Assembly: GCF_012972705.2 (NCBI RefSeq)
Contig: NZ_JABCSC020000001.1
Coordinates: 62,001-126,000 of the forward strand
Direction: 5' to 3'
Length of the DNA stretch: 64,000 nucleotides
Source of the DNA: Uliginosibacterium aquaticum
GTDB lineage: Bacteria; Pseudomonadota; Gammaproteobacteria; Burkholderiales; Rhodocyclaceae
Both the position numbers and the translations under genes were made by a program. Position 1 is the stretch's first letter; every line of letters begins with the position of its first letter. Shown here piece by piece: positions 1-64,000 of this stretch. The notes under the pieces were generated by a model. It searched no databases, had not been told where the DNA came from, and saw nothing but the letters and a program-made list of their open reading frames with translations.

Positions 1-1173
1 ATCCGGATCCCACACCGGCGCCTGATCGGCCCGGATCTGCACGCCGTACAGGCGCTCGACCACCCCGAACAAGCCAGCCAGCACCTTGGGTTCCTGGAAG
101 TACTGTTTCACTTCCTGATCGGAATAGCTGTAGCGCGCCTGGCGCAGTTTTTCAGAGGCGAAACCCACATCCCAGGGCTCCAGCGTGCTGAGGCCCAGCT
201 CGCTGGCGGCGAAGGCGCGCAATTCCATCATGTCACGCTCTGCGAAAGGCTTGGCCTTGGTGCCCAGATCGCGCAGGAAGGCCAGAACCTGTTCCGGTGA
301 CTCGGCCATCTTGGGTACCAGCGAGACTTCGGCATAGCTCTGGTAGCCGAGCATGCCGGCCGCTTCGCGCCGCAGGGCGACGATGCGGGCGATGTTCGGC
401 GCATTGTCCCATTCCGGATGGCCCAGTTCGGCCGAGAACTCCGAGGCGCGGGTGGCCGAGGCGCGGTACATGGCTTCGCGCAGGCTGCGGTCTTCGGCGT
501 ACTGCATCACCGGCAGATAGGAAGGCATGCGCAGCGTGAACAGCCAGCCCGGCTTGGCTGCAGCTTCGGCCTCGTTGCGCGCTGCGGCGATCACGTCGGC
601 CGGCAGGCCGGCCAGGCGGCTTTCGTCGGTGACATGCTCGGTGTAGGCATTGGTGGCATCCAGCACGTTCTCGGAGAACTTCGCGGCCAGCGCGGCGAGC
701 TCTTCCTGGATCGCCTGGAAGCGCGGCTTCTGGTCTTCGGGCAGCTCGGCACCGGAGAGGCGGAAATCACGAATCTCATTCTCGATGATGCGTTGGCGCA
801 CGCTGCTCAGGCGGGCGAACTCTGACGAAGCGCGCAGGGCCTTGTACTTGGCGAAGAGGGCGAGGTTCTGCCCGAGCTCGGAGTAGTAGCGCGTTACTTC
901 CGGCAGCAGGGCGTTGTAGGCATCGCGCCAGGGCGGCACGTCGAGCACGCTGTGGAGATGGCCAACGATGCCCCAGGCGCGCGACAGGCGCTCGCCGGCA
1001 TCCACCATCGGGGCTACGAAGGCATCCCAGGTGGCCGGCACTTCAGGCGCGGTCTGGCGCGCGATGAGTGCGCGGCCTGCTTCCAGCAGCTCACGGATGG
1101 CCGGGCCGACCTCTTCCGGGGTGACGGCATCGAAACGGGGCAGGGAGGAGAAATCGAGCAGGGGCGAGGTCAT
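1..1173 (-). CDS. prlC: Oligopeptidase A (M3 metallopeptidase), partial
   Basis: This is the N-terminal 391 residues of a cytosolic zinc oligopeptidase of the M3 (thimet/PrlC) family, which finishes degradation of short peptides such as cleaved signal peptides. The reading frame is open to the left edge, so the HExxH zinc site near the C terminus lies outside the window. What is visible is the helical M3 N-terminal region, with stretches such as WGIVGHLHSV and MPSYLPVMQYA that fit PrlC. The ATG at 1173 was chosen because the M3-like sequence MTSPLLDFSSLP begins there. It is divergent from the HDOD gene, with a 92-bp gap holding both promoters. The family assignment is from recalled similarity. 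Confidence 0.9.
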   Translation of the reverse strand, partial: MTSPLLDFSSLPRFDAVTPEEVGPAIRELLEAGRALIARQTAPEVPATWDAFVAPMVDAGERLSRAWGIVGHLHSVLDVPPWRDAYNALLPEVTRYYSELGQNLALFAKYKALRASSEFARLSSVRQRIIENEIRDFRLSGAELPEDQKPRFQAIQEELAALAAKFSENVLDATNAYTEHVTDESRLAGLPADVIAAARNEAEAAAKPGWLFTLRMPSYLPVMQYAEDRSLREAMYRASATRASEFSAELGHPEWDNAPNIARIVALRREAAGMLGYQSYAEVSLVPKMAESPEQVLAFLRDLGTKAKPFAERDMMELRAFAASELGLSTLEPWDVGFASEKLRQARYSYSDQEVKQYFQEPKVLAGLFGVVERLYGVQIRADQAPVWDPD

Positions 1174-1265
1174 TTTTCGAGTCCTGGAGGCAAATACTGA
1201 AGTTCAGGTGCCATTCTGCCGTCAATAAGGCAGAGCGGCAAAAATCGGCGCGAGAGGGCTGGACT

Positions 1266-2123
1266 ATGGCGGAAACAGGCGATCGGCGGGCGGCTTTCAG
1301 TGCCGCCATCGAAAAGGAATTGAAGAGCGGTGAACTGGTCTTCCCGACCAGCATGCAAGCCACGATGAAGATCCGGCGCGCGCTGGATGATCAGAATTCG
1401 AGCCTCACGTCGGTGTCCCGGGTGATCAGCCTGGAGCCGCTGCTCTCGGTGAAGCTGCTGCGCATGGCCAACTCGGCCTTCTTCAACCCGGCCGGGGTGG
1501 AGGTGACGGATGTGCAGCGCGCGCTGATGCGGGTGGGGGTGAATAATGCCCGTACCCTGGCACTGGCCGTGATCGGCGATCAGCTGGCCACGGCTCAGGA
1601 GTTTGCGCCGGTGTGGCGCCTGGCTGACCAGTTGTGGCGGCATTCGCTGGACGTGGCCTCGCTGTCCTATGCGATTGCCATCCAGCTCGACAGCACGGTG
1701 CCGGATACCGCGCTGCTGGCAGGCATGGTGCATGACATCGGCCAGTTCTACCTGCTGGCGCGGGCTCATGAATTCCCCGAGCTGCTCGAAGAGCAGAGCG
1801 AGCTGGCCGAGTTCATCCTGTACTGGGATCGGCGCGTGAGCCAGGCCGTGCTGCAGTCGCTCGGTACGCCGGAAACCATCACCGACGCGCTTGACGCGCA
1901 GGAGGAGTGCAGTGGCAGCTGGCCGCCGCGCAAGCTTTCGGACATCCTGTTTCTCGCCAACTCGGCCGCTGGTACGCCGAATCCTTTCTCCACCGTGTCG
2001 CTCGAAGAGCAGATCGCCCGTCGCCAGGCAGCTTTCGCCGGTGCCGATCACGAACTGGTGAACCGCCTGCTTGATGAAGCGCGCATCCGGCGCGCTGCCG
2101 CCATGGCGATGCTGACGGCCTGA
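1266..2123 (+). CDS. HDOD domain signalling protein
   Basis: This 285-residue cytosolic protein consists almost entirely of an HDOD domain (about residues 25-225), a degenerate relative of HD phosphohydrolases found in bacterial signalling proteins. Typical pieces are the LVFPTSMQAT entry segment, SVKLLRMANSAFF, and the GMVHDIGQFY segment in which an HD pair is retained. No GGDEF, EAL or receiver domain is attached, so it would act as a stand-alone adaptor. The ATG at 1266 has a GAGAGG ribosome-binding site about 7 bases upstream. HDOD proteins are often linked to c-di-GMP or stress signalling, but its partner cannot be read from this context. Confidence 0.85.
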   Translation: MAETGDRRAAFSAAIEKELKSGELVFPTSMQATMKIRRALDDQNSSLTSVSRVISLEPLLSVKLLRMANSAFFNPAGVEVTDVQRALMRVGVNNARTLALAVIGDQLATAQEFAPVWRLADQLWRHSLDVASLSYAIAIQLDSTVPDTALLAGMVHDIGQFYLLARAHEFPELLEEQSELAEFILYWDRRVSQAVLQSLGTPETITDALDAQEECSGSWPPRKLSDILFLANSAAGTPNPFSTVSLEEQIARRQAAFAGADHELVNRLLDEARIRRAAAMAMLTA

Positions 2124-2126
2124 CGA

Positions 2127-2230
2127 GCTCCGGCCCGCAAGCGAAGCGATACTTTGTCAACTTCGCCTTGCCGTGCTTCAGCACTGTCTGCGGCTCGTTT
2201 TCGCGTCTCGCTTCGCTTGCAATCCGGAGC
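2127..2230. repeat. Long inverted repeat between convergent genes
   Basis: Two 22-base arms, 2127-2148 and 2209-2230, are inverted copies of each other with 19 of 22 positions matching; both contain GCAAGCGAAGCG or its complement. They enclose about 60 bases. The element fills the gap between the HDOD gene and the convergent lipoprotein gene, so it may act as a bidirectional transcription stop or be an extragenic palindrome. It has no T-tract. Confidence 0.6.
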
Positions 2231-2243
2231 GTGTAGTGGGGTT

Positions 2244-3230
2244 TCAGGGGCGGGCGGACACCAGGCGTGCATCGCCATAGACCCGCGCCAGCAGTTGCTG
2301 GAAAGCCGGGCGCTGTGCCGCCGGAGTCGGGTGGATCACGCCTTCGGCCTGCAGGGCGGTGATCAGCTTGAGTGGAGCCACCTCGCGGTCGCCGATGATT
2401 TCGACGTGACCGGCCTGCAACTCCACGCGCTTGACGCGCGGATCCTGCTCTACCGCCACCTGGCGTTGTTCGGCCAGCTCGAAAATCTCGTCACTCTCCA
2501 CGCAGCGGCTACCTTCAAAGCGTCGGCAGGTATTGCGCTCGTCGGTGTCGATCTTCAGATGGCGGCTTACCTGCGGAGCCAGTCCGCCGGGCTCGCGGAT
2601 GAAACGCGAGGAATAGGTAATGTCGGCCCACTTGGCGCCGGTGACCATGTGACACGACACGGGCATGAAGCCGAGCGTCGCCACGCGCAGCCAGCCGATA
2701 CCGCAGGGCGCTGCGGCTTTGATGCCGGCAAAGGGCCCGGATACGGTGACCAGTTCCTTCGGTACACCAACTGGCAGGGTTTCCTTGAGCGGCAGATCGC
2801 TGAGCGCCCGGCGCGTGATCAGTGCGCCCTGGCTGTGGCCGATCACCGTGATCCGGGGCGTCTTTCCCTGTTCATCGAGCTGACGCAGGGCACGCCGCAG
2901 GGCGCTGGCGCTGTCGTTCAGAGCGGCACGATCGTCGTAGGTGAAGCAGGCACTTTGCTGGCCGTGGAAGGCCAGCACCTGGGCCAGCGAGCGGAATTCC
3001 CCGCTGGAGCCGAAGCAGCCGTGCACCATGATGTTCAAGGGCTCACCGCTGCGCAGGTGCAGGCTGCGTTCCGGGTTGTCGGTGCAGGGGCCGAGGCCGG
3101 GGATGTCCAGCGCCAGATCTGCTGTCGGCAGACGGCCCGGCTCGATGCTGAGTGCAGGCCTGGGAGGCGTGGGGGCTGCACAGCCGGCAAGTACAAGCAG
3201 CAGGGTCAGTAGGGCAGCAGGGCAGCGCAT
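2244..3230 (-). CDS. Lipoprotein with alpha/beta-hydrolase (lipase-like) fold
   Basis: This 328-residue protein starts with a lipoprotein signal peptide (LLLVLAGCA, lipobox cysteine at residue 17), so it is probably anchored in the outer membrane or periplasm. It then carries an alpha/beta-hydrolase core. The oxyanion region NIMVHGCFGSSGEF comes first, followed by the nucleophile elbow GHSQG in the segment ITVIGHSQGALITRRAL. The layout resembles secreted serine lipases or esterases, but the acid and histidine members of the triad cannot be assigned with certainty. Substrate is unknown. It is followed on the same strand by no close partner; two small lipoprotein genes lie upstream on the same strand. 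Confidence 0.75.
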   Translation of the reverse strand: MRCPAALLTLLLVLAGCAAPTPPRPALSIEPGRLPTADLALDIPGLGPCTDNPERSLHLRSGEPLNIMVHGCFGSSGEFRSLAQVLAFHGQQSACFTYDDRAALNDSASALRRALRQLDEQGKTPRITVIGHSQGALITRRALSDLPLKETLPVGVPKELVTVSGPFAGIKAAAPCGIGWLRVATLGFMPVSCHMVTGAKWADITYSSRFIREPGGLAPQVSRHLKIDTDERNTCRRFEGSRCVESDEIFELAEQRQVAVEQDPRVKRVELQAGHVEIIGDREVAPLKLITALQAEGVIHPTPAAQRPAFQQLLARVYGDARLVSARP

Positions 3231-3293
3231 GGGCAGGGGCTCCGGCAGCAGCGGGCGGGAGCAAGTATTCTGCCCGATTTGTGCCTGCCGGAA

Positions 3294-3764
3294 TCAGGGA
3301 GTGGCCGCTTGGCCGCTCTGAGCTGCTGGCGTTTGTTTCTTTGGACTACGGGTGCTGCGTGATGCTGGCTTGTCCATGTCGACGCTGGCCGCTGTTGCTG
3401 CAATCGGCTCACCCACCTGAACGCAGGCCTCCTCGATGTCCCAGCCCTTGCTCTTGCCGATCCGGCTGAGGGTTTCGCTGCAGGCCGTGAGTGTGCGCCC
3501 GGTGACCGGGATCGAGAGCTTCCAGAAATCGTTGCGGACCTTGCCGGCAAATGGCAGCTTGATGGACTCCGCCGTGCAGCGCACGGGTTGGTTGCCGAAA
3601 ATGCCGATCAGATATTCGCAATGTTCCTTGTCCGGCAGGGTCAGTTCATTCAGTGGCGCATCGGTCGGTCCGACCTGCAGGTACGGGCCGTCGGCACGCA
3701 GGATCTTGGCGCCACAGGCGGCGAGCGTGAGGCATAGCAGCGCGAGTGAAAGATAGTGGCGCAT
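3294..3764 (-). CDS. Small lipoprotein, paralogue of the upstream gene
   Basis: This 156-residue protein has a signal peptide ending in LTLAACG, so it is a predicted lipoprotein of unknown function. After the lipobox it shares a pattern with the protein encoded just upstream (3776-4141). Both have G-x-[YF]-L-Q-[VI]-G-P-x-D-A, a Glu-rich stretch with a Cys, an R-C motif, and an A-C-[SE] near the C-terminal part. It differs by a basic, Ser/Lys-rich tail of about 35 residues. The ATG at 3764 was preferred over one at 3791 because the signal peptide begins there and the upstream gene stops 11 bases before it. The pair is probably co-transcribed. Confidence 0.7.
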   Translation of the reverse strand: MRHYLSLALLCLTLAACGAKILRADGPYLQVGPTDAPLNELTLPDKEHCEYLIGIFGNQPVRCTAESIKLPFAGKVRNDFWKLSIPVTGRTLTACSETLSRIGKSKGWDIEEACVQVGEPIAATAASVDMDKPASRSTRSPKKQTPAAQSGQAATP

Positions 3765-3775
3765 TGGGTGTCCGA

Positions 3776-4141
3776 TCAGAGTTTGTGGCATTCAGACAAG
3801 ACCTTGCCGTTGCCCTTGGCTTCGGACTTCAAGCTACCCGCGTGCGCTTTTTCGCATGCCTCCATGGTGCGTGCGGAAATGACCAGTGGCTCGAACAGCG
3901 GCGGCTTGCTGTCAAACCCGTAAGCCAGATTTGCACTGCTGGCTGCGCAGCGGCTGATCTTGCGTTGGCGGTAAGGCATCTCTTTCAAGACCATCTCGCA
4001 GGTGCCACGGGTTTCGAACGGGATTTCTGAAAATGCGGCGTCCGCTGGCCCGATCTGCAGGAAGCGCCCTTCAACGATCAGTGGTGTGGAGGCGCAGGCC
4101 GCCAATATCAGGCAAACCGTTGCCAGTGCGATGTGTTTCAT
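3776..4141 (-). CDS. Small lipoprotein, first of a tandem paralogous pair
   Basis: This 121-residue predicted lipoprotein has a signal peptide ending LILAACA and a mature part containing GRFLQIGPADA and four scattered cysteines that could form disulphides. It is a shorter paralogue of the next gene on the same strand, suggesting a local duplication. No known domain is recognised. It is probably the first gene of a two-gene unit, as the downstream start lies 11 bases after its stop. Confidence 0.7.
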   Translation of the reverse strand: MKHIALATVCLILAACASTPLIVEGRFLQIGPADAAFSEIPFETRGTCEMVLKEMPYRQRKISRCAASSANLAYGFDSKPPLFEPLVISARTMEACEKAHAGSLKSEAKGNGKVLSECHKL

Positions 4142-4235
4142 GGATATCCCCGGAGTGTTTTTGTGCGAACGATTGTAGCAAGGCCGCTGGGGGTGTCCAT
4201 GCGTGGCCGTATGCTCAGGCGCCGTAGACGTGACA

Positions 4236-4256
4236 AGGGCCGCACAGGGCGGCCCT
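4236..4256 (-). terminator. GC-rich hairpin downstream of purC
   Basis: An 8-bp perfect stem (4236-4243 with 4249-4256, arm AGGGCCGC) with a 5-base loop lies just after the purC stop on the minus strand. No T-tract follows, so it is at best a weak or Rho-assisted terminator. Confidence 0.35.
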
Positions 4257-4279
4257 CGGGGGATGAGCCAGTCGCAGGC

Positions 4280-5176
4280 TCAGTCGGCGAGTTGCTTGCC
4301 GGTGAGGCGCTCGTAGGCTTCCACGTACTTGGCGCTGGTCTTCTCGATCACGTCAGCCGGCAGGCGCGGGCCCGGGGCGGTCTTGTTCCAGTCCAGCGTC
4401 TCGAGATAGTCGCGCACATACTGCTTGTCATAGGACGGCGGTGAGATGCCTTCCGCGTAGCTGTCGGCGGGCCAGAAGCGCGAGGAGTCCGGCGTCAGGG
4501 CCTCATCGATCAGGTGCAGGGTGCCAGCAGCATCCACGCCGAACTCGAACTTGGTGTCCGCAATGATGATGCCGCGGCTGGCTGCGTAATCACGTGCTTC
4601 CGAATAAAGCTGGATCGCTGCATCGCGGGCGCGTGCGGACAGGTCTTCACCCATCAGTTCGACGCATTTGGCGAAATCGATGTTCTCGTCGTGCGTGCCC
4701 ATCTCGGCCTTGGTCGAGGGCGTGAACAGCGGCTGTGCCAGCTTGGCAGCTTGTTTGAGGCCGACCGGCAGGGTGTGACCACAGACCTGGCCGGTGGCGA
4801 GGTAATCCTTCCAGCCACCGCCGATGATGTAGCCGCGCACCACGGCTTCGATCGGCAGGGGCTTCAGGCGCTTCACGACCAGCGCGCGGCCGCGCACCTG
4901 ATCGCGTTCGCTGGCGGCCACTACGTCTTCCGGAGCGATGCCGGTGAGCTGGCCGGGCAGGATGTGGGCCAGCTTGTCGAACCAGAACAGGGCCGTCTGG
5001 GTGAGCACCTGGCCCTTGCGCGGAATCGGATCCGGCAGGATCACGTCGAAGGCCGACAGGCGATCCGAGGTGACGATCAGCAGCTTGTCCTCATCGACGG
5101 CGTAGATGTCGCGCACCTTACCGCGGGCGAGCAGCGGCAGGCTGTTGATCGAGGATTCGTAGAGGGGCTGGCTCAT
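4280..5176 (-). CDS. purC: Phosphoribosylaminoimidazole-succinocarboxamide synthase
   Basis: This is SAICAR synthetase, the cytosolic enzyme that joins aspartate to CAIR with ATP in purine biosynthesis. The glycine-rich start [11 protein letters not shown] (about residues 15-25), the [16 protein letters not shown] segment and the later [10 protein letters not shown] segment are hallmarks of the family. At 298 residues it belongs to the longer PurC form common in betaproteobacteria, not the roughly 240-residue enterobacterial form. ATG at 5176 fits the family start. The iron protein gene yggX lies 90 bp upstream on the same strand. Confidence 0.95.
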
Positions 5177-5266
5177 GGCGGGAAACCGTGGAAAGAAATG
5201 AAGGGAAGCGGAAACGGGCGGCGGGCACCGGAAGCTGTCCGGTGCCTTGCGCGGGGCTTTGGCCGC

Positions 5267-5539
5267 TTACTGGGCGGGCGGAACGAAGCCGGTGGCGGCA
5301 TCCGCGCCACCGCCGAAGAAATGGCGATCCATCTGTTCGGCGAGATATTTGCGGGCCTTCGGGTCCATCAGGTTGAGGCGGTTTTCGTTGATCAGCATGG
5401 TTTGATGCTTGATCCACTGCTGCCAGGCCTCTTTCGAGACGTTTTCCCAGATTTTCTTGCCCAGTTCGCCGGGAACGGGCGGGAAGTCGAGGCCTTCGGC
5501 CTCGGTGCCGAGCTTGATGCACTTGACCATGCGTGCCAT
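5267..5539 (-). CDS. yggX: Fe(2+)-trafficking protein YggX
   Basis: This 90-residue protein is the small cytosolic YggX family member implicated in protecting iron-sulphur clusters from oxidative damage. The N-terminal Cys7 and the blocks [24 protein letters not shown] and [11 protein letters not shown] match the family closely. The ATG at 5539 (MARMVKC) was chosen over longer forms because it aligns the conserved cysteine at position 7 as in E. coli YggX. Confidence 0.93.
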
Positions 5540-5605
5540 GACGGGATTCCTGTGTTGCGTTGGGGGAGGCGCAATTGTAGTGGAAAGCTGCGGCAAGGCG
5601 AATCT

Positions 5606-7621
5606 TCAGCGCCCCCGGCGCAGATGCCCGCCGCGCGATGGCCCGCTGCTGCGCCGCGGGCCCGGCTTTGAGCCAAAGCGATCATCCCGCGCCGCGGCCC
5701 GCTGATGGCTCTGGTGCTGGGTGGCAAGCATGCGGTCGACGCGCTCCGAAGTCTCGCGGGCAATTTCGACGGCTGCTTCGGCATCCGGAAAGTAATCCGG
5801 CAGGCGATAGCCCAGCCAGGCATAGGCTGAATATTTCTTGCAGGCGTCTTCGGCGGCCTGCAGCGGGAAGCGCGCGCGTTCGAAGGCTTCGAGGTCTTCG
5901 CTCAGGTAGTTGGGGCGCTGCCGGGCGACATTGCGCGCCCAGTTCTGCCAGGCGTCGTTGAGCATGGGCACGCGGCTGGAGATCGGCACCAGCGAGAAAG
6001 TAAAGCGCTGTGCCAGTGGCAGGCGCAGCTGATCCAGCCACAATGCGCGGTTGATCTGTTCCTCCAGATTGCCGGGCAGGAAGAAGTCGTCCGAGAGGTC
6101 GATGTTGCGCGAGAACAGTTCGAGCAGTTTGGCCAGTGACTTTTCGCCGGTGGCGCGGGTGATGGCTTCGAGCTGCTGCAGCGAAGGCGTGACGTAGAAA
6201 CCCCGCCGCGGCAGGGCGCTGGCGTGGGTCTTCATCAGGCGTGCGATCAGGCGGTGGGTGTGATCGTCGAAGCCGGCAATATGGCCTGCTTCGTGAATGC
6301 CGTAGCGCCCGGCGCGGCCGGCGATCTGGTGGGTGAGCCAGGCCGGCAGGAGATCTTCGGAAATGCCGTCGTACTTCTTGGCGGTGCTGAACACCACGCG
6401 CCGGATCGGCAGATTCAGGCCCATGCCGATGGCGTCAGTGGCCACCACCACATCGGCCTCGCCATCTCGGAAGCGCTGTGCCTGGGCGCGGCGCACTTCA
6501 GGCGAGAGATTGCCGTAGATCGTGGCGACCTTGAGCCCGGCTTTTGTGATGCTGGCTGCCCACTCCAGCACCTCGCGGCGCGAGAAGGCGATCAGCGCGT
6601 CGCCGCGCTGCAGTTTGCCGACGCTGCCGACACACTGGGCTTCCATCTCCAGTGGCGACTTGCGCTGCAGGGTGATGACTTCCAGCGGGCAGGCGAGGCG
6701 CTGAGCGAGCGCTTCGATGGCCGGGCGCGCGGCGAGCGAGCCGAGCAGGTACACGGTTTTCGCCGGCACGCCGCAGACCGCAGCGGTCCACGCCGAGCCG
6801 CGCTCCAGATCTTCGAGCATCTGGATTTCGTCAATGATGGCGATCTCCACCGCGCGCGTGGCGTCCATCATTTCGATGGTGCTGGCGACATGGGTAGCGC
6901 CTTCGGTGAGGCGGCGCTCTTCACCGGTGACGAGGCTCACCGCCACATCCCGGTCCACCAGACGTTCGTAGTTCTCGAGCGCCAACAGGCGCAGCGGCGC
7001 GAGGTAGACGCCGCTTGCGGCAGCCGCCAGCGCTTCCATGGCCTGGTGTGTTTTGCCCGAGTTGGTCGGGCCAAGAATGGCGATGAAGCGGCGGCGCATG
7101 CCGGCGGCCAGCTCGAAGGACTCCGGGTAGCGGGCGAGGCGTACCGAGTGCAGCGCAGCTTCGGCCTGGCTGTGTTCCTGCTGCTGATAGAGTGCTTCGG
7201 CGAGGCGGTCTTCCACCACCTGAAAGCGCCGGCTGGCCAGCTCGCGGCCGGTCTGCAGGGCGCCCAGAAAAGGGGCCGCATCCAGCCCGGCCTGGCGTGC
7301 GCGACGCTCGATGCCGGCCACGAAGCGCTCGATCTCGACCTGCAACTCGGCCAGGGTGTCGGCATTCAGGCGCTCCTGTACAAGGGCCAGACGCTGCACC
7401 GCGTGCAGCTTGCGCCACTTCATCACCCGCGCCAGTGAGCCGCGATCCGGCACCAGGCGGAAGGGCACGCCGGCCGCTTCGCCCGTCACCTCGATGGCGA
7501 TGGCGTCATTGCCGTGAATCAGGCGGGCATTGAATCGGGCGAGGTAGGCCTCGATGGCGTCGTCAGAGGCGGCGAGTTCGAGCTCTTCGGCAGCGTCGGG
7601 AAGGGGAGCGGTATGTGGCAA
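5606..7621 (-). CDS. SUV3-like DExH RNA helicase
   Basis: This 671-residue protein is a superfamily 2 helicase resembling the mitochondrial SUV3 RNA helicase. A helical N-terminal region (1-175) precedes the core with Walker A GPTNSGKT (184-191), the motif II variant DEIQ (264-267), TIYGNLSP, ATDAIGMGLN and the motif VI region HQIAGRAGRYG. A SUV3-type C-terminal region follows, then a roughly 35-residue arginine- and glycine-rich tail likely to bind RNA. In mitochondria SUV3 works with a 3'-5' exoribonuclease; the bacterial role is not settled. No ATG precedes the domain; the frame starts at a TTG at 7621, which is uncertain and has no clear ribosome-binding site. It is divergent from the next gene. 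Confidence 0.85.
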   Translation of the reverse strand: MPHTAPLPDAAEELELAASDDAIEAYLARFNARLIHGNDAIAIEVTGEAAGVPFRLVPDRGSLARVMKWRKLHAVQRLALVQERLNADTLAELQVEIERFVAGIERRARQAGLDAAPFLGALQTGRELASRRFQVVEDRLAEALYQQQEHSQAEAALHSVRLARYPESFELAAGMRRRFIAILGPTNSGKTHQAMEALAAAASGVYLAPLRLLALENYERLVDRDVAVSLVTGEERRLTEGATHVASTIEMMDATRAVEIAIIDEIQMLEDLERGSAWTAAVCGVPAKTVYLLGSLAARPAIEALAQRLACPLEVITLQRKSPLEMEAQCVGSVGKLQRGDALIAFSRREVLEWAASITKAGLKVATIYGNLSPEVRRAQAQRFRDGEADVVVATDAIGMGLNLPIRRVVFSTAKKYDGISEDLLPAWLTHQIAGRAGRYGIHEAGHIAGFDDHTHRLIARLMKTHASALPRRGFYVTPSLQQLEAITRATGEKSLAKLLELFSRNIDLSDDFFLPGNLEEQINRALWLDQLRLPLAQRFTFSLVPISSRVPMLNDAWQNWARNVARQRPNYLSEDLEAFERARFPLQAAEDACKKYSAYAWLGYRLPDYFPDAEAAVEIARETSERVDRMLATQHQSHQRAAARDDRFGSKPGPRRSSGPSRGGHLRRGR

Positions 7622-7754
7622 GGTGATGATCTGTAGGGACGAGGCTTGAGGCCGATCTTAGCTGGACCTTGGTGCAGGTGAGGGCTTATTGCGCGAGACG
7701 GCTGCGGCCTGATGGCACAATGCGGCTGCCAAGCACGTGTTGTCGGGAGATCGC

Positions 7755-8117
7755 ATGTATAGAATTCTTCGCTCCGCTCTTCTTGCGGCACTGACCACCA
7801 GCGTGCTGGCGGCTTGTGTTTATTACGAATCGCCCCCTGGCCCTGGCCAGCTTTCGGCTTCGCCAAGCAACTTCGAGCGGGCCTGGTACGGTGCGCTGGC
7901 TGCGGCTCAGGATGCCGGCATCACCCTGAGCAGTCAGGATCAGGCCAGCGGCGTGATCCGCGGCACGCGCGAGGGGATTGCGGTGACGATACAGGTGTGG
8001 CGCCAGGCCGACGGCAGTGTGCGCGTGCAGTTCGACGCCAAGGGGCCGGTGGAACGCGATCCGGATCTGAGTCAGCGCTTCTCGCAGGCATACGACCGGC
8101 GTACCGGGCGCTACTGA
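7755..8117 (+). CDS. Small lipoprotein of unknown function
   Basis: This 120-residue protein has a signal peptide ending SVLAACV, predicting a lipoprotein. The mature domain, with the pattern of a first alpha-helix (FERAWYGALAAAQDAGI) and beta-strands (GVIRGTREGIAVTIQVWRQADGSVRVQF), resembles small DUF3568/DUF4156-like periplasmic lipoproteins, but the assignment is tentative. GGGAGA at 7745-7750 is a good ribosome-binding site for the ATG at 7755. It is followed by a strong hairpin facing fba. Confidence 0.7.
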   Translation: MYRILRSALLAALTTSVLAACVYYESPPGPGQLSASPSNFERAWYGALAAAQDAGITLSSQDQASGVIRGTREGIAVTIQVWRQADGSVRVQFDAKGPVERDPDLSQRFSQAYDRRTGRY

Positions 8118-8130
8118 GTCCTTGAAAAGA

Positions 8131-8157
8131 ACAAGGCCTCCGCGCGGGAGGCCTTGT
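8131..8157. terminator. Bidirectional hairpin between lipoprotein gene and fba
   Basis: An 11-bp perfect stem (8131-8141 with 8147-8157, arm ACAAGGCCTCC) and a 5-base loop sit between two convergent genes, 14 bp after one stop and 20 bp after the other. It fits a shared terminator although the flanking T-runs are short. Confidence 0.75.
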
Positions 8158-8176
8158 CAGTGCGGCAAGTACTTGC

Positions 8177-9241
8177 TTACTTGACCTGCTGGGCCAGTGC
8201 GCCGCTCTTGTAGGCCGCGGCGATCTTGTCCAGCGCGATCGGGCGGATCTTGCTGGCCTGACCGGCGCAACCGAAAGCTTCCATGCGTGCCTTGACGATG
8301 GCCTGGGCGGCGGCACGGGCCGGCTTGAGGTAGTCGCGCGGGTCGAACTTGGAGGGGTTCTCGAACAGGTACTTGCGGACGGCGGCAGTCATGGCCAGGC
8401 GGATGTCGGTGTCGATGTTCACCTTGCGCACGCCGTACTTGATGCCCTGCACGATTTCCTCGACCGGCACGCCGTAGGTTTCGCCGATGTCACCGCCGAA
8501 CTGGCGGATGATGGCCAACAACTCTTGCGGCACCGAGGAAGAACCGTGCATCACCAGGTGGGTGTTGGGCAGGCGCTCGTGGATCTTCTTGATCAGGTCG
8601 ATGGCAAGGATGTCGCCAGTGGGCTTGCGGGTGAACTTGTAGGCGCCGTGGCTGGTGCCGATGGCAATCGCCAGCGCGTCACACTGGGTGCGCTTGACGA
8701 AGTCGACGGCCTGATCCGGATCGGTCAGCATGGCGCTGTGATCCAGCTTGCCTTCGGCGCCGATGCCGTCTTCTTCACCGGCCATGCCGGTTTCCAGCGA
8801 GCCGAGGCAGCCCAGTTCAGCCTCCACCGAAACGCCGATGGCGTGCGAGAACTTCACCACTTCGCGGCTGACTTCGACGTTGTATTCATAGGAGGACGGG
8901 GTCTTGCCGTCTTCCAGCAGGGAGCCGTCCATCATCACCGAGGAAAAGCCACTCTTGATCGCGGCCATACACACGGCCGGGCTCTGGCCGTGATCCTGGT
9001 GCATGACGACCGGGATGTGCGGATAGGCTTCGACGGCGGCGTCGATCAGGTGGCGCAGGAAAGCTTCACCGGCGTATTTGCGGGCGCCGGCCGAGGCCTG
9101 CATGATCACCGGGCTGTCTAGCTCATTGGCGGCTTCCATGATGGCGGTGACCTGTTCAAGGTTATTTACGTTGAACGCGGGCAGGCCGTAGCTGAATTCG
9201 GCTGCGTGGTCGAGCAGCTGGCGCATGGAAACGAGAGCCAT
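8177..9241 (-). CDS. fba: Fructose-bisphosphate aldolase, class II
   Basis: This zinc-dependent aldolase (354 residues) interconverts fructose 1,6-bisphosphate with two triose phosphates. It has the zinc-binding HQDHGQ motif, the GSLLEDG segment, a GTSHGAYKF block and the phosphate-binding [10 protein letters not shown] region, typical of the class IIB/CbbA form. It is the last gene of the carbon block tkt-gap-pgk-pyk-fba on the minus strand but is separated from pyk by a terminator, so it probably has its own promoter. The ATG at 9241 starts the conserved [15 protein letters not shown]. Confidence 0.96.
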
Positions 9242-9358
9242 GATGGGAGTCCTCTGGGATTGTCGAAGTGTTCGTGATGACTGCTGGCAGCCACCCTGCA
9301 GGACGCGATTCTACCGTGCTGAACTTGTTATCGCATGTGCACAATTCCCGCCTCATGA

Positions 9359-9394
9359 AAAAACGGCCCCCCTTTTGCAAGGAGAGCCGTTTTT
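9359..9394 (-). terminator. Intrinsic terminator after pyk
   Basis: Read on the minus strand, a 9-bp arm (9394-9386) pairs with 9367-9359, with a second short CCTT/AAGG stem inside, and the 3' side ends in a run of T. It lies about 50 bp downstream of the pyk stop and separates pyk from fba. Confidence 0.7.
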
Positions 9395-9442
9395 GGCCTT
9401 CAGGCGGACTGCTGCATAAACCCGCATAGCGCGGGCTTAGGC

Positions 9443-10870
9443 TCAGCCGCCGATCTTGACGATCTTCAGGCTGTTGGTACCGCCGGACTGGCCCAGCGGT
9501 TCGCCCACGGTCACGACCACGATGTCACCCGGCTGCACCAGTTTGTGCTTGATCAGGGTGAGTTCGGCTTCGTGCAGCAGGTGTTCGCTGCTGTCGGTGA
9601 TGCGCGGCATGGCGATCGGGAACACGCCACGGTACAGCGCGGTCTTGCCGACGGTGTCTTGCTGCGAGGTCAGGGCGTAGATCGGGGTGCCCGAGTGCAT
9701 ACGGCTCATCCACAGCGCAGTGGAGCCCGATTCGGTGAGGGCAACGATGGCCTTGGCGCCGAGGTGGTGGGCCGAGAACAGGGCGGCCATGGCGATCGAC
9801 TGGTCGATGCGGGTGAAGTTGCGGTTCAGGAAGTCCTGGTCCAGGGTGTTCGGGTAGGACTTCTCGGCTTCTTCACAGACGCGGGCCATGGTTTCGACCA
9901 CTTCAACCGGATACTTGCCGGCAGCGGTTTCGGCCGACAGCATCACGGCATCGGTGCCATCCAGCACGGCGTTGGCCACGTCGGACACTTCGGCGCGGGT
10001 CGGCACCGGGCTGGAGATCATCGACTCCATCATCTGGGTCGCGGTGATGGCCAGCTTGTTCATCTCGCGCGCCAGCTTGATCATCTTCTTCTGCAGGGCC
10101 GGCACGGCGGCTTCGCCGACTTCCACAGCCAGGTCACCACGGGCGACCATCAGGCCGTCAGAGGCTTCGAGGATTTCGCGCAGGGTCTGCGGTTCAACCG
10201 CTTCGGTACGCTCGATCTTGGCGATGGTCAGGGCATTGGAACCAGCAGCGCGCAGCAGGGTGCGGGCCATGTACATGTCAGCCGCGTTCTTCGGGAAGGA
10301 CACGGCCACGTACTCGATGCCGATGGCGGCAGCGGTCTTGAGGTCTTCCATGTCCTTGGCGGTCAGCGCCGGAGCGGTCAGGCCGCCACCCTTCTGGTTG
10401 ATGCCCTTGTTGTTGGACAGCTCGCCGCCATGACGCACGCGGGTGTGGATCTCGGCACCGATGACCTTTTCCACGTCCAGCACGATGGCGCCGTCGTTCA
10501 GCAGCAGGATGGTGCCCGGCTTCACGTCGTTGGGCAGTTCCTTGTAGTCGAGGCCGACGCGCTCGTCGTTGCCCAGTTCGCATTCAGCGTCGAGGATGAA
10601 GCTCTGACCCTTCTCGAGGAAGGTCTTGCCGTTGGCGAACTTGCCGACGCGAATCTTCGGGCCTTGCAGGTCGGCGAGGATCGCCACCGGCTTGCCGACG
10701 CGCTTGGCGGCTTCGCGCACCACGTTGGCGCGGTTCATGTGATCTTCGGCCTTGCCGTGCGAGAAGTTCAGGCGCACGACGTCGACACCGGCGCGGATCA
10801 TGCGCTCGAGGGTTTCGGCATCATTGGAGGACGGGCCGAGGGTGGCGACGATCTTGGTGTGACGTTGCAT
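9443..10870 (-). CDS. pyk: Pyruvate kinase
   Basis: This 475-residue enzyme transfers phosphate from phosphoenolpyruvate to ADP in glycolysis. Visible hallmarks are TKIVATLGPSS at the N terminus, RLNFSHG, the active-site segment TIAKIERTEAV, VARGDLAVE, and TATQMMESMI. The ATG at 10870 is preceded by GAAGGAG at good spacing and gives the normal family N terminus. The frame extends in phase a further 46 codons to an ATG at 11008, encoding an Ala/Lys/Pro-rich stretch without a clear ribosome-binding site; this longer form is possible but less likely. It sits in the tkt-gap-pgk-pyk-fba block. Confidence 0.95.
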   Translation of the reverse strand: MQRHTKIVATLGPSSNDAETLERMIRAGVDVVRLNFSHGKAEDHMNRANVVREAAKRVGKPVAILADLQGPKIRVGKFANGKTFLEKGQSFILDAECELGNDERVGLDYKELPNDVKPGTILLLNDGAIVLDVEKVIGAEIHTRVRHGGELSNNKGINQKGGGLTAPALTAKDMEDLKTAAAIGIEYVAVSFPKNAADMYMARTLLRAAGSNALTIAKIERTEAVEPQTLREILEASDGLMVARGDLAVEVGEAAVPALQKKMIKLAREMNKLAITATQMMESMISSPVPTRAEVSDVANAVLDGTDAVMLSAETAAGKYPVEVVETMARVCEEAEKSYPNTLDQDFLNRNFTRIDQSIAMAALFSAHHLGAKAIVALTESGSTALWMSRMHSGTPIYALTSQQDTVGKTALYRGVFPIAMPRITDSSEHLLHEAELTLIKHKLVQPGDIVVVTVGEPLGQSGGTNSLKIVKIGG

Positions 10871-11049
10871 GGAGACTCCTTCGTTGGAAGTGTTTTGGAG
10901 AGAGGGGGATTGAGTGGCGGACTTTGCCTGGGCAGCCTTGGGCGCAGCTTTACGCGGCGCGGCGGGTTTCTTTGCAGGCTTGGCAGCCGGAGTATCTTGT
11001 TTGCTCATCGGGAGGCGGAGTTTAGCGGTAGTAGTGAATTCCGGGCGGT

Positions 11050-12231
11050 TCAGTGTGCGCGTTGCTGCAGGGCTTCAATGGCTGGCAGGGTCTTGCCTTC
11101 GAGAAACTCGAGGAAAGCACTGCCGGCGGTCGAGATGTAACCGATCTGTTCTGCGATGCCGAATTTGGCGATGGCGGCGATGGTGTCGCCACCACCTGCC
11201 AGACTCATGGCCGAGGATTCTGAAATCGCCTTGCCCAGCATGCGGGTGCCTTCGGCGAAGGCGTCGAATTCGAAGACGCCGAGCGGTCCGTTCCACACGA
11301 TGCTACGGGCAGTCTGCAATTGTGCCGTGAGTTTTCCAGCGGTTTCCGGACCAATATCAAGAATCATGTCTTCATCGCCTACTTCGGCGACGCTTTTGAT
11401 CGAAATTTCGGCGTGCGGCGAGAATTCCCGCGCCACCACCACGTCCACCGGCAGGGGCACTGCTGCGCCACGTGCGACCATCTTGTCGAGAATGCGCCGG
11501 GCGTCAGGCACCAGATCGGTCTCCACCAGCGAGCGGCCGATCGGGTAACCGGCCGCCAGCAGGAAGGTATTGGCGATCCCGCCGCCAAGGATCAGCTGAT
11601 CGGCCTTGTCGGCCAAGCTATCAAGGATGGCGAGCTTGGTGGATACCTTGGAGCCACCGACAATCGCCAGCAAGGGGCGTTCGGGCGTTTCCAGGGCTCT
11701 GCTCAGAGCTTCCAGCTCGGCGGCCAGCAATGGCCCGGCACAGGCGATCGGCGCAGCCAGCGGCAGGGCGTGGGTGGTGCATTCGGCGCGGTGGGCGGTG
11801 GCGAAAGAATCGTTGACGTAAATGTCGCAGAGCTTCGCGAGGCGGGCGGCGAGTTCGGGGCTGTCCTTCTTTTCGCCTTTGTTGAGGCGGCAGTTTTCGA
11901 GTAGCACGATCTGGCCGGGTTCGAGTTCAAAATCTCCGCCGATCCAGTTCGGAACCAGCGGTACAGGGCGGCCCAGCAAGCGGCTCAGTTGCGTAGCGAT
12001 TGGCGCCAGTGAGTCTTGAGGATTCGGCTCGCCTTCGGTGGGGCGGCCCAGGTGCGAGGTGACCATCACCGCTGCGCCCTGAGCGAGGGCTATCTGAAGC
12101 GCCGGTAGTGCGCTGTGGATGCGTGTGTCGTCACCGATGTTGCCGCTGTCGTCGAGCGGCACATTGAGGTCGGCACGGATGAACACGCGCTTGCCGGCGA
12201 GATCGAGATCGCTGAGTTTCCGGAATTGCAT
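11050..12231 (-). CDS. pgk: Phosphoglycerate kinase
   Basis: This 393-residue cytosolic enzyme makes ATP from 1,3-bisphosphoglycerate in glycolysis, or runs in reverse in gluconeogenesis or the Calvin cycle. It shows the two-domain pattern: [15 protein letters not shown] and the [11 protein letters not shown] segment in the N-terminal half, and [17 protein letters not shown] and [10 protein letters not shown] in the C-terminal half. The ATG at 12231 has GGGAGG six bases upstream; a TTG six bases earlier is in frame but less suitable. It lies between gap and pyk on the same strand. Confidence 0.96.
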
Positions 12232-12259
12232 GGCCAACCTCCCGGCGGGAGCCGAAAAA

Positions 12260-12288
12260 AACGAGCCGCTGGTTCTCAGCGGCTCGTT
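12260..12288 (-). terminator. Intrinsic terminator after gap
   Basis: A 12-bp perfect stem (12260-12271 with 12277-12288, arm AACGAGCCGCTG) with a 5-base loop is followed on the minus strand by a run of at least six T. It lies immediately after the gap stop codon and before pgk, so gap expression is partly uncoupled from pgk. Confidence 0.85.
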
Positions 12289-12294
12289 CGGGTC

Positions 12295-13311
<1,017 letters not shown>

Positions 13312-13332
13312 TTACTCCTGAGAACAAAAATA

Positions 13333-13345
13333 ATTGTTGAACAAT
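13333..13345. promoter_or_regulatory. Palindrome upstream of gap
   Basis: ATTGTT-G-AACAAT is a perfect dyad, 28 bp before the gap start in the tkt-gap gap. It could be an operator for a carbon-metabolism regulator; no specific regulator is recognised from this sequence. Confidence 0.35.
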
Positions 13346-13434
13346 CCACCACCATCGCGTGCTGCGCCGGACTGTTGAATCCTGCCGGCTTCACCGGAGC
13401 GGGGGAGCACCCTGGTGCGCGAAAAACAAACAGT

Positions 13435-15441
13435 CTAAACCAGACTCTTGATGGCTTCGACCACCTTCTCGGGCGTGAAGCCGAAGTGCTTGAACAGCGT
13501 ACCGCCAGGGCCGGATTCACCGAAACGGTCCATGCCGATGACAACGCCTTCCAGCCCGACATATTTGTACCAGCCATCCGACACACCGGCTTCGATCGCC
13601 ACGCGTGGCAAACCCTTGCCGAGCACGGCTGCCTTGTAGGCGGCGTCCTGTTGATCGAACAACCGATTGCAAGGCATCGACACCACGCGCACCGGCACAC
13701 CGGCTTCCGCCAGCTGCTTCTGCGCGGCCAGCGCCACGCCCACTTCGGAGCCGGTGGCGATGATCACGGCCTTGGCGTCGGCGGCATCAACCAGCACGTA
13801 GCCACCCTTGCGGATATCGGCCAGTTGCTGGGCGCTGCGGGCGCTGAAAGGCAGGTTCTGACGCGTCAGGGCCAGCACGGTCGGGCCATCGGCGCGCTCG
13901 ATGCCGTGAATCCAGGCCACCGAGGCTTCAGTGGTGTCGGCTGGGCGCCAGACATTCAGGTTCGGGATCAGGCGCAGCGAAGCTGTGTGCTCCACCGGCT
14001 GGTGGGTCGGGCCGTCTTCGCCCACGCCGATCGAGTCGTGCGTGAACACCATGACCTGGCGGATGTGCATCAGCGCGGCCATGCGGATCGCGCTGCGGCA
14101 GTAGTCCGAGAACACCAGGAAGGTGGCGGTGTAGGGGATGAAGCCGCCATGCAGCGCAATGCCGTTGGCAATCGCCACTTCGGCGAACTCGCGCACGCCG
14201 TAGTTGATGTAGTTGGCGTCATTCACGCCCGGCAGGAAATCCTTGGTGCCAGACCAGTGCGTGAGGTTCGAGCCAGCCAGATCGGCCGAGCCGCCGAGCA
14301 GCTCGGGCAGACTCGGTGCCAGCGCTTCGATGGCGTTCTGCGAAGCCTTGCGGGTGGCGATGGTTTCGGCCTTGGCCTGAACCTTTTCGATCAGTGCGTC
14401 AGCGGCAGTCTTGAAGCCGGCCGGCAGTTCACCAGCAACGCGGCGCTTGAGTTCAGCGGCCAGTTCCGGATGTGCAGCGGCGTAGGCGGCGAATAGAGCA
14501 TTCCACTCACCTTCAGCCTTGGCGCCAGCGGCCTTGGCATCCCACTGGGCGTAGATGTCAGCCGGCACTTCGAAGGCCGGATGCGGCCAGTTGATGGCCT
14601 TGCGCACGCCTTCAATTTCAGCTGCGCCGAGCGGGGCGCCGTGTGCGTCGCAAGTGCCGGCCTTGGTCGGGGCGCCGGCGCCGATGGTGGTGCGGCAGAT
14701 GATCAGGGCCGGGCGTTCGCTGTCGGCCTTGGCCTCTTCGGTCGCGGCCTGCAGGGCGGCAGCGTCATGGCCGTTGATCGGGCCGATCACTTGCCAGCCA
14801 TAGGCTTCAAAGCGCTTCTTGGTGTCGTCGGCAAACCAGCCGCCGACTTCGCCGTCAATGGAGATGTTGTTGTCGTCGTAATAAGCGGTGAGCTTGCCGA
14901 GCTTCCACAGGCCGGCGAGCGAGGCGACTTCGTGGCTGATGCCTTCCATCAGGCAGCCATCGCCGAGGAAGGTCCAGGTGCGGTGGTCGACGACGTCAAA
15001 GCCCGGGCGGTTGAAGCTGGCGGCGAGCATCTTCTCGGCCAGCGCGAAACCGACGGCATTGGCGATGCCCTGACCGAGCGGGCCGGTGGTGGTCTCGACG
15101 CCCGGGGTGTAATGCACTTCAGGATGGCCAGGCGTCTTGGAACCGAGCTGGCGGAATTTTTTCAGCTCATCGAGCGGCAGGTCGTAGCCCGTGAGATGCA
15201 GCAGCGCATACAGCAGCATCGAGCCGTGGCCGTTGGAGAGCACGAAACGATCGCGGTTGCTCCAGCCCGGGTTGGCCGGGTTGTGGCGCAGATGGCGGCG
15301 CCACACCACTTCGGCGATCTCGGCCATGCCCATGGGCGCGCCGGGGTGGCCTGAATTGGCTTGCTGGACGGCATCCATGGCCAGCGCACGGATGGCGCCG
15401 GTAAGGGGAGTGAATTCGATGCTGGGGGTGCGGGTGCTCAT
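13435..15441 (-). CDS. tkt: Transketolase
   Basis: This 668-residue thiamine diphosphate enzyme moves two-carbon units in the pentose phosphate (or Calvin) pathway. It has the N-terminal [11 protein letters not shown] block, the thiamine-diphosphate motif beginning [12 protein letters not shown] and ending near NNISIDG, and C-terminal [14 protein letters not shown] and RFGESGP segments. The ATG at 15441 ([10 protein letters not shown]) is the likely start; an upstream in-frame start would add 24 atypical residues. It heads the tkt-gap-pgk-pyk block on the minus strand. Confidence 0.96.
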
Positions 15442-15604
15442 GTTGGATCTCGGCGGTGCGCCATCAGGGGTCGGGAACCTTGCATTATCTGACAAGCCCC
15501 GCTGCTTCGCCACCGGCGATTGATAGCCTTGAATTACGAATTTTCGTAGAAACGATAGCTGAGCCGGGGTGGGCTGGAATTGATGGAACTCAATCCGTTC
15601 GGGT

Positions 15605-16489
15605 TTACCCGGAATGTTGCGCTGCAGCGCGTTTCTCCAGCAAAGCCTTGATTCGCGGTAGCAAAATCACCTGTAGGCCCAGCTCCAGCATTGGGCCTGG
15701 CATGACCAGGGTGTTTGGGCGGGTCATCCAGCTGCCATGCAGTAGGGTGAGCAGTTCCGGGAAGTTGACGCCGGCCGGGTTGCGGAAACTCACCACCACC
15801 AGGGTTTCGTTGGGCAGTGGCACATCCTTGGCGGCGAAAGGGTTGGATGTATCGACGATCGGCACGCGCTGGAAGTTGATATGGGTGCGCGAGAATTGCG
15901 GCACGATGGTGTGCACGTAATCGTCCATGCGGCGCAGGATGGTGTCCTGCACGGCCGGCAGGCTGTGGCCACGCTCCTGCATGTCGCGCATCAGCTTCTG
16001 GATCCATTCCAGGTTGATGGTGGGTACCACGCCGATCAGGAGATCCACATGCCGCGCCACATCTACCTTGTCGGTCACCACGCCGCCGTGCAAGCCTTCG
16101 TAGAAGAGTAGCTCGCTATCCTCGGGCAAGGCTTCCCAGGGGGTGAAGCTGCCCGGTGGCAGGCCGCGGTGCAGGGCTTCTTCGGTGTCATGCAGATAGC
16201 GCCGGTTGAGGCCCTGGCCGGTTTCGGCATAACCGGCAAAGAGGGCTTCGAGCTCGTCGAAGAGATTGGCGGCGATTCCGAAATGACTCGGGCCGCGCTC
16301 GCCACGTAGCTCGGCAGCGAGGATCTTTTCCTGCATTTCGCTGCGTGAGTAGCGGTGAAAGGCATCGCCTTCCACGCAGGCGGCGCGGATGCCCTCGCGG
16401 CGGAAAATGTGGCCGAAGGTGCGCGAGATGGTGCTGGTGCCGGCACCGGAGGAGCCGGTTACGGCAATGATCGGATGACGAGCGCTCAT
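15605..16489 (-). CDS. prkB: Phosphoribulokinase (CbbP/PrkB type)
   Basis: This 294-residue kinase has the P-loop GSSGAGTS (residues 12-19), [32 protein letters not shown] and the THINFQRVP...DTSNPF region of proteobacterial phosphoribulokinase. The reaction would be ATP plus ribulose 5-phosphate to ribulose 1,5-bisphosphate. The sequence also closely resembles E. coli PrkB, a homologue in an organism without RuBisCO, so Calvin-cycle function is not proven. Its ATG at 16489 overlaps the stop of the upstream phosphatase by ATGA, indicating translational coupling. tkt and gap follow on the same strand. Confidence 0.88.
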
Positions 16490-17286
16490 TGACGATGAAC
16501 CTGCAGCCAGGCCAACCATTCGCCGTAGAGGCCGGGGTCCGCCGCCAGCACCACTGCGCGCTTGGGCAGCGGGGCCGCTTCCAGTGGGCCGCCATCCAGC
16601 ACGCCATACACGCCACCGGCTTCTTCAAGGATCAGGCGCCCGGCAGCGTAATCCCACAGGGCCTGGCCGCCGTGCAGGTAAACGTCCAGCCGGCCGGCTG
16701 CGACAAAGCACCACTCCAGCGCCGAGGAGCCGAAGTTGCGTTGCGAGTAATACGGTGGCGTCATGACCAGATTGGCCGCCAGCTTGTTCGGAATGCGTTT
16801 GAAGTCGATGCCGGCCACCGAAAAGGCCAGGCGTTTGGCAGGGGCGCGCAGCGGCAGGCGTTTGCCGTTGAGCCAGGCGCCGGCGCCCTTGGCGGCGTAG
16901 AAGGATTCGTCGGTGGTGGGGTTGTAGACCACTCCGAACTGGGTTTCGCCGCCCACCAGATAGGCAACGGAGACGGCGAAGAGCGGTACGCCGTTGGCAA
17001 AATTGGTGGTGCCGTCGATCGGATCGATGCACCACACGCCTTCCTGGCCGGCCTGCCAGCACTCGAGCTGCTGCTCGGGCGTCATCTCTTCGCCGATCAC
17101 CGGGGCATCGAGCACTTCCGGCAGGCGTTCAAGCAAGGCCTGCTGCGAGGCCAGATCGGCGGCGGTGACCGAGCTGCCGTCGTCCTTGAACTCACGGGCG
17201 GCACGCAGGAAGTGCGGCATGATGGCCTCGCGGGCCACATCGCGGACGACGGATTCCAGCGCACGGGCACGGGCAAGCAGAGGCAT
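16486..17286 (-). CDS. Inositol-monophosphatase family phosphatase
   Basis: This 266-residue protein is a Mg-dependent, lithium-type phosphatase. It has the three metal/substrate motifs of the family: GEE (about residue 65), DPIDGTTNF (about 87-95) and WDYAAGRLILEEAGG (about 210-225). Substrates in this family include inositol phosphates, PAP, histidinol phosphate and fructose 1,6-bisphosphate. The ATGA overlap with the phosphoribulokinase gene suggests a sugar-phosphate substrate, but that is inference. The ATG at 17286 begins MPLLARARALE. Confidence 0.85.
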   Translation of the reverse strand: MPLLARARALESVVRDVAREAIMPHFLRAAREFKDDGSSVTAADLASQQALLERLPEVLDAPVIGEEMTPEQQLECWQAGQEGVWCIDPIDGTTNFANGVPLFAVSVAYLVGGETQFGVVYNPTTDESFYAAKGAGAWLNGKRLPLRAPAKRLAFSVAGIDFKRIPNKLAANLVMTPPYYSQRNFGSSALEWCFVAAGRLDVYLHGGQALWDYAAGRLILEEAGGVYGVLDGGPLEAAPLPKRAVVLAADPGLYGEWLAWLQVHRQ

Positions 17287-17334
17287 GGCGGACTCTCGGG
17301 TGGATTCGGCGAGGCAGCCGGGGATGCCCGGCCA

Positions 17335-17340
17335 TATAAT
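17335..17340 (+). promoter_or_regulatory. Likely -10 element for rsmE
   Basis: A perfect TATAAT lies 40 bp before the rsmE start in the 94-bp divergent gap to the phosphatase gene. The -35 region is poor. Confidence 0.45.
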
Positions 17341-17380
17341 GTTCGATGCTCGCGCGTGCGAGCTGAACGATCATAGCACC

Positions 17381-18103
17381 ATGCCCCCACGCTTCCATTG
17401 CCCCCTGCCACTTGCTGCCGACCAGAGTCTGCGCCTGCCTGCCGAAGTGGCGCACCATGCTCTGCGCGTGCTGCGCCTGACTTATGGCGAGTCCATCGTG
17501 GTGTTCGATGGTGCGGGCACGGAGTATCTTGGCGAGCTGATCAAACTTGATGGTGAGGCGGCGGTGCGCCTCGACAGAAAGCTGGATGTGCAGCGTGAGG
17601 CGCCATTGGCGGTAACGCTGGTACAGGCGCTGGCGGTAGCCGACAAGATGGACTGGATCGTACAGAAAGCGGTCGAGCTCGGTGCGGTGGGCGTTCAGCC
17701 GGTGGATGCCGAGCGCTGTGTGCTGAAGCTTGCTGGCGATCGCGCTGGCAAGCGCATCGAGCATTGGCGGCAGGTGGCGGTTTCCGCCGCTGAGCAATGT
17801 GGGCGCAGTCATCTATGTGCGGTGGGTGAGCTGCAGAAACTTCCGGTTTGGCTGGCACAGCCGATGGCCGGTGAGCGCTGGATTCTGGCGCCGGAGGGCG
17901 GTACTAAGCTGTCGGCCATGCCGCGCCCGACGGAGCCTGTGAGCCTTCTGATCGGCCCGGAAGGGGGCTGGAGTGACAAGGAGCTGGCGGCTGCGCAGGC
18001 CGCCGGTTGCACGCCCGTAAGTCTCGGACCGCGCGTGCTGCGTACCGAGACGGCGGGTCTGGCGGCGCTGGCCGCGATGATGGCCCTGTGGGGCGACTAT
18101 TGA
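17381..18103 (+). CDS. rsmE: 16S rRNA m3U1498 methyltransferase RsmE
   Basis: This 240-residue SPOUT-class enzyme methylates U1498 of 16S rRNA. It has the N-terminal PUA-like region with HHALRVLRL, the DWIVQKAVELG block, and the C-terminal knot sequences LLIGPEGGWSDKE and LGPRVLRTETAGLAAL. The ATG at 17381 gives the usual length; the frame is open further upstream but that part overlaps the divergent gene. It is followed one base later by argA. Confidence 0.93.
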   Translation: MPPRFHCPLPLAADQSLRLPAEVAHHALRVLRLTYGESIVVFDGAGTEYLGELIKLDGEAAVRLDRKLDVQREAPLAVTLVQALAVADKMDWIVQKAVELGAVGVQPVDAERCVLKLAGDRAGKRIEHWRQVAVSAAEQCGRSHLCAVGELQKLPVWLAQPMAGERWILAPEGGTKLSAMPRPTEPVSLLIGPEGGWSDKELAAAQAAGCTPVSLGPRVLRTETAGLAALAAMMALWGDY

Positions 18104-18104
18104 G

Positions 18105-19493
18105 ATGGACAGAATGAATCAGGAAAACCGGGTACTCAGCGCCAACCTCTCCGCCGCGGTGCGCATGGGCGATGACGAAGCCATTCGTTTCGTCGACTGG
18201 GTGCGCGGCGCCGCGCCTTACTTCCATGCCTTCCGTGGCAAGACCTTCGTGCTCGCCTTTGGCGGTGAAGTGGCGCAGGGCGAGCTGATGGAAGACTTGT
18301 GTCACGACTGCAATCTGCTGGCCGCGCTGGGCGTGCGTCTGGTGCTGGTGCATGGCGCGCGGCCGCAGATCGAGGCCGAACTGGCCCGGCGCGGGCAGGA
18401 GTCGCGTTATCACAAGGGCTTGCGCATCACCGACGAAGCCGGGCTGGAGTGCGTCAAGGCGGCGGTCGGCGTCACTCGCATCAATATCGAGGCGGCCTTG
18501 TCGCAAGGCTTGCCGAATACGCCCATGGCCGGCGCCTACATGCGCGTGACTGGCGGCAACTTCATTACCGCGCGGCCGATTGGTGTCGTTGACGGAGTCG
18601 ACTATCAATATACCGGCACCGTGCGGCGCGTGATTGCCGAGGAAATCAAGGCCGATCTGGATCAGCAGAACGTGGTGCTGATTTCCAACCTCGGCGTGTC
18701 ACCCTCCGGCGAAATCTTCAACCTCGTGATGGAAGAAGTAGCCGAAGCGGTGGCGATTGCCCTGCAGGCCGAAAAGCTGATCTACCTGTGCGATGCGCCG
18801 GGCTTGCTGGATGAAGAAGGTCGCCTGATCGAGGCCATCACCGCCGAAGAGGCCGAGCGCAAGCTCAATGCTGGCGTCGGTCTCACCGAGGACCTGCACC
18901 TCTTCCTGCCGCGCGCCATCAAGGCTGTGCGGCGCGGCGTGGCACGTGCCCACCTGATCGATCGCGACAAGGACGGCGGGCTGCTGCTGGAGTTCTTCAC
19001 CCGTCAGGGTGTGGGCACCATGGTCAGCCGTGAGCCCTTGCATCGCCTGCGCGACGCGACCATCGACGATGTGGCCACCCTGCTGCAGTTGCTCGGCCCG
19101 CTCGAAGCCGATGGCACCCTGGTACGGCGCGGCCGCGAGCTGATCGAGATGGAGATCGATCGTTTCGTGCTCGCCGAGCACGATGGTGTGGTGGTCGGTT
19201 GCGCTGCGTTGTATCCCTTCCCTGAAGATGGCATGGCCGAAATGGCCTGCCTCGCAGTGACCAGCGAATTCCGTCGCGCCGGTCTCGGTGAGCGCCTGAT
19301 GCAGCACATCACCGAGCGCGCGCGTAGTGCTGGCTACAGGGAGCTCTTCGTGCTCACTACACGCACCCAGCACTGGTTCCGCGAGCGGGGCTTCCGAGAG
19401 GCCGGGCCGGAGGAGCTGCCCGAGCGCAAGCGCGATCTGTACAACTTCCAGCGGCGCTCCAAGATTTTCATCAAGTCCCTGCTGCCGGGCTGA
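18105..19493 (+). CDS. argA: N-acetylglutamate synthase
   Basis: This 462-residue enzyme makes N-acetylglutamate, the first step of arginine synthesis. An amino-acid-kinase domain (about 35-300, with LVLVHGARPQI and a YLCDAPGLLDEEG segment) is followed by a GNAT acetyltransferase domain (about 310-460, with MACLAVTSEFRRAGLGERLM and TTRTQHWFRERGF). The ATG at 18105 follows the rsmE stop by one base; an ATG nine bases later is also possible. Feedback inhibition by arginine at the kinase-like domain is known for the family. Confidence 0.95.
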   Translation: MDRMNQENRVLSANLSAAVRMGDDEAIRFVDWVRGAAPYFHAFRGKTFVLAFGGEVAQGELMEDLCHDCNLLAALGVRLVLVHGARPQIEAELARRGQESRYHKGLRITDEAGLECVKAAVGVTRINIEAALSQGLPNTPMAGAYMRVTGGNFITARPIGVVDGVDYQYTGTVRRVIAEEIKADLDQQNVVLISNLGVSPSGEIFNLVMEEVAEAVAIALQAEKLIYLCDAPGLLDEEGRLIEAITAEEAERKLNAGVGLTEDLHLFLPRAIKAVRRGVARAHLIDRDKDGGLLLEFFTRQGVGTMVSREPLHRLRDATIDDVATLLQLLGPLEADGTLVRRGRELIEMEIDRFVLAEHDGVVVGCAALYPFPEDGMAEMACLAVTSEFRRAGLGERLMQHITERARSAGYRELFVLTTRTQHWFRERGFREAGPEELPERKRDLYNFQRRSKIFIKSLLPG

Positions 19494-19504
19494 GGATCAG
19501 ACGC

Positions 19505-21298
19505 GTGCTGCACGACCTGCGCAAGCGCCTCTTTCCGGAAGACCTTCACTATCGCCGCTGGTTGCGCATGCTGCGCATCTATGCGCTGAGTGCAGGCCTT
19601 GTCGCTGGCTCGGTGGACCTCGTGGTGGATAGCGTGGCCAATGGGGGCGTCGAAGCGACCACGCTGCTGGCGGCGAGCATCACGGCCTTGGTTACGATCC
19701 TGCTGGTGACTGGCGCTTTTCTCGCTTCGCGCGAGATCGCCCAGAACAATGCCCGCCGCATGATCCGGCGCCTGGAAGACTCGGTCATTGACGGTAGCCT
19801 GCCGCACATGCCGAGTCTTGGCTGGGAACTCTTTGATCGGGGCCGCGAGGCCACGCTGCGCTTGCTGGAAGATCGTGACGAGAAGATCGCCGGTCTGCAG
19901 CGCGAGTTGGAGTTCTACCGCCCCTTGGCTGAGGACATGCCCGGCCTCGAGTTGCTCTTCGATCTGGATGGGCGCCTGGTGTGGGCCAATCCGGCGGTCC
20001 ACACGCTGACCGGCTACAGCGCGGCTGAATGCCTTCAGGCCGCTGACCCGGCCTGTCTGTGGGTGTATGCCAAGGATCACGGCAGCCTGCGGGCCATGCT
20101 GACGGTTGCGCTGCAGGGCGAGCCGCGAGAGGGCCAGGAATTGCGTGTGCAGCATCGCGACGGCACGCTGCGCTGGTATGCCTGCCGCTGGTATTCACTG
20201 CGTGACGCGCAGGGCGGCATCTGCGGCATCCGCATGTCCGCTCAGGATGTGCAGGCGCGCAAGGATGCCGAGCTCAAACTGCTCGAAAACGTGGCTGCCT
20301 TGCGTCGTGCCCAGGCGCTCAAGGAACACTACCTCAAACGCAGCAATGACGAACGCATGCGTCTGGCGGCGTTGCTGGAAATGCTCAGCGTGGGCATCCT
20401 GTTCGTCGATCACGACCACCGCGTGGTGTATGCCAATCAGCGCTGTGCGACGATGTGGGGGCTGGGCGACCGCAACGATATGGTGGGCGTGCGCGACGAG
20501 ATCGTTCTGGCCAAGACCGGGGCGCAGCGCGTCGACAACCAGGCCTACCTGCAGCACGTTGAAGAGGTCGTCAGCCAGCAGCAGGAGAACACCGTCTACG
20601 ACATCTACTGCAGCGATGGTCGGGTGATCCGCGAGCGCTCGTCAGGCGTGCCCTCCGCTGAAGGCGACATGCTGATCGGACGGGTATGGATCTTCGAGGA
20701 CATCACGGAAACCCTGCAGACCCAGGCGCGCCTCACCGAACTGGCCGAGCGCGATCCGCTCACCGGTCTCTACAACCGGCGCCGCTTTCATGAAGACCTG
20801 GGGCGCATGCTCGCCGAGAGCAACCGGCGCAAGGAGGCGCTGGGTTTGCTGATTTTTGACGTGGACAACTTCAAGGACATCAACGAGGCCCATGGCCATC
20901 AGAGCGGTGACGAGATGCTCTGTGCGCTGGCTACCGAGCTGCGTCAGGTGATCCGCCGCAACGAGTTGCTGTTCCGCCTCGGTGGTGACGAGTTCGCCAT
21001 TCTGGTGGCCCAGCCGACCCTCGAGAGCGTCGCCTATATCGCGCGGCGAGTGGCCCAGCGGGCCGAACAACTCCGCCTCGAATTCAACGACGAAACCTGC
21101 CAGCTCAGCATCAGTATCGGTGTCGCGCTGGCCCCATTGCACGCGCATGATGTCGACAGCCTGGTGCAGGCTGCAGATCGTGCGCTGTATCAGGCCAAGG
21201 CCGATGGCCGCAACTGCTGGCGCATGGCTTTCCGCTGGAATGGCGAAGAGCCGCATGTCGCCAGTTTCATTTCCAACGCTCCCGAGACCTTGCAGTGA
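19505..21298 (+). CDS. Membrane diguanylate cyclase with two PAS domains
   Basis: This 597-residue inner-membrane protein has two N-terminal transmembrane segments (about 23-42 and 53-75), two PAS-like sensor regions (about 155-265 and 285-410) and a C-terminal GGDEF domain. The active site is intact (RLGGDEFAI, about residue 493, plus [11 protein letters not shown]), so it should make c-di-GMP. The product-inhibition site is RxxE (RRNE) where RxxD is usual, so feedback may be weak. No EAL domain is present. It starts at GTG 19505 and its stop overlaps the yacG start as GTGA, suggesting co-translation. Confidence 0.9.
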
Positions 21299-21498
21299 GT
21301 CAGCCTTCCAGCCCCGCCAAGCCCCGTACTGTTACCTGCCCGCAATGCGGCAAACCCGCGCTGTTTGCGCCCGAGAACAAGTATCGCCCCTTCTGCACCG
21401 AGCGCTGCAAGCTCATCGACATCGGCGCCTGGGCGTCGGGTGCCTATGTGGTGCCGGGGCAGGAAGAGCCGCTGTCGGACGAAGAGGGAAAGCTGTAG
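21295..21498 (+). CDS. yacG: DNA gyrase inhibitor YacG
   Basis: This 67-residue zinc protein has the four-cysteine pattern [10 protein letters not shown]...[17 protein letters not shown] of YacG, which binds GyrB and inhibits gyrase. It begins at GTG 21295, overlapping the cyclase stop. Its own TAG stop (21496-21498) lies inside the GTAGGG end of an extragenic palindrome. Confidence 0.92.
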
Positions 21499-21580
21499 GG
21501 CGCCAATCGCCCGCAGGGCATTGCGCCGGCTGGGCGAATCACGCCGCGGCGCAATGCGCTTCGCTTCGATTGCGCCCTAC
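21495..21580. repeat. GTAGGG...CCCTAC extragenic palindrome
   Basis: The element begins GTAGGGCG and ends CGCCCTAC, with internal inverted copies of GCATTGCGCC and CGATTGCGC. It fills the gap between convergent yacG and the Nudix gene; the TAG stops of both genes lie in its two ends. It likely also acts as a transcription stop. It shares its termini with the repeats near 37.3, 37.5 and 38.7 kb, although the internal sequence differs. Confidence 0.65.
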
Positions 21581-22512
21581 GCCCACGCCCCGCGAATCAT
21601 CGCCATGCCGTGCGCACCATGCGCGCGGGCGTGAGCCATGTCCGTCGGCGTAAGGCCACCAATGGCCAGCACCGGAAGAGGCAGTCCGGCACACAGTTCG
21701 ACAAAGCGCACCCAACCCAGATCCGGCTGACCGGCGTGGCTGGGCGTTTGCTGCACATGGCCCAGCAGCGCGTAGTCCAGCCCCAGTTCGGCAGCCTTCT
21801 CCAGCTCGGCGCGGGTGTGACAGGAGGCGCCGACCCATTCAGATTCCGGTCGCGCGGTGAGCTGCATGAGCAGGCGGGCAGGCAGGTGCAGGTTGGCGCC
21901 GGGGTGAGCTGAGGCTTCGATCTCGGCCGCGTTCAGGCTGCACAGGGCGCCAGCCTTGGCGCAGCGAGCCTCGACTTCAGCGATGAAGGCGGCGCGTTCG
22001 ACGGGTGGCATGTCCGGCTCGCGCACCTGTACCCATTTGAGGCCATTGGCCAGCGCCCGATCCAGCGCGGCGAGCTGGGTTTTCACGCCGACCTGCGCAG
22101 CCTGCGTCACGCCCATCACGCGAGGCAGGCGCAGGGCTTTCAGGATCGGGCCGTTGGCCGGCAGCATCGGGCCTACCTCAAGTGCATCGGCCTGCTGCCA
22201 GGCCAGTGCGCTGTGCACCTTGGCATGCGCTTCGCCCCGCCACTGTGTGACTTCGAAGAAGTGCAGATGCACATGGGCGTGCTCATACACATGCTCGCGG
22301 GTCAGCCAGGGGTTGGCCACTTCGACCTCGATGGCGAGCTCTTCGGCGAGCTCGCGCACCAGCGCCTCACGCGGCGTTTCGCCGGCTTCCACCTTGCCGC
22401 CGGGGAATTCCCAGTAGCCAGGGTAGAACGTGTCAGGCGCGCGCTGACCGAGGAGGAATGAGCCGTCCGGGCGGGTGATGACGGCGGCGGCGACGTGGGT
22501 GATTTTTTTCAT
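21577..22512 (-). CDS. Nudix hydrolase fused to a ThiE/TenI-like domain
   Basis: This 311-residue fusion has an N-terminal MutT-type Nudix domain with the box GKVEAGETPREALVRELAEE (about 39-58), expected to hydrolyse oxidised nucleotides such as 8-oxo-dGTP. The C-terminal part (about 130-311) resembles thiamine phosphate synthase, with SCHTRAELEKAAELGLDYA and LPVLAIGGLTP. That half lacks the clean substrate motifs seen in the true ThiE at 59.6 kb (QYRHK, INDD), so it may not make thiamine phosphate. The fusion is common in betaproteobacteria. It is the last of a three-gene group with the M15 peptidase and DUF815 ATPase. Confidence 0.88.
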   Translation of the reverse strand: MKKITHVAAAVITRPDGSFLLGQRAPDTFYPGYWEFPGGKVEAGETPREALVRELAEELAIEVEVANPWLTREHVYEHAHVHLHFFEVTQWRGEAHAKVHSALAWQQADALEVGPMLPANGPILKALRLPRVMGVTQAAQVGVKTQLAALDRALANGLKWVQVREPDMPPVERAAFIAEVEARCAKAGALCSLNAAEIEASAHPGANLHLPARLLMQLTARPESEWVGASCHTRAELEKAAELGLDYALLGHVQQTPSHAGQPDLGWVRFVELCAGLPLPVLAIGGLTPTDMAHARAHGAHGMAMIRGAWA

Positions 22513-22524
22513 GATTGGGAGGCG

Positions 22525-23223
22525 TCAGGCCAGAGCATTGGCATTGGATACGAGACAGACCTGGCTGGCATGAATGGCGGCCAGACGATTCAGGACGATG
22601 GATTTACCCGGGAGTTCCGCCGGGAGGATGGCTTCTTCGAGCAGGCTGAGACTCAGTGAGGCGAGTGCGGATTGCGAGACGGGTGCGTAGGACAGATGCC
22701 AGGGCTCTGGATGCAGGCCACCACGCTCGGCATCATACGGCCGGAAAAAACCGAAGCGCGCCATGTTCTGGTCCAGCCACTGACTCAGATAGGCAAAGAT
22801 GCCTTCGGCGGCATATTCCTCGGGCAGCAGTTGCAGGCGGTAGCCGTTTGGCAGTGCTGCCTGATCGAAGACATCGAAGTCGCTGCCCCAGTGGTGGCGG
22901 CTGGCGCCGGGGAGGGCCGACCATTCGAGGATCGCGCTGACGCGTCCGGCGTCGTCCAGGGTGCTGTCGTCAATCTGCCTGCCCGTGGCGTCGTATAAAG
23001 GCAGTTCGCCGCGCCACTTGCGTTGCCAGATGCCGAGCTGTGCATCGAAGCTGCGGAAGGCACTGGCCGGGCGCAGATCGATGCGTTCGGCAGCGGCGGC
23101 CTCGCGCATGCGCAGAAACGCGAAGGCCGCTTCGGAGTGGGCGCGAAACGTCGTGCCATCGGCGAACTGGAATTCGCGGATGTGGCTGTCGCTGCGACCG
23201 GTGAGCTGAAGCGGGTCAAGCAT
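22525..23223 (-). CDS. M15-family D-Ala-D-Ala carboxypeptidase-like protein
   Basis: This 232-residue protein matches VanY-type M15 metallopeptidases, which trim the peptidoglycan stem peptide. The zinc-site motifs SRHHWGSDFDVFD and EPWHLSY are present, with SAFRSFDAQLGIW upstream. No signal peptide is evident from the ATG at 23223, so a cytosolic location, a missed start or export by another route should be considered. It starts 10 bp after the DUF815 stop and ends 12 bp before the Nudix gene. Confidence 0.8.
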   Translation of the reverse strand: MLDPLQLTGRSDSHIREFQFADGTTFRAHSEAAFAFLRMREAAAAERIDLRPASAFRSFDAQLGIWQRKWRGELPLYDATGRQIDDSTLDDAGRVSAILEWSALPGASRHHWGSDFDVFDQAALPNGYRLQLLPEEYAAEGIFAYLSQWLDQNMARFGFFRPYDAERGGLHPEPWHLSYAPVSQSALASLSLSLLEEAILPAELPGKSIVLNRLAAIHASQVCLVSNANALA

Positions 23224-23233
23224 GGGGGTGTCG

Positions 23234-24100
23234 TCAGGCGTCGGTGCGTCCCGCAAAATCCCGCGCAAACTGCCAGGCCACCCGGCCGGTGCGCGAGGCG
23301 CGCATCTGCGACCACAGCAGGGCCTCGGCGCGGATGCTTTCCTCCCATGCGGCGAGGCTGACGCCAAAGACCGTGAGCCAGTGGCGCACGATGTCAAGAT
23401 ATTCATCCTGGGTAAAGCTGTAGAAGCTCACCCACAGACCGAAGCGGTCTGACAGCGAGATCTTTTCCTCGACGGCTTCGCCCGGATGGATCTCGGCGTC
23501 GCCATGGCGGGCCTGCAGGTTGTCGCTCATGTATTCCGGCATCAGGTGGCGGCGATTGCTGGTGGCATAGATCAGCACGTTGTCCGGCACCGCCGCGAAG
23601 CTGCCATCGAGTACGCTTTTCAAGGCCTTGTAGGCCGGCTCACCATCCTCGAAGGAGAGATCGTCGCAGAACAGGATGAAGCGCTCCGGGCGAGCTGCGA
23701 CGAGCTCGACGATGTGCGGCAGGTCGGTGAGATCGGTCTTGTCGACTTCGATCACGCGCAGGCCCTGGTCGGCGTATTCCGTGAGTACGGCCCGCACCAG
23801 CGAGCTCTTGCCGGTGCCACGGGCGCCGGTGAGCAGCACATTGTTGGCACGGCGCCCGAGTACGAACTGGCGCGTGTTGGTGGCGACGCGTTCTTTCTGC
23901 TCATCGATGTCGCACAGGTCAGCGAGGCGGATTCTGTGCAGGTTGTGCAGTGGCTCCAGCCAGCCCCGGCCCTGACGGGTGCGCCAGCGATGCGCCAGCG
24001 CGCTCCAGTCCGGCGCAGGTGGGGCAGGGGGGAGCAGGGCTTCGAAGTGCGCCAGCACGTGTTCGGCGCGGAGCAGCAGGCGTTCAAGTTCGGGGCTCAT
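23234..24100 (-). CDS. DUF815 family AAA-like ATPase
   Basis: This 288-residue cytosolic protein has a P-loop GARGTGKSS (about 92-100), a Walker B-like ILFCDDLSF and the family segments LYATSNRRHL-like (here LIYATSNRRHLMPEY) and ISLSDRFGLWVSFY. DUF815 proteins are conserved ATPases of unknown function. It is probably the first gene of the DUF815 - M15 - Nudix/ThiE unit. The promoter must lie in the 118-bp gap to mltA, which also holds a palindrome. Confidence 0.88.
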   Translation of the reverse strand: MSPELERLLLRAEHVLAHFEALLPPAPPAPDWSALAHRWRTRQGRGWLEPLHNLHRIRLADLCDIDEQKERVATNTRQFVLGRRANNVLLTGARGTGKSSLVRAVLTEYADQGLRVIEVDKTDLTDLPHIVELVAARPERFILFCDDLSFEDGEPAYKALKSVLDGSFAAVPDNVLIYATSNRRHLMPEYMSDNLQARHGDAEIHPGEAVEEKISLSDRFGLWVSFYSFTQDEYLDIVRHWLTVFGVSLAAWEESIRAEALLWSQMRASRTGRVAWQFARDFAGRTDA

Positions 24101-24114
24101 GCGATTTTCCTGTT

Positions 24115-24159
24115 GGAGCGGCCATCAGCCGCGAACCCTGCGCGGCCGATGGCCGCTCC
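24115..24159. repeat. REP-like palindrome
   Basis: Two 19-base inverted arms (24115-24133 and 24141-24159) contain GGAGCGGCCATCAGCCGCG and its near complement with a short centre. It resembles the REP elements common in proteobacteria and lies between divergent genes. Confidence 0.6.
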
Positions 24160-24218
24160 CACACATTGGCGTGGGCCGCCCAGTATACTTCCCGGCTTCA
24201 CCAACGAGGGCGGCAAGC

Positions 24219-25442
24219 ATGAAGCACGCGTGGATTCTGGCAGGGCTGTTGATTGCAGGTTGTGCTTCGCAAAGCGTGCCGCTTGAGCCGGCGAGTGGCG
24301 AGAGCTGTCCGGTGTGCCCGGTGTGCCCCGAGCCGGAGAAGAAGCCCGAGCCACCGGTGAGCCAGTCGGCTCCCGCCGCGCCGGCCTTCCGAGAAGCGGC
24401 CTGGAGCGAGCTGCCGGACTGGTCGCGCGATAAGCTCGACGAAGCCTGGCCGGGCCTGCTGGCCTCGTGCCGGGCGATCCGCCAGGCTGAGGTGAAGGCC
24501 GCCTGGGCGGCCACCTGCGAGGCCGCAAAGACGCTGGGCGACAAGCCCGCCAGCGCGCAGGTGCGTGCCTTTCTGGAGGAGCGCCTGCAGCCGCTGCAGA
24601 TCCAGAACGCGGATGGTTCGCAGGAAGGCCTGATCACCGGCTACTACGAGCCGCTGATTCAGGGCAGCCGCTGGAAGAGCGCGAAGAATCCGGTGCCGGT
24701 ACACGCGCTGCCGGACGATCTGCTGCAACTCGATCTGGGCGAGGTCTATCCGGAAACGAAGTCCCTCCGCCTGCGCGGGCGCATCGAGGGGCGCAAGGTC
24801 GTGCCCTACTGGTCGCGGGCGCAGATTGAAGCGGCCGGCGAGGCTTTCCCGGCCAAGGTGTTGCTGTGGGCGCACGACCCAGTGGAGTTTTTCTTCCTGC
24901 AGGTGCAGGGGTCGGGACAGGTGCAACTCGCCGATGGCAGCCGCGTGCGCATCGCCTATGCCGACCAGAACGGCCACCCCTACAAGTCCATCGGCCGTTG
25001 GCTGATTGACCGTGGCGAGCTGACCCTGGCGCAGGCCAGCGCGCAGGGCATCCAGAAGTGGGCGCGCGAGAATCCGCAGCGCCTCTCCGAGCTGCTGAAT
25101 GCCAATCCGAGTTATGTGTTCTTCCGCGAAGAGGCGGCTAATGGTGAAGGCCCCAAGGGTTCGCTGGGTGTGCCGCTCACGGGCGGACGCGCGATCGCGG
25201 TGGATACCCGCACGGTGCCGCTGGGCGCGCCGGTGTTCCTGAGCTTTGCGATGCCCGATGGCAAGCCGGTGCGCCGCCTGATGCTGGCGCAGGATACCGG
25301 CGGCGCGATCCGTGGCCGGGTGCGGGCGGATTTCTTCTGGGGCTTCGGGGCGGAAGCCGGCGCGCAGGCCGGCAAGATGCGCCAGCAGGGCAAAATGTGG
25401 CTGCTGTGGCCCAAGGGCGCCGCCTTGCCGATGGCGCAATGA
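24219..25442 (+). CDS. mltA: Membrane-bound lytic murein transglycosylase A
   Basis: This 407-residue outer-membrane lipoprotein cleaves peptidoglycan glycan strands to give anhydro ends. The signal peptide ends LLIAGCA. A Pro/Cys-rich linker (CPVCPVCPEPEK) follows, then the MltA barrel with GLITGYYEPLI, FFLQVQGSGQV, YADQNGHPYKSIGR and the 3D catalytic region MLAQDTGGAIRG with the expected aspartates. The cysteine-rich linker just after the lipobox is unusual and might bind metal or form disulphides. The ATG at 24219 starts the signal peptide. Confidence 0.93.
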   Translation: MKHAWILAGLLIAGCASQSVPLEPASGESCPVCPVCPEPEKKPEPPVSQSAPAAPAFREAAWSELPDWSRDKLDEAWPGLLASCRAIRQAEVKAAWAATCEAAKTLGDKPASAQVRAFLEERLQPLQIQNADGSQEGLITGYYEPLIQGSRWKSAKNPVPVHALPDDLLQLDLGEVYPETKSLRLRGRIEGRKVVPYWSRAQIEAAGEAFPAKVLLWAHDPVEFFFLQVQGSGQVQLADGSRVRIAYADQNGHPYKSIGRWLIDRGELTLAQASAQGIQKWARENPQRLSELLNANPSYVFFREEAANGEGPKGSLGVPLTGGRAIAVDTRTVPLGAPVFLSFAMPDGKPVRRLMLAQDTGGAIRGRVRADFFWGFGAEAGAQAGKMRQQGKMWLLWPKGAALPMAQ

Positions 25443-25676
25443 AGCGCAGGTCGGACCAAACCTGACACGGTGCGGCTGGCGCGACCGGCAGGAAACATCG
25501 CTTTCGGCTTAAACCCGTCGGGGCAGGGGGCGCCGGGGTATCCGTGAAGAGGCGCTTGAGCGCTGGCTTTGCACGCTGTGCCTGCCTTGCAGGTGGCACT
25601 GCCCGTCCGAGGCAGATCATGGCGCCGGGGGCAAAGCGCGGCTTGAATGGCAGCAGGAAGCTCCTTGCTGATCATC

Positions 25677-26243
25677 ATGATCGAACTGCTGCCCCGGATC
25701 CTGACTGTGAGTTTGTTGTGCCTGGCCCTGTGGTTGGGCTGGCGGGCGTATTGCCAGTCGCCGCTGCGCCTGCGCCAGATCCGGCCCTATCGTCAGTCAC
25801 GCGGCGCGCTGGTGGTGCTGACGGCGCGCGAGGGCCATCTGGCGCAGAGCATCGCGCAGGTCGAGGCGCATATCGAGGCGGCGATGGCGCTGGGTTTGCC
25901 GGTGATTACCGTACAGCAGACCGAGAGCCTGATCATGAGCGTGGTGAGTAGCCTGCTCGGCCGGCATCCGCACGGTGAGGCCAACGCCGAGGGGCATCTG
26001 CTGATGTTCACGGTGAGCAGTGAAGATGCTTTCGACAATGCGGCTTTCGAAGCCCTGCTGGTCGCCTTGCAGGTTTCCGAGCTCTACATCCTCAGTGCCA
26101 ATCCGGCTTTCCCGCCCGAACCTACGGTGTGCAGCGCCCGGGCACGTGGCTATGAGACGCGTACCTTGCGCCCGGCCGCTGCGTCGCAGCCCGCGCGCGC
26201 CGAGGCACGCGGGCTGGGTGGCTATCAGGCTTCGCCGAGGTAG
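25677..26243 (+). CDS. Small membrane-anchored protein, isochorismatase-like
   Basis: This 188-residue protein begins with one transmembrane segment (about residues 4-22). The soluble part has an alternating pattern (ALVVLTAREGHL, IEAAMALGLPVITVQQTES, FEALLVALQVSELYILSA) reminiscent of a divergent cysteine-hydrolase (isochorismatase) fold, but catalytic residues are not obvious. The function is unknown. The start is uncertain: an ATG 30 bases earlier is also in frame, and neither has a strong ribosome-binding site. The 3' end overlaps the convergent livF gene by 19 bp. Confidence 0.5.
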   Translation: MIELLPRILTVSLLCLALWLGWRAYCQSPLRLRQIRPYRQSRGALVVLTAREGHLAQSIAQVEAHIEAAMALGLPVITVQQTESLIMSVVSSLLGRHPHGEANAEGHLLMFTVSSEDAFDNAAFEALLVALQVSELYILSANPAFPPEPTVCSARARGYETRTLRPAAASQPARAEARGLGGYQASPR

Positions 26244-26950
26244 GCGCTGCGCACGGCCGGGTCGTTCAGCAGCTCGCTGCCCGAGCCGGCCAGGGTGATG
26301 CGGCCGCCATCCATCACATAGCCGCGGCTGGCAAATTCCAGCGCGAGGTTGGCGTTCTGCTCCACCAGCAGGATGCTCATGCCTTCCTTCACCACGGTCT
26401 GGATCACTTCGAAGATCTTTTCGACCACCAGCGGGGCGAGGCCCATCGAAGGCTCATCCAGCAGCAGCAGCTTGGGGCGCGAAAGCAGCGCGCGGCCGAT
26501 CGCCACCATCTGTTGTTCGCCACCGGAGAGGGTGCCGGCAACCTGGGCCAGACGTTCCTTCACGCGCGGCAGCATGCTGTAGACGCGCTCGAGATCCTGC
26601 TCGATGGCTTCCTTGTCGTCGCGTGTGTAGGCACCCATGCGCAGGTTTTCTTCCACCGTAAGGCGGGTGAAGATACCGCGGCCTTCCGGCACCAGGGCGA
26701 GGCCCTGGCGCAGGCGCAGGTGGGCCGGCAGCTTGCTGATGTCCTGCCCGGCGAAGCGGATCTCGCCACTCTTGATCGGCAGGGTGCCGGAGATGGCATT
26801 CAGGGTGGTGGTCTTGCCGGCGCCGTTGGCACCGATCAGGCACACCAGCTCGCCGGTGCTGACGTGAAAGTCGATGCCCTTCACGGCCTGGATCTGGCCG
26901 TAGGCGATCTGCACGTCCTTGAGTTCGAGGATGGTGTTGTCAGTGGGCAT
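26225..26950 (-). CDS. livF: Branched-chain amino acid ABC transporter ATPase LivF
   Basis: This 241-residue cytosolic ATPase has Walker A GANGAGKTT, signature LSGGEQQM, Walker B LLLLDEPSMGLAP and the switch LLVEQN, matching LivF. It powers uptake of leucine, isoleucine, valine or related substrates with LivG, LivH, LivM and the binding protein. It overlaps livG by 11 bp at its start, indicating a single operon with translational coupling. Confidence 0.95.
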   Translation of the reverse strand: MPTDNTILELKDVQIAYGQIQAVKGIDFHVSTGELVCLIGANGAGKTTTLNAISGTLPIKSGEIRFAGQDISKLPAHLRLRQGLALVPEGRGIFTRLTVEENLRMGAYTRDDKEAIEQDLERVYSMLPRVKERLAQVAGTLSGGEQQMVAIGRALLSRPKLLLLDEPSMGLAPLVVEKIFEVIQTVVKEGMSILLVEQNANLALEFASRGYVMDGGRITLAGSGSELLNDPAVRSAYLGEA

Positions 26951-27713
26951 GGCTGCTTCCCAGATAGGCTTCGATCACTTCCGGATTCTTCTGCACTTCG
27001 GCCGGTACGTCTTCGGCGATCTTCTTGCCGAAGTTCAGCACCGCGACGCGATCGCACAGGCCCATCACCAGCTTCACATCGTGTTCGATCAGCAGCACGG
27101 TGACGCCGTCCTGGCGGATCGTGGAGATGAGGTCGCGGAGTTGCGAGGTTTCGGTGGCGTTCATGCCGGCGGCCGGTTCGTCCAGCGCCAGCAATTGCGG
27201 TTCGGTGGCGAGTGCGCGGGCGATCTCCAGACGACGTTGATCGCCGTAGGAGAGGTTGCGCGAGAGCGTGGTGGCGTGGCGCTCGATGCCCACGTAACGC
27301 AGCATCTCGAAGGCACGCTCGGTGATCAGGCGCTCTTCTTCGCGCATGTGACGGTTCTGGGTGAGGATGCCCCACAGGCTCGAATCCGAGCGCAGGTGGT
27401 GGCCGGCCATCACGTTTTCCAGGGCGGTCATTTCGCGGAACAGACGGATGTTCTGGAAGGTGCGTGCGATGCCGCGCGCTACCACTTCATGCGGCTTGCC
27501 GGTGGGCAGCTCGCTGCCGGCGAAGATGAACTCGCCGCCATTAGGCGTGTAAGCACCGGTCAGTACGTTGAAGAAGGTGGTCTTGCCGGCGCCATTGGGG
27601 CCGATCAGGCCGTACACCTCACCCTTGCGGATGGTCAGCGAGACGTCCGACAGCGCGGTGAGGCCACCGAAACGCTTGCCGATGTTCTGGGCTTCAAGAA
27701 GGGTGATGCTCAT
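26940..27713 (-). CDS. livG: Branched-chain amino acid ABC transporter ATPase LivG
   Basis: This 257-residue ATPase has Walker A GPNGAGKTT, the LivG-type segment ARTFQNIRLFREM, LSYGDQRRLEIARAL as signature and LALDEPAAGMN as Walker B. It is the second nucleotide-binding subunit of the Liv transporter. Its start overlaps the livM stop by ATGA. Confidence 0.95.
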   Translation of the reverse strand: MSITLLEAQNIGKRFGGLTALSDVSLTIRKGEVYGLIGPNGAGKTTFFNVLTGAYTPNGGEFIFAGSELPTGKPHEVVARGIARTFQNIRLFREMTALENVMAGHHLRSDSSLWGILTQNRHMREEERLITERAFEMLRYVGIERHATTLSRNLSYGDQRRLEIARALATEPQLLALDEPAAGMNATETSQLRDLISTIRQDGVTVLLIEHDVKLVMGLCDRVAVLNFGKKIAEDVPAEVQKNPEVIEAYLGSSHAH

Positions 27714-28810
27714 TCAGTGATCCTCCCGGCGCCGGCGAGTTCTGGTCGTGAGTAGCGGGCATGGGCAGGCAGCAGGCCGGCCGGGCGCAGCAACATCATG
27801 AAAATCATGGCCAGCGAGAGCAGCAGCATGCGCAGCACTTCCGGATCCAGGATCACATGGCCGAACAGGGCTTGCTGCACCGGCAGGGCCACGCTGCGCA
27901 GCAGTTCGGGCAGCAGCGAGAGGGCGATGGCGCCGAGGATCACGCCGCCGAGGTTGCCCATGCCGCCGAAGACCACCATGGTCAGGATGGCGATGGATTC
28001 CATCAGCGAGAAGGATTCCGGTGACACGAAGCCCTGGAAGCTGCCGAACAGGCCGCCGGCCACGCCGCCGAAGGTGGCGCCCATCGAGAAGGCCAGCAGC
28101 TTCATGTTGCGGACATTGATGCCGATGGCCTTGGCAGCCAGCTCGTCGTCACGAATCGCAGCCCAGGCACGGCCCACGCGCGACAGTTGCAGGCGCCGGA
28201 TCACGATCACTGAGCCCACCACGCAGAGCAGGAACACGTAATAGAACAGCACCAGCGAGTTGATCTTGAAGTCATCCGTGATCTGGATGTGGCGCGAGAT
28301 GTCCCAGCCGAACAGGCTCAGGGAATCGAGCATGTTCACGCCCTGTGGCCCGTTGGTGATGTTGATCGGGTGGTTCAGGTTGTTCATGAAGATGCGCACG
28401 ATTTCGCCGAAGCCCAGCGTGACGATGGCGAGATAGTCGCCCCGTAGCCGCAGCACCGGTGCACCGAGGATCAGGCCAGCGAGGGCCGCGAAGCCGGCAC
28501 CGGCCGGCAGCACGATCCAGAACGGCAGGTGCAGGCCAAAGTGCGGCGAGGCCAAGAAGGCCCAGGTGTAGGCGCCCACGGCGTAGAAGGCGATGTAGCC
28601 CAGATCGAGCAGACCGGCAAAGCCCACCACCAGGTTCAGGCCCAGCGCAAGCATCACGTAGAGCAGGGCGAAGTCGAGGATGCGCACCCAGGTATTGCCC
28701 GCCGACAAGGCGATCATGGGGGCAATCAGCATCAGCGCCAGCACCACGCCGCGTGCAGCACGCGGGTTGCGGCTGCCGAGCCAGGGAACTGCTTCAGCAA
28801 GTTCGTACAT
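27710..28810 (-). CDS. livM: Branched-chain amino acid ABC permease LivM
   Basis: This 366-residue inner-membrane permease has about ten hydrophobic segments and the conserved GLNLVVGFAGLLDLGYIAFYAVGAY-type region early on, and the cytoplasmic EAA-like loop AAIRDDELAAKAIGIN that contacts the ATPase. A short hydrophilic N-terminal tail precedes the first segment. It starts 24 bp after the livH stop. Confidence 0.94.
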   Translation of the reverse strand: MYELAEAVPWLGSRNPRAARGVVLALMLIAPMIALSAGNTWVRILDFALLYVMLALGLNLVVGFAGLLDLGYIAFYAVGAYTWAFLASPHFGLHLPFWIVLPAGAGFAALAGLILGAPVLRLRGDYLAIVTLGFGEIVRIFMNNLNHPINITNGPQGVNMLDSLSLFGWDISRHIQITDDFKINSLVLFYYVFLLCVVGSVIVIRRLQLSRVGRAWAAIRDDELAAKAIGINVRNMKLLAFSMGATFGGVAGGLFGSFQGFVSPESFSLMESIAILTMVVFGGMGNLGGVILGAIALSLLPELLRSVALPVQQALFGHVILDPEVLRMLLLSLAMIFMMLLRPAGLLPAHARYSRPELAGAGRITE

Positions 28811-28834
28811 AAGAAGGTTCCGTAAAGAATGGGG

Positions 28835-29836
28835 TCAGGCGCGATCGGATACGCGCTCACCGAGCAGGCCGGTGGGGCGGAAGATCAGCACGATGCCGAG
28901 AATCACGAAGGCGAAGATGTCCTGATAGTTCGAGGACAGCAGCTCGAAGCTGCCACCGTTGGCGCAGGTCTCGATCAGCGAGGCGCTTTGCGCCCAGCTT
29001 GGCAAGTGGCACAGATCGGTAGCCGAGCCGAGGTAGCCGGCACCGATGGATTCCACCAGGCCCAGCACCACTCCACCGACCATCGCGCCACCAAGGTTGC
29101 CGATGCCACCCAGTACCGCTGCGGTGAAGGCCTTCAGACCTGGCGTGAAGCCCATCGCGTAATGCGCCACACCGTAGTTGGACGAGAACATCACGCCAGC
29201 TACGGCGGCCAGGGCTGAACCGATGATGAAGGTGGTGGCGATGATCTTGTTGGTATCCACGCCCATCAGGCTGGCTACGCGGTGATTCTCTGCGGTGGCA
29301 CGCATGGCGCGGCCGAGCCGGGTCTTGTTCACCAGCAGGATCAGGCCGGTCATCAGCAGGGCAGAGCTGACCAGGATGATGATCTGCACGGGCGTAATGA
29401 ACACGCCTTCCACCGGCTGCAGCGGAGTGGTCGTGATCAGCTGCGGGAAGCTGTGGTAATTGCGCCCCCAGATGATCATGGCCAGCGTCTGCAGCAGGAA
29501 GGACACGCCGATCGCGGTGATCAGCGGCGCCAGGCGCGGTGCGTTGCGCAGACGCCGGTAGGCGGTGCGTTCGATGATGTAGCCGAGTGCCATGCACACC
29601 GCCATCGCCACCGTGAGGGCGATCAGCAGGGTGGGAACAGCCCCGAGCAGGGGAAAGGCTTTTTGCAGGAAGAGTACAACCTGCAGGGCAACCAGGGCAC
29701 CGACCATGAGCACGTCACCGTGCGCGAAATTGATCAGGCCGAGGATGCCGTAGACCATGGTGTAGCCGAGGGCGACGAGCGCATACACGCTGCCTACCAC
29801 GAGGCCATTGACGATTTGCTGGAGCAGGGTTTCCAT
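28835..29836 (-). CDS. livH: Branched-chain amino acid ABC permease LivH
   Basis: This 333-residue permease has the LivH start QQIVNGLVVGSVYALVALGY, followed by GLINFAHGDVLM, and the loop GRAMRATAENHRVASLMG. It has eight to nine membrane segments. A polar, cysteine-containing loop between about residues 265 and 300 (CHLPSWAQ...ETCANGG) is longer than in enterobacterial LivH. It is the first membrane gene after the binding protein gene. Confidence 0.94.
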   Translation of the reverse strand: METLLQQIVNGLVVGSVYALVALGYTMVYGILGLINFAHGDVLMVGALVALQVVLFLQKAFPLLGAVPTLLIALTVAMAVCMALGYIIERTAYRRLRNAPRLAPLITAIGVSFLLQTLAMIIWGRNYHSFPQLITTTPLQPVEGVFITPVQIIILVSSALLMTGLILLVNKTRLGRAMRATAENHRVASLMGVDTNKIIATTFIIGSALAAVAGVMFSSNYGVAHYAMGFTPGLKAFTAAVLGGIGNLGGAMVGGVVLGLVESIGAGYLGSATDLCHLPSWAQSASLIETCANGGSFELLSSNYQDIFAFVILGIVLIFRPTGLLGERVSDRA

Positions 29837-29952
29837 GATCCGGGCGTAAGTCGAAAGTTATAGACAAGGCATGGGATTTGCCGTACGGCTGCGCATTGTC
29901 CGGAGTTCGAACAATGTGTCAATGCGCTGCGACAAGAGTTTGCGCCTAAGAA

Positions 29953-29977
29953 AACGGGGCGCCGGCGGCGCCCCGTT
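29953..29977 (-). terminator. Hairpin after livJ
   Basis: An 11-bp stem (29953-29963 with 29967-29977, arm AACGGGGCGCC) with a 3-base loop is followed on the minus strand by TTTT. It lies 16 bp past the binding-protein stop and before livH, so it should give more binding protein than permease, as is usual in Liv operons. Confidence 0.8.
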
Positions 29978-29992
29978 CGTGTGTGGTCGGGC

Positions 29993-31105
29993 TTACTTCA
30001 GCGCGACCCAGTTGCCAGCCTTGTACTGGTACATGGTGATGGCGCCGAACTTGGTGTCACCCTTCTCATCGAAGGCCACTTCGCCGGTCACACCCTTGAA
30101 CTGCACCTTCTTGAGGGCAGCCAGGTACTTGGAAGGCTCGGCCGAGTTGGCGGCCTTCATGCCTTCGATGAGTGCAGCGGCAGCATCGTAGGAATACGGC
30201 GCGTAGATCTGCACGTCGGCACCGAAGCGCTTCTTGAAGCGATCCTTGAAGGTCTTGTCGGCGATCTGATCCAGCGGCAGGCCGGCCTGGGTGCAGAAGG
30301 CTGCTTCAGACATGGCGTCACCCGCCAGCTTGATGAACTCGGGCGTGCAGCCGCCGTCGCCGGTCACGAACTTGGCCGGGATGCCCAGTGCCTTGACTTG
30401 CTTGAGCATCGGGCCGCCCTGGGCATCCATGCCGGTGTAGACGATCACGTCCGGCTTCTGAGCCTTGATCTTGGTGAGAATGGCCATGAAATCGGTGGCC
30501 TGGTTGTTGGTGAATTCACGCGAAGTGACTTTGCCACCTGCCGCTTTCACACCCTTTTCCACTTCGTCGGCGAGGCCCTGGCCGTAGGCGGTGCGGTCGT
30601 CGATGATGGCCACGGTCTTGCCGAGCTTGCTGGCCGCGTACTTGCCGATCACGCTGCCTTGTTGAGCATCGTTGGCCATGGTGCGGAAGATGTTCGCGAA
30701 GCCCTGCTGGGTCAGCGTCACATTGGTCGCCGAGGGCGAAATCATCGGGATTCCGGACTGGTTGTAAATGCGCGAAGCGGGAATCGTGGTGCCCGAATTC
30801 AGGTGGCCGACCACACCCTTAACGCCAGCATCCACCAGGCGTTGAGCCACGATGTTGCCGGTCTTCGGGTCGGCGGCGTCATCTTCACCGACCAACTCGA
30901 ACTTCACCTTCTTGCCGCCGATCGTGATGCCCTTGGTGTTGTACTCCTCGACCGCGAGGCGGGCGCCATTTTCGTTGTCCTTGCCAAGGTGGGCGATGTT
31001 GCCGGTGAGCGGACCGACGTGGCCGATCTTCACGACGACTTCCTGAGCCTGTGCAAGGCCACTGGTGGTGCCAAGTACTGCAAGTGCAATCAAGGTCTTC
31101 TTCAT
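29993..31105 (-). CDS. livJ: Branched-chain amino acid periplasmic binding protein
   Basis: This 370-residue protein has a cleavable signal peptide (MKKTLIALAVLGTTSGLAQA) and a type I periplasmic-binding fold, with KIGHVGPLTGNIAHLG, GVVGHLNSGTTIPAS, ISPSATNVTLT and IDDRTAYGQGLADE. It captures branched-chain or related amino acids in the periplasm. The ATG at 31105 has GGAG nine bases upstream and starts the signal peptide; an ATG three codons earlier sits too close to that site. It is the promoter-proximal gene of the Liv operon. Confidence 0.94.
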   Translation of the reverse strand: MKKTLIALAVLGTTSGLAQAQEVVVKIGHVGPLTGNIAHLGKDNENGARLAVEEYNTKGITIGGKKVKFELVGEDDAADPKTGNIVAQRLVDAGVKGVVGHLNSGTTIPASRIYNQSGIPMISPSATNVTLTQQGFANIFRTMANDAQQGSVIGKYAASKLGKTVAIIDDRTAYGQGLADEVEKGVKAAGGKVTSREFTNNQATDFMAILTKIKAQKPDVIVYTGMDAQGGPMLKQVKALGIPAKFVTGDGGCTPEFIKLAGDAMSEAAFCTQAGLPLDQIADKTFKDRFKKRFGADVQIYAPYSYDAAAALIEGMKAANSAEPSKYLAALKKVQFKGVTGEVAFDEKGDTKFGAITMYQYKAGNWVALK

Positions 31106-31334
31106 TTCGAACATTCTCCAGAGTGGATGATGAGTTCCGGGGCCGCTGGCTTGTCTCCGACCGGGGCGGTATGTCCCGGAGGCATGTTACACAAATAAGC
31201 GAGCGGGCAAGCCCACACGGGGCCAGACTGCTCCGTATGCAAGAAGCGCACCCACGCCGCAGGGGAATACGAGAATTGGCGCTGACTGGCGTGCCAACTA
31301 GGCTGCTTGGGTAGCCCTGCGGGATAAGCCGTCG

Positions 31335-31847
31335 ATGTTCAAATCCACCCTTCTGCTGTTGCTTGCCAGCCTGCTGGCTGCCTGTATTGGCAGCTCCAGT
31401 GTGGAACCGGGCAAGACGACCTTGCCGCAACTGCTTGAGCAGCTCGGACAGCCCAGCATGGTGTGGTCTGAGCGGGATGGCAGCCTGCAGATGGAGTTCG
31501 CCCGGGTGACGCAGGGCGGGGGCAATTTCATGGCCCGTTTGGCTCCCAGCGGGGTGCTCCTGAGCCTGCAGCAGGTGCTGACCGAGGCCAGTGTGGATGC
31601 CCTGCGACAGGGCATGAGCCGCGACGAGGTGCGACGCCAGATGGGGCGGCCGGCGCGCACCGAACATATTGCTGGAGGGGAGGTCTGGCACTGGCCGCTG
31701 GATGTGCGGCGCCCCGCAAACTGGCAGATCGATGCCCACTTTGGTGCAGAGGGTATTCTTCAGGAGGTGCGGCGCAGCCGGATCCGCCTCGAGCGGCCTG
31801 CTTCCGAAGCCCGGCTGGCTGGTCAGCCCGAGCGTTCGCCCTTATAA
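31335..31847 (+). CDS. Lipoprotein with BamE/OmlA-like domain
   Basis: This 170-residue predicted lipoprotein has a signal peptide ending LLAACI. It shows two stretches of the SmpA/OmlA type: PQLLEQLGQPSMVW and then VDALRQGMSRDEVRRQMGRPARTE followed by VWHWPL. It could therefore have a repeat of the small fold seen in BamE. The function is unknown. Its stop codon overlaps the -10 element of the metH riboswitch promoter. Confidence 0.75.
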   Translation: MFKSTLLLLLASLLAACIGSSSVEPGKTTLPQLLEQLGQPSMVWSERDGSLQMEFARVTQGGGNFMARLAPSGVLLSLQQVLTEASVDALRQGMSRDEVRRQMGRPARTEHIAGGEVWHWPLDVRRPANWQIDAHFGAEGILQEVRRSRIRLERPASEARLAGQPERSPL

Positions 31848-31848
31848 T
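31843..31848 (+). promoter_or_regulatory. -10 element for the metH leader
   Basis: TATAAT lies about 11 bases before the first paired base of the riboswitch, at the end of the upstream gene. The -35 region is not clear. The position suits a transcript that begins just before the aptamer. Confidence 0.55.
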
Positions 31849-31858
31849 TCAGTCCCTT

Positions 31859-31957
31859 CCGAGGAGCGCTGCGAGACTGCCGGGTTTTTCCCGCAATCCC
31901 AGGCTCGGAACCTGCCGCCTCTCTTTGGCGCAGGCCAGATTCAACGGCGCTCACCGC
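31859..31957 (+). ncRNA. S-adenosylhomocysteine (SAH) riboswitch upstream of metH
   Basis: The leader has the conserved SAH aptamer core: CCGAGGAGCGCTGC at the 5' side, CCAGGCTCGG in the middle and AACGGCGCTCACC at the 3' side. CCGAG (31859-31863) pairs with CTCGG (31914-31918), and GAGCGC (31864-31869) pairs with GCGCTC (31947-31952) as the second helix or pseudoknot. SAH riboswitches turn on SAH recycling genes when SAH builds up, which fits methionine synthase downstream. Confidence 0.92.
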
Positions 31958-31990
31958 TTCGTGCAGAACTCGTGCGGATTGCCGGTGAGC
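31949..31990 (+). promoter_or_regulatory. Candidate expression platform of the SAH riboswitch
   Basis: GCTCACCG (31949-31956) can pair perfectly with CGGTGAGC (31983-31990). This uses the same bases as the ligand-stabilised helix, so the two structures exclude each other. A further 7-bp hairpin (32023-32037) sits directly before the GGAGAG ribosome-binding site at 32039-32044. No T-tract is seen, so control may be at translation or Rho-dependent. Confidence 0.55.
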
Positions 31991-32050
31991 CAGAACTCCC
32001 CCGTCCATCCCCGGCTTGCCCGAAGCGTTGAACGCTTTGGAGAGTGACTC

Positions 32051-35752
<3,702 letters not shown>

Positions 35753-35774
35753 TTCGTGCTGATTTATGAAATGA

Positions 35775-35798
35775 CAAAGGGGCCGTGAGGTCCCTTTG
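35775..35798 (+). terminator. Terminator-like hairpin after metH
   Basis: A 10-bp stem (35775-35784 with 35789-35798, CAAAGGGGCC arm, one G-T pair) with a 4-base loop lies 22 bp after the metH stop; the following sequence is only moderately T-rich. Confidence 0.6.
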
Positions 35799-35806
35799 CT
35801 TTATCT

Positions 35807-35831
35807 GTAGGGTGGGCGCGGTGTGCCCACG
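35807..35831. repeat. Half copy of the GTAGGG extragenic palindrome
   Basis: GTAGGGTGGGC, then GTGCCCAC, forms the first hairpin of the repeat family found at 37.3-38.8 kb; the second half is not recognisable apart from a CCGCGTGGGC segment about 35 bp downstream. Confidence 0.45.
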
Positions 35832-35865
35832 TATTTCGCGGATGTGCGCTCAACACCGCGTGGGC

Positions 35866-37113
35866 TCAGTTTCGCGAATATGTCAGCGCGGCAGCGTCGG
35901 TTCTGAGGTTGTAATGCCAGATGTTTCTCACCCCGCCATCGACGATGTAGACCAGCGCAATGTCATCCCCGGTTGCTGCGATTTGCAGCCTGGGCGGTCG
36001 ACCATTGCCGCGGTCATAGACACGACCGAAACCTTCTAGGCGCGATATAACCGGCTTGGCAAACAACGCATCGCCCGTGCCGGAGATGAATAGCAGGCTG
36101 CCTTGGTCCGTCCAGGCTACATAGCGATCCGCCTTCGCGTCATAGCTCAACGAGAAAATATCGACGTTATTGACGGACCGATAGTCGAGCCATTCTCGAT
36201 TGCGTGCATCGAAGCGGTAAAGAAAGCCTTCGCCACCGAGCGTGACAATCGAAACGACATTCCGCTTGCTGTCGTAGGCGAGGTCCATCGCCCACGAAAA
36301 CCGTGGAAAGTCGGGTGGCAGGGCGATGCTGGTGGCTTGCCCTGTCGGGATATCCACCGACTCAAGTTGATCCCCTCTCAATCTGAAAGCACGATCTCCT
36401 GATTCCGAGACGGCAATTTTCCCCTCACTCACGTAGGTATCCTTGCCGCCATTTAGTGGGCCCGATACTGTCCAGTGCGTCCTGCCGTAGTCCCGCGTCA
36501 GAAGCCCAAACGTGAATTTCGACTTGGAAACCTTGGGCTGCGGTCCTTGCATGGTCAGCTCGGCACGCGGGGCATCAGGAGCCGCCAAGTTGATAACGGC
36601 TGGCAGCGTGTAGCTGCCCCGGAAGGCACTCAGTTGCTCGATGCCGAACAGCTGGTTCAAGCGTACAAGCAGCTCTCTGAATTTCACGTTTTCGGTTTCG
36701 TAGGCATACGGAAGTTTCACCATATAGCCTTGCGTCTGCAGCGTTGTCGAAACGGTAGATGGGTGATATCCACCAACAAGAATCGCCACGATTGAGGTCT
36801 TGGGCGAAGCAGTTACCCGCCAATTGATTTGTTCGTAGCTTGTCATGACCAGCAAGACCTTCGCGCCAGGCCGGTCGATATTGACATGCACTGCTCCCTT
36901 TGGCGGCTCGTAGCCGGACACCAGAATGACTTCAGCGCCCTGTGCTAGTTCCCGCGCTGGCGGCTCTGGCGACAAGACCAGCAAGTTGTCCTGCTGCTGT
37001 ACTCTGGCTTTCACCGGCGCACCAAAGCGAAGCACTTCATCAGCCCGAACTACACTTACCAAGACAGGGGCAAGTCCTATCAAACAATGCGCGACCAGTC
37101 GTACGGCTCTCAA
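35866..37113 (-). CDS. Secreted protein of unknown function with propeller-like half
   Basis: This 415-residue protein has a signal peptide ending near residue 24 (VSVVRADE). An N-terminal half (about 55-195) has strand-rich segments such as VILVSGYEPP, VLLVMTSYEQINWRV and VAILVGGYHPST. The C-terminal half (about 215-415) has repeated strand patterns (FSWAMDLAYDSKRNVVSIV, IFSLSYDAKADRYVAW) like a beta-propeller. No catalytic motif is recognised. The codon use and base composition look less GC-rich than the neighbours, suggesting recent acquisition. It is flanked by extragenic repeats. Confidence 0.6.
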   Translation of the reverse strand: MRAVRLVAHCLIGLAPVLVSVVRADEVLRFGAPVKARVQQQDNLLVLSPEPPARELAQGAEVILVSGYEPPKGAVHVNIDRPGAKVLLVMTSYEQINWRVTASPKTSIVAILVGGYHPSTVSTTLQTQGYMVKLPYAYETENVKFRELLVRLNQLFGIEQLSAFRGSYTLPAVINLAAPDAPRAELTMQGPQPKVSKSKFTFGLLTRDYGRTHWTVSGPLNGGKDTYVSEGKIAVSESGDRAFRLRGDQLESVDIPTGQATSIALPPDFPRFSWAMDLAYDSKRNVVSIVTLGGEGFLYRFDARNREWLDYRSVNNVDIFSLSYDAKADRYVAWTDQGSLLFISGTGDALFAKPVISRLEGFGRVYDRGNGRPPRLQIAATGDDIALVYIVDGGVRNIWHYNLRTDAAALTYSRN

Positions 37114-37269
37114 AATGCCTCCGATGCATAGAGTGGATTCAAGACATGCTGCCTGTTATGCGTTCAGCGTACCAAAACGAACTGTTCTTGGCCTCGCTGC
37201 TCTTTGTACGATGGCGTCGAGAATGCATGTTCAAGCTCGGTAGGGGCTTTGCGCATGGATGTCACATGA

Positions 37270-37355
37270 CCGCGTACGGCGCAGTCGTAGGGTGGAGTGA
37301 AACTCCACCGCATGCGTTGATCGAGGTGGCGGAGTTGGCACTCCGCCCTACGCCT
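37270..37355. repeat. Extragenic palindrome, copy 1
   Basis: The core GTAGGG...CCCTAC (37287-37351) contains two hairpins: GGTGGAGT-GAA-ACTCCACC and GGCGGAGT-TGGC-ACTCCGCC, joined by a GCATGCGTTGATC linker. The two halves are inverted copies of each other. A CCGCGTACGGCGCAGTC lead is shared with copy 3. Confidence 0.8.
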
Positions 37356-37514
37356 GAACGCCCGTTTTCAATTCTCCGACCGTCCGCATCGGGTCGAAAG
37401 CGCCTGTTCGCAGCTCCAGTGGCATGCTCAAGTCACGCCAGCGTAGTGATCATGCGTTCCAGACTTCGCAAGAAGTCCTGAGATGTTCCTGCGGCCGGCG
37501 ACGCTCCGCGACTC

Positions 37515-37624
37515 ACCGCGTACGTCGGAGTGTAGGGTGCGGTGCAAACCGCACCGGATGTTTTCCCCTGTATGACGGAGTGCGTTGATCAGGCTGGCGG
37601 AGTTTGCACTCCGCCCTACGCCGG
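37515..37624. repeat. Extragenic palindrome, copy 2
   Basis: The core is 37532-37619. The first hairpin is GGTGCGGT-GCAA-ACCGCACC, in which both arms differ from copy 1 yet still pair. The second hairpin GGCGGAGT-TTGC-ACTCCGCC matches copies 1 and 3. The linker is longer by about 25 bases. Confidence 0.8.
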
Positions 37625-37727
37625 GCACTCGGATTGTTGCGGAAGCCGGGAGGGGCTTTTGCGGGGCGCGGCTGGAACCTCTGGGCTGGGGCGGGTATCA
37701 ATGGGGTTTTGAATCTGCAGGATCAGC

Positions 37728-38654
37728 ATGAGCCATTCCCGCCACCCCGATTCCCAACGTCGCCGCTTCCTGATTCAGGGCTCGGCGCTCGGCACGCTCA
37801 CCGCTCTCCACAGCCTGGGCGCCTGGGCGGCCACGCAAGGCAAGCCCTCGGGCAAGGGCGAAAAGTTCAAGCCTGCGCCGGTGCTTTTCATCGGCCACGG
37901 CAGCCCGATGAATGCGATCCACGCAAATGCCTTTACCCGCAGCCTCAACGCGCTGGGCCAGAAGCTGCCGGCGCCGAAGGCGATGCTGGTGGTGTCTGCG
38001 CACTGGCTCTCGCCCGGCGTGACAGCGGTGAACGTGGCCGAACGCCCGCCGACGATTCACGACTTCGGTGGCTTCCCGGCCGAACTCCACGCCATGGAAT
38101 ACCCGGCACCGGGCTCGCCCCGGCTTGCACGCGAAGCGATCCGCGCGGTGAAGGGCGTGAAGGTGGTGGCGACCGAGGAGTGGGGGCTGGATCATGGCAC
38201 TTGGACCGTGCTGCACCACCTGTATCCGGAAGCGAAGATTCCGGTCTTCCAGCTGTCCATCGATTACGCCAGGGGGCCGGAATTCCACTACCAGCTCGGT
38301 CGCGAGCTGGCCGCCCTGCGCCAGCAGGGGGTGATGATCATCGGCAGCGGCAACATCGTGCACAACCTGCGCGCCACCCAGCGCAACCAGCCTGAGGCGA
38401 TGCGCGCCTCGCAGGACTGGGCCCAACGCTTCGATGAGGCCTATGCTGCTGCGCTCGCTCAGCGGGAAGACAAACGCATTCTCGACTACACCCGGCTGGA
38501 CGCCAGCGTGAGCATGGCCGTGCCCACGCCTGACCATTACTTTCCGATGCTCTACGCGCTGGGCGCGGCCGGTCGCGATGAAGCGGCAGAGACGCTCTTC
38601 ACCGGCTTTCACAGCGGCACCCTGAGCATGCGCTGCTTCGGTTTCGGGGTGTAA
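37728..38654 (+). CDS. Tat-exported LigB-type extradiol dioxygenase (YgiD-like)
   Basis: This 308-residue protein matches the 4,5-DOPA extradiol dioxygenase (YgiD/LigB class III) family, which opens catechol rings with a metal ion. Candidate metal-site segments are FIGHGSPMNA, VVSAHWLSPG, WGLDHGTWTVL and GSGNIVHNLR. Unlike the cytosolic YgiD, it has an N-terminal twin-arginine signal (SQRRRFLIQG, residues 9-18, then a hydrophobic stretch to about 36), so it is predicted to be exported folded to the periplasm. The ATG at 37728 begins that signal. It stands alone between repeat-rich gaps. Confidence 0.85.
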   Translation: MSHSRHPDSQRRRFLIQGSALGTLTALHSLGAWAATQGKPSGKGEKFKPAPVLFIGHGSPMNAIHANAFTRSLNALGQKLPAPKAMLVVSAHWLSPGVTAVNVAERPPTIHDFGGFPAELHAMEYPAPGSPRLAREAIRAVKGVKVVATEEWGLDHGTWTVLHHLYPEAKIPVFQLSIDYARGPEFHYQLGRELAALRQQGVMIIGSGNIVHNLRATQRNQPEAMRASQDWAQRFDEAYAAALAQREDKRILDYTRLDASVSMAVPTPDHYFPMLYALGAAGRDEAAETLFTGFHSGTLSMRCFGFGV

Positions 38655-38720
38655 GCGGCGAACCGGGCAGGAAATGAAACGCCGTGTGCGGCCCAGCCTT
38701 GGGGGCGGGCACTCCAAACC

Positions 38721-38808
38721 ACCGCGTACGGCGCAGTCTTAGGGTGAAGTGAAACTCCACCGCATGCGTTGATCAAAGCGGCGGAGTTTGCACTCCGCCC
38801 TACGCCGG
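38721..38808. repeat. Extragenic palindrome, copy 3
   Basis: The core runs 38739-38803. It matches copy 1 in lead, linker and second hairpin; its first terminus is TTAGGG instead of GTAGGG and the first hairpin has one mismatch (GGTGAAGT with ACTCCACC). It lies 85 bp after the dioxygenase gene. Confidence 0.8.
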
Positions 38809-39124
38809 GCTGGATGTCATGTAACCCAGGCGGGGGTGGGGCCGAAGTCGCTTTCGGTAATGGTCGTTGAATCAAGTGTCGCACCACCTTGGAACGCCAT
38901 GATCGCAAGAAGAATCCTGCCGCTTCCGGCATGCCATGCGCCTAAATGAGCGGTATTAGCCTCGCGGCCCCTTTTTGTCGTTCTTGCAGGTCGAGAGATC
39001 AGGCGGCTCTGCGCGTTGGCGCAGTCCCGTCAAAGCGGGGCTCGCGCCAGAAACGTGATCCGCCCGCTTGATCTGCTGGCGGCGATTGACAGAGCGGGTC
39101 GGAAAGCGCGAATATAAGTCGCAC

Positions 39125-39150
39125 ACGATTTAATCGTAAAAGATTTAAGT
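39125..39150 (+). promoter_or_regulatory. Candidate OhrR operator upstream of gpx-ohrR
   Basis: ACGATTTAATCGT (39125-39137) is a near-perfect AT-rich dyad, followed after four bases by a second GATTTAA half. It lies about 40 bp before the gpx start. MarR/OhrR repressors bind AT-rich dyads of this sort, and an OhrR-type gene is in the same operon, so autoregulation is plausible. Confidence 0.5.
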
Positions 39151-39177
39151 TCCCCCCAGATCACTCCGGAGTCCAGC

Positions 39178-39666
39178 ATGAGCAGCTTTCATCAATTCAG
39201 TGCCCGCAGCCTGCGTGGCGAGCCCGTCGATTTCAGCCGCTACGCCGGCAAGGTGGTGCTGGTGGTGAATACCGCCAGCCAGTGTGGTCTCACGCCGCAA
39301 TACACCGGGCTGGAGGCGCTGTACCAGAAGTACCGCGAGCATGGGCTGGAGATTCTCGGCTTTTCCTGCAACCAGTTTGGCCAGCAGGAGCCGGGCGGGG
39401 TGAAGGACATTGAGCAGACTTGCCTGATCAACTATGGGGTGAGCTTTCCGATCTTCGAGAAGGTGGATGTGAATGGTGGGCAGAGCCATCCGCTGTTTGC
39501 CTGGCTGCGCAGCGCGTTGCCGGGGATCTTCGGGCAGAAGATCCGCTGGAATTTCACCAAGTTCCTGATCGGTCGCGATGGCCGGCCGATCAAGCGTTTT
39601 GCGCCGATCACCAAGCCGGCGGCGCTTGAAGCACAAGTGCGTCGCGCCCTGGGGCTGGCGGCATGA
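39178..39666 (+). CDS. Glutathione peroxidase family protein
   Basis: This 162-residue cytosolic peroxidase has the peroxidatic cysteine in NTASQCGLTPQY (Cys36, not selenocysteine), the FSCNQFGQQEPG block and the WNFTKFLI segment, so the Cys-Gln-Trp-Asn catalytic set is present. Bacterial members often use thioredoxin instead of glutathione. Its stop overlaps the start of the OhrR-type gene by ATGA, so peroxidase and regulator are translated together. Confidence 0.92.
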   Translation: MSSFHQFSARSLRGEPVDFSRYAGKVVLVVNTASQCGLTPQYTGLEALYQKYREHGLEILGFSCNQFGQQEPGGVKDIEQTCLINYGVSFPIFEKVDVNGGQSHPLFAWLRSALPGIFGQKIRWNFTKFLIGRDGRPIKRFAPITKPAALEAQVRRALGLAA

Positions 39667-40118
39667 GCGAGACCCTGCCGGGCGATCCGCTGCGCCTGGA
39701 GCAGCAGCTGTGCTTTCCGCTCTACGCCGCTTCGCGCCTGGTGACGCGCCTGTATCAGCCGTTGCTGGAGCCGCTGGGCCTGACTTACCCGCAGTACATC
39801 GTGCTGATGATCCTGTGGGAGGAGTCGCCCTGCTCGGTGTCGCGTATCGGCGAGCGCGCGCTGCTGGCCTCGAACACGCTCACGCCGCTGCTCAAGCGCC
39901 TGGAGCAGCAGGGCCTGGTGCAGCGCAGCCGCGCGGCGCATGACGAGCGCGTGGTCACCATCGCCCTCACCGAAGCCGGGCAGGCGCTGCGGCGGGACTG
40001 TGCCTGTGTGCCGGCGAAGCTCTACCAGCAGGTGGGCTATCCGCTCGATGAGGCGCGCCAGCTCAAGGCGCAGCTGGACACCTTGCTGGCGCGGCTGGCG
40101 AGCCTGCCGCCGGGGTGA
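39663..40118 (+). CDS. OhrR-type MarR family regulator
   Basis: This 151-residue winged-helix repressor closely fits OhrR: the N-terminal redox cysteine in LCFPLYAASR (Cys17), LLEPLGLTYPQYIVLMILWE, and NTLTPLLKRLEQQGLV with DERVVTIALTEAG. OhrR senses organic hydroperoxides through that cysteine. Here it is coupled to a glutathione peroxidase gene where an ohr gene would be expected. A candidate operator lies upstream of the pair. Confidence 0.88.
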   Translation: MSETLPGDPLRLEQQLCFPLYAASRLVTRLYQPLLEPLGLTYPQYIVLMILWEESPCSVSRIGERALLASNTLTPLLKRLEQQGLVQRSRAAHDERVVTIALTEAGQALRRDCACVPAKLYQQVGYPLDEARQLKAQLDTLLARLASLPPG

Positions 40119-40121
40119 GGC

Positions 40122-40595
40122 TCAGAGCCCCAGCTCGCTCAGGCCGGGGTGATCGTCCGGCCGGCGACCTTGTGGCCAGTGGAACTTGCGTTCGGCTGCG
40201 CTGATCGGCAGATCGTTGATGCTGGCGTAGCGCTTGGCCATGAGCCCGTGTTCATCGAATTCCCAGTTTTCGTTGCCGTAGGAGCGGAACCAGTTGCCGC
40301 CCTCGTCGTGCCATTCATAGGCGAAGCGCACGGCGATGCGATTGGCTGTGAAGGCCCAGAGTTCCTTGATGAGGCGGTACTCATGTTCGCGCGCCCACTT
40401 GCGCACCAGAAAGGCTTCGATCTCGGCGCGGCCGCGCGGGAATTCGCTGCGGTTGCGCCACTGGCTGTCCGGTGTGTAGGCCAGTGCCACGCGTTCGGGA
40501 TCACGGCCGTTCCAGGCGTCTTCGGCGAGGCGCACTTTCTGGCGCGCGCTGTCTTCGGTGAAGGGGGGCAGGGGCGGGCGGTCGACGGTGTTCAT
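40122..40595 (-). CDS. NTF2-like protein (DUF1348 family)
   Basis: This 157-residue protein has an NTF2-like cone fold: [38 protein letters not shown] and [24 protein letters not shown], matching DUF1348 proteins of unknown function. The start ATG at 40595 overlaps the stop of the upstream PNPOx-like gene by ATGA. It converges with the ohrR gene, only 3 bp from its end. Confidence 0.85.
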
Positions 40596-41218
40596 GGTTT
40601 CGATTCCTGTGAGGCTTGAAGGCTGGCGACTTGCGCGCGCAGTTGCTGCAGTTCGTCGAGCAAGGGCGCCAGCATGGGTTTGAGTTCGGCTTCGGTAAAA
40701 CGCGGGGTGATGTGCTGCGGGCAGTTCCACTCGATGGCTTCGATGTGGATCAGCACACCGCGCTCGACTGCTGCAGGGTAGTTGGGCAGGGCGAGCTGCG
40801 CCATGACTTCGGGCGCGTCCTCGGCATGCACGATGCGGGCCAGTCCCCACAGCTTGAGGCGGCGCTGGCCTGCGTAATCCATGAGGATCAGTGAGACGCG
40901 CTCGTCGGCGTTCAGGTTGCCCACGCTGAGGTACTGCGCATTGCCCCGGAAGTCGGCATAGCCAATCGTGCGTGCGTCGAGCACGCGCAGAAAGCCGGCC
41001 GGCCCGCCGCGATGCTGGACGTAGGGCCAGCCGTTTTCGCTGACTGTGGCCTGATAGAAGCTGTCGCGCGTGCTGATGAAGGCGATGTCGGCTTCGCGCA
41101 GGGTGTTGCGCGGGTCGGAGGCACGCTCGAAGCCTGCCATGTGCGCGCGGCTGCCATAGCGCGTCTGCGCGGCGCGCACGCTGTCGGTGAAGCTGATGTC
41201 GGCGAATGCGCGTGGCAT
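40592..41218 (-). CDS. Pyridoxamine 5'-phosphate oxidase-like flavoprotein
   Basis: This 208-residue protein has the split-barrel FMN fold of PNPOx-like proteins, with [29 protein letters not shown]-type strands, [18 protein letters not shown] and a C-terminal coiled segment ([16 protein letters not shown]). It is probably a flavin- or F420-type oxidoreductase or a binding protein, not the PdxH enzyme. It lies 3 bp from the upstream glutaredoxin gene and overlaps the NTF2-like gene. Confidence 0.82.
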
Positions 41219-41221
41219 AGC

Positions 41222-41455
41222 TCAGCCCTGCCTTGCAAACCAGGCTTGCAGATCGTCGAAGCCGCCGATGTGCTGCTCGCCCGCGAAGATCTGCGGCACG
41301 GTGCGGCGCTGGCTGCGGGCTTGCGCTTCGGCGCGTGCGGCGTCGTTGGTGCTGACGTCGATCTCGGTGAAGTTGAGGCCGCGCTGCGTGAGCAATGCCT
41401 TTGCCGCATGGCAGTAGGGACAGCTAACCGAGGTGTAGAGGGTGATGTCAGTCAT
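41222..41455 (-). CDS. Dithiol glutaredoxin
   Basis: This 77-residue protein is a glutaredoxin with the CPYC active site in [14 protein letters not shown], the cis-proline segment RTVPQIF, and the GGFDDLQAW glutathione-binding end. It reduces protein or mixed disulphides with glutathione. It sits 69 bp after the AhpD-like gene and 3 bp before the PNPOx-like gene, in what looks like one redox operon. Confidence 0.92.
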
Positions 41456-41524
41456 GTTGAATCCTTTCTTCGGGAAAGCGCCCCGGCCTGCGCCGGGGCG
41501 GCAATCAAACAGCCTTGTGCGAAA

Positions 41525-42064
41525 TCACTTGTGTGACACAAGCGGGAAATCGACATCGGTCTGCGCGACGTTGTTGATGTAGTTGGTGAGCACGTTGAGC
41601 GCGACGTTGAGCACGATCTCGACGACTTCTGCTTCAACAAAGCCGGCGGCGCGCAGGCTGGCGAGATCACCATCGCTGACGCGACCGCGCTCGGCCGCAA
41701 CGCGATGTGCGAACTTCAGCGCAGCGGCGGTGTTGGCGTCGCTGGAGTGCGCGTCACGTGCGGCGTCGATTTCTGCCGCGCTGACCTTGGCGAGATTGGC
41801 AGCGAGGTAGCTGTGGGCCGAGAGGCAGTAATCGCAGCCGTTGTATTCGGCGATGGCCAGCGCAATGCGCTCGCGCAGCGGGGCGGACAGTGCGCCCTTG
41901 GCGAGTGCGCCGTTGAGCGAGAGGTAGCCTTCGAGCGCGGCCGGGCTGTGGCCGACGAGCTTCATCAGGTTGGGCACGACGCCCAGTTGCTTGTGGACAG
42001 CGTCCAGCAGGGGGCGGGAAGCGGCTTGGGATTGTTCGAAGGAGGGGATGCTGATGCGTGACAT
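41525..42064 (-). CDS. AhpD-like carboxymuconolactone decarboxylase family protein
   Basis: This 179-residue protein has the CMD/AhpD helical fold with the thiol motif YNGCDYCLSAHSY (CxxC plus His), typical of alkylhydroperoxidase-like proteins. It is probably a peroxide-reducing or thiol-disulphide protein. ATG at 42064 starts the family-like N terminus; an upstream frame extension lacks similarity. It is divergent from a LysR regulator, which likely controls it. Confidence 0.88.
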   Translation of the reverse strand: MSRISIPSFEQSQAASRPLLDAVHKQLGVVPNLMKLVGHSPAALEGYLSLNGALAKGALSAPLRERIALAIAEYNGCDYCLSAHSYLAANLAKVSAAEIDAARDAHSSDANTAAALKFAHRVAAERGRVSDGDLASLRAAGFVEAEVVEIVLNVALNVLTNYINNVAQTDVDFPLVSHK

Positions 42065-42135
42065 GGTGGTTCTCCTTGGGTTGGCATGCTTGCCGTTGCA
42101 CACCGTGTGCAGCGGATGGAGTGCATTCTTCCAAG

Positions 42136-42150
42136 TTCCACCAGATTGAA
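42136..42150. promoter_or_regulatory. Candidate LysR-type binding site
   Basis: TTC-N9-GAA (42136-42150) forms a T-N11-A dyad, nested inside ATTCTTC (42125-42131) and GAAGAAT (42148-42154). It lies in the divergent promoter region between the AhpD-like gene and the LysR gene. Confidence 0.4.
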
Positions 42151-42206
42151 GAATATCCATGTTTTGCAATTTATAATTCTACTTATTGGAATACAGAGAG
42201 CGCGGC

Positions 42207-43112
42207 ATGGACCGACTGTTGAGCATGGGTGTCTTCGTGGCGGTGGCTGAGGAAGAGAGCTTCGCGCGGGCAGCGCGGCGGCTGGCGATGTCGCCCCCTG
42301 CGGTGACGCGCACGATTGCCGCGCTGGAGGGGCATCTGGGCGTGAAGCTCCTCAACCGCACGACACGCTACGTGCGCGTGACCGAAGCCGGGCAGCGCTA
42401 TCTGGACGATGCGCGGCGCGTGATCGCGGCGGCGGATGAAGCGGACGAAGCCGCCGCCGGCGTGAATGCTGCGCCGCGTGGCCATGTGACGATCACGGCA
42501 CCCGTTTCATTCGGCCGCCTGCATGTGATGCCCTGCGTGGTGGAGTACCTCGCGCGCTATCCGGAAACCGAGGTAAACGCGCTGCTGCTGGACCGCGTGG
42601 TGAACCTGGTGGAAGAAGGCGTGGATGTTGGCGTACGCATCGGCAATCTGCCGGATGCGAGCTTCAAGGCGCTGCGCGTGGGGCAGATCCGGCGCGTGCT
42701 GTGTGCCGCGCCGGACTATCTCGCACAACACGACGAACCCACCGAGCCGCAACAGCTCGCGGCGCATCAGATCATCGCGGCAACGAGCGTGAGCCCCATG
42801 GTGGAATGGCGCTTCGGGCTGGAAGGCGCGGAACAAGCAGTGCGCATCCGCCCTCGCCTCACCGTGACGAACAATGACGCTGCCATCGCAGCCGCGGTGC
42901 GTGGTGCTGGCATCGCGCGCCTGCTCTCCTACCAGGTCGCCAGCGCAGTGGCGGAAGGCACGCTGCGGATCGTGATGGCCGCGCACGAGCCGCCGCCGAT
43001 GCCGATCCACGTGATCCACCGCGAGGGGCGGCAAGCCTCAGCGAAGGTGCGCGCGCTGGTGGATCTGCTGGTCGAACACTTGCGCGCAGAACGCAGCCTG
43101 CAGCCGGGTTGA
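42207..43112 (+). CDS. LysR family transcriptional regulator
   Basis: This 301-residue regulator has the N-terminal helix-turn-helix (FVAVAEEESFARAARRLAMS, PAVTRTIAALEGHLGVKLLNR) and a LysR substrate domain. It is transcribed away from the AhpD-like gene with a 142-bp AT-rich gap, the usual layout for a LysR regulator and its target. The ATG at 42207 is preferred over a TTG seven codons earlier. The inducer is unknown; the target genes suggest a redox or electrophile signal. Confidence 0.9.
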   Translation: MDRLLSMGVFVAVAEEESFARAARRLAMSPPAVTRTIAALEGHLGVKLLNRTTRYVRVTEAGQRYLDDARRVIAAADEADEAAAGVNAAPRGHVTITAPVSFGRLHVMPCVVEYLARYPETEVNALLLDRVVNLVEEGVDVGVRIGNLPDASFKALRVGQIRRVLCAAPDYLAQHDEPTEPQQLAAHQIIAATSVSPMVEWRFGLEGAEQAVRIRPRLTVTNNDAAIAAAVRGAGIARLLSYQVASAVAEGTLRIVMAAHEPPPMPIHVIHREGRQASAKVRALVDLLVEHLRAERSLQPG

Positions 43113-43174
43113 GAGGGTGCGGGCCGCGATGGCGCGCAGCCAGGCCCGCGCGTTTGCCTGGTGTGGCAAACGGC

Positions 43175-43939
43175 TCAGCCGCCGTGCCGCCGCTCGATGA
43201 CCTCGCCGTTCTTTCTACGCCAGTCGTAAATCTGCCAGCGCAGTGGCTCCGTTGTGAGCGGCACTTCGGCTTTCTCCAGCACCTGCCCGTTGATGATCAC
43301 GGTGATCCAGCTCTTCTGTGGCGGGGTGTCGACGCGGCTGGGCAGGAGGCTCATCTCCTGGGACTGCTTGGCGCGCGTGATGCCGTCGTAGGTGATGCTG
43401 CGCGAGCCGTCCCACGGCGACTTCATGTGCGAGCCATCGCGTTTGCTGACGATGAACAGCGGCAGCATGACTTTCTTGCCATCGCGCTGGCCCTTGAGGC
43501 CGGGGATCGGGGCTTTCTCGAACTCCCATTCCACCCAGGCCATGAGGTCGTCCTGATCCTTGGTGCCAAGGAAAGAGGGCGGCAGGGCGAGTTGCAGCTC
43601 GAAGAGGCAGGTCTGCCCGCGTGAGGCTTCGCCCACAATCAGCGCCTTGCCGGGCAGGAAGAGCCCGCGCCGGTCGGGGCGGTCATCGGGGGTGACGCGC
43701 TCGGGGAACACCGGCGGCCAGTCGCAACGGAAGTTGAAGCCGTAGTAGCGCGGCGGAGCGTCGAGGCTGGCGCAGTAGTTGGGGTCGCGCCCGAAGCACA
43801 GGATGCGCTGCATCTTCTGTGAGCGCGGGCTGTTGGTGTCGAAGACGCGGCCGCTATCGTATTCCTCTTCCGGCACCAGGGTGAGTGCGTGGCTGTGGCT
43901 GGCGAGCAGCAAGAGGGCCGCAAGCAGGGCGCGGATCAT
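43175..43939 (-). CDS. Exported protein of unknown function (third gene of operon)
   Basis: This 254-residue protein has a signal peptide (MIRALLAALLLLASHSHA). The mature part contains five cysteines, Tyr/Trp-rich segments (RYYGFNFRCDWPPVFPE) and a C-terminal strand-rich region (SWITVIINGQVLEKAEVPL). No domain is recognised. It starts at ATG 43939 overlapping the previous gene by ATGA, so its synthesis depends on that gene. The predicted location is periplasm or outer surface. Confidence 0.7.
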   Translation of the reverse strand: MIRALLAALLLLASHSHALTLVPEEEYDSGRVFDTNSPRSQKMQRILCFGRDPNYCASLDAPPRYYGFNFRCDWPPVFPERVTPDDRPDRRGLFLPGKALIVGEASRGQTCLFELQLALPPSFLGTKDQDDLMAWVEWEFEKAPIPGLKGQRDGKKVMLPLFIVSKRDGSHMKSPWDGSRSITYDGITRAKQSQEMSLLPSRVDTPPQKSWITVIINGQVLEKAEVPLTTEPLRWQIYDWRRKNGEVIERRHGG

Positions 43940-44829
43940 GGTTTCACCTCGAATCGGGTGCGGCTGAGGAGTTTGCCGGCGTACCACCATTCGAAGGTGT
44001 AGAAGCCGGGTGGATCCTTGGGGCCGATGCGCCAGCTCTGGCTGAGAGTGCGGTAGTACTCGCCGACGTTGAAATTGACGCTGTGGCGGAAGATGTAGGA
44101 GGTCACCTCGCGCTGGCTGCGCTGCCCCCAGAGCTTGACCACGTAGCGTGCGCCGCAGTCGCCGCCGCCCTTGTAGTGATGGCTGTTGGGAATCTTGCCG
44201 GTGGTGTGCGCCGGCACCAGCGCTGCGGTTTCGCCCATGCACTGGCGCCATTCGACGCCGCGCATGCTCGGGCGCGGGCGGTAGATCACGGTGTCGGACG
44301 GCACCACCACGCGCTGTTGCAGGTTGAGGAAACCACCGCCGCGCTGGCGGGCAATGGCCAGCGTGCTGTTGTACTGCTCGCCAGCCTTCAGCACCGGGAT
44401 GCTGTCGAGCGGCTGCACGCGGTATTCGGTTTCGCCGCGCGCGTTGTCGCTCACCAATGCATGGCTGGCGCCGAGCAGGAAGAAGTTGGGCTGGGTGAGA
44501 TCGTCGTTCGAATCGCCGCGCCGATTGGCGAGACGCTCGGCGGCGAGCGTTTCCGGCCGCGAGGGGTCGAAGAAGCGCAGGGCGACGGGGAAGTGCGTGA
44601 AGGGCTGGTCGTAGTCCAGCGGCAACTGTGTGCACAGCTTGCTCATGCTGCTGAGCGGCGGGTCGCACAGGCGTTCATTGAAAATTACGCCGGGCGCTTC
44701 AAAGGCTTCGAGGTACTGGACCTCCTTTTCGCTCAGCTCACGATGCGGCAGGGTTTGCGCCAGGGCCGCGGGCGATGCGGCCACCGCGATGCAGCAGGCC
44801 AGCAGGCGAGCGGCATCAGGGGCGCGCAC
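43936..44829 (-). CDS. Exported protein of unknown function (second gene of operon)
   Basis: This 297-residue protein has a signal peptide ending SPAALAQ and a mature part with HRELSEKEVQYLEAF, a mid region YRVQPLDSIPVLKAGEQYNS, four or more cysteines and a C-terminal WRIGPKDPPGFYTFEWWYAGK. No domain is recognised. The start is a GTG at 44829 that overlaps the end of the repeat-protein gene by 14 bp; it has GGAG nine bases upstream and yields the first credible signal peptide in this frame. Confidence 0.65.
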   Translation of the reverse strand: MRAPDAARLLACCIAVAASPAALAQTLPHRELSEKEVQYLEAFEAPGVIFNERLCDPPLSSMSKLCTQLPLDYDQPFTHFPVALRFFDPSRPETLAAERLANRRGDSNDDLTQPNFFLLGASHALVSDNARGETEYRVQPLDSIPVLKAGEQYNSTLAIARQRGGGFLNLQQRVVVPSDTVIYRPRPSMRGVEWRQCMGETAALVPAHTTGKIPNSHHYKGGGDCGARYVVKLWGQRSQREVTSYIFRHSVNFNVGEYYRTLSQSWRIGPKDPPGFYTFEWWYAGKLLSRTRFEVKP

Positions 44830-45412
44830 AGTCGGCGTCTCCGTAAGTGCAAAAGGTCGAGGGGCTGAGTTGCCGGCTCTGCTCGACTTGGGTGGCACGC
44901 GTGCGGGCGGCGTTGCTGTCGCCAGGCGCTGGCGGGTTGGGCGAGGGCGCAGCGGGGGAGTCGGACGTGAGGCGGCCGGTGTAGCGCCCCTGCGCGTCGT
45001 ATTGCCGGCCATCGGCATCGACGCGGCCCTGATAGACGCCTTGTGCGCTGTAGATGCGTCCGCTGGCATCGATGCGGCCGGTGTGCACGCCCTGTGCGTC
45101 GTAGAAGCGGCCGGCAGCATCGGTCTTGCCTATGTAGCGGCCCTGGCTGTCGTACATGCGACCACTCTGGAGATCAGTGCGCCCCTGATAGCGCCCTTGG
45201 CTGTCGTAACGGCGGCCGTCGGCATCGATGCGGCCGGTATGGCGCCCTTGGCTGTCGTACTGCCGGGCGGGGGCGGGGCGGGCCTGTGCGCTGCCCGCGC
45301 GCGTGCCCTTGGCGACGGCGGGCACGGCATGCAGCGCCAGTAGCGGGCAAAGCAGGGCAAGCAGGACAGCAAGGCAGCGTGACGCAGTCGATCGGATGGC
45401 GGGCGGATTCAT
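44816..45412 (-). CDS. Exported repeat protein (six YD.QGRY.GR repeats)
   Basis: This 198-residue protein has a signal peptide (residues 1-32, ending near AVPAVAK). The middle is built of six tandem units of about 17-18 residues with the pattern Y-[DS]-[SA]-Q-G-[RV]-[YH]-x-G-[RK]-x-D-x-x-G-R, from about residue 48 to 150. Each unit could form a beta-hairpin, as in MORN- or YD-like repeats, but none of these families is matched exactly. A Pro/Ser linker and a short tail with two cysteines follow. The ATG at 45412 was chosen for the signal peptide. Confidence 0.75.
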   Translation of the reverse strand: MNPPAIRSTASRCLAVLLALLCPLLALHAVPAVAKGTRAGSAQARPAPARQYDSQGRHTGRIDADGRRYDSQGRYQGRTDLQSGRMYDSQGRYIGKTDAAGRFYDAQGVHTGRIDASGRIYSAQGVYQGRVDADGRQYDAQGRYTGRLTSDSPAAPSPNPPAPGDSNAARTRATQVEQSRQLSPSTFCTYGDADCARP

Positions 45413-45549
45413 GCAGGCAGCGTTCCTCACAGGCGGTTGGAGACCCCTCCGCACTGCTGGAAACTACGACCGCTGAAGGCGTACGCTTGATGGCATGGGT
45501 GTAAAAAAAGGATGCAGCGTGCGCCCGACGACAAGCCCGTTTTTTCTGA

Positions 45550-45690
45550 GAAGCTGTTCCCGATCTTACTGCGAGGCCGTGATCAGGGCTCATGCGCAGC
45601 TCGGAATCCTCATTGATCAACATAAACTCCGGTTCCTGTGCAGCTCTTCCCTTGCTGAACGGCCTCTCGCTACAGATCGTGATCAGCTTC
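45550..45690. mobile_element. MITE-like element, copy 1 (141 bp)
   Basis: This 141-bp sequence has 17-bp terminal inverted repeats (15 of 17 match; outer GAAGCTG/CAGCTTC) and is flanked by the direct repeat TGA on both sides (45547-45549 and 45691-45693). An equal-length copy with 18 mismatches lies at 58160-58300. It encodes nothing and contains an inner inverted pair (GCGAGGCCGT with ACGGCCTCTCGC). Confidence 0.8.
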
Positions 45691-45701
45691 TGAGGGCCGA
45701 C

Positions 45702-45900
45702 TCAGACGAGATTGCAGGCGTAGTCTTCGAGCTGCTGGAAGCAGATTCCCCAGCCTTCGTGAAAGCCCATCTCTTCGCGCTGGCGCTTCGCTTCCGGCGT
45801 GCCGTGCATCAGGTGAGCGGTGCAGCCGGCCATGGGCGTGCAGCTCGATTCCACGGCCCATATCGGTATCGAGCCGATCAGCGCGCTGAGCGCCGAGGGT
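45702..45900 (-). pseudogene. Remnant of an SRPBCC/AHSA1-like protein
   Basis: On the minus strand the C-terminal end of a protein is readable, HGTPEAKRQREEMGFHEGWG followed by a QLE segment, ending in TGA at 45702-45704. This resembles the end of SRPBCC (activator of Hsp90 ATPase-like) proteins. Upstream in the same frame the similarity stops within about 50 residues and there is no start, so only a fragment remains. The MITE lies 11 bp beyond the stop. Confidence 0.45.
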
Positions 45901-45990
45901 GTGCAGCATCCGCACGGCTATATCGGTGCGCTGATGGCGGCGTCCGAAATGGCTTGGGCCGGTATGGCGTGGGGGACGCTGAGTCGGGGC

Positions 45991-46150
45991 TCACATAGGC
46001 GTGCTGCCATCCTTGCCGACGGTGAGGCGTTCGCTCGTCAGTTTGCCGTTGGCGTCGCGGCTGACGCTGAGCACGACATGCGCGCCGCTTACGAGTTGGC
46101 TGCGTTCGCCCATTTCCGTCTGGATTGAACGCACGAAACACCCACGGGAC
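45991..46150 (-). pseudogene. C-terminal remnant of an unknown protein
   Basis: The minus-strand frame ending at 45991 reads TEMGERSQLVSGAHVVLSVS then DANGKLTSERLTVGKDG, a strand-rich pattern like the end of a small exported OB-fold-type protein. The N-terminal part is absent, and the residues preceding it run into AT-rich sequence. It is probably a decayed gene. Confidence 0.35.
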
Positions 46151-46232
46151 AAGGCTTTCCGCCTCTTGTTTTCGACTTTAATTGTCTGGAACAACTCCAA
46201 ATCAGGGGGCACCGTGCGCAGAGGTCAATTCA

Positions 46233-46256
46233 TACTAATTTAATTAATGATTAGTA
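46233..46256. promoter_or_regulatory. Distal palindrome of the fic promoter
   Basis: A 24-bp AT-rich dyad with arms TACTAAT and ATTAGTA. It is the first of two near-identical palindromes upstream of fic, with start positions 52 bp apart, about five helical turns. Confidence 0.6.
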
Positions 46257-46284
46257 GACATTGCCGGAGTGAGTTGCTACTTTC

Positions 46285-46308
46285 TACTAAATTAAATTTG
46301 AATTAGTA
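46285..46308. promoter_or_regulatory. Proximal palindrome of the fic promoter
   Basis: A 24-bp dyad with outer arms TACTAA and TTAGTA, extended by TC and GA on the outside. It ends 4 bp before the fic ATG, so a bound protein would block both transcription and ribosome access. Confidence 0.6.
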
Positions 46309-46312
46309 GAAA

Positions 46313-47704
46313 ATGCGCATCCCTCGCACGCCTCCCGCACTCAAGGATGTATTTGCTTCGCTGGCCCGGCCTGAGGATCTGGCGCTGATTGCTCAGCACG
46401 CCAATCCGCTGCCAGCAGGGCGCTATCTGCATCGGGAGGATCTGCGCTATCGCAGGCCGCCTGAGGGCCTGAATCATGAGCAGTGGTGGGCGGCGACCTG
46501 TCTTGGGCGGGCTCCCCTGCTGTATGAACTGCCCTTGCTGGATGTGCAGGGACAGCCGTTCCGGTTTGCGACCCCCCAGCCTGTCCTGATCGATCTGCAT
46601 CATATTGACCGGGATGCGGCCGGCCAGATCCGGGCGCCGGAGGGGGCGCCGATCCATGAGAACCGGCAGCCTTATCTGCTTGCTTCACTGATCGAGGAGG
46701 CCATTACTTCCAGTCAGCTGGAAGGTGCGGCTACCACCCGCAAGGTGGCCGCAGACATGCTGCGCGAAGGGCGTCAGCCGCGGGACCATGGCGAGCAGAT
46801 GATTTTCAACAATTACCGGGCGATGGAATACCTGCGGGAGCTGCGCGATGAGCCGATCACGCCACAGCGCATCCTGGACCTGCACCGCCTGCTGACGGTT
46901 GATACCCTGGAGAGCCCGGAGGATGCCGGGCGTTTGCGCAGTGGCAATGATGTGCAGGTCATCGATCAGCGCGATGGCAGCACGCTCCACACCCCGCCGG
47001 ATTTCAGCGAGCTGCCCGGCCGGCTGGAGGCGCTGTGCGCGTTTGCCAATGCTGACGAGAACAGCCAGCCCTTCGTGCATCCGGTTCTGCGCGCAATCCT
47101 GCTGCACTTCATGCTGGGCTATGACCATCCCTTTGTGGATGGCAACGGGCGCACGGCGCGCGCCTTGTTCTACTGGGCGATGGCGCGCAGCGGCTACTGG
47201 CTGATGGAGTTCGTGTCGATCTCGCACATCATCAAGCAGGCGCCCGCCCGGTATGTGCGAGCCTATCTGCATACCGAAACGGATCATGGCGACACCAGCT
47301 ACTTCCTGATTCATCAGCTGGGCACCATCCGCCGGGCGATCACGGCCCTGCACGCCTACATTGCGCGCAAGACCCGCGAGCAGCAGGATACCGAGCAGTT
47401 GCTGACGGACAAGTCTCCGTTTCTGCGCTTCCGCCTGAACCACCGGCAGATTTCCTTGCTGCGCAGCGCCCTGAAACACCCGTCTACGCCGCTGCGCATC
47501 GATGCGCACCAGAACACGCACGGCGTGGTCTATCAGACGGCACGTGCCGACTTGCTGGACCTGGAGTCTCTCGGGCTGTTCATCAAGGGCAAGCGCGGCA
47601 ATGCCTACGAGTTCTACCCCCAGCCTGAGTTGCTGACGCGGATCCAGAGCCTGGCTGACACCGGGCCGGCGGCAAAGACCTCTAACCCAGTCGCACCCGG
47701 TTGA
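46313..47704 (+). CDS. Fic family protein with own inhibitory helix
   Basis: This 463-residue protein has a Fic core with the complete active motif HPFVDGNGRTAR (about 272-283), predicting AMP transfer (or another nucleotide/phosphate transfer) onto target proteins. An inhibitory motif SSQLEG (about 133-138, S-x-x-x-E-G) lies N-terminal to the core, the class II arrangement where a glutamate blocks ATP until relieved. The C-terminal 100 residues look like a winged helix (LNHRQISLLRSALKH, TARADLLDLESLGLF) that could bind DNA. Two matching palindromes precede the gene. No separate antitoxin is seen. There is no clear ribosome-binding site. Its 3' end overlaps the convergent dehydrogenase gene by 23 bp. 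Confidence 0.9.
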   Translation: MRIPRTPPALKDVFASLARPEDLALIAQHANPLPAGRYLHREDLRYRRPPEGLNHEQWWAATCLGRAPLLYELPLLDVQGQPFRFATPQPVLIDLHHIDRDAAGQIRAPEGAPIHENRQPYLLASLIEEAITSSQLEGAATTRKVAADMLREGRQPRDHGEQMIFNNYRAMEYLRELRDEPITPQRILDLHRLLTVDTLESPEDAGRLRSGNDVQVIDQRDGSTLHTPPDFSELPGRLEALCAFANADENSQPFVHPVLRAILLHFMLGYDHPFVDGNGRTARALFYWAMARSGYWLMEFVSISHIIKQAPARYVRAYLHTETDHGDTSYFLIHQLGTIRRAITALHAYIARKTREQQDTEQLLTDKSPFLRFRLNHRQISLLRSALKHPSTPLRIDAHQNTHGVVYQTARADLLDLESLGLFIKGKRGNAYEFYPQPELLTRIQSLADTGPAAKTSNPVAPG

Positions 47705-48680
47705 TCACTTCTGCGCCGCGCTCGAAGGCGCTGGCGCTGGCGAGCGTGGTCTGGGCGATGGCGTTGAGGGCCTCACGCGTGAGGAAGCCCTGGTGAGAGG
47801 TGATCAGCACGTTGGGGAAGGTCATCAGGCGGGCCAGTTGGTCATCCTGCAGTGGGCGATCGGAGAGGTCGTGGAAGAACACGCCTTCCTCCATTTCATA
47901 CACATCCAGCCCCACGCCGCCGACCTGGCCGCTCTTGAGCGCTTCGATCAGCGCTGGCGTGTCGATCAGGCCACCGCGTGAGGTGTTGATGAGAATCACG
48001 CCGCGCCGGGTCTGCGCCAGTGCGGCGGCATTGATGATGTGGTGGCTCTGTTCGGTGAGCGGCAGGTGCAGCGAGATCACGTCGGCCTCGGCCAGCACGC
48101 GTTCCAGGCTCGCATATTCGAAGCCGATCTCGGCCGCGATGGCAGGATTTTCGTAGGGGTCGTAGGCGATCAGCTTGCAGCCGAAACCCCTGGCGATGCG
48201 CATCGCGCACTGGCCGATGCGACCGGCGCCGAGCGAGCCGTAGGTCTTGCCATGCAGGGTGAAGCCTTCGAGATTGTCGAGCGAGAAATTCTGCTCGCGC
48301 ACGCGGTTGTAGGCGCGGTGGGTCTTGCGTACCAGGGTCAGGAGGAGCGCGAAGGCGTGCTCGGCGACGGCTTCCGGCGAGTAGGCCGGCACGCGTGCCA
48401 CGACGATCCCAGCGCGCTCGGCAGCGGCGATGTCAATGCCATTGAAACCGGCCGCGCGCAGGGCCACCAGGCGTACACCCAGCTCCGCCAGACGCTGCAG
48501 CACATGCTCGGTGAGGCGGCAATTCACGAAGGGGCAGACGGCGTCGAAGCCGGCGGCGAGTTCCACGGTCTTGTCGTGCAACCGCTCTTCGAAGAATTCG
48601 AGCTGATGGGCGCCACTGGCGTTGGCTTCGCTCAGGGCGCGTTCATCGTAAGGATGGGTGTCGAAAACTGCGATGCGCAT
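47682..48680 (-). CDS. ldhA: D-lactate dehydrogenase-type 2-hydroxyacid dehydrogenase
   Basis: This 332-residue NAD-dependent enzyme resembles fermentative D-lactate dehydrogenase. It has LVALRAAGFNGID, the nucleotide-binding GSLGAGRIGQ, NTSRGGLID with the substrate arginine, the acidic residue in the YEMEEGVF region and the catalytic histidine in ITSHQGFLT. It reduces pyruvate to D-lactate, or acts on a related 2-keto acid. The ATG at 48680 begins MRIAVFDTHPYDE. Stop overlaps the convergent fic gene. Confidence 0.9.
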   Translation of the reverse strand: MRIAVFDTHPYDERALSEANASGAHQLEFFEERLHDKTVELAAGFDAVCPFVNCRLTEHVLQRLAELGVRLVALRAAGFNGIDIAAAERAGIVVARVPAYSPEAVAEHAFALLLTLVRKTHRAYNRVREQNFSLDNLEGFTLHGKTYGSLGAGRIGQCAMRIARGFGCKLIAYDPYENPAIAAEIGFEYASLERVLAEADVISLHLPLTEQSHHIINAAALAQTRRGVILINTSRGGLIDTPALIEALKSGQVGGVGLDVYEMEEGVFFHDLSDRPLQDDQLARLMTFPNVLITSHQGFLTREALNAIAQTTLASASAFERGAEVINRVRLG

Positions 48681-48803
48681 CGTGCTTCTCCTGTCTGCTG
48701 CGATGAGGTCAGTATGCCGCGTCAGCGCGAGGCCGCGCATCGTTTGTCCGGATGCAGCAAGCAAAGACTTTGATCCCTCGGCAAGACGCGGCGCTGCAAT
48801 GCA

Positions 48804-48827
48804 CAGGGGCCGCAAATGCGGCCCCTG
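48804..48827 (-). terminator. Hairpin downstream of yebC
   Basis: A 10-bp perfect stem (48804-48813 with 48818-48827, arm CAGGGGCCGC) with an AAAT loop lies 24 bp after the yebC stop. No T-tract follows on the minus strand. Confidence 0.5.
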
Positions 48828-48851
48828 AGGTGGTGACAGAGCCGGCGAGGT

Positions 48852-49565
48852 TCAGTCCGTCAGCGCGACGTAAACGTTCTGCACGTCGTCGTTTTCATCG
48901 ATGGCGGCGAGGAAGGCTTCGACCTCCTCCAGCGCTTCGGCACTCAGGCTGGAAGCGCTGACCGGGTTCTTGGGGCGGTAGCCGAGCTTGGCCGAGAGCA
49001 CGTTGAAGCCCTGACCGGCGAGCGCCTTGCTGACCAGATCGAGCTCGGTCGGATCGGTATAGAAGAGGGTTGTGCCCGCCTCATCACCAGCCTCCAGATC
49101 CTGCGCGCCGGCTTCGATGGCGGCTTCTTCCGGATCGACGCCGGCCTTGACTGCTTCGGCTTCGATCATGCCCAGGTGATCGAAGTCCCAGGCCACCGAG
49201 CCGGAGGTGCCGAGCTGGCCCTTGCGGAACAGCACGCGCATTTCTGGCGCGGTGCGGCGCACGTTGTCGGTGAGGCACTCGACCATCACCGCAACCTGAT
49301 GCGGGGCGAAACCTTCGTAGATGACGTGTTCGAAGCTGACCGGCTCGTCGGTGAGACCCGCGCCGCGTTTGATCGCGCGTTCCAGCGTGTCCTTGGGCAT
49401 GGAAGCCTTCTTGGCCTGCTCCACGGCCAGACGCAGGCGCGAGTTCATCGCCGGGTCGGCACCGCCGCGCGCGGCGACGAGGATTTCCTTGACCAGTTTG
49501 CCGAAAATCTTGCCTTTGACGTTGGCGGCGATGTCTTTATGTTTGGCTTTCCACTGAGCGCCCAT
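48852..49565 (-). CDS. yebC: YebC/PmpR family protein
   Basis: This 237-residue cytosolic protein matches YebC/TACO1: [19 protein letters not shown], the family hallmark [36 protein letters not shown] and [14 protein letters not shown]. The family was described as transcription regulators and more recently linked to relief of ribosome stalling. The N terminus [11 protein letters not shown] differs from the common MAGHSKW, so it may be a second, divergent subtype. ATG at 49565. Confidence 0.9.
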
Positions 49566-49741
49566 GGTGCGATTACCTGTATTGGTTGGCGTGACGGCGC
49601 CTGAAAGGTTCCAGGCTGTGCAGGCCGGCATTTTAAGCGCGCTGGCGGAAGACGGGTTCTGTCCTCATCCGCGCCTTGAGCCAGATCCATTGGCCGCACT
49701 CTGCGGCACAATGGCGACCCCCGTGTTCCGGAAGCACCGCC

Positions 49742-50617
49742 ATGCTTTACGTTCTTCTCGCTGCCACCTGCAGCGTGCTTGTCGCCGTGCTGCTGAAGCT
49801 CGCCCGGCGCCATGAAATTGATGTAGCCCAGGCGGTTGGCTGGAATTATCTGGCGGCATCCGTGCTGTGCTGGTTTCTGCTCCAGCCTTCGCTGAGCAGC
49901 CTGCAGCAGCCGGGCGCACCCTGGCTTTCCTTGCTGGGTCTGGCCGTGGTGTTGCCGACCCTGTTCCTGGTACTGGCGGCGAGCGTGCGCCGTGCCGGCA
50001 TCGTGCTGACCGATATCGCTCAGCGCCTGTCCTTGCTCTTGTCCCTGCTGGCGGCCTTCCTGCTCTTTGGTGAAACCGCCAGCCTGCTCAAGCTGGCCGG
50101 GCTGGGGCTGGGCCTGTTGGCTGTGCTGGGGATTGTGTGGCGGCCGCAGCGCAGCGCGGCGAGCGAAGGCGGCGCGGCCTGGCCGCTGCTGCTTACGGTG
50201 TGGGCTGGCTTTGCGCTGGTCGACGTGATGCTCAAGCATATTGCCGCCGCCGGAACGCCTTTTGCTGCGTCCTTGCAGGTCAGCTTTGCTCTGGCCTTTG
50301 TCGGTATGGCGAGCTGGCTGCTGATCCGCGCTTTGCGCGGGCAAAAAACGGGGCAGGGGCGGCTCACCCTGCGCAATGGCGCAGCCGGCCTGCTGCTGGG
50401 GGCGCTCAATTTCGGCAACATCTTGTTCTATGTGCAGGCTCACCGCGCCCTGGCCAGCCAGCCAGCGGTGGTGTTTGCGAGCATGAACATCGGCGTGGTT
50501 GTGCTGGGCACGCTGGTGGGCGTGCTGGCCTTCGGCGAGCGCCTCTCGCGGCTCAATCGTGTGGCGATCGGGCTGGCGATCCTGGCCATCGGCCTGATTG
50601 CCCTGGCCAGGGCCTGA
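49742..50617 (+). CDS. EamA/DMT family transporter
   Basis: This 291-residue inner-membrane protein has about ten hydrophobic segments in two EamA-like halves (first with LSLLLSLLAAFLLFGE, second with VVFASMNIGVVVLGTLVG and AFGERLSRLNRVAIGL). Such transporters export metabolites or amino acids; the substrate is unknown. The ATG at 49742 begins the first membrane segment. An SMR gene follows on the same strand after 137 bp. Confidence 0.83.
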   Translation: MLYVLLAATCSVLVAVLLKLARRHEIDVAQAVGWNYLAASVLCWFLLQPSLSSLQQPGAPWLSLLGLAVVLPTLFLVLAASVRRAGIVLTDIAQRLSLLLSLLAAFLLFGETASLLKLAGLGLGLLAVLGIVWRPQRSAASEGGAAWPLLLTVWAGFALVDVMLKHIAAAGTPFAASLQVSFALAFVGMASWLLIRALRGQKTGQGRLTLRNGAAGLLLGALNFGNILFYVQAHRALASQPAVVFASMNIGVVVLGTLVGVLAFGERLSRLNRVAIGLAILAIGLIALARA

Positions 50618-50754
50618 GCCGGGCGCGGCGGGTTCCGTGGCATAATCCGCCCCCTTTCACGTGGCGCAAGGCCACGCGCAGTGCTCCTTTCTTCAGGGTT
50701 TCCGGGGAGCGCGGTGTGTTGAGTACGAGCCCCGTTGCGTCATGGGAGCGTGCA

Positions 50755-51078
50755 ATGTTCAATTACTGGTTCGTCCTGTTCATCGCGGTGATCACGGAGA
50801 TCCTGTGGGCCTTGAGCCTCAAATGGATCCATCACCAGCCGGGCATCTGGCCGATCGCGGCTTCCGTGCTGCTGACGGCGACCAACATGACCCTGCTGTC
50901 CTTCGCCATGCGCGGCATTCCGGCTGGTGTGGCTTACGCGGTGTGGACCGGGTTGGGGGCCGTGGGCGTGGCGATCTTCAGTGCGATAGTGTTTGGCGAT
51001 CATCTCAACAACGGCCAGATTGCTTCGATGGCGCTGGTCATCCTTGGCGTGGTGGGGATGAAGCTGAGTACCGGCTGA
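50755..51078 (+). CDS. gdx: SMR transporter of the Gdx/SugE subtype
   Basis: This 107-residue four-helix exporter has the active glutamate in the first helix ([14 protein letters not shown]) and the subtype-defining segments [18 protein letters not shown] and [10 protein letters not shown] that match SugE/Gdx. Gdx proteins export guanidinium in exchange for protons. No convincing guanidine riboswitch was found upstream. ATG at 50755. Confidence 0.9.
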
Positions 51079-51116
51079 GTGGGTAGAATCCGCATTTTCA
51101 TGCCGGAGGGATGAAC

Positions 51117-51980
51117 ATGCGGGTCCTGCTGGGAATGTTGTGCTTGCTGCTGGGCCTGAGCCGGGCGGCCAGTGCTCAGGAGGTGCTGGACGCCAGCCTG
51201 CATGAAGAGATCGTGCAGTTGCCGGTCGCCGCGTTGGCGCCTGGCGAAGAGCCGCGCCAGATCGTGGCGACCCTGTTCCGGCCCGATGGTGCCGGGCCTT
51301 TCCCCTTGCTGGTGCTGAGCCATGGCAATCCGCCCTCGGCGGCCGACCGACCCAGGATCGGGCGCTATCGCCAGATCGTGCAGATCCGCGAATTCGTGCA
51401 GCGTGGCTATGCGGTGATCGTGCCGATCCGGCGCGGCTATGGTGCGAGTGGCGGCGACTATGCTGAATCCTATGCGCGTTGCAGTACGAATGAGTTTTTC
51501 CGAGCCGGCATGGAGGCTGCACGGGACGTGCTGGCCGCGCTGGCGTATGCCCGCACGCTGCCCTGGGTACGGACTGAGGGCACGGTGCTGGCGGGGCAGT
51601 CGGCGGGGGGCTTTGCTTCCATCGCGGCGGCCAGCCTGCAACCGGCCGGCGTTGTGGCAGTGCTGAATTTCTCGGGCGGACGTGGTGGAGATCCGGTGAA
51701 ACATCCTGCGGTGCCCTGTGGTGAGGGCGCCATGGCCGCCACTTTTGCCCGCTTCGGCGCAAGCACCCGGGTGCCGGTGTTGTTCCACTATGTTGAAAAC
51801 GACCAGTTCTTCGGGCCGGACTACACCCGCAGCTGGTTCGAGGCGTTCGAGCAGGCGGGCGGGCGCGGGCGCTTTGTGCTGCAGCCGGCCTATGGCAAGG
51901 ATGGCCATGGTCTCTTTGCCAGCAAGGGCGCCACGCCGATCTGGAGCCGTGAGGTGGATGCGTTTCTGGCCGCTTTGTAG
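51117..51980 (+). CDS. Exported alpha/beta hydrolase
   Basis: This 287-residue protein has a signal peptide ending AASAQ. The mature domain is an alpha/beta hydrolase of the dienelactone-hydrolase kind: [10 protein letters not shown] as oxyanion region, the nucleophile elbow GQSAGG, an acidic residue in YVENDQFFG and a histidine in DGHGLFA. A periplasmic esterase or peptidase is likely; the substrate is unknown. The ATG at 51117 has GGAGG at 7 bases; an ATG two codons earlier sits too close to that site. Confidence 0.82.
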
Positions 51981-52053
51981 CGGCTTGCCGGACTGCCACA
52001 CGCTTTGCAAGCCTTCCGACGGCGGCTCGGTGTAGAATGCGGGCCTCAATCGC

Positions 52054-52130
52054 GCATCCGTAGCTCAGCTGGATAGAGTACTGCCCTCCGAAGGCAGGGG
52101 TCGCACGTTCGAATCGTGTCGGATGCGCCA
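52054..52130 (+). tRNA. tRNA-Arg (anticodon CCG)
   Basis: A 77-nt cloverleaf: acceptor GCATCCG/CGGATGC, D arm GCTC..GAGT, anticodon stem CTGCC/GGCAG with loop CTCCGAA (anticodon CCG, reads CGG), T arm with GTTCGAATC, discriminator G and encoded CCA. A TAGAAT -10 lies 15 bp upstream (52033-52038) followed by a GC-rich discriminator, as is common for stable RNA promoters. Confidence 0.97.
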
Positions 52131-52168
52131 ATAATTCAAGTTTTGCCCTGAGAGCAAAGGACTTTCCC

Positions 52169-52585
52169 ATGAACAGCTTCCGTCCGGCCACGCTGCTGCT
52201 GGCCCTGATTGCTGCCGCAACGCTGGTGGCTTGCGGCAAGGCCAAAGTGGATGAAGAGAAGACGGCTGAGCTGATCCAGCCGGTGGCGCGCGTGGAGCTG
52301 GCGGCGACTGCGCCGGCTGAAGCTGCGGCGACGGGTGGGGCACCGAAATCCGGCGAACAGGTGGTAGCTCAGGTCTGCGGCGCTTGCCACAGCACGGGCG
52401 CTGCCGGCGCGCCGAAGATCGGCGACAAGGCCGCCTGGGCTCCGCGTATCGCGCAGGGGCTGAGCACTCTGGTGGCGAGCGTGACCAATGGCAAGAATGC
52501 GATGCCAGCGCGTGGCGGCAATCCAGCACTGAGCGACGAAGAGCTCAAGGCGGCGGTGGATTACCTGGTCAAGCAGGCCAAGTAA
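52169..52585 (+). CDS. Cytochrome c5-type lipoprotein
   Basis: This 138-residue protein has a lipoprotein signal (ATLVACG, Cys22), an Ala-rich linker and one haem site CGACH (70-74) in a cytochrome c5-like domain, with a likely axial methionine in the [17 protein letters not shown] region. It would carry electrons in the periplasm, anchored to a membrane by lipid. It follows the tRNA gene by 38 bp and ends at a strong terminator. Confidence 0.9.
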
Positions 52586-52600
52586 GCAGTTCCAGCCGAA

Positions 52601-52628
52601 AAAAAGGCGACCCGCGGGTCGCCTTTTT
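52601..52628. terminator. Bidirectional terminator between cytochrome gene and grxD
   Basis: A 13-bp stem (52601-52613 with 52616-52628, arm AAAAAGGCGACCC) provides an A-tract on one side and a T-tract on the other, ideal for both convergent genes. Confidence 0.9.
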
Positions 52629-52644
52629 CATGTCTGCCAACTGT

Positions 52645-52965
52645 TCAGCCGGCAATGCCTTCGAGCAGCTTCTGCAGCTCGCCGGACTGGTACATCTCTT
52701 TCATGATGTCGCTGCCACCCACGAATTCCCCCTTGATGTAGAGCTGGGGAATGGTCGGCCAGCTGGCGTATTCCTTGATGCCCTGGCGCACATCATCGTC
52801 TGCCAGCACATTCACGGCGACGTAGTTGGTCACGCCGCACAGCTTGAGGATGTGTGCTGCGGCCGACGAGAAGCCGCATTGCGGGAAAGTGGGGGTGCCC
52901 TTCATGTAAAGGACGACGGGGTTGCCGGTAACGGTGGCGTGAATCTTTTCCTGGGCGGTGCTCAT
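52645..52965 (-). CDS. grxD: Monothiol glutaredoxin
   Basis: This 106-residue protein is a CGFS-type glutaredoxin (PQCGFSSAA, 30-36) with MKGTP and the WPTIPQLYI and GGSDIMKEMY blocks. These proteins carry and deliver [2Fe-2S] clusters bound through glutathione. The ATG at 52965 (MSTAQEKI) is preferred. It ends the hemA-prfA-ppiC-prmC-grxD series on the minus strand. Confidence 0.95.
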   Translation of the reverse strand: MSTAQEKIHATVTGNPVVLYMKGTPTFPQCGFSSAAAHILKLCGVTNYVAVNVLADDDVRQGIKEYASWPTIPQLYIKGEFVGGSDIMKEMYQSGELQKLLEGIAG

Positions 52966-53053
52966 CAAGGTTCTCCTGCGCTGGGGAATGCGCGCTATAC
53001 CCGAGTAATTTTATCGGACTTTTCCGGCCGCCGTAAACCCGCAGCCGTCAGAC

Positions 53054-53881
53054 TCAGAGATGCCCGCCGCTGACGCGCTCAATGCCGGCCAGATCGTGCC
53101 AGGAATGCACGCCCCGGAATCCTGCATCTTCGAGCAGGGCGCGTACTGCCTCGGCCTGGTCGTAACCATGCTCGAGCAGCAGCCAGCCACCATCTTCCAG
53201 ATGCTCGGGAGCGTTGTGGATGATGTGGCACAGATCGTTGAGGCCATCTGCACCGGAGGTCAGTGCGGTGAGCGGCTCGAAGCGCAAGTCGCCCTGGCTC
53301 AGGTGCGGATCTGCTTCGGCAATGTAGGGCGGGTTGCTCAGGATGCAATCAAAGCGGGCGGCATCCAGCGAACTGAACCAACTGCCGGATTGAAACTGCA
53401 CTCGGGCGCCTAGCGCCAGGGCATTGCTCTGGGCGATTTCGAGCGCGGCGGGGGAGAAGTCCACCGCCCACACTTCGGCCTGCGGACATTCGAGGGCGAT
53501 GCTGATTGCAATGGCGCCACTGCCGGTGCCGAGGTCGAGGATGCGCGGGGCTTGCCGGCCGGCGAGTTGATGCAGGCCGAGTTCGACCAGCAGTTCGGTA
53601 TCTGGGCGCGGAATCAGGGTGGCAGGGCTGACGCGGAAGGGGCGGCCGTAGAACTCGCGGCTGCCCAGAATGTGCGCGACCGGCTCACCGCCGGCCCGCC
53701 GCTCCAGCCAGTCGGCATAGCAGCGGGCCGCGTCGGGGGCCAGTGCGCGCTCCTGAAAGGCGATCAGCTGCGCCGTGGTGGCGCCGCTGGCTTCGCGCAG
53801 CAGGATGCGCGCATCGACCGGGTCGATGCGCCCGCGCGCCCGGGCGAGGGCATCGCCCAGGGTGACGGGCAGGTCGTTCAT
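53054..53881 (-). CDS. prmC: Release factor glutamine methyltransferase PrmC
   Basis: This 275-residue enzyme methylates the glutamine of the GGQ motif in release factors RF1 and RF2. It has an N-terminal helical domain, the substrate-contact SREFYGRPF segment, AdoMet motif LDLGTGSGAIAISIA and the catalytic SNPPYIA motif. Its start overlaps the upstream ppiC gene by ATGA. The nearby prfA gene encodes its substrate RF1. Confidence 0.95.
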   Translation of the reverse strand: MNDLPVTLGDALARARGRIDPVDARILLREASGATTAQLIAFQERALAPDAARCYADWLERRAGGEPVAHILGSREFYGRPFRVSPATLIPRPDTELLVELGLHQLAGRQAPRILDLGTGSGAIAISIALECPQAEVWAVDFSPAALEIAQSNALALGARVQFQSGSWFSSLDAARFDCILSNPPYIAEADPHLSQGDLRFEPLTALTSGADGLNDLCHIIHNAPEHLEDGGWLLLEHGYDQAEAVRALLEDAGFRGVHSWHDLAGIERVSGGHL

Positions 53882-54711
53882 TGCGAGGCTGCGGCCTTGG
53901 GTTCGGCCGGCTTGCTGTCTTCAACCTTGGCCTTGGCAACCAGATCCTTGATGTAGGCCGCCAGCGCTTCCTGCTGCAGGGATTGCTGGAGTTGCGGCTT
54001 GATCGATTCGATCGGCGGCGGTGCAATCTTGCGCACGTCTTCGAGCAGGATCACGTGATAGCCGAACTGGCTCTTGACCGGCGTTTCGGTGAACTTGCCC
54101 TTTTCCAGACCCTTGAGGGCTTCGGCGAACTCGGGCACGAAAGTGCCGGGGCGGGCCCAGCCCAAGTCGCCACCGGTGGCGGCGCTGCCCGGATCCTTGG
54201 ACGCCTTGGCCAGATCGGCGAACTTGCCGCCCTTCTTGAGCTTCTCGATGAGGGCCTTGGCGTCCTCTTCCTTCTCGACGAGGATGTGACGGGCCTTGAA
54301 TTCGGTGTCGCCGGCCTCAGCGATGCGCTTGTCGAACTCGGCCTTCACCTTTTCGTCGGTCACCGGGTTCTTGGCGAGCCAGTCCTTGATGTAGGCGTTG
54401 ACCAGCTGTTCGTCGCGCACGTATTCCATGCGCATCTTGATGTCGGCTTGCTGATCGAGCTTGGCGGTGCGGGCGGCTTCGAGCAGCACGGCGCGCTGGA
54501 CCAGGTGGTCGCGGGCGCGCAGACGCAGGGAATCGTCCACCGGGGTGCCGGCCGGAACCTGTTCCTTGATCAGCCAATCCAGCGTATCGGTGCTGATCAC
54601 ATTGCCGTTCACCTTGGTCAGGACCTTGTCGGCCGGGGTCTTGTCGCCGCAGGCGGCAAGGGTGAGGGTGGCGGCTACGGCGAGAACGGCTGCTTTCAGG
54701 GTATGCGTCAC
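53878..54711 (-). CDS. PpiC-type peptidyl-prolyl isomerase lipoprotein
   Basis: This 277-residue predicted lipoprotein (signal TLTLAACGD) is built like PrsA/SurA-type chaperones: a SurA-like helical N-terminal region, a parvulin domain (about 135-230, with KARHILVEKEEDA, GGDLGWARPGTFVPEFAEAL and SQFGYHVILLED), and a charged Ala/Lys-rich tail. It should assist folding of exported proteins in the periplasm. It lies inserted between prfA and prmC, 23 bp after prfA and overlapping prmC by ATGA. Confidence 0.88.
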   Translation of the reverse strand: MTHTLKAAVLAVAATLTLAACGDKTPADKVLTKVNGNVISTDTLDWLIKEQVPAGTPVDDSLRLRARDHLVQRAVLLEAARTAKLDQQADIKMRMEYVRDEQLVNAYIKDWLAKNPVTDEKVKAEFDKRIAEAGDTEFKARHILVEKEEDAKALIEKLKKGGKFADLAKASKDPGSAATGGDLGWARPGTFVPEFAEALKGLEKGKFTETPVKSQFGYHVILLEDVRKIAPPPIESIKPQLQQSLQQEALAAYIKDLVAKAKVEDSKPAEPKAAASQ

Positions 54712-54734
54712 TGCTTGTCTCCTTGGTTAGACGA

Positions 54735-55817
54735 TCAATCGTCCTGGGTGAGCTGAGCGAGAAGCTCGGTCTGGTGCTCGGTGATGAGGGCGTCGATCAG
54801 CTCATTGATCTCGCCTTCCATCGCCGCATCAAGCTTGTAGAGCGTGAGGTTGATGCGGTGATCGGTGATTCGCCCCTGCGGGAAATTGTACGTGCGGATG
54901 CGCTCGGAGCGATCGCCACTGCCGACCAGGTTCTTGCGCGTGGCGGCTTCCTTGGCCTGTTGCTCGCGCAGCTGCACGTCCTGGATGCGGGCCGCCAGCA
55001 CGCTCATGGCCTGGGCCTTGTTGCGATGCTGGGAGCGGTCGTCCTGACATTCCACGACGATGCCGGTCGGCAGGTGAGTGATGCGCACGGCCGAATCGGT
55101 CTTGTTGATGTGCTGGCCACCGGCACCGCTGGCACGGAAGGTGTCGATGCGCAGGTCGGCCGGATTGATGCTCACCTCGGCGAGTTCATCCGCTTCAGGC
55201 ATCACGGCCACGGTACAGGCCGAAGTATGAATGCGGCCCTGCGTTTCGGTGGCCGGCACGCGCTGCACGCGATGGCCGCCGGATTCGAACTTGAGGCGCG
55301 AAAAGGCGCCGAAGCCGGCCACGCGGGCGATCACTTCCTTGTAGCCGCCGAGATCTGATTCGCTGACCGAGACCAGCTCCACCTTCCAGCCCTGACGTTC
55401 AGCGTAGCGGGTGTACATGCGCAGCAGGTCACCGGCGAACAGGGCCGCTTCATCGCCACCGGTGCCTGCACGGATTTCGAGGAAGAGGTTGCGTTCGTCG
55501 TTCGGATCCTTGGGCAGCAAGGCCAGCTGCAATGCGTGCTCGATGCTGGCCTGAGCGGACTGGGCGGTCTCCAGTTCAGCCTGGGCGAACTCCTTCATTT
55601 CCGGGTCGGTGAGCATTTCGCGGGCACTCTGCTCGTCGGCTTCGGCCTGCACGAAGCGCTGCCAGAGCCCGATGATCGGCCCCAGCTCGGCGTGCTCACG
55701 GCTGAGCTTGCGGAAAGCGTCGATGTTCTGCGTGATGGTCTCGGACGCCAGCAGGCCTTCGAGTTCCTCGAGGCGGAAGGCGAGCTGTTCGAGACGGGCG
55801 CGGATACCTGGTTTCAT
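54735..55817 (-). CDS. prfA: Peptide chain release factor 1
   Basis: This 360-residue protein ends translation at UAA and UAG. It has the stop-codon recognition tripeptide PAT in [12 protein letters not shown], the catalytic GGQ in [15 protein letters not shown], and a C-terminal [15 protein letters not shown] block. The ATG at 55817 overlaps the hemA stop by ATGA. Adjacent prmC methylates its GGQ glutamine. Confidence 0.97.
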
Positions 55818-57091
55818 GAATCCTGACGAGGTGGATGGGCCCCGGATTGATCGAGCTGGAACACTTCGCGCACGCTGCTCACGGCCGGGGCAATGCGCTC
55901 GCCTTCAGCATGATTCAGGAAGTGCGTGGGGGCGTGCAGCAGCTTGTTGCTGAGGGCGTGGCTGAAGGCTTCGAGTACGGCTTGCGGATCTTCGCCCCGG
56001 GCGAGCTGACGCTGAGCGCGTTGCAGCTCGGCCTGGCGCAGGTTGTCGGCATGCTCGCGCAGCTGGCGAATGGTGGGTACCGCATCGCGGCTGCCCAGCC
56101 AGTGCTGGAAGCCATCGACCCGGCTGCGGATGATCGTTTCGGCCTCGGCGACGGCAGACTGGCGCGATTCCATGCCCTTGCTGACGATCTGGGCGAGATC
56201 GTCCACGGTGTACAGGAATATGTCCGAGAGCGTGGCCACTTCCGGTTCGATATCGCGTGGCACGGCCAGATCGACCATCACGAGAGGGCGGCGGCGGCGG
56301 ATCTTGAGCGCACGCTCGGCCATGCCGCGGCCAATCAGGGGCAGCGGGCTGCCGGTGCAGCTGATGATCACATCATGGCGCGGCAAGGCATCGGCAAGGG
56401 CTTCGAGCGGCAGTACTTCGGCACCGAAGCGGCTCGCCAGCGTTTCGGCGCGGCTGAGCGTGCGGTTGGCGATACTCATGCTGCGCGGCTGGCTGCCGGC
56501 GAAGTGGGCGGCGCACAGCTCGATCATCTCGCCGGCACCGACGAAGAGGATGCGCGTGTCGCTCATGCGCTCGAAAATGCGGGCCGCCAGATGCACGGCT
56601 GCAGCTGCCATCGAGACGGTATTGGCGCCGATGGCAGTGGAGGAGCGGACCTCCTTGGCGACCGCAAAGCTATTCTGGAAGAGCTTGTGCAGGTTGGCGC
56701 CCAGCGTGCCGGCGGAATCGGCGAGGCGGGCGGCTTCCTTGAGCTGGCCAAGAATCTGCGGCTCGCCAAGGACCATCGAATCCAGCCCGCTGGCGACGCG
56801 GAACACATGCTGCACGGCTTCCTGCTCGGGCAGGGTGTAGAGGAAGGGCGCAATGTCGCGCAACGCCACGTCACGCCGCCGGGCCAGCCAGTCGGCGGCG
56901 GCCTCCGGATTGTCGGTGCTGCAGTAAAGCTCGGTGCGGTTGCAGGTGGATAGCAGCGCCGCTTCCTGCGCCACCCCCTCGGCCAATAAGCCCTGCAAGG
57001 CCTCGATCAGGCTTTCGGGCGGAAAGGCCACACGCTCCCGGATCGCGACGGGCGCCGTGTGGTGATTCAGGCCTAAAGCGAAGAGAGGCAT
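55814..57091 (-). CDS. hemA: Glutamyl-tRNA reductase
   Basis: This 425-residue enzyme reduces glutamyl-tRNA to glutamate 1-semialdehyde, the first step of tetrapyrrole synthesis. It has GLNHHTAPV, the catalytic cysteine in [21 protein letters not shown], and the NADPH-binding [14 protein letters not shown]. The ATG at 57091 gives the family N terminus; the frame is open well upstream but without similarity. The product feeds HemL encoded 1.2 kb away. Confidence 0.96.
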
Positions 57092-57250
57092 GTGGGCGAG
57101 GGCTGGGGCCGGAAAATGGCGGCGGGCCGCATGGACGGCCCGCAGAAACAGGCCGGATTGTAGCATCCGGGCGCCCCGGCCCTGCCGCGACGGCAGTCGA
57201 TACGCAGACGCATGGCACAATCCGCCTTTGCTTCTTGTCCTTCCTGTCGC

Positions 57251-58150
57251 ATGTCCGCTTCCCGCACGCCTGTTGTTGCCAGCCTGGTCTTGTTGCTTGT
57301 CACCCTGTGTTGGGGCACCACTTTCCCGGCCATGAAGGCTGTGTCGCAGCAGATGCCGCCCGGGCTGATGGTGGGCACGCGCTGGGTGCTGGCGGCACTG
57401 GCGCTTGCGCCCTTCATCGACTGGCGCAATCGCCGCCTGTGGCGCGATGCCGCGTTGCTCGCGGCGGCGCTGTTTGCCAGTTTCGTGCTGCAGGTGCTGG
57501 GCCTCACGTTGATGAGCGCCGGGCGGAATGCTTTCATCACCGGCCTCAACGTGATCATGGTGCCGCTGCTTCTGCCGCTGCTTGGGCGACGGATCGGACC
57601 AGCGGTGTGGGTGGCCGTGGTGCTGGCGGGGGCGGGCATCGTGGTGATGAGCTACGAGCAGGGCTCCAGCCTGCTTGGTGACGCGCTGACTTTTGCCTGT
57701 GCGCTGGCGTTTGCCTTTTACGTGCTGGGTATGGAGCGCTTCGCACCGCGCCATCCGGCGCTGGCGCTGGCTGGCGCGCAGGCCGTTGTGATGGCGCTGC
57801 TGACGCCCTTGTGGATCGGCGTGGAGTGGTGGCTGCAGGGGGCGGCCTATCCGGCGCAGGCCGCAGGGGCTTTGCAGGTGTGGCCGGAATTGCTGTATCT
57901 GGGCGTGATCTGCAGCGGCCTGATCCTGATCCTGCAGACCTGGGCACAGGCTCGCGCCAGCGCCGTGCAGGCGGCGGTGGTGTATGCGCTGGAGCCGTTC
58001 TTCGCGGCGGTGTTTTCGGCCTGGTGGCTGGCGGAGGCGTTCGGCCTGCGGGCCATGCTCGGTGGGGCGCTGGTGATCGGGGCGATGATCGTGTCGCAGT
58101 GGCCGCAGCGCCCCCATCAGGGCGCGGAACATCCACACGCCCCGAACTGA
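57251..58150 (+). CDS. EamA/DMT family transporter (RhaT-like)
   Basis: This 299-residue inner-membrane protein has ten hydrophobic segments in two EamA repeats: [14 protein letters not shown] at the start and [22 protein letters not shown] in the last part. It is a probable metabolite exporter with unknown substrate. The ATG at 57251 was chosen because the first membrane helix follows directly. It is divergent from hemA and its 3' end lies 9 bp from the second MITE copy. Confidence 0.85.
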
Positions 58151-58159
58151 GCGCCCTTA

Positions 58160-58300
58160 GAGGCTGTTCATGATCTTACTGCGAGGCCGTGATCGGGGCT
58201 CATGCGCTGCTCGGAATCCTCATTTATCAACATAAACTCCGGTTCCTGCGCTGCTCTTCACCCCGCTGACGGCCTCTCGCTACAGATCGTGAGCAGCCTC
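58160..58300. mobile_element. MITE-like element, copy 2 (141 bp)
   Basis: Equal in length to the copy at 45550-45690. It has 17-bp terminal inverted repeats (15 of 17 match; outer GAGGCTG/CAGCCTC) and direct repeats TTA on both sides (58157-58159 and 58301-58303). The right-hand TTA is the TAA stop codon of hemL read on the other strand. It fills the gap between the convergent EamA gene and hemL. Confidence 0.85.
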
Positions 58301-59578
58301 TTACAGCGCGCAAAAGGCGGCGTCAGCAGCCGTAAGCGTCGCGGCGATATCTGCCTCGCTGTGCGCGGCCGACACGAAGCCGGCTTCGAAGGCTGAGGGC
58401 GCGAGGTAGTGGCCAGCGTCCAGCATCAGGTGGAAGAAGCGATTGAAGCGCTCGCGATCCGAAGCCATTACGTCCGCAAAGCTCTGCGGCACGTCCTGGC
58501 TGAAATACAGTCCGAACATCGCGCCGACGGCCTGGGCCGAGAAGGCGAGGCCGTGCTTGGCGGCTGCTGCAGCCATGCCATCGGCGAACGCGCTGGTACG
58601 TGCAGTGAGTGTCTCGTAGAAACCGGGCTGGCGGATCAGCTTCAGCGTGGCGAGGCCCGCGGCGACCGCGACCGGGCTGCCGGAGAGCGTGCCGGCCTGA
58701 TATACCGTGCCGAGCGGGGCGATGCATTCCATGATCTCGCGCTTGCCGCCGAAGGCCCCGACCGGCATGCCGCCGCCGATGATCTTGCCCAGCGTGGTGA
58801 GGTCCGGCGTGATCTTGTACAAGCCCTGCACGCCTTGCAGGCCGACACGGAAACCGGTCATCACCTCATCGAAGATCAGCACTGCGCCATGCTCGGTGCA
58901 CAGCGCGCGCAGACGATCCATGTATTCCTGCGAAGGGCGCACGAGGTTCATGTTGCCGGCCACCGGTTCGATGATTACGCAGGCGATGTCCTTGCCGCGC
59001 GTGGCGAAACACTCTTCCAGCGCCGGGATGCTGTTGTAGTCCAGCACCAGCGTGTGCTTGGCGAAGTCGGCCGGTACGCCGCCCGAGGATGGATTGCCGA
59101 AGGTCAGCAGGCCGGAACCAGCTTTCACCAGCAGGCTGTCGGCGTGGCCGTGGTAGCAGCCTTCGAACTTGACGATCGCGTCGCGCCCGGTGAAGCCACG
59201 GGCCAACCGGATCGCGCTCATCGTGGCTTCGGTGCCGGAGGACACCAGACGTACCATTTCGATGGAAGGCAGAAGCTCGATCAGCAGCTCGGCCATCTCG
59301 ATTTCGCCCTCGGTCGGCGCACCAAAGGAGAGACCATTTATCGCTGCGCGCTGCACGGCTTCGATCACTTCCGGATGGGCGTGACCCAGGATCGCCGGGC
59401 CCCAGGAGCCGACGTAATCGGTGTACTGCTTGCCGTCGGCATCCCACACATACGCGCCCTGCGCGCGGGCCAGAAAGCGCGGCGTGCCGCCGACCGAGCG
59501 GAAGGCGCGGACGGGTGAGTTCACGCCACCGGGAATGCTGCGCTGGGCGCGTTCGAAGAGTTCGGCGTTCTTTGACAT
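58301..59578 (-). CDS. hemL: Glutamate-1-semialdehyde 2,1-aminomutase
   Basis: This 425-residue PLP enzyme converts glutamate 1-semialdehyde to 5-aminolevulinate. Hallmarks are [40 protein letters not shown] and the PLP lysine in [18 protein letters not shown]. The stop codon is part of the 3-bp duplication made by the adjacent MITE. It is followed in genomic order by thiE and thiD, a common betaproteobacterial grouping. Confidence 0.97.
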
Positions 59579-59624
59579 GGAGGGGAGATCCGGAAATGTG
59601 GGGTGAGCTTGGCGAGCCCACGCG

Positions 59625-60233
59625 TTATCGGAAAAGCGCGGCGATCTTTGCGGCCTGTGCCTGCGGGTCAGCGGCTTGATAAATGTCGGTAATCACCGCA
59701 ACCCAATCGGCACCCGCGGCGACCAGCGGTGCAGCATTGGCCGCCGAGATACCACCAATGCAGGCCACGTCTGCGCCAAGCTCCTGCTTGGCGCGTTGGA
59801 TCAGGTCGATTGGTGCGGAAGGAGCCTGGGGCTTGGTGGGCGAGGCATACATCGCACCGAAGGCAACATAGGCCGCGCCGCCAGCGTGTGCAGTGCGCGC
59901 GCGTTCAAAATCGTTGTAGCAGGAAACTCCGACCGGCAGACCGGGCGCAGCCGCCAGTACAGCGGCCAGTTCGCCATCCTCCCGACCGATGTGCAGGCCA
60001 TCGGCGGCTACCTGCAGGGCCAGCGGCAGGTCATCGTTGATGATCAGGCTGATCCCCAGCTCGTGGGTCAGGGCGCGCAATGCCCGCGCTTGCTCCAGTC
60101 GTAGGGCTGCCGCAGCCGTTTTGTGACGGTATTGCAGCACCGTGGCGCCGCCGCGGATTGCAGCCCGGCTGATGTCCAGCAGGCGGGCGCTGTCGTCCAG
60201 ATCCGGCGTGACAAGGTAGAGGCCGCGTTTCAT
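59625..60233 (-). CDS. thiE: Thiamine phosphate synthase
   Basis: This 202-residue enzyme joins HMP diphosphate and the thiazole phosphate to make thiamine phosphate. It has the substrate motifs [34 protein letters not shown] and [11 protein letters not shown]. The ATG at 60233 overlaps the thiD stop by ATGA. The more divergent ThiE-like domain at 21.6 kb is probably not redundant with it. Confidence 0.94.
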
Positions 60234-61045
60234 GGGCGCGACCAAGCGCAGAAACGATTCGGAAAACTCGGGCCCATGCCGGGACGCCAGCCTTGGGCCA
60301 GGGCCTGCCAGGTGTAGGACTGAGCTGCGTACACGGCGGCGGAAAGTTCCATGCCCTGGGCGAGGAAAGTGGCGAGTGCGGCCGCAAGTGTGTCACCTGC
60401 GCCGTGGAAACTGCCCGGCAGGCGCTCCCAGGCATCGGTGCGCAGCACGCCGGTGCTGCCATAGAGGGAGTTTACAAGTTGCGGGCCGGGTTCGCGCGCT
60501 CCGGTCAGCAAGACCTGGGCGGCGCCGAATTCAAGCAGCCGGCGAGCATACTCTGCGCTGGTGATGTCACTATCTTGCTGCTCTTCTTCGTCGCTGGTCA
60601 GGCGCCGGGCCAGCTCGCCATCCGCGATGAGGACGGTGGATTGCGGCACCAGCAGCTCGCACAGGGCTTCGAGCATCTCCTCTTCGTCGAGCGGATCACC
60701 GGCAGAGCCCGGATCCGGAGCGAAGACTACCGGCAGGTCCGGATAATCGGTCAGCACGTCGGCAACTTCGGTGGCATTCTCGGGGCTGGCCAGCTGGCCG
60801 ATCACGAAGGCGTGTACCGGCATATCCTCCAGCAGGGCTCGTGCCTGATCGGCGACCCAGTCGCCATCCGTCGCCTGCAGGCCCTCGCTGCGCACGCTAT
60901 CGCGTACCGAGATGCCGGTCAGCACCGACAATGGATGGGCGCCGAGGGCTGCAATGGTGAGCAGGCCGCCTTGCAAGCCTCCCCCGCCACTAGGGTCGGA
61001 GACGGCAAAGCTGAGAACGGCATGAGGGGCTGGCTGATTCGGCAT
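60230..61045 (-). CDS. thiD: Hydroxymethylpyrimidine (phosphate) kinase
   Basis: This 271-residue kinase of the ribokinase fold has VSDPSGGGGLQGGLLTIAALG at the start and the catalytic SFHGAGDTLAAALATFL near the end. It phosphorylates hydroxymethylpyrimidine for thiamine synthesis. The N-terminal motif has Gly in place of the usual Ala-Asp positions, a mild deviation. A polar loop (SDEEEQQDSD) lies mid-protein. It overlaps thiE by ATGA. Confidence 0.9.
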   Translation of the reverse strand: MPNQPAPHAVLSFAVSDPSGGGGLQGGLLTIAALGAHPLSVLTGISVRDSVRSEGLQATDGDWVADQARALLEDMPVHAFVIGQLASPENATEVADVLTDYPDLPVVFAPDPGSAGDPLDEEEMLEALCELLVPQSTVLIADGELARRLTSDEEEQQDSDITSAEYARRLLEFGAAQVLLTGAREPGPQLVNSLYGSTGVLRTDAWERLPGSFHGAGDTLAAALATFLAQGMELSAAVYAAQSYTWQALAQGWRPGMGPSFPNRFCAWSRP

Positions 61046-61342
61046 GAAGGCGTGCGGGCGATGGGCCCGTAACAGGGACGCGGTAAGGTACCGAGTTTAC
61101 CTGATAAGGGGCTCGCGCCCGTGATGCAGCAAGATAGGGCAGCGAAGTCAAGCTCCCAAAATTGATACAGGTCTTCCCGTTCCTTGAATGCAAATATGCT
61201 TGTCCGGCCGCGTTGGCTTGCAAGTTTGGTATATTTGCCATACAAAGCGCGTGGAGTAGGGGCTGCAGGGTATGCAGCACGCGGTACGAACAAATACTTC
61301 TCTGCATCTCCGGAATGCAGAAGGGTTGAGAGGAGTTTGACG
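61046..61342. other. Divergent intergenic region thiD-pilG
   Basis: This 297-bp gap must hold promoters for thiD and for the pilG cluster. AT-rich promoter-like sequence occurs around 61225-61250. A rubredoxin gene, often found here in betaproteobacteria, is not present. No other feature was recognised. Confidence 0.4.
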
Positions 61343-61744
61343 TTGGCAGAACGAGCTGAAGCCTCTGGCACCAAGGTGATGGTGATTGATGACAGCAACA
61401 CCATCCGCCGCAGCGCAGAGATCTTCCTGGCCCAGGCGGGATACCAGGTGCTGTTGGCTGAAGATGGCTTTGATGCCCTCTCCAAGATTGCAGATCATCA
61501 CCCGGACCTGATTTTTGTCGACATCATGATGCCGCGCCTCGATGGTTATCAGACTTGTGCACTAATCAAGAAGAATCCCCGTTTCGCGTCCACCCCGGTC
61601 ATCATGCTCTCCTCAAAGGACGGTCTGTTCGATCGCGCCCGGGGGCGCATGGTGGGGTCTGACGAGTACCTGACCAAACCCTTTACGAAAGACAGTTTGC
61701 TCAAGGCCGTGTCGACACACATGGCTGCGCGCGAACAACGCTGA
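61343..61744 (+). CDS. pilG: Type IV pilus response regulator PilG
   Basis: This 133-residue single-domain receiver has the acidic pair VIDDSN, the phosphoacceptor aspartate in LIFVDIMMPRLDG, a threonine/serine in MLSSKDG and the lysine in LTKPF. PilG relays the pilus chemosensory signal for twitching motility and cAMP control. The start is taken as TTG 61343, which follows GAGGAG at 7 bases; the frame is open further upstream to an ATG at 61184, but that part shows no similarity. Confidence 0.9.
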   Translation: MAERAEASGTKVMVIDDSNTIRRSAEIFLAQAGYQVLLAEDGFDALSKIADHHPDLIFVDIMMPRLDGYQTCALIKKNPRFASTPVIMLSSKDGLFDRARGRMVGSDEYLTKPFTKDSLLKAVSTHMAAREQR

Positions 61745-61769
61745 CATATTCATTGTTTGAGGTTCAAGC

Positions 61770-62135
61770 ATGGCAATCAAGAAAATCCTGGTCGTTGATG
61801 ACTCCCCCACCGAGCGTTTCGCCCTGATCGAATTCCTCTCCAAGCAAGGGTTTTCGGTGGTGACCGCCGATAACGGCGAAGAGGGTGTGGCCAAGGCCAA
61901 GGCCGAGATTCCGGACCTGATCCTGATGGATGTGGTGATGCCCGGCATCAATGGTTATCAGGCCACGCGTACCATCTCGCGCGAGGAAACCACGCGCCAG
62001 ATCCCGATCATCATGACCACCAGCAAGGATCAGGAAACTGACAAGATCTGGGGCATGCGTCAGGGGGCCTTCGACTACATGACCAAGCCGCTCGATCTCG
62101 AAGAGCTGCTCCGCAAGATTCAGGCCATCGGCTGA
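61770..62135 (+). CDS. pilH: Type IV pilus response regulator PilH
   Basis: This 121-residue receiver protein has VVDDSPTERF, the phosphoacceptor in LILMDVVMPGING, MTTSKDQETDKIWGMRQGA and MTKPL. PilH is the second receiver of the Pil-Chp system, thought to oppose or balance PilG. It starts 25 bp after pilG on the same strand. Confidence 0.95.
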   Translation: MAIKKILVVDDSPTERFALIEFLSKQGFSVVTADNGEEGVAKAKAEIPDLILMDVVMPGINGYQATRTISREETTRQIPIIMTTSKDQETDKIWGMRQGAFDYMTKPLDLEELLRKIQAIG

Positions 62136-62158
62136 TCACTCATACGGGAGTCTGTTGA

Positions 62159-62680
62159 ATGGCCAAGCGCATCAGCCTGCGGGAGTTTCAACAGGATCTG
62201 ACCAAACGGCTTGCCGAAATGAGCGCCTCCGGGCGCCGTTCGGCTTTGCTAGCGGTGACCGCCGGTGGTGAAAACTGGCTGGTGGATCTTTCTGACGCTG
62301 GCGAAATCATCGCTGCTCCGAGCCTCACCGAAGTGCCGCTGACCCGGAACTGGTTTCGCGGTCTGGCCAACGTGCGCGGCAATCTTTTCAGCGTGGTTGA
62401 TCTTGCTGCGTTCTGCGGCGATCCGCTGCCGCCACTTACCAATGACTCGCGCATGATGCTGATTGGCGCCAAGCATGGCCTGCACACCGCTTTGCTGGTG
62501 TCGCGTGCGCTGGGCTTGCGCAATCCGGACGACTTCGAGGTGGACGAGAGCTTCACTGATTCCCGGCCATGGATCGGCGGCGCCTTGCGCGACCACCAGA
62601 ACCGCTTGTGGAAGCAACTTGTGGTGCGCCCGCTGCTGTCGGATCCGCGCTTTCTTGATGCAGGCGCCGACCTGCGCTGA
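62159..62680 (+). CDS. pilI: CheW-like adaptor PilI
   Basis: This 173-residue protein is the CheW-type scaffold linking the PilJ receptor to the histidine kinase ChpA/PilL. CheW features include LAVTAGGENWLVDLSDAGEI, the NWFRGLANVRGNLFSVVDLA block and LVSRALGLRNPDDF. It begins at ATG 62159, 23 bp after pilH. Confidence 0.93.
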   Translation: MAKRISLREFQQDLTKRLAEMSASGRRSALLAVTAGGENWLVDLSDAGEIIAAPSLTEVPLTRNWFRGLANVRGNLFSVVDLAAFCGDPLPPLTNDSRMMLIGAKHGLHTALLVSRALGLRNPDDFEVDESFTDSRPWIGGALRDHQNRLWKQLVVRPLLSDPRFLDAGADLR

Positions 62681-62773
62681 CATGAAGCTTTCCGGCCCTT
62701 CTTCCTCTGGCGCGCATCTGCACCACTGCCGAATAACCAAGACATCAACGCCCGCACCAATCGGAGCACACGC

Positions 62774-64000
62774 ATGGCACTGAAACTTCCTGGCTTCCTG
62801 AGCCGCCTCACCAGCAAGGCTGCATCAGCTGACTCCACTCTCATGGACAGCCGCGCCACCGTGATCGATCGTACGGTCGCCACGCCCGGCAGTGCCCGCC
62901 GCTGGGCGCTGCCTGTGATCGGAGCCAAGCCGCTGAATGAGCAGTTGCGCATTCTTGGCACGATCTTCGGTGTGCTGGTGGCCGTCGTGGTAGCACTGAC
63001 CTTCCTGCAGATCCGTTCCGGTCGAGAAGGTACCTCCTTCGTGTCGGCGTCGGGGCAGATGGGCACGCTGTCACAGATTCTTGCCAAGGCCGCTCAGCTG
63101 GCCGTGACCGGTGGCCGTACTGGTTTCTCGGAGCTCAAGGATAGTCGCGAGAAATTCGAAGGCATTCTCAAGGCGATTACAGAAGGCGGCGAAATCGATG
63201 GTCTGGCCGTGCCGAGTTCGCCGCGTGCTGTGAAGCCGCAGCTCGATACCACGACCGAACTGTGGAACAAGCTCAACAAGGAAGCCAAGGACGTTGCTGG
63301 TCAGCAGGTGCAGATCACACGTCTGGGTATGGCCGTAGCCAGCATCAACAGCAATAACGCCCAACTGCTCGACTTCGCCGAACAGGTGGCTCGCCTGAAG
63401 CTCGAAGGCCACTCCTCCGCCGCCGATATCGAAACGGCCAACCAGGTGGTGATGCTCTCGCAGCGCATGGCCAAGAATGCCAATGCCCTGCTGGCCGCCG
63501 AAACGGTGGATCCGGAAGTGATCTTCCTGCTCGGGCGCGACTCCAACAGCTTCGAAGAGCTGCTCGAGAAGCTGGGCAGCACCATGGCTAGCGGTGAAGC
63601 TGCAGAGAAATACGAAAGCCTCAAGCTCTACGGTACCAAGCACCAGCTCGCTGTAGGCGGTATTCTGGCTAACGTGCAGCCGCTGCTGACCGCCAAGCGC
63701 GCCGGTATCACCATTTTCCAGGAATCCACCCAGTTGCTGGAGGCAGTAAATGAACTGTCGGCTGCGTACAACAAGGCCTATACCGGCCTGAACATTTACA
63801 TCATCGGCTTGATGATATTCGGCCCGCTGTCCTTGCTGGCCCTGGCTGCGCTGGTGTGGGTCTATAACAACGACTTGGCCGTGCGTCGTGATGAGGCAGA
63901 CCGTCAGCGCCTGGAGGCTGAGACTGACAAGAACAACACCCAGCAGGCCATTCTGCGTCTGATGAACGAAATGGGTGACTTGGCTGACGGTGACTTGACG
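62774..64000 (+). CDS. pilJ: Methyl-accepting chemotaxis protein PilJ, partial
   Basis: The first 409 residues of the pilus chemoreceptor are present and the frame is open to the right edge. A membrane segment (about 57-78) is followed by a helical periplasmic domain with two PilJ-type repeats (MGTLSQILAKAAQLAVTGG; VVMLSQRMAKNANALLA), then a second membrane segment (about 338-362) and the start of a HAMP region. The signalling domain lies beyond the window. It starts 93 bp after pilI. Confidence 0.94.
   Translation, partial: MALKLPGFLSRLTSKAASADSTLMDSRATVIDRTVATPGSARRWALPVIGAKPLNEQLRILGTIFGVLVAVVVALTFLQIRSGREGTSFVSASGQMGTLSQILAKAAQLAVTGGRTGFSELKDSREKFEGILKAITEGGEIDGLAVPSSPRAVKPQLDTTTELWNKLNKEAKDVAGQQVQITRLGMAVASINSNNAQLLDFAEQVARLKLEGHSSAADIETANQVVMLSQRMAKNANALLAAETVDPEVIFLLGRDSNSFEELLEKLGSTMASGEAAEKYESLKLYGTKHQLAVGGILANVQPLLTAKRAGITIFQESTQLLEAVNELSAAYNKAYTGLNIYIIGLMIFGPLSLLALAALVWVYNNDLAVRRDEADRQRLEAETDKNNTQQAILRLMNEMGDLADGDLT

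Follow-up and report, generated by a model that had tools for sequence, protein, structure and literature searches.

Phosphoribulokinase (PRK) is taken as a diagnostic enzyme of the Calvin cycle. To our knowledge, Methylorubrum/Methylobacterium extorquens is without RuBisCO, and its PRK is said to have been the subject of a 2017 study by Ochsner et al. The available text of two papers reports that RuBP, the product of this PRK, acts on the activator QscR (PMC8388818, PMC11252147), and the first of them describes QscR as an R1,5P-responsive activator controlling one-carbon assimilation in M. extorquens and RuBP without RuBisCO as growth-inhibitory (PMC8388818). RuBP is likewise described, in the accessible part of its source, as an activator of CbbR (PMC4806589). 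For Methyloversatilis universalis FAM5, the available portion of one study places a second Prk in a cluster of the order Fbp3-Prk-Tk-Gapdh-Pgk-Pyk-Fba, with CbbR next in gene number, and gives it RPKM values of 381 and 484 versus 27 and 32 for the CbbP of the cbb operon (PMC5023235). This gene, METUNv1_700109, is expressed while the cbb genes are nearly silent (PMC5023235), which suggests that a second PRK of this type, compared with the one described here by gene order, may be used while the Calvin cycle is off. Furthermore, a survey of 24,706 genomes, in its available part, counts PRK in 4,284 and RuBisCO in 2,141 of them (PMC7895386), so that much of the PRK excess appears to be unexplained there.

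The locus and its genome

The locus lies in a stretch of DNA of 64,000 nucleotides, referred to in its entirety as the window, in which an IMPase-family phosphatase gene and a PRK gene are joined by a 4-base ATGA overlap, the TGA stop of the former sharing bases with the ATG of the latter (Table 1). Both genes, which the first-pass annotation had placed here, are genuine, PRK by its Pfam, NCBIfam and structure matches and the IMPase by its Pfam match, and the overlap suggests that they would be translationally coupled and co-translated. The tkt, gap, pgk, pyk and fba genes all follow downstream of PRK on the same strand, tkt beginning about 160 bases beyond the PRK stop, and the Calvin-type order recognised by that annotation holds, PRK-tkt-gap-pgk-pyk-fba being the cbb cluster order of autotrophic relatives in the family. 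On the opposite flank lie an ORF that we take to be rsmE-like and argA. A scan of positions 15200-17600 returned 0 promoter-like sites and 1 terminator-like site against 1.6 expected by chance and is uninformative. Elsewhere in the window, an SAH riboswitch immediately precedes a B12-dependent methionine synthase gene, and a Fic/DOC-family protein is encoded.

Table 1. Features of the window, with coordinates counted from its first base
Feature	Position	Strand	Remarks
IMPase-family phosphatase (PF00459)	17286..16486	-	266 aa; Pfam E 9.8e-51
Phosphoribulokinase (PRK), bacterial class	ATG 16489 to stop 15605	-	294 aa; Pfam PRK E 1.2e-63; start taken as ATG 16489, mechanically called ORF begins 16519
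ATGA overlap, IMPase stop TGA and PRK start ATG	16486..16489	-	
Transketolase (tkt)	13435..15441	-	probable start ATG 15441; longest ORF from GTG 15513
Glyceraldehyde-3-phosphate dehydrogenase (gap)	12295..13305	-	
Phosphoglycerate kinase (pgk)	11050..12237	-	
Pyruvate kinase (pyk)	9443..11008	-	coordinates of longest ORF
Class II fructose-bisphosphate aldolase (fba)	8177..9241	-	FruBisAldo_II_B
RsmE-like 16S rRNA methyltransferase gene	17381..18103	+	start inferred; divergent from IMPase; locus marker in relatives
argA, N-acetylglutamate synthase	18105..19493	+	conserved flank
SAH riboswitch	31855-31959		
B12-dependent methionine synthase gene	32051-35752		
LysR-type regulator	42186-43112		
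Fic/DOC-family protein	46313-47704		463 aa

The window belongs to assembly G000, of 4.09 Mb in 13 contigs and 99.78% complete. The absence of RuBisCO, noticed at first within the window, is confirmed for the whole assembly, in which the RuBisCO large subunit model PF00016 gave 0 matches while matching five control genomes. A complete cbb operon elsewhere, which the first-pass annotation had named as evidence against its reading, was sought in the genome and is absent: there is one PRK copy, and class I FBPase (PF00316) and GlpX (PF03320) both gave 0 matches in G000, unlike the 8 family relatives within the order sample, all of which have class I FBPase. Of the features of a Calvin cbb operon, G000 therefore has the PRK-tkt-gap-pgk-fba order and neither RuBisCO nor a cbbF-type FBPase, and it has the intact PRK without RuBisCO that characterises a QscR-type RuBP-signalling PRK. 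The single PFK match in G000 is a 570-aa protein with GGDD and PKTIDGDL motifs, which we take to be typical of the PPi-dependent, reversible type, and this apparently PPi-dependent enzyme could supply the FBPase reaction.

PRK with and without RuBisCO among relatives

We surveyed 300 genomes of the order, with PRK in 131 and PF00016 in 136, and 385 genomes of the family, with PRK in 306 and PF00016 in 202; a RuBisCO match was called strong at an E-value of at most 1e-100, a threshold of our own that leaves 27 of the 136 order matches and 28 of the 202 family matches as weak. Among the 131 PRK-bearing order genomes RuBisCO is strong in 108, weaker in 8 and without a match in 15, and since genus g8 contributes five of these 15 and genus g25 another four, the occurrence of PRK without RuBisCO extends beyond the window's family. 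Within the window's genus, PRK is present in 7 of 8 genomes and RuBisCO in 0 of 8. By the upstream neighbour of their best-scoring PRKs, a selection biased towards window-like PRKs, 146 of the 306 PRK-bearing family genomes could be classified, giving 100 with an IMPase-linked PRK, 36 with an FBPase-linked PRK (11 with both) and 21 with neither within reach; genome labels, completeness and genus codes were transcribed by hand into the counting scripts. Fifty-seven of the 100 IMPase-linked genomes lack a PF00016 match and have a single PRK match, and 48 of them are at least 90% complete. Strong RuBisCO is found in 30, all of which carry two or more PRK matches, and a weak match in 13, of which 3 do so. 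The second PRK was fetched in 11 of the 30 strong-RuBisCO genomes and is FBPase-linked and distant in all 11. The two largest genera of mixed composition are g178 (10 genomes with RuBisCO, 7 without) and g175 (5 with, 2 weak, 9 without). As an extra PRK accompanies RuBisCO, the IMPase-linked PRK is most simply read as not serving RuBisCO. An intact PRK kept without RuBisCO, in an arrangement shared by many relatives, suggests that its product has some other purpose, perhaps that of a metabolic signal.

Autotrophs of the window's family carry FBPase-PRK-tkt-gap-pgk-pyk-fba with RuBisCO nearby. The IMPase-PRK pair is found at the rsmE/argA locus in 100 of the 146 classified family genomes, and the arrangement of rsmE divergent from IMPase-PRK with tkt downstream recurs in Pseudothauera rhizosphaerae, Thauera aminoaromatica S2, Aromatoleum buckelii and Azoarcus sp. 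L1K30, as well as in several Azoarcus, Zoogloea and Rhodocyclaceae MAGs. Neither FBPase nor RuBisCO was found in the examined flanks of these loci. An identical locus in many genera implies that the pair is old and shared, and no accident of the window's own genome. A one-off fusion by deletion in that genome was considered as an origin of the pair and is ruled out on the same grounds.

Spacing between the two genes varies. In the window's genus it is -4 in three genomes, -1 in two, and 11 and 40 bases in two, and the recurrence of the overlap in congeners (4-base in two, 1-base in two more) argues that it is no chance arrangement. Over 98 loci the spacing is at most 20 bases in 7, from 21 to 150 in 55 and over 150 in 36. 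The IMPase-PRK interval of 27 family loci from seven genera holds, on the PRK strand, a gene for a conserved protein of about 83 aa with no Pfam match (L173:2414-2662 for instance, with further examples in L186, L209, L219 and L240); a 28th locus is L171, whose IMPase is not in the examined sequence. This small-protein gene is absent from the window. In genus g167, 17 of 19 loci have no tkt in the examined downstream bases (762 bases in one of them) and PRK still stands behind IMPase, while among the remaining IMPase-linked loci, those with 1 kb or more of downstream sequence have tkt there in 75 of 78 cases. Retention of the g167 pair with no tkt nearby indicates that PRK is not simply riding a glycolytic operon. 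At the Zoogloea locus L109, two long opposite-strand ORFs appear to part PRK from tkt. A further family genome, G278, has no RuBisCO and keeps FBPase-PRK-tkt together, its IMPase lying at a distance of 8 kb, at the shared rsmE/argA locus. As a separate observation, Thauera sp. 28 (L114) has a RuBisCO-FBPase-PRK cbb cluster directly downstream of gap-pgk-pyk-fba, as if inserted beside an older locus.

A FastTree tree built from 254 distinct PRKs places every one of the 98 distinct IMPase-linked sequences in a single clade of 105 rows (support 83), a count that includes seven non-IMPase rows. Four of these (L163, L164, L032, L300) have no RuBisCO match, L032 (G278) and L300 (G338) retaining FBPase beside PRK, and three (L171, L182, L184) come from genomes with a weak RuBisCO match. 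A more careful tree of 92 rows, with four rows identical to lineage members added to the lineage by hand, recovers three well-supported RuBisCO-independent groups (95/94; 96/90, including the window's genus; 100/98), which sit in a 55-row group (98/81) together with 12 other PRKs, some from RuBisCO genomes. A single origin of the RuBisCO-free lineage, supported in the FastTree tree (83), is the best but a weakly supported arrangement there (47/41). The FBPase-linked second PRKs of double-PRK genomes form a separate group in the careful tree (96/94) and are thus not recent duplicates. No relative of the window PRK was found in viral contigs, and plasmids gave scattered similarity to cbb genes only. 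The two loci L163 and L164 (G368, G312), from one genus and with PRKs of the window's lineage and no RuBisCO match, lack both IMPase and tkt to a distance of 1.5 kb from PRK, and upstream of the L164 PRK there is an apparent response regulator and sensor kinase.

The kinase, the phosphatase and RuBP as a candidate signal

The window PRK passes the NCBIfam phosphoribulokinase model NF011997 (441.6 bits, cut-off 362), and structure 1a7j, presumably the Rhodobacter sphaeroides PRK, aligns without gaps to its residues 1-285 (E 4e-106). The resemblance to both CbbP and E. coli PrkB that had been remarked on is upheld, with identities of 62% to Hydrogenophilus CbbP and 56% to PrkB. The protein carries the P-loop and D42, H45, R49, Y98, H100, E131, K165, R168, D169 and R173, to all of which residues we assign, as an assumption, catalytic or ligand roles. 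Across the alignment of lineage PRKs, D42, H45, R49, Y98, E131, K165, R168, D169, R173 and R187 are kept in 105 of 105, and H100 and R186 in 104 each. Arg31, Arg234 and Arg257, which we take to form the NADH allosteric site, are nearly as constant, R31 and R257 being present in all 105 including the window's and R234 in 99; five of the 105, the window's among them, have Ser234 where Arg is near-invariant in other PRKs. The Ser234 of the window's genus suggests that PRK regulation, and possibly activity, may have changed there, and the PRKs of this genus have diverged at some conserved positions. Between the lineage and other PRKs, residue make-up differs strongly at 41 of 289 compared positions, for example 181 (Gln versus Thr) and 66. 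Crude dN/dS values, rough because dS is near saturation, are 0.08-0.22 among the five nearest congeners, with medians of 0.24 over 1008 pairs of RuBisCO-free members and 0.34 over 6794 pairs of other PRKs. Judged by residue conservation, the best explanation would be a catalytically intact PRK retained for long without RuBisCO.

The IMPase passes no NCBIfam subfamily cut-off. It scores 117.7 bits against the bifunctional FBPase/IMPase model NF009321, below the cut-off of 264, and 116.7/275.15, 121.6/228.8 and 98.2/332 bits (score/cut-off) against TIGR02067, TIGR01331 and NF008027, the curated models for Histidinol-phosphatase HisN, CysQ and SuhB-type IMPase. The one further gene that the IMPase query found in its own genome is distinct, a SuhB-like paralogue by sequence at 36% identity. 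At a threshold of about 1e-39, the IMPase orthologue is present in 171 of the 300 order genomes; 74 of these have no PRK, and another 34 genomes have PRK and no orthologue. An obligate partnership with PRK was considered and is ruled out by these 108 genomes with one and not the other. The orthologue is found in 65 of 94 order genomes without class I FBPase versus 106 of 206 others (Fisher p 0.006, kinship uncorrected), a weak association that would fit the IMPase as a possible replacement FBPase. The earlier suggestion of an FBP/SBP phosphatase is left unsupported by the NF009321 score, by the orthologue often occurring without PRK and by the apparent PPi dependence of the PFK. The task of the IMPase may be to remove RuBP, or the enzyme may be a housekeeping phosphatase with no connection to PRK.

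We propose that the locus is an old cbb-type cluster whose PRK has persisted with no RuBisCO and most probably makes RuBP for use in regulation, a tentative reading to which we give a probability of about 0.42. In this model PRK would phosphorylate ribulose 5-phosphate in vivo to RuBP that does not feed CO2 fixation, RuBP at low abundance would serve regulation by signalling the state of pentose phosphates and ATP, and perhaps of NADH, and a putative LysR-type regulator of the CbbR/QscR kind would read it. The model is favoured by the CbbR and QscR precedents and by the expression of the M. universalis FAM5 PRK, and the "RuBP-related side route" of the first-pass annotation is still the foremost idea, now sharpened to possible RuBP signalling. 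Several points count against signalling. Since RuBP without RuBisCO is reported to inhibit growth, a cell making it all the time would pay a price. The Ser234 of the window's genus and the weak support for a single origin in the careful tree also weigh against the model, as does the search for a CbbR-like gene, which detected none in the window or at any IMPase-linked locus, within flanks of mostly 1.5-2.5 kb and up to 10 kb for the named ones. The LysR-type regulator of the window has no similarity to CbbR at E 1e-6. A CbbR-like LysR gene (L064:9333-10229, 45% identity) does occur in G166, a RuBisCO-free genome of another family, in the order IMPase, opposite-strand CbbR, fba, PRK, tkt, gap-pgk-pyk, and this is the only examined locus with such a gene beside IMPase and a RuBisCO-free PRK. 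A fuller module, in which PRK would write RuBP, the co-translated IMPase would erase it and a LysR-type regulator would read it, we hold to be distinctly unlikely; if true, RuBP would serve many non-RuBisCO heterotrophs as a second messenger for the state of central carbon metabolism.

Directly established here are the gene anatomy, the absence of RuBisCO and FBPase, the conservation of locus and active site, and the separateness from the Calvin PRK. The pair could be left over from a cbb operon that lost RuBisCO and cbbF, its PRK without a role and carried by the useful tkt-gap-pgk-pyk-fba genes. Such a history would fit the gene order, which is that of the autotrophs' cbb cluster with RuBisCO and FBPase taken out, as well as G278, which resembles an intermediate, and the changes at some conserved positions in the PRKs of the window's genus. 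We nevertheless consider it unlikely, as the active-site positions are kept throughout the lineage but for single exceptions at two of them, the dN/dS of PRK is low, and PRK stays with IMPase in the 17 g167 genomes with no tkt in the examined downstream bases. The RuBP might alternatively be consumed, the IMPase hydrolysing it or a related sugar bisphosphate made by PRK, or the IMPase might supply the missing FBPase/SBPase activity. Overlapping genes in 5 of 7 PRK-bearing genomes of the window's genus, retention of the pair where no tkt was found nearby, the lack of both class I FBPase and GlpX in G000 and the somewhat commoner orthologue where class I FBPase is absent would agree with this, but the failure of the IMPase at every subfamily cut-off, its separate distribution from PRK, the gaps longer than 150 bases at 36 of 98 loci, often occupied by a further small gene, and the PPi-dependent look of the PFK make such a shunt a rather doubtful proposition.

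A change of substrate, by which PRK would phosphorylate another sugar phosphate of the pentose phosphate pathway, would account for the 41 strongly differing positions; it is improbable with every examined ligand or catalytic position unchanged and the NCBIfam PRK equivalog passed. That RuBisCO lies outside the assembly and PRK is an ordinary Calvin-cycle enzyme is barely credible: a genome in 13 contigs leaves some room for a missed replicon, but its completeness is 99.78%, none of the 8 genomes of the genus has RuBisCO, and each of the 30 IMPase-linked genomes with strong RuBisCO has a further PRK match. RuBP signalling is the reading that we prefer over these. The PRK lineage occurs in genera amenable to laboratory work (Thauera, Azoarcus, Aromatoleum, Zoogloea), where some species also have a Calvin PRK and others do not, and a defined lineage with one conserved neighbour renders the role of a PRK without RuBisCO directly testable. 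Autotrophy, moreover, should not be called from PRK alone.

Comparison with known PRK systems

Calvin CbbP loci, such as those of Hydrogenophilus and Sulfuritalea, share with the window the PRK family and the downstream tkt-gap-pgk(-pyk)-fba order, whereas the window is without RuBisCO and FBPase, and the PRKs that stand beside FBPase in double-PRK genomes group separately in the tree. E. coli PrkB (b3355) is, like the window PRK, an orphan member of the same PRK family, but it stands in a yheU-prkB-yhfA-crp context and has Gln31, Ser187, His234 and His257, while the window PRK keeps the conserved residue at 31, 187 and 257. The METUNv1_700109 PRK of M. universalis FAM5 likewise lies outside the cbb operon, in a cluster of Tk-Gapdh-Pgk-Pyk-Fba genes, and unlike that of the window it has, as far as the available text and a comparison by gene order go, an annotated FBPase (Fbp3) upstream and CbbR adjacent (PMC5023235). 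M. extorquens shares a PRK without RuBisCO, with RuBP signalling reported there and proposed here from the genes; it belongs to a different bacterial class, whereas the locus described here has a glycolytic cluster beside IMPase, a reader of RuBP that is putative, and a host that may not be methylotrophic. We found no description of the IMPase-linked PRK lineage in the open-licence literature, and while orphan PRKs were already known, a widespread RuBisCO-independent, IMPase-linked lineage of them appears to be new.

Follow-up and report, generated by a model that had tools for sequence, protein, structure and literature searches.

Three consecutive genes on the minus strand of the window (the whole 64,000-nucleotide stretch of DNA analysed here), designated A, B and C, probably constitute a real and uncharacterised cell-envelope module. 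Gene A encodes a repeat protein assigned by profile matches to the beta-flower family, and B and C look like two undescribed protein families. Our main reading, to which a probability of roughly one half is given, is that the trio is a rare, self-contained operon whose products are exported by Sec and form a disulfide-bonded complex of the envelope. The probabilities attached to this reading and to the alternatives discussed below overlap, and their total may differ from one. The features of the locus are as follows.

44816-45412, minus strand: gene A, 198 aa, ATG start; exported repeat protein with a Pro-rich tail carrying two Cys
44963-45262, minus strand: repeat part of gene A, six units of 17-18 aa at residues 51-150
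43936-44829, minus strand: gene B, 297 aa, GTG start preceded by GGAG at about 10 nt; four Cys in the mature protein
43175-43939, minus strand: gene C, 254 aa, ATG start with GAGG upstream; strand-rich, four Cys after the signal peptide

In the translation of the window A shares 14 bp with B, and B shares 4 bp (ATGA) with C, exactly as an earlier note on this DNA had described. The G+C content of the trio at codon positions 1, 2 and 3 is 0.63-0.71, 0.45-0.61 and 0.78-0.88, the third-position values being 0.78 for A, 0.85 for B and 0.88 for C in a window of 64% G+C overall, and this pattern indicates that all three fit real genes. The long antisense frames are of the kind that high G+C commonly generates. 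No sigma-70-like promoter was found upstream of the operon. The N-termini of all three proteins, judged by eye, read as Sec signal peptides with predicted cleavage at ...VPAVA|KG in A (signal peptide at about residues 1-34), ...AALA|Q in B and ...SHA|LT in C. Homologues in another family, described below, also start with signal peptides (A ...AQA|KGG; C ...ALA|LVQ), so that the export signals claimed previously for the three proteins are upheld, and from these N-termini we infer export to the periplasm or the surface. The second and third proteins had also been described as cysteine-bearing, and indeed four Cys are present in mature B and four in mature C, along with two in mature A. These counts are even in all three proteins, which is in line with oxidised extracytoplasmic proteins.

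Within the order, certain but distant homologues of B were found in one other family, where 5 of 11 genomes have them. These five genomes are betaproteobacterial MAGs, referred to here as the lake genomes, their lake origin being read from the isolate names. The trio is adjoining in all five of them (G357, G619, G475, G534 and G591), split over two contigs in G534 and with A lacking its repeat part in G591, where B and C persist as open frames. The co-occurrence of the three genes elsewhere, which the earlier note had set as a test of its proposal, was therefore observed. The lake gene order is B-C-A as against A-B-C in the window, which is a cyclic permutation, and in the lake loci C overlaps B by ATGA and a short beta-flower protein overlaps C. 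The same genes in permuted order with their overlaps kept imply that the linkage survived rearrangement, which argues for a joint function. A search with the C profile gave strong matches in the same six genomes as B (window C was among the sequences that built the profile, which makes its own match a matter of construction) and a chance-level match in one further genome. The coupled exported three-protein unit suggested by the earlier note thus gains from its recurrence in five genomes, from the retained overlaps and from the presence of B and C in the same genomes; an envelope complex or secreted structure, with physical association of A, B and C, is still what we infer.

No convincing matches to B or C were found outside these six genomes. 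B was found only in its own genome among 8 genomes of the genus and 299 of the family, and only in the window genome in a class-wide sample of 143 genomes; C was likewise restricted to its own genome among 250 genomes of the family. Plasmids and viral contigs gave neither B nor C, phages gave neither B nor A, and no fourth gene was found to recur beside the lake trios. Weak matches in L009 and L010 were judged to be chance, as they did not coincide with a B-like gene, and so was that in G361, which lies in a murG-murC-ftsZ division and cell-wall cluster without an exported trio. In addition, the lake trio is present in a MAG labelled Bordetella parapertussis (L023, CAMDXD010000066.1), where B is about 94% identical to the B of the lake betaproteobacterial MAGs, and for this reason the label looks wrong.

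Of 15 dN/dS comparisons between lake genomes over all three genes, 14 fall at 0.14-0.43 and the outlier (0.79) is C in one close pair; values of about 0.3 indicate that in the lake set the genes of the trio are under constraint (purifying selection). These data bear on the rather unlikely alternative that the functional unit is the pair of B and C alone, with A as an accessory or hitch-hiking repeat protein. The loss of the repeat part in G591 with B and C persisting suggests that A may be dispensable, A switches side relative to B-C, and the beta-flower proteins of the order that were inspected outside the trio stand alone, without B or C. However, A-type proteins are rare (Bflower_2 proteins occur in 5 of 150 genomes of the order, and gene A is the only match in its own genome), yet one lies beside B-C as an overlapping neighbour wherever B-C was found, once in truncated form. 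Moreover, A itself is under purifying selection, with a dN/dS of 0.26-0.34 in the lake genomes.

The six units of gene A (QYDSQGRHTGRIDADGR, RYDSQGRYQGRTDLQSGR, MYDSQGRYIGKTDAAGR, FYDAQGVHTGRIDASGR, IYSAQGVYQGRVDADGR and QYDAQGRYTGRLTS) share the core YD[SA]QG[RV][YH]xG[RK], and TRF places the DNA repeat array at 44972-45122. Six units of 17-18 residues had been described as near-identical; their number and length hold, but their pairwise identity is 41-76% (mean 58%). Ten [DNEQS]xxG[RV] turns are spaced alternately by 10 and 7 residues. The count of [DNEQ]xxG motifs (9, plus one SxxG) is not extreme by itself, since shuffles gave a mean of 4.4 and a maximum of 11; it is the regular 10/7 spacing that is. 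Gene A matches Pfam PF21785 (Bflower_2) over residues 52-148 with 39.1 bits (cut-off 38, E 7.5e-10) and PF21784 (Bflower) with 27.6 bits (cut-off 25, E 4e-6), and on these profile matches it is a member of the beta-flower family. Bflower_2 denotes the 5-fold beta-flower, which features a shallow symmetric beta-barrel of 10 strands. In PHROGs, A matched only the unknown family phrog_18536 (E 6.5e-12), and a prophage origin was rejected as this was all that the database gave.

Predicted structures led in 2023 to the description of the beta-flower fold, a shallow barrel whose hairpin petals carry [DNEQ]xxG at their tips. It is reported to have a hydrophobic channel and to resemble the lipid-binding Tubby domain, and lipoprotein signals are present in some members (PMC10584680). 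No experimental function for any beta-flower protein was found in the literature searched. Gene A resembles the family (PF21785/PF21784, clan CL0395) in both models, in its short units with [DNEQ]xxG turns and in being exported, as are many members. The unit number differs between the loci, six in window A and about three in lake A, which falls under the Pfam cut-offs. The coupling of a beta-flower to two orphan exported proteins is not described in the consulted passages of the paper on the fold (PMC10584680).

The earlier note had found no recognised domain in the three proteins and had proposed profile searches against known families. For A that absence did not survive, as Bflower_2, Bflower and YD_repeat_2x all exceed their cut-offs; for B and C it did, since neither matched any family in Pfam, NCBIfam, PHROGs or PADLOC. 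Of the matches to unrelated known families that the note had named as counting against its proposal, only that of A to the beta-flower family was obtained. An anti-phage defence system was considered and rejected, because A, B and C and their lake counterparts had no match in PADLOC at E 0.1. A sequence search of the PDB with the B and C profiles returned chance matches only, mainly nanobodies. The AlphaFold models of B and C were built on five-row alignments and are poor (mean pLDDT of 42 and 48, respectively). Residues 138-297 or so of B were modelled as an Ig-like beta-sandwich, a fold of the seven-strand class, with a pLDDT of about 30-73, mostly 50-70. This region gave a Z of up to 9.1 over 94 residues with the AlkC C-terminal domain and of 7-7.8 with GH3, RbmA and complement domains. 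Over about 90 residues it aligns at Z 7-9 with Ig-like or FN3-like domains (AlkC C-terminal, RbmA, complement MG2, GH3 C-terminal), but it is only 8-17% identical to them, in a low-confidence model and with no match to a sequence family. At the level of this predicted model the Ig-like matches are tied, general and common at such Z, and carry no function. The fold search with the C model gave no match above Z 4.2, though strands are present. An exported orphan of 158 aa in another family of the order (L022, genome G401, 1150-1626) has a C-terminal end that resembles B (DPTGQHQINVFYNGKLIAAFPFEI, 20 bits), and from this similarity it possibly shares the sandwich domain.

Another explanation, which we regard as unlikely, is that A is a YD/RHS-type repeat and not a true beta-flower, the trio then forming a surface structure that binds carbohydrate outside the cell or resembles an adhesin. 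The YDxxGR core of A is like that of the YD repeats (NCBIfam TIGR01643), A scores 26.9 bits against YD_repeat_2x with a cut-off of 15.8, and the Ig-like domain of B matches the biofilm scaffold RbmA and pilins at Z of about 7.5. Against this, A scores below the cut-off of RHS_repeat in Pfam (17.8 against 22 bits) while both beta-flower models pass, and it differs from RHS proteins in its 17-18-residue units, its length of 198 aa and its absence of an RHS core or toxin-tip architecture. Furthermore, no adhesin anchor, usher, sortase or secretion gene was found among the flanking genes examined. A chaperone-usher system was also rejected, as the genes on either side (LysR, carboxymuconolactone decarboxylase, glutaredoxin, Fic) include neither an usher nor a pilin.

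The relationship between the window and the lake proteins is of unequal strength. B and lake B align with an hhalign E of 1.6e-6 over the C-terminal 130 residues, with a HMMER E of 3.6e-7 among the window ORFs when window B was held out of the profile, and with a profile alignment z of 10.3 against shuffles. A and lake A gave a tblastn E of about 1e-13, helped by the repeats. For C and lake C the hhalign E is 0.12 and the z against shuffles 2.3, other window ORFs scoring as high, and HMMER did not detect it. Nevertheless the homology of C with lake C is probable. The two agree in position, in length class and in being coupled to B through ATGA; two Cys of window C align with the two of the lake proteins, and both have an FEKA motif and, near the C-terminus, a P-x-Q...I-x-G...RR block. 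That the two trios are separate systems, with a homologous B, an unrelated C in the same place and a beta-flower that arrived twice, takes its support from the weak statistics for C and is quite improbable in view of these shared features.

The genes flanking the operon are ordinary ones and encode a glutaredoxin, a carboxymuconolactone decarboxylase, LysR, a truncated AHSA1-like frame, Fic, a 2-hydroxyacid dehydrogenase, YebC and EamA, and Fic, YebC and EamA occur together in G004. Apart from short matches in the glutaredoxin region and a dispersed repeat, the region from 40592 to about 46280 is without counterpart in seven other genomes of the genus among the blastn matches listed, which places the operon in an accessory stretch. 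The dispersed repeat lies upstream of the trio.

45546-45695, no strand assigned: dispersed repeat of about 147 bp, about 134 bp upstream of gene A and not part of the operon

A second copy is found in the window at 58156-58301. The repeat has imperfect terminal inverted repeats of about 32 bp (AGAAGCTGTTCACGATCT...TGATCAGCTTCT) and a conserved core, is present in well over 20 copies in its own genome (82-93% identity), is likewise abundant in most of the other genomes of the genus, and has no match in Rfam; it looks like a MITE-type element. It also occurs six times in L068 (NZ_AP026896.1; one copy at 3102800-3102950), a circular record of 4.94 Mb filed as Aeromonas caviae plasmid pKAM479_3, the size of which suggests that it is the chromosome of a co-isolated bacterium under a wrong label. 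Beside the repeat, the short frame at 45702-45854 (minus strand) matches the C-terminal end of AHSA1 (PF08327) just under the cut-off and appears to be a truncated gene. Elsewhere in the window, an SAH riboswitch (RF01057, 53.3 bits) is present at 31855-31959 (plus strand), upstream of a large gene at 32051-35752.

If A-B-C is an operon for an exported envelope complex, B, and probably also C, would end in an Ig-like beta-sandwich acting as a structural or partner-binding scaffold. The leading guess for A is that its beta-flower would bind a hydrophobic or lipid-like envelope ligand; lipid binding is guessed from the resemblance in fold class. The short lake form of A, of about three units, may close the flower as a dimer, which is speculation. 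It is doubtful that the full proposal holds, namely that the operon encodes a new kind of envelope machine, with a beta-flower (Tubby clan) as its lipid-binding module and two Ig-like proteins as dedicated partners of it. If true, it would be the first system for a genetic test of beta-flower fold function. A conserved operon tying a beta-flower to two dedicated exported partners offers a genetic handle on the role of the fold.
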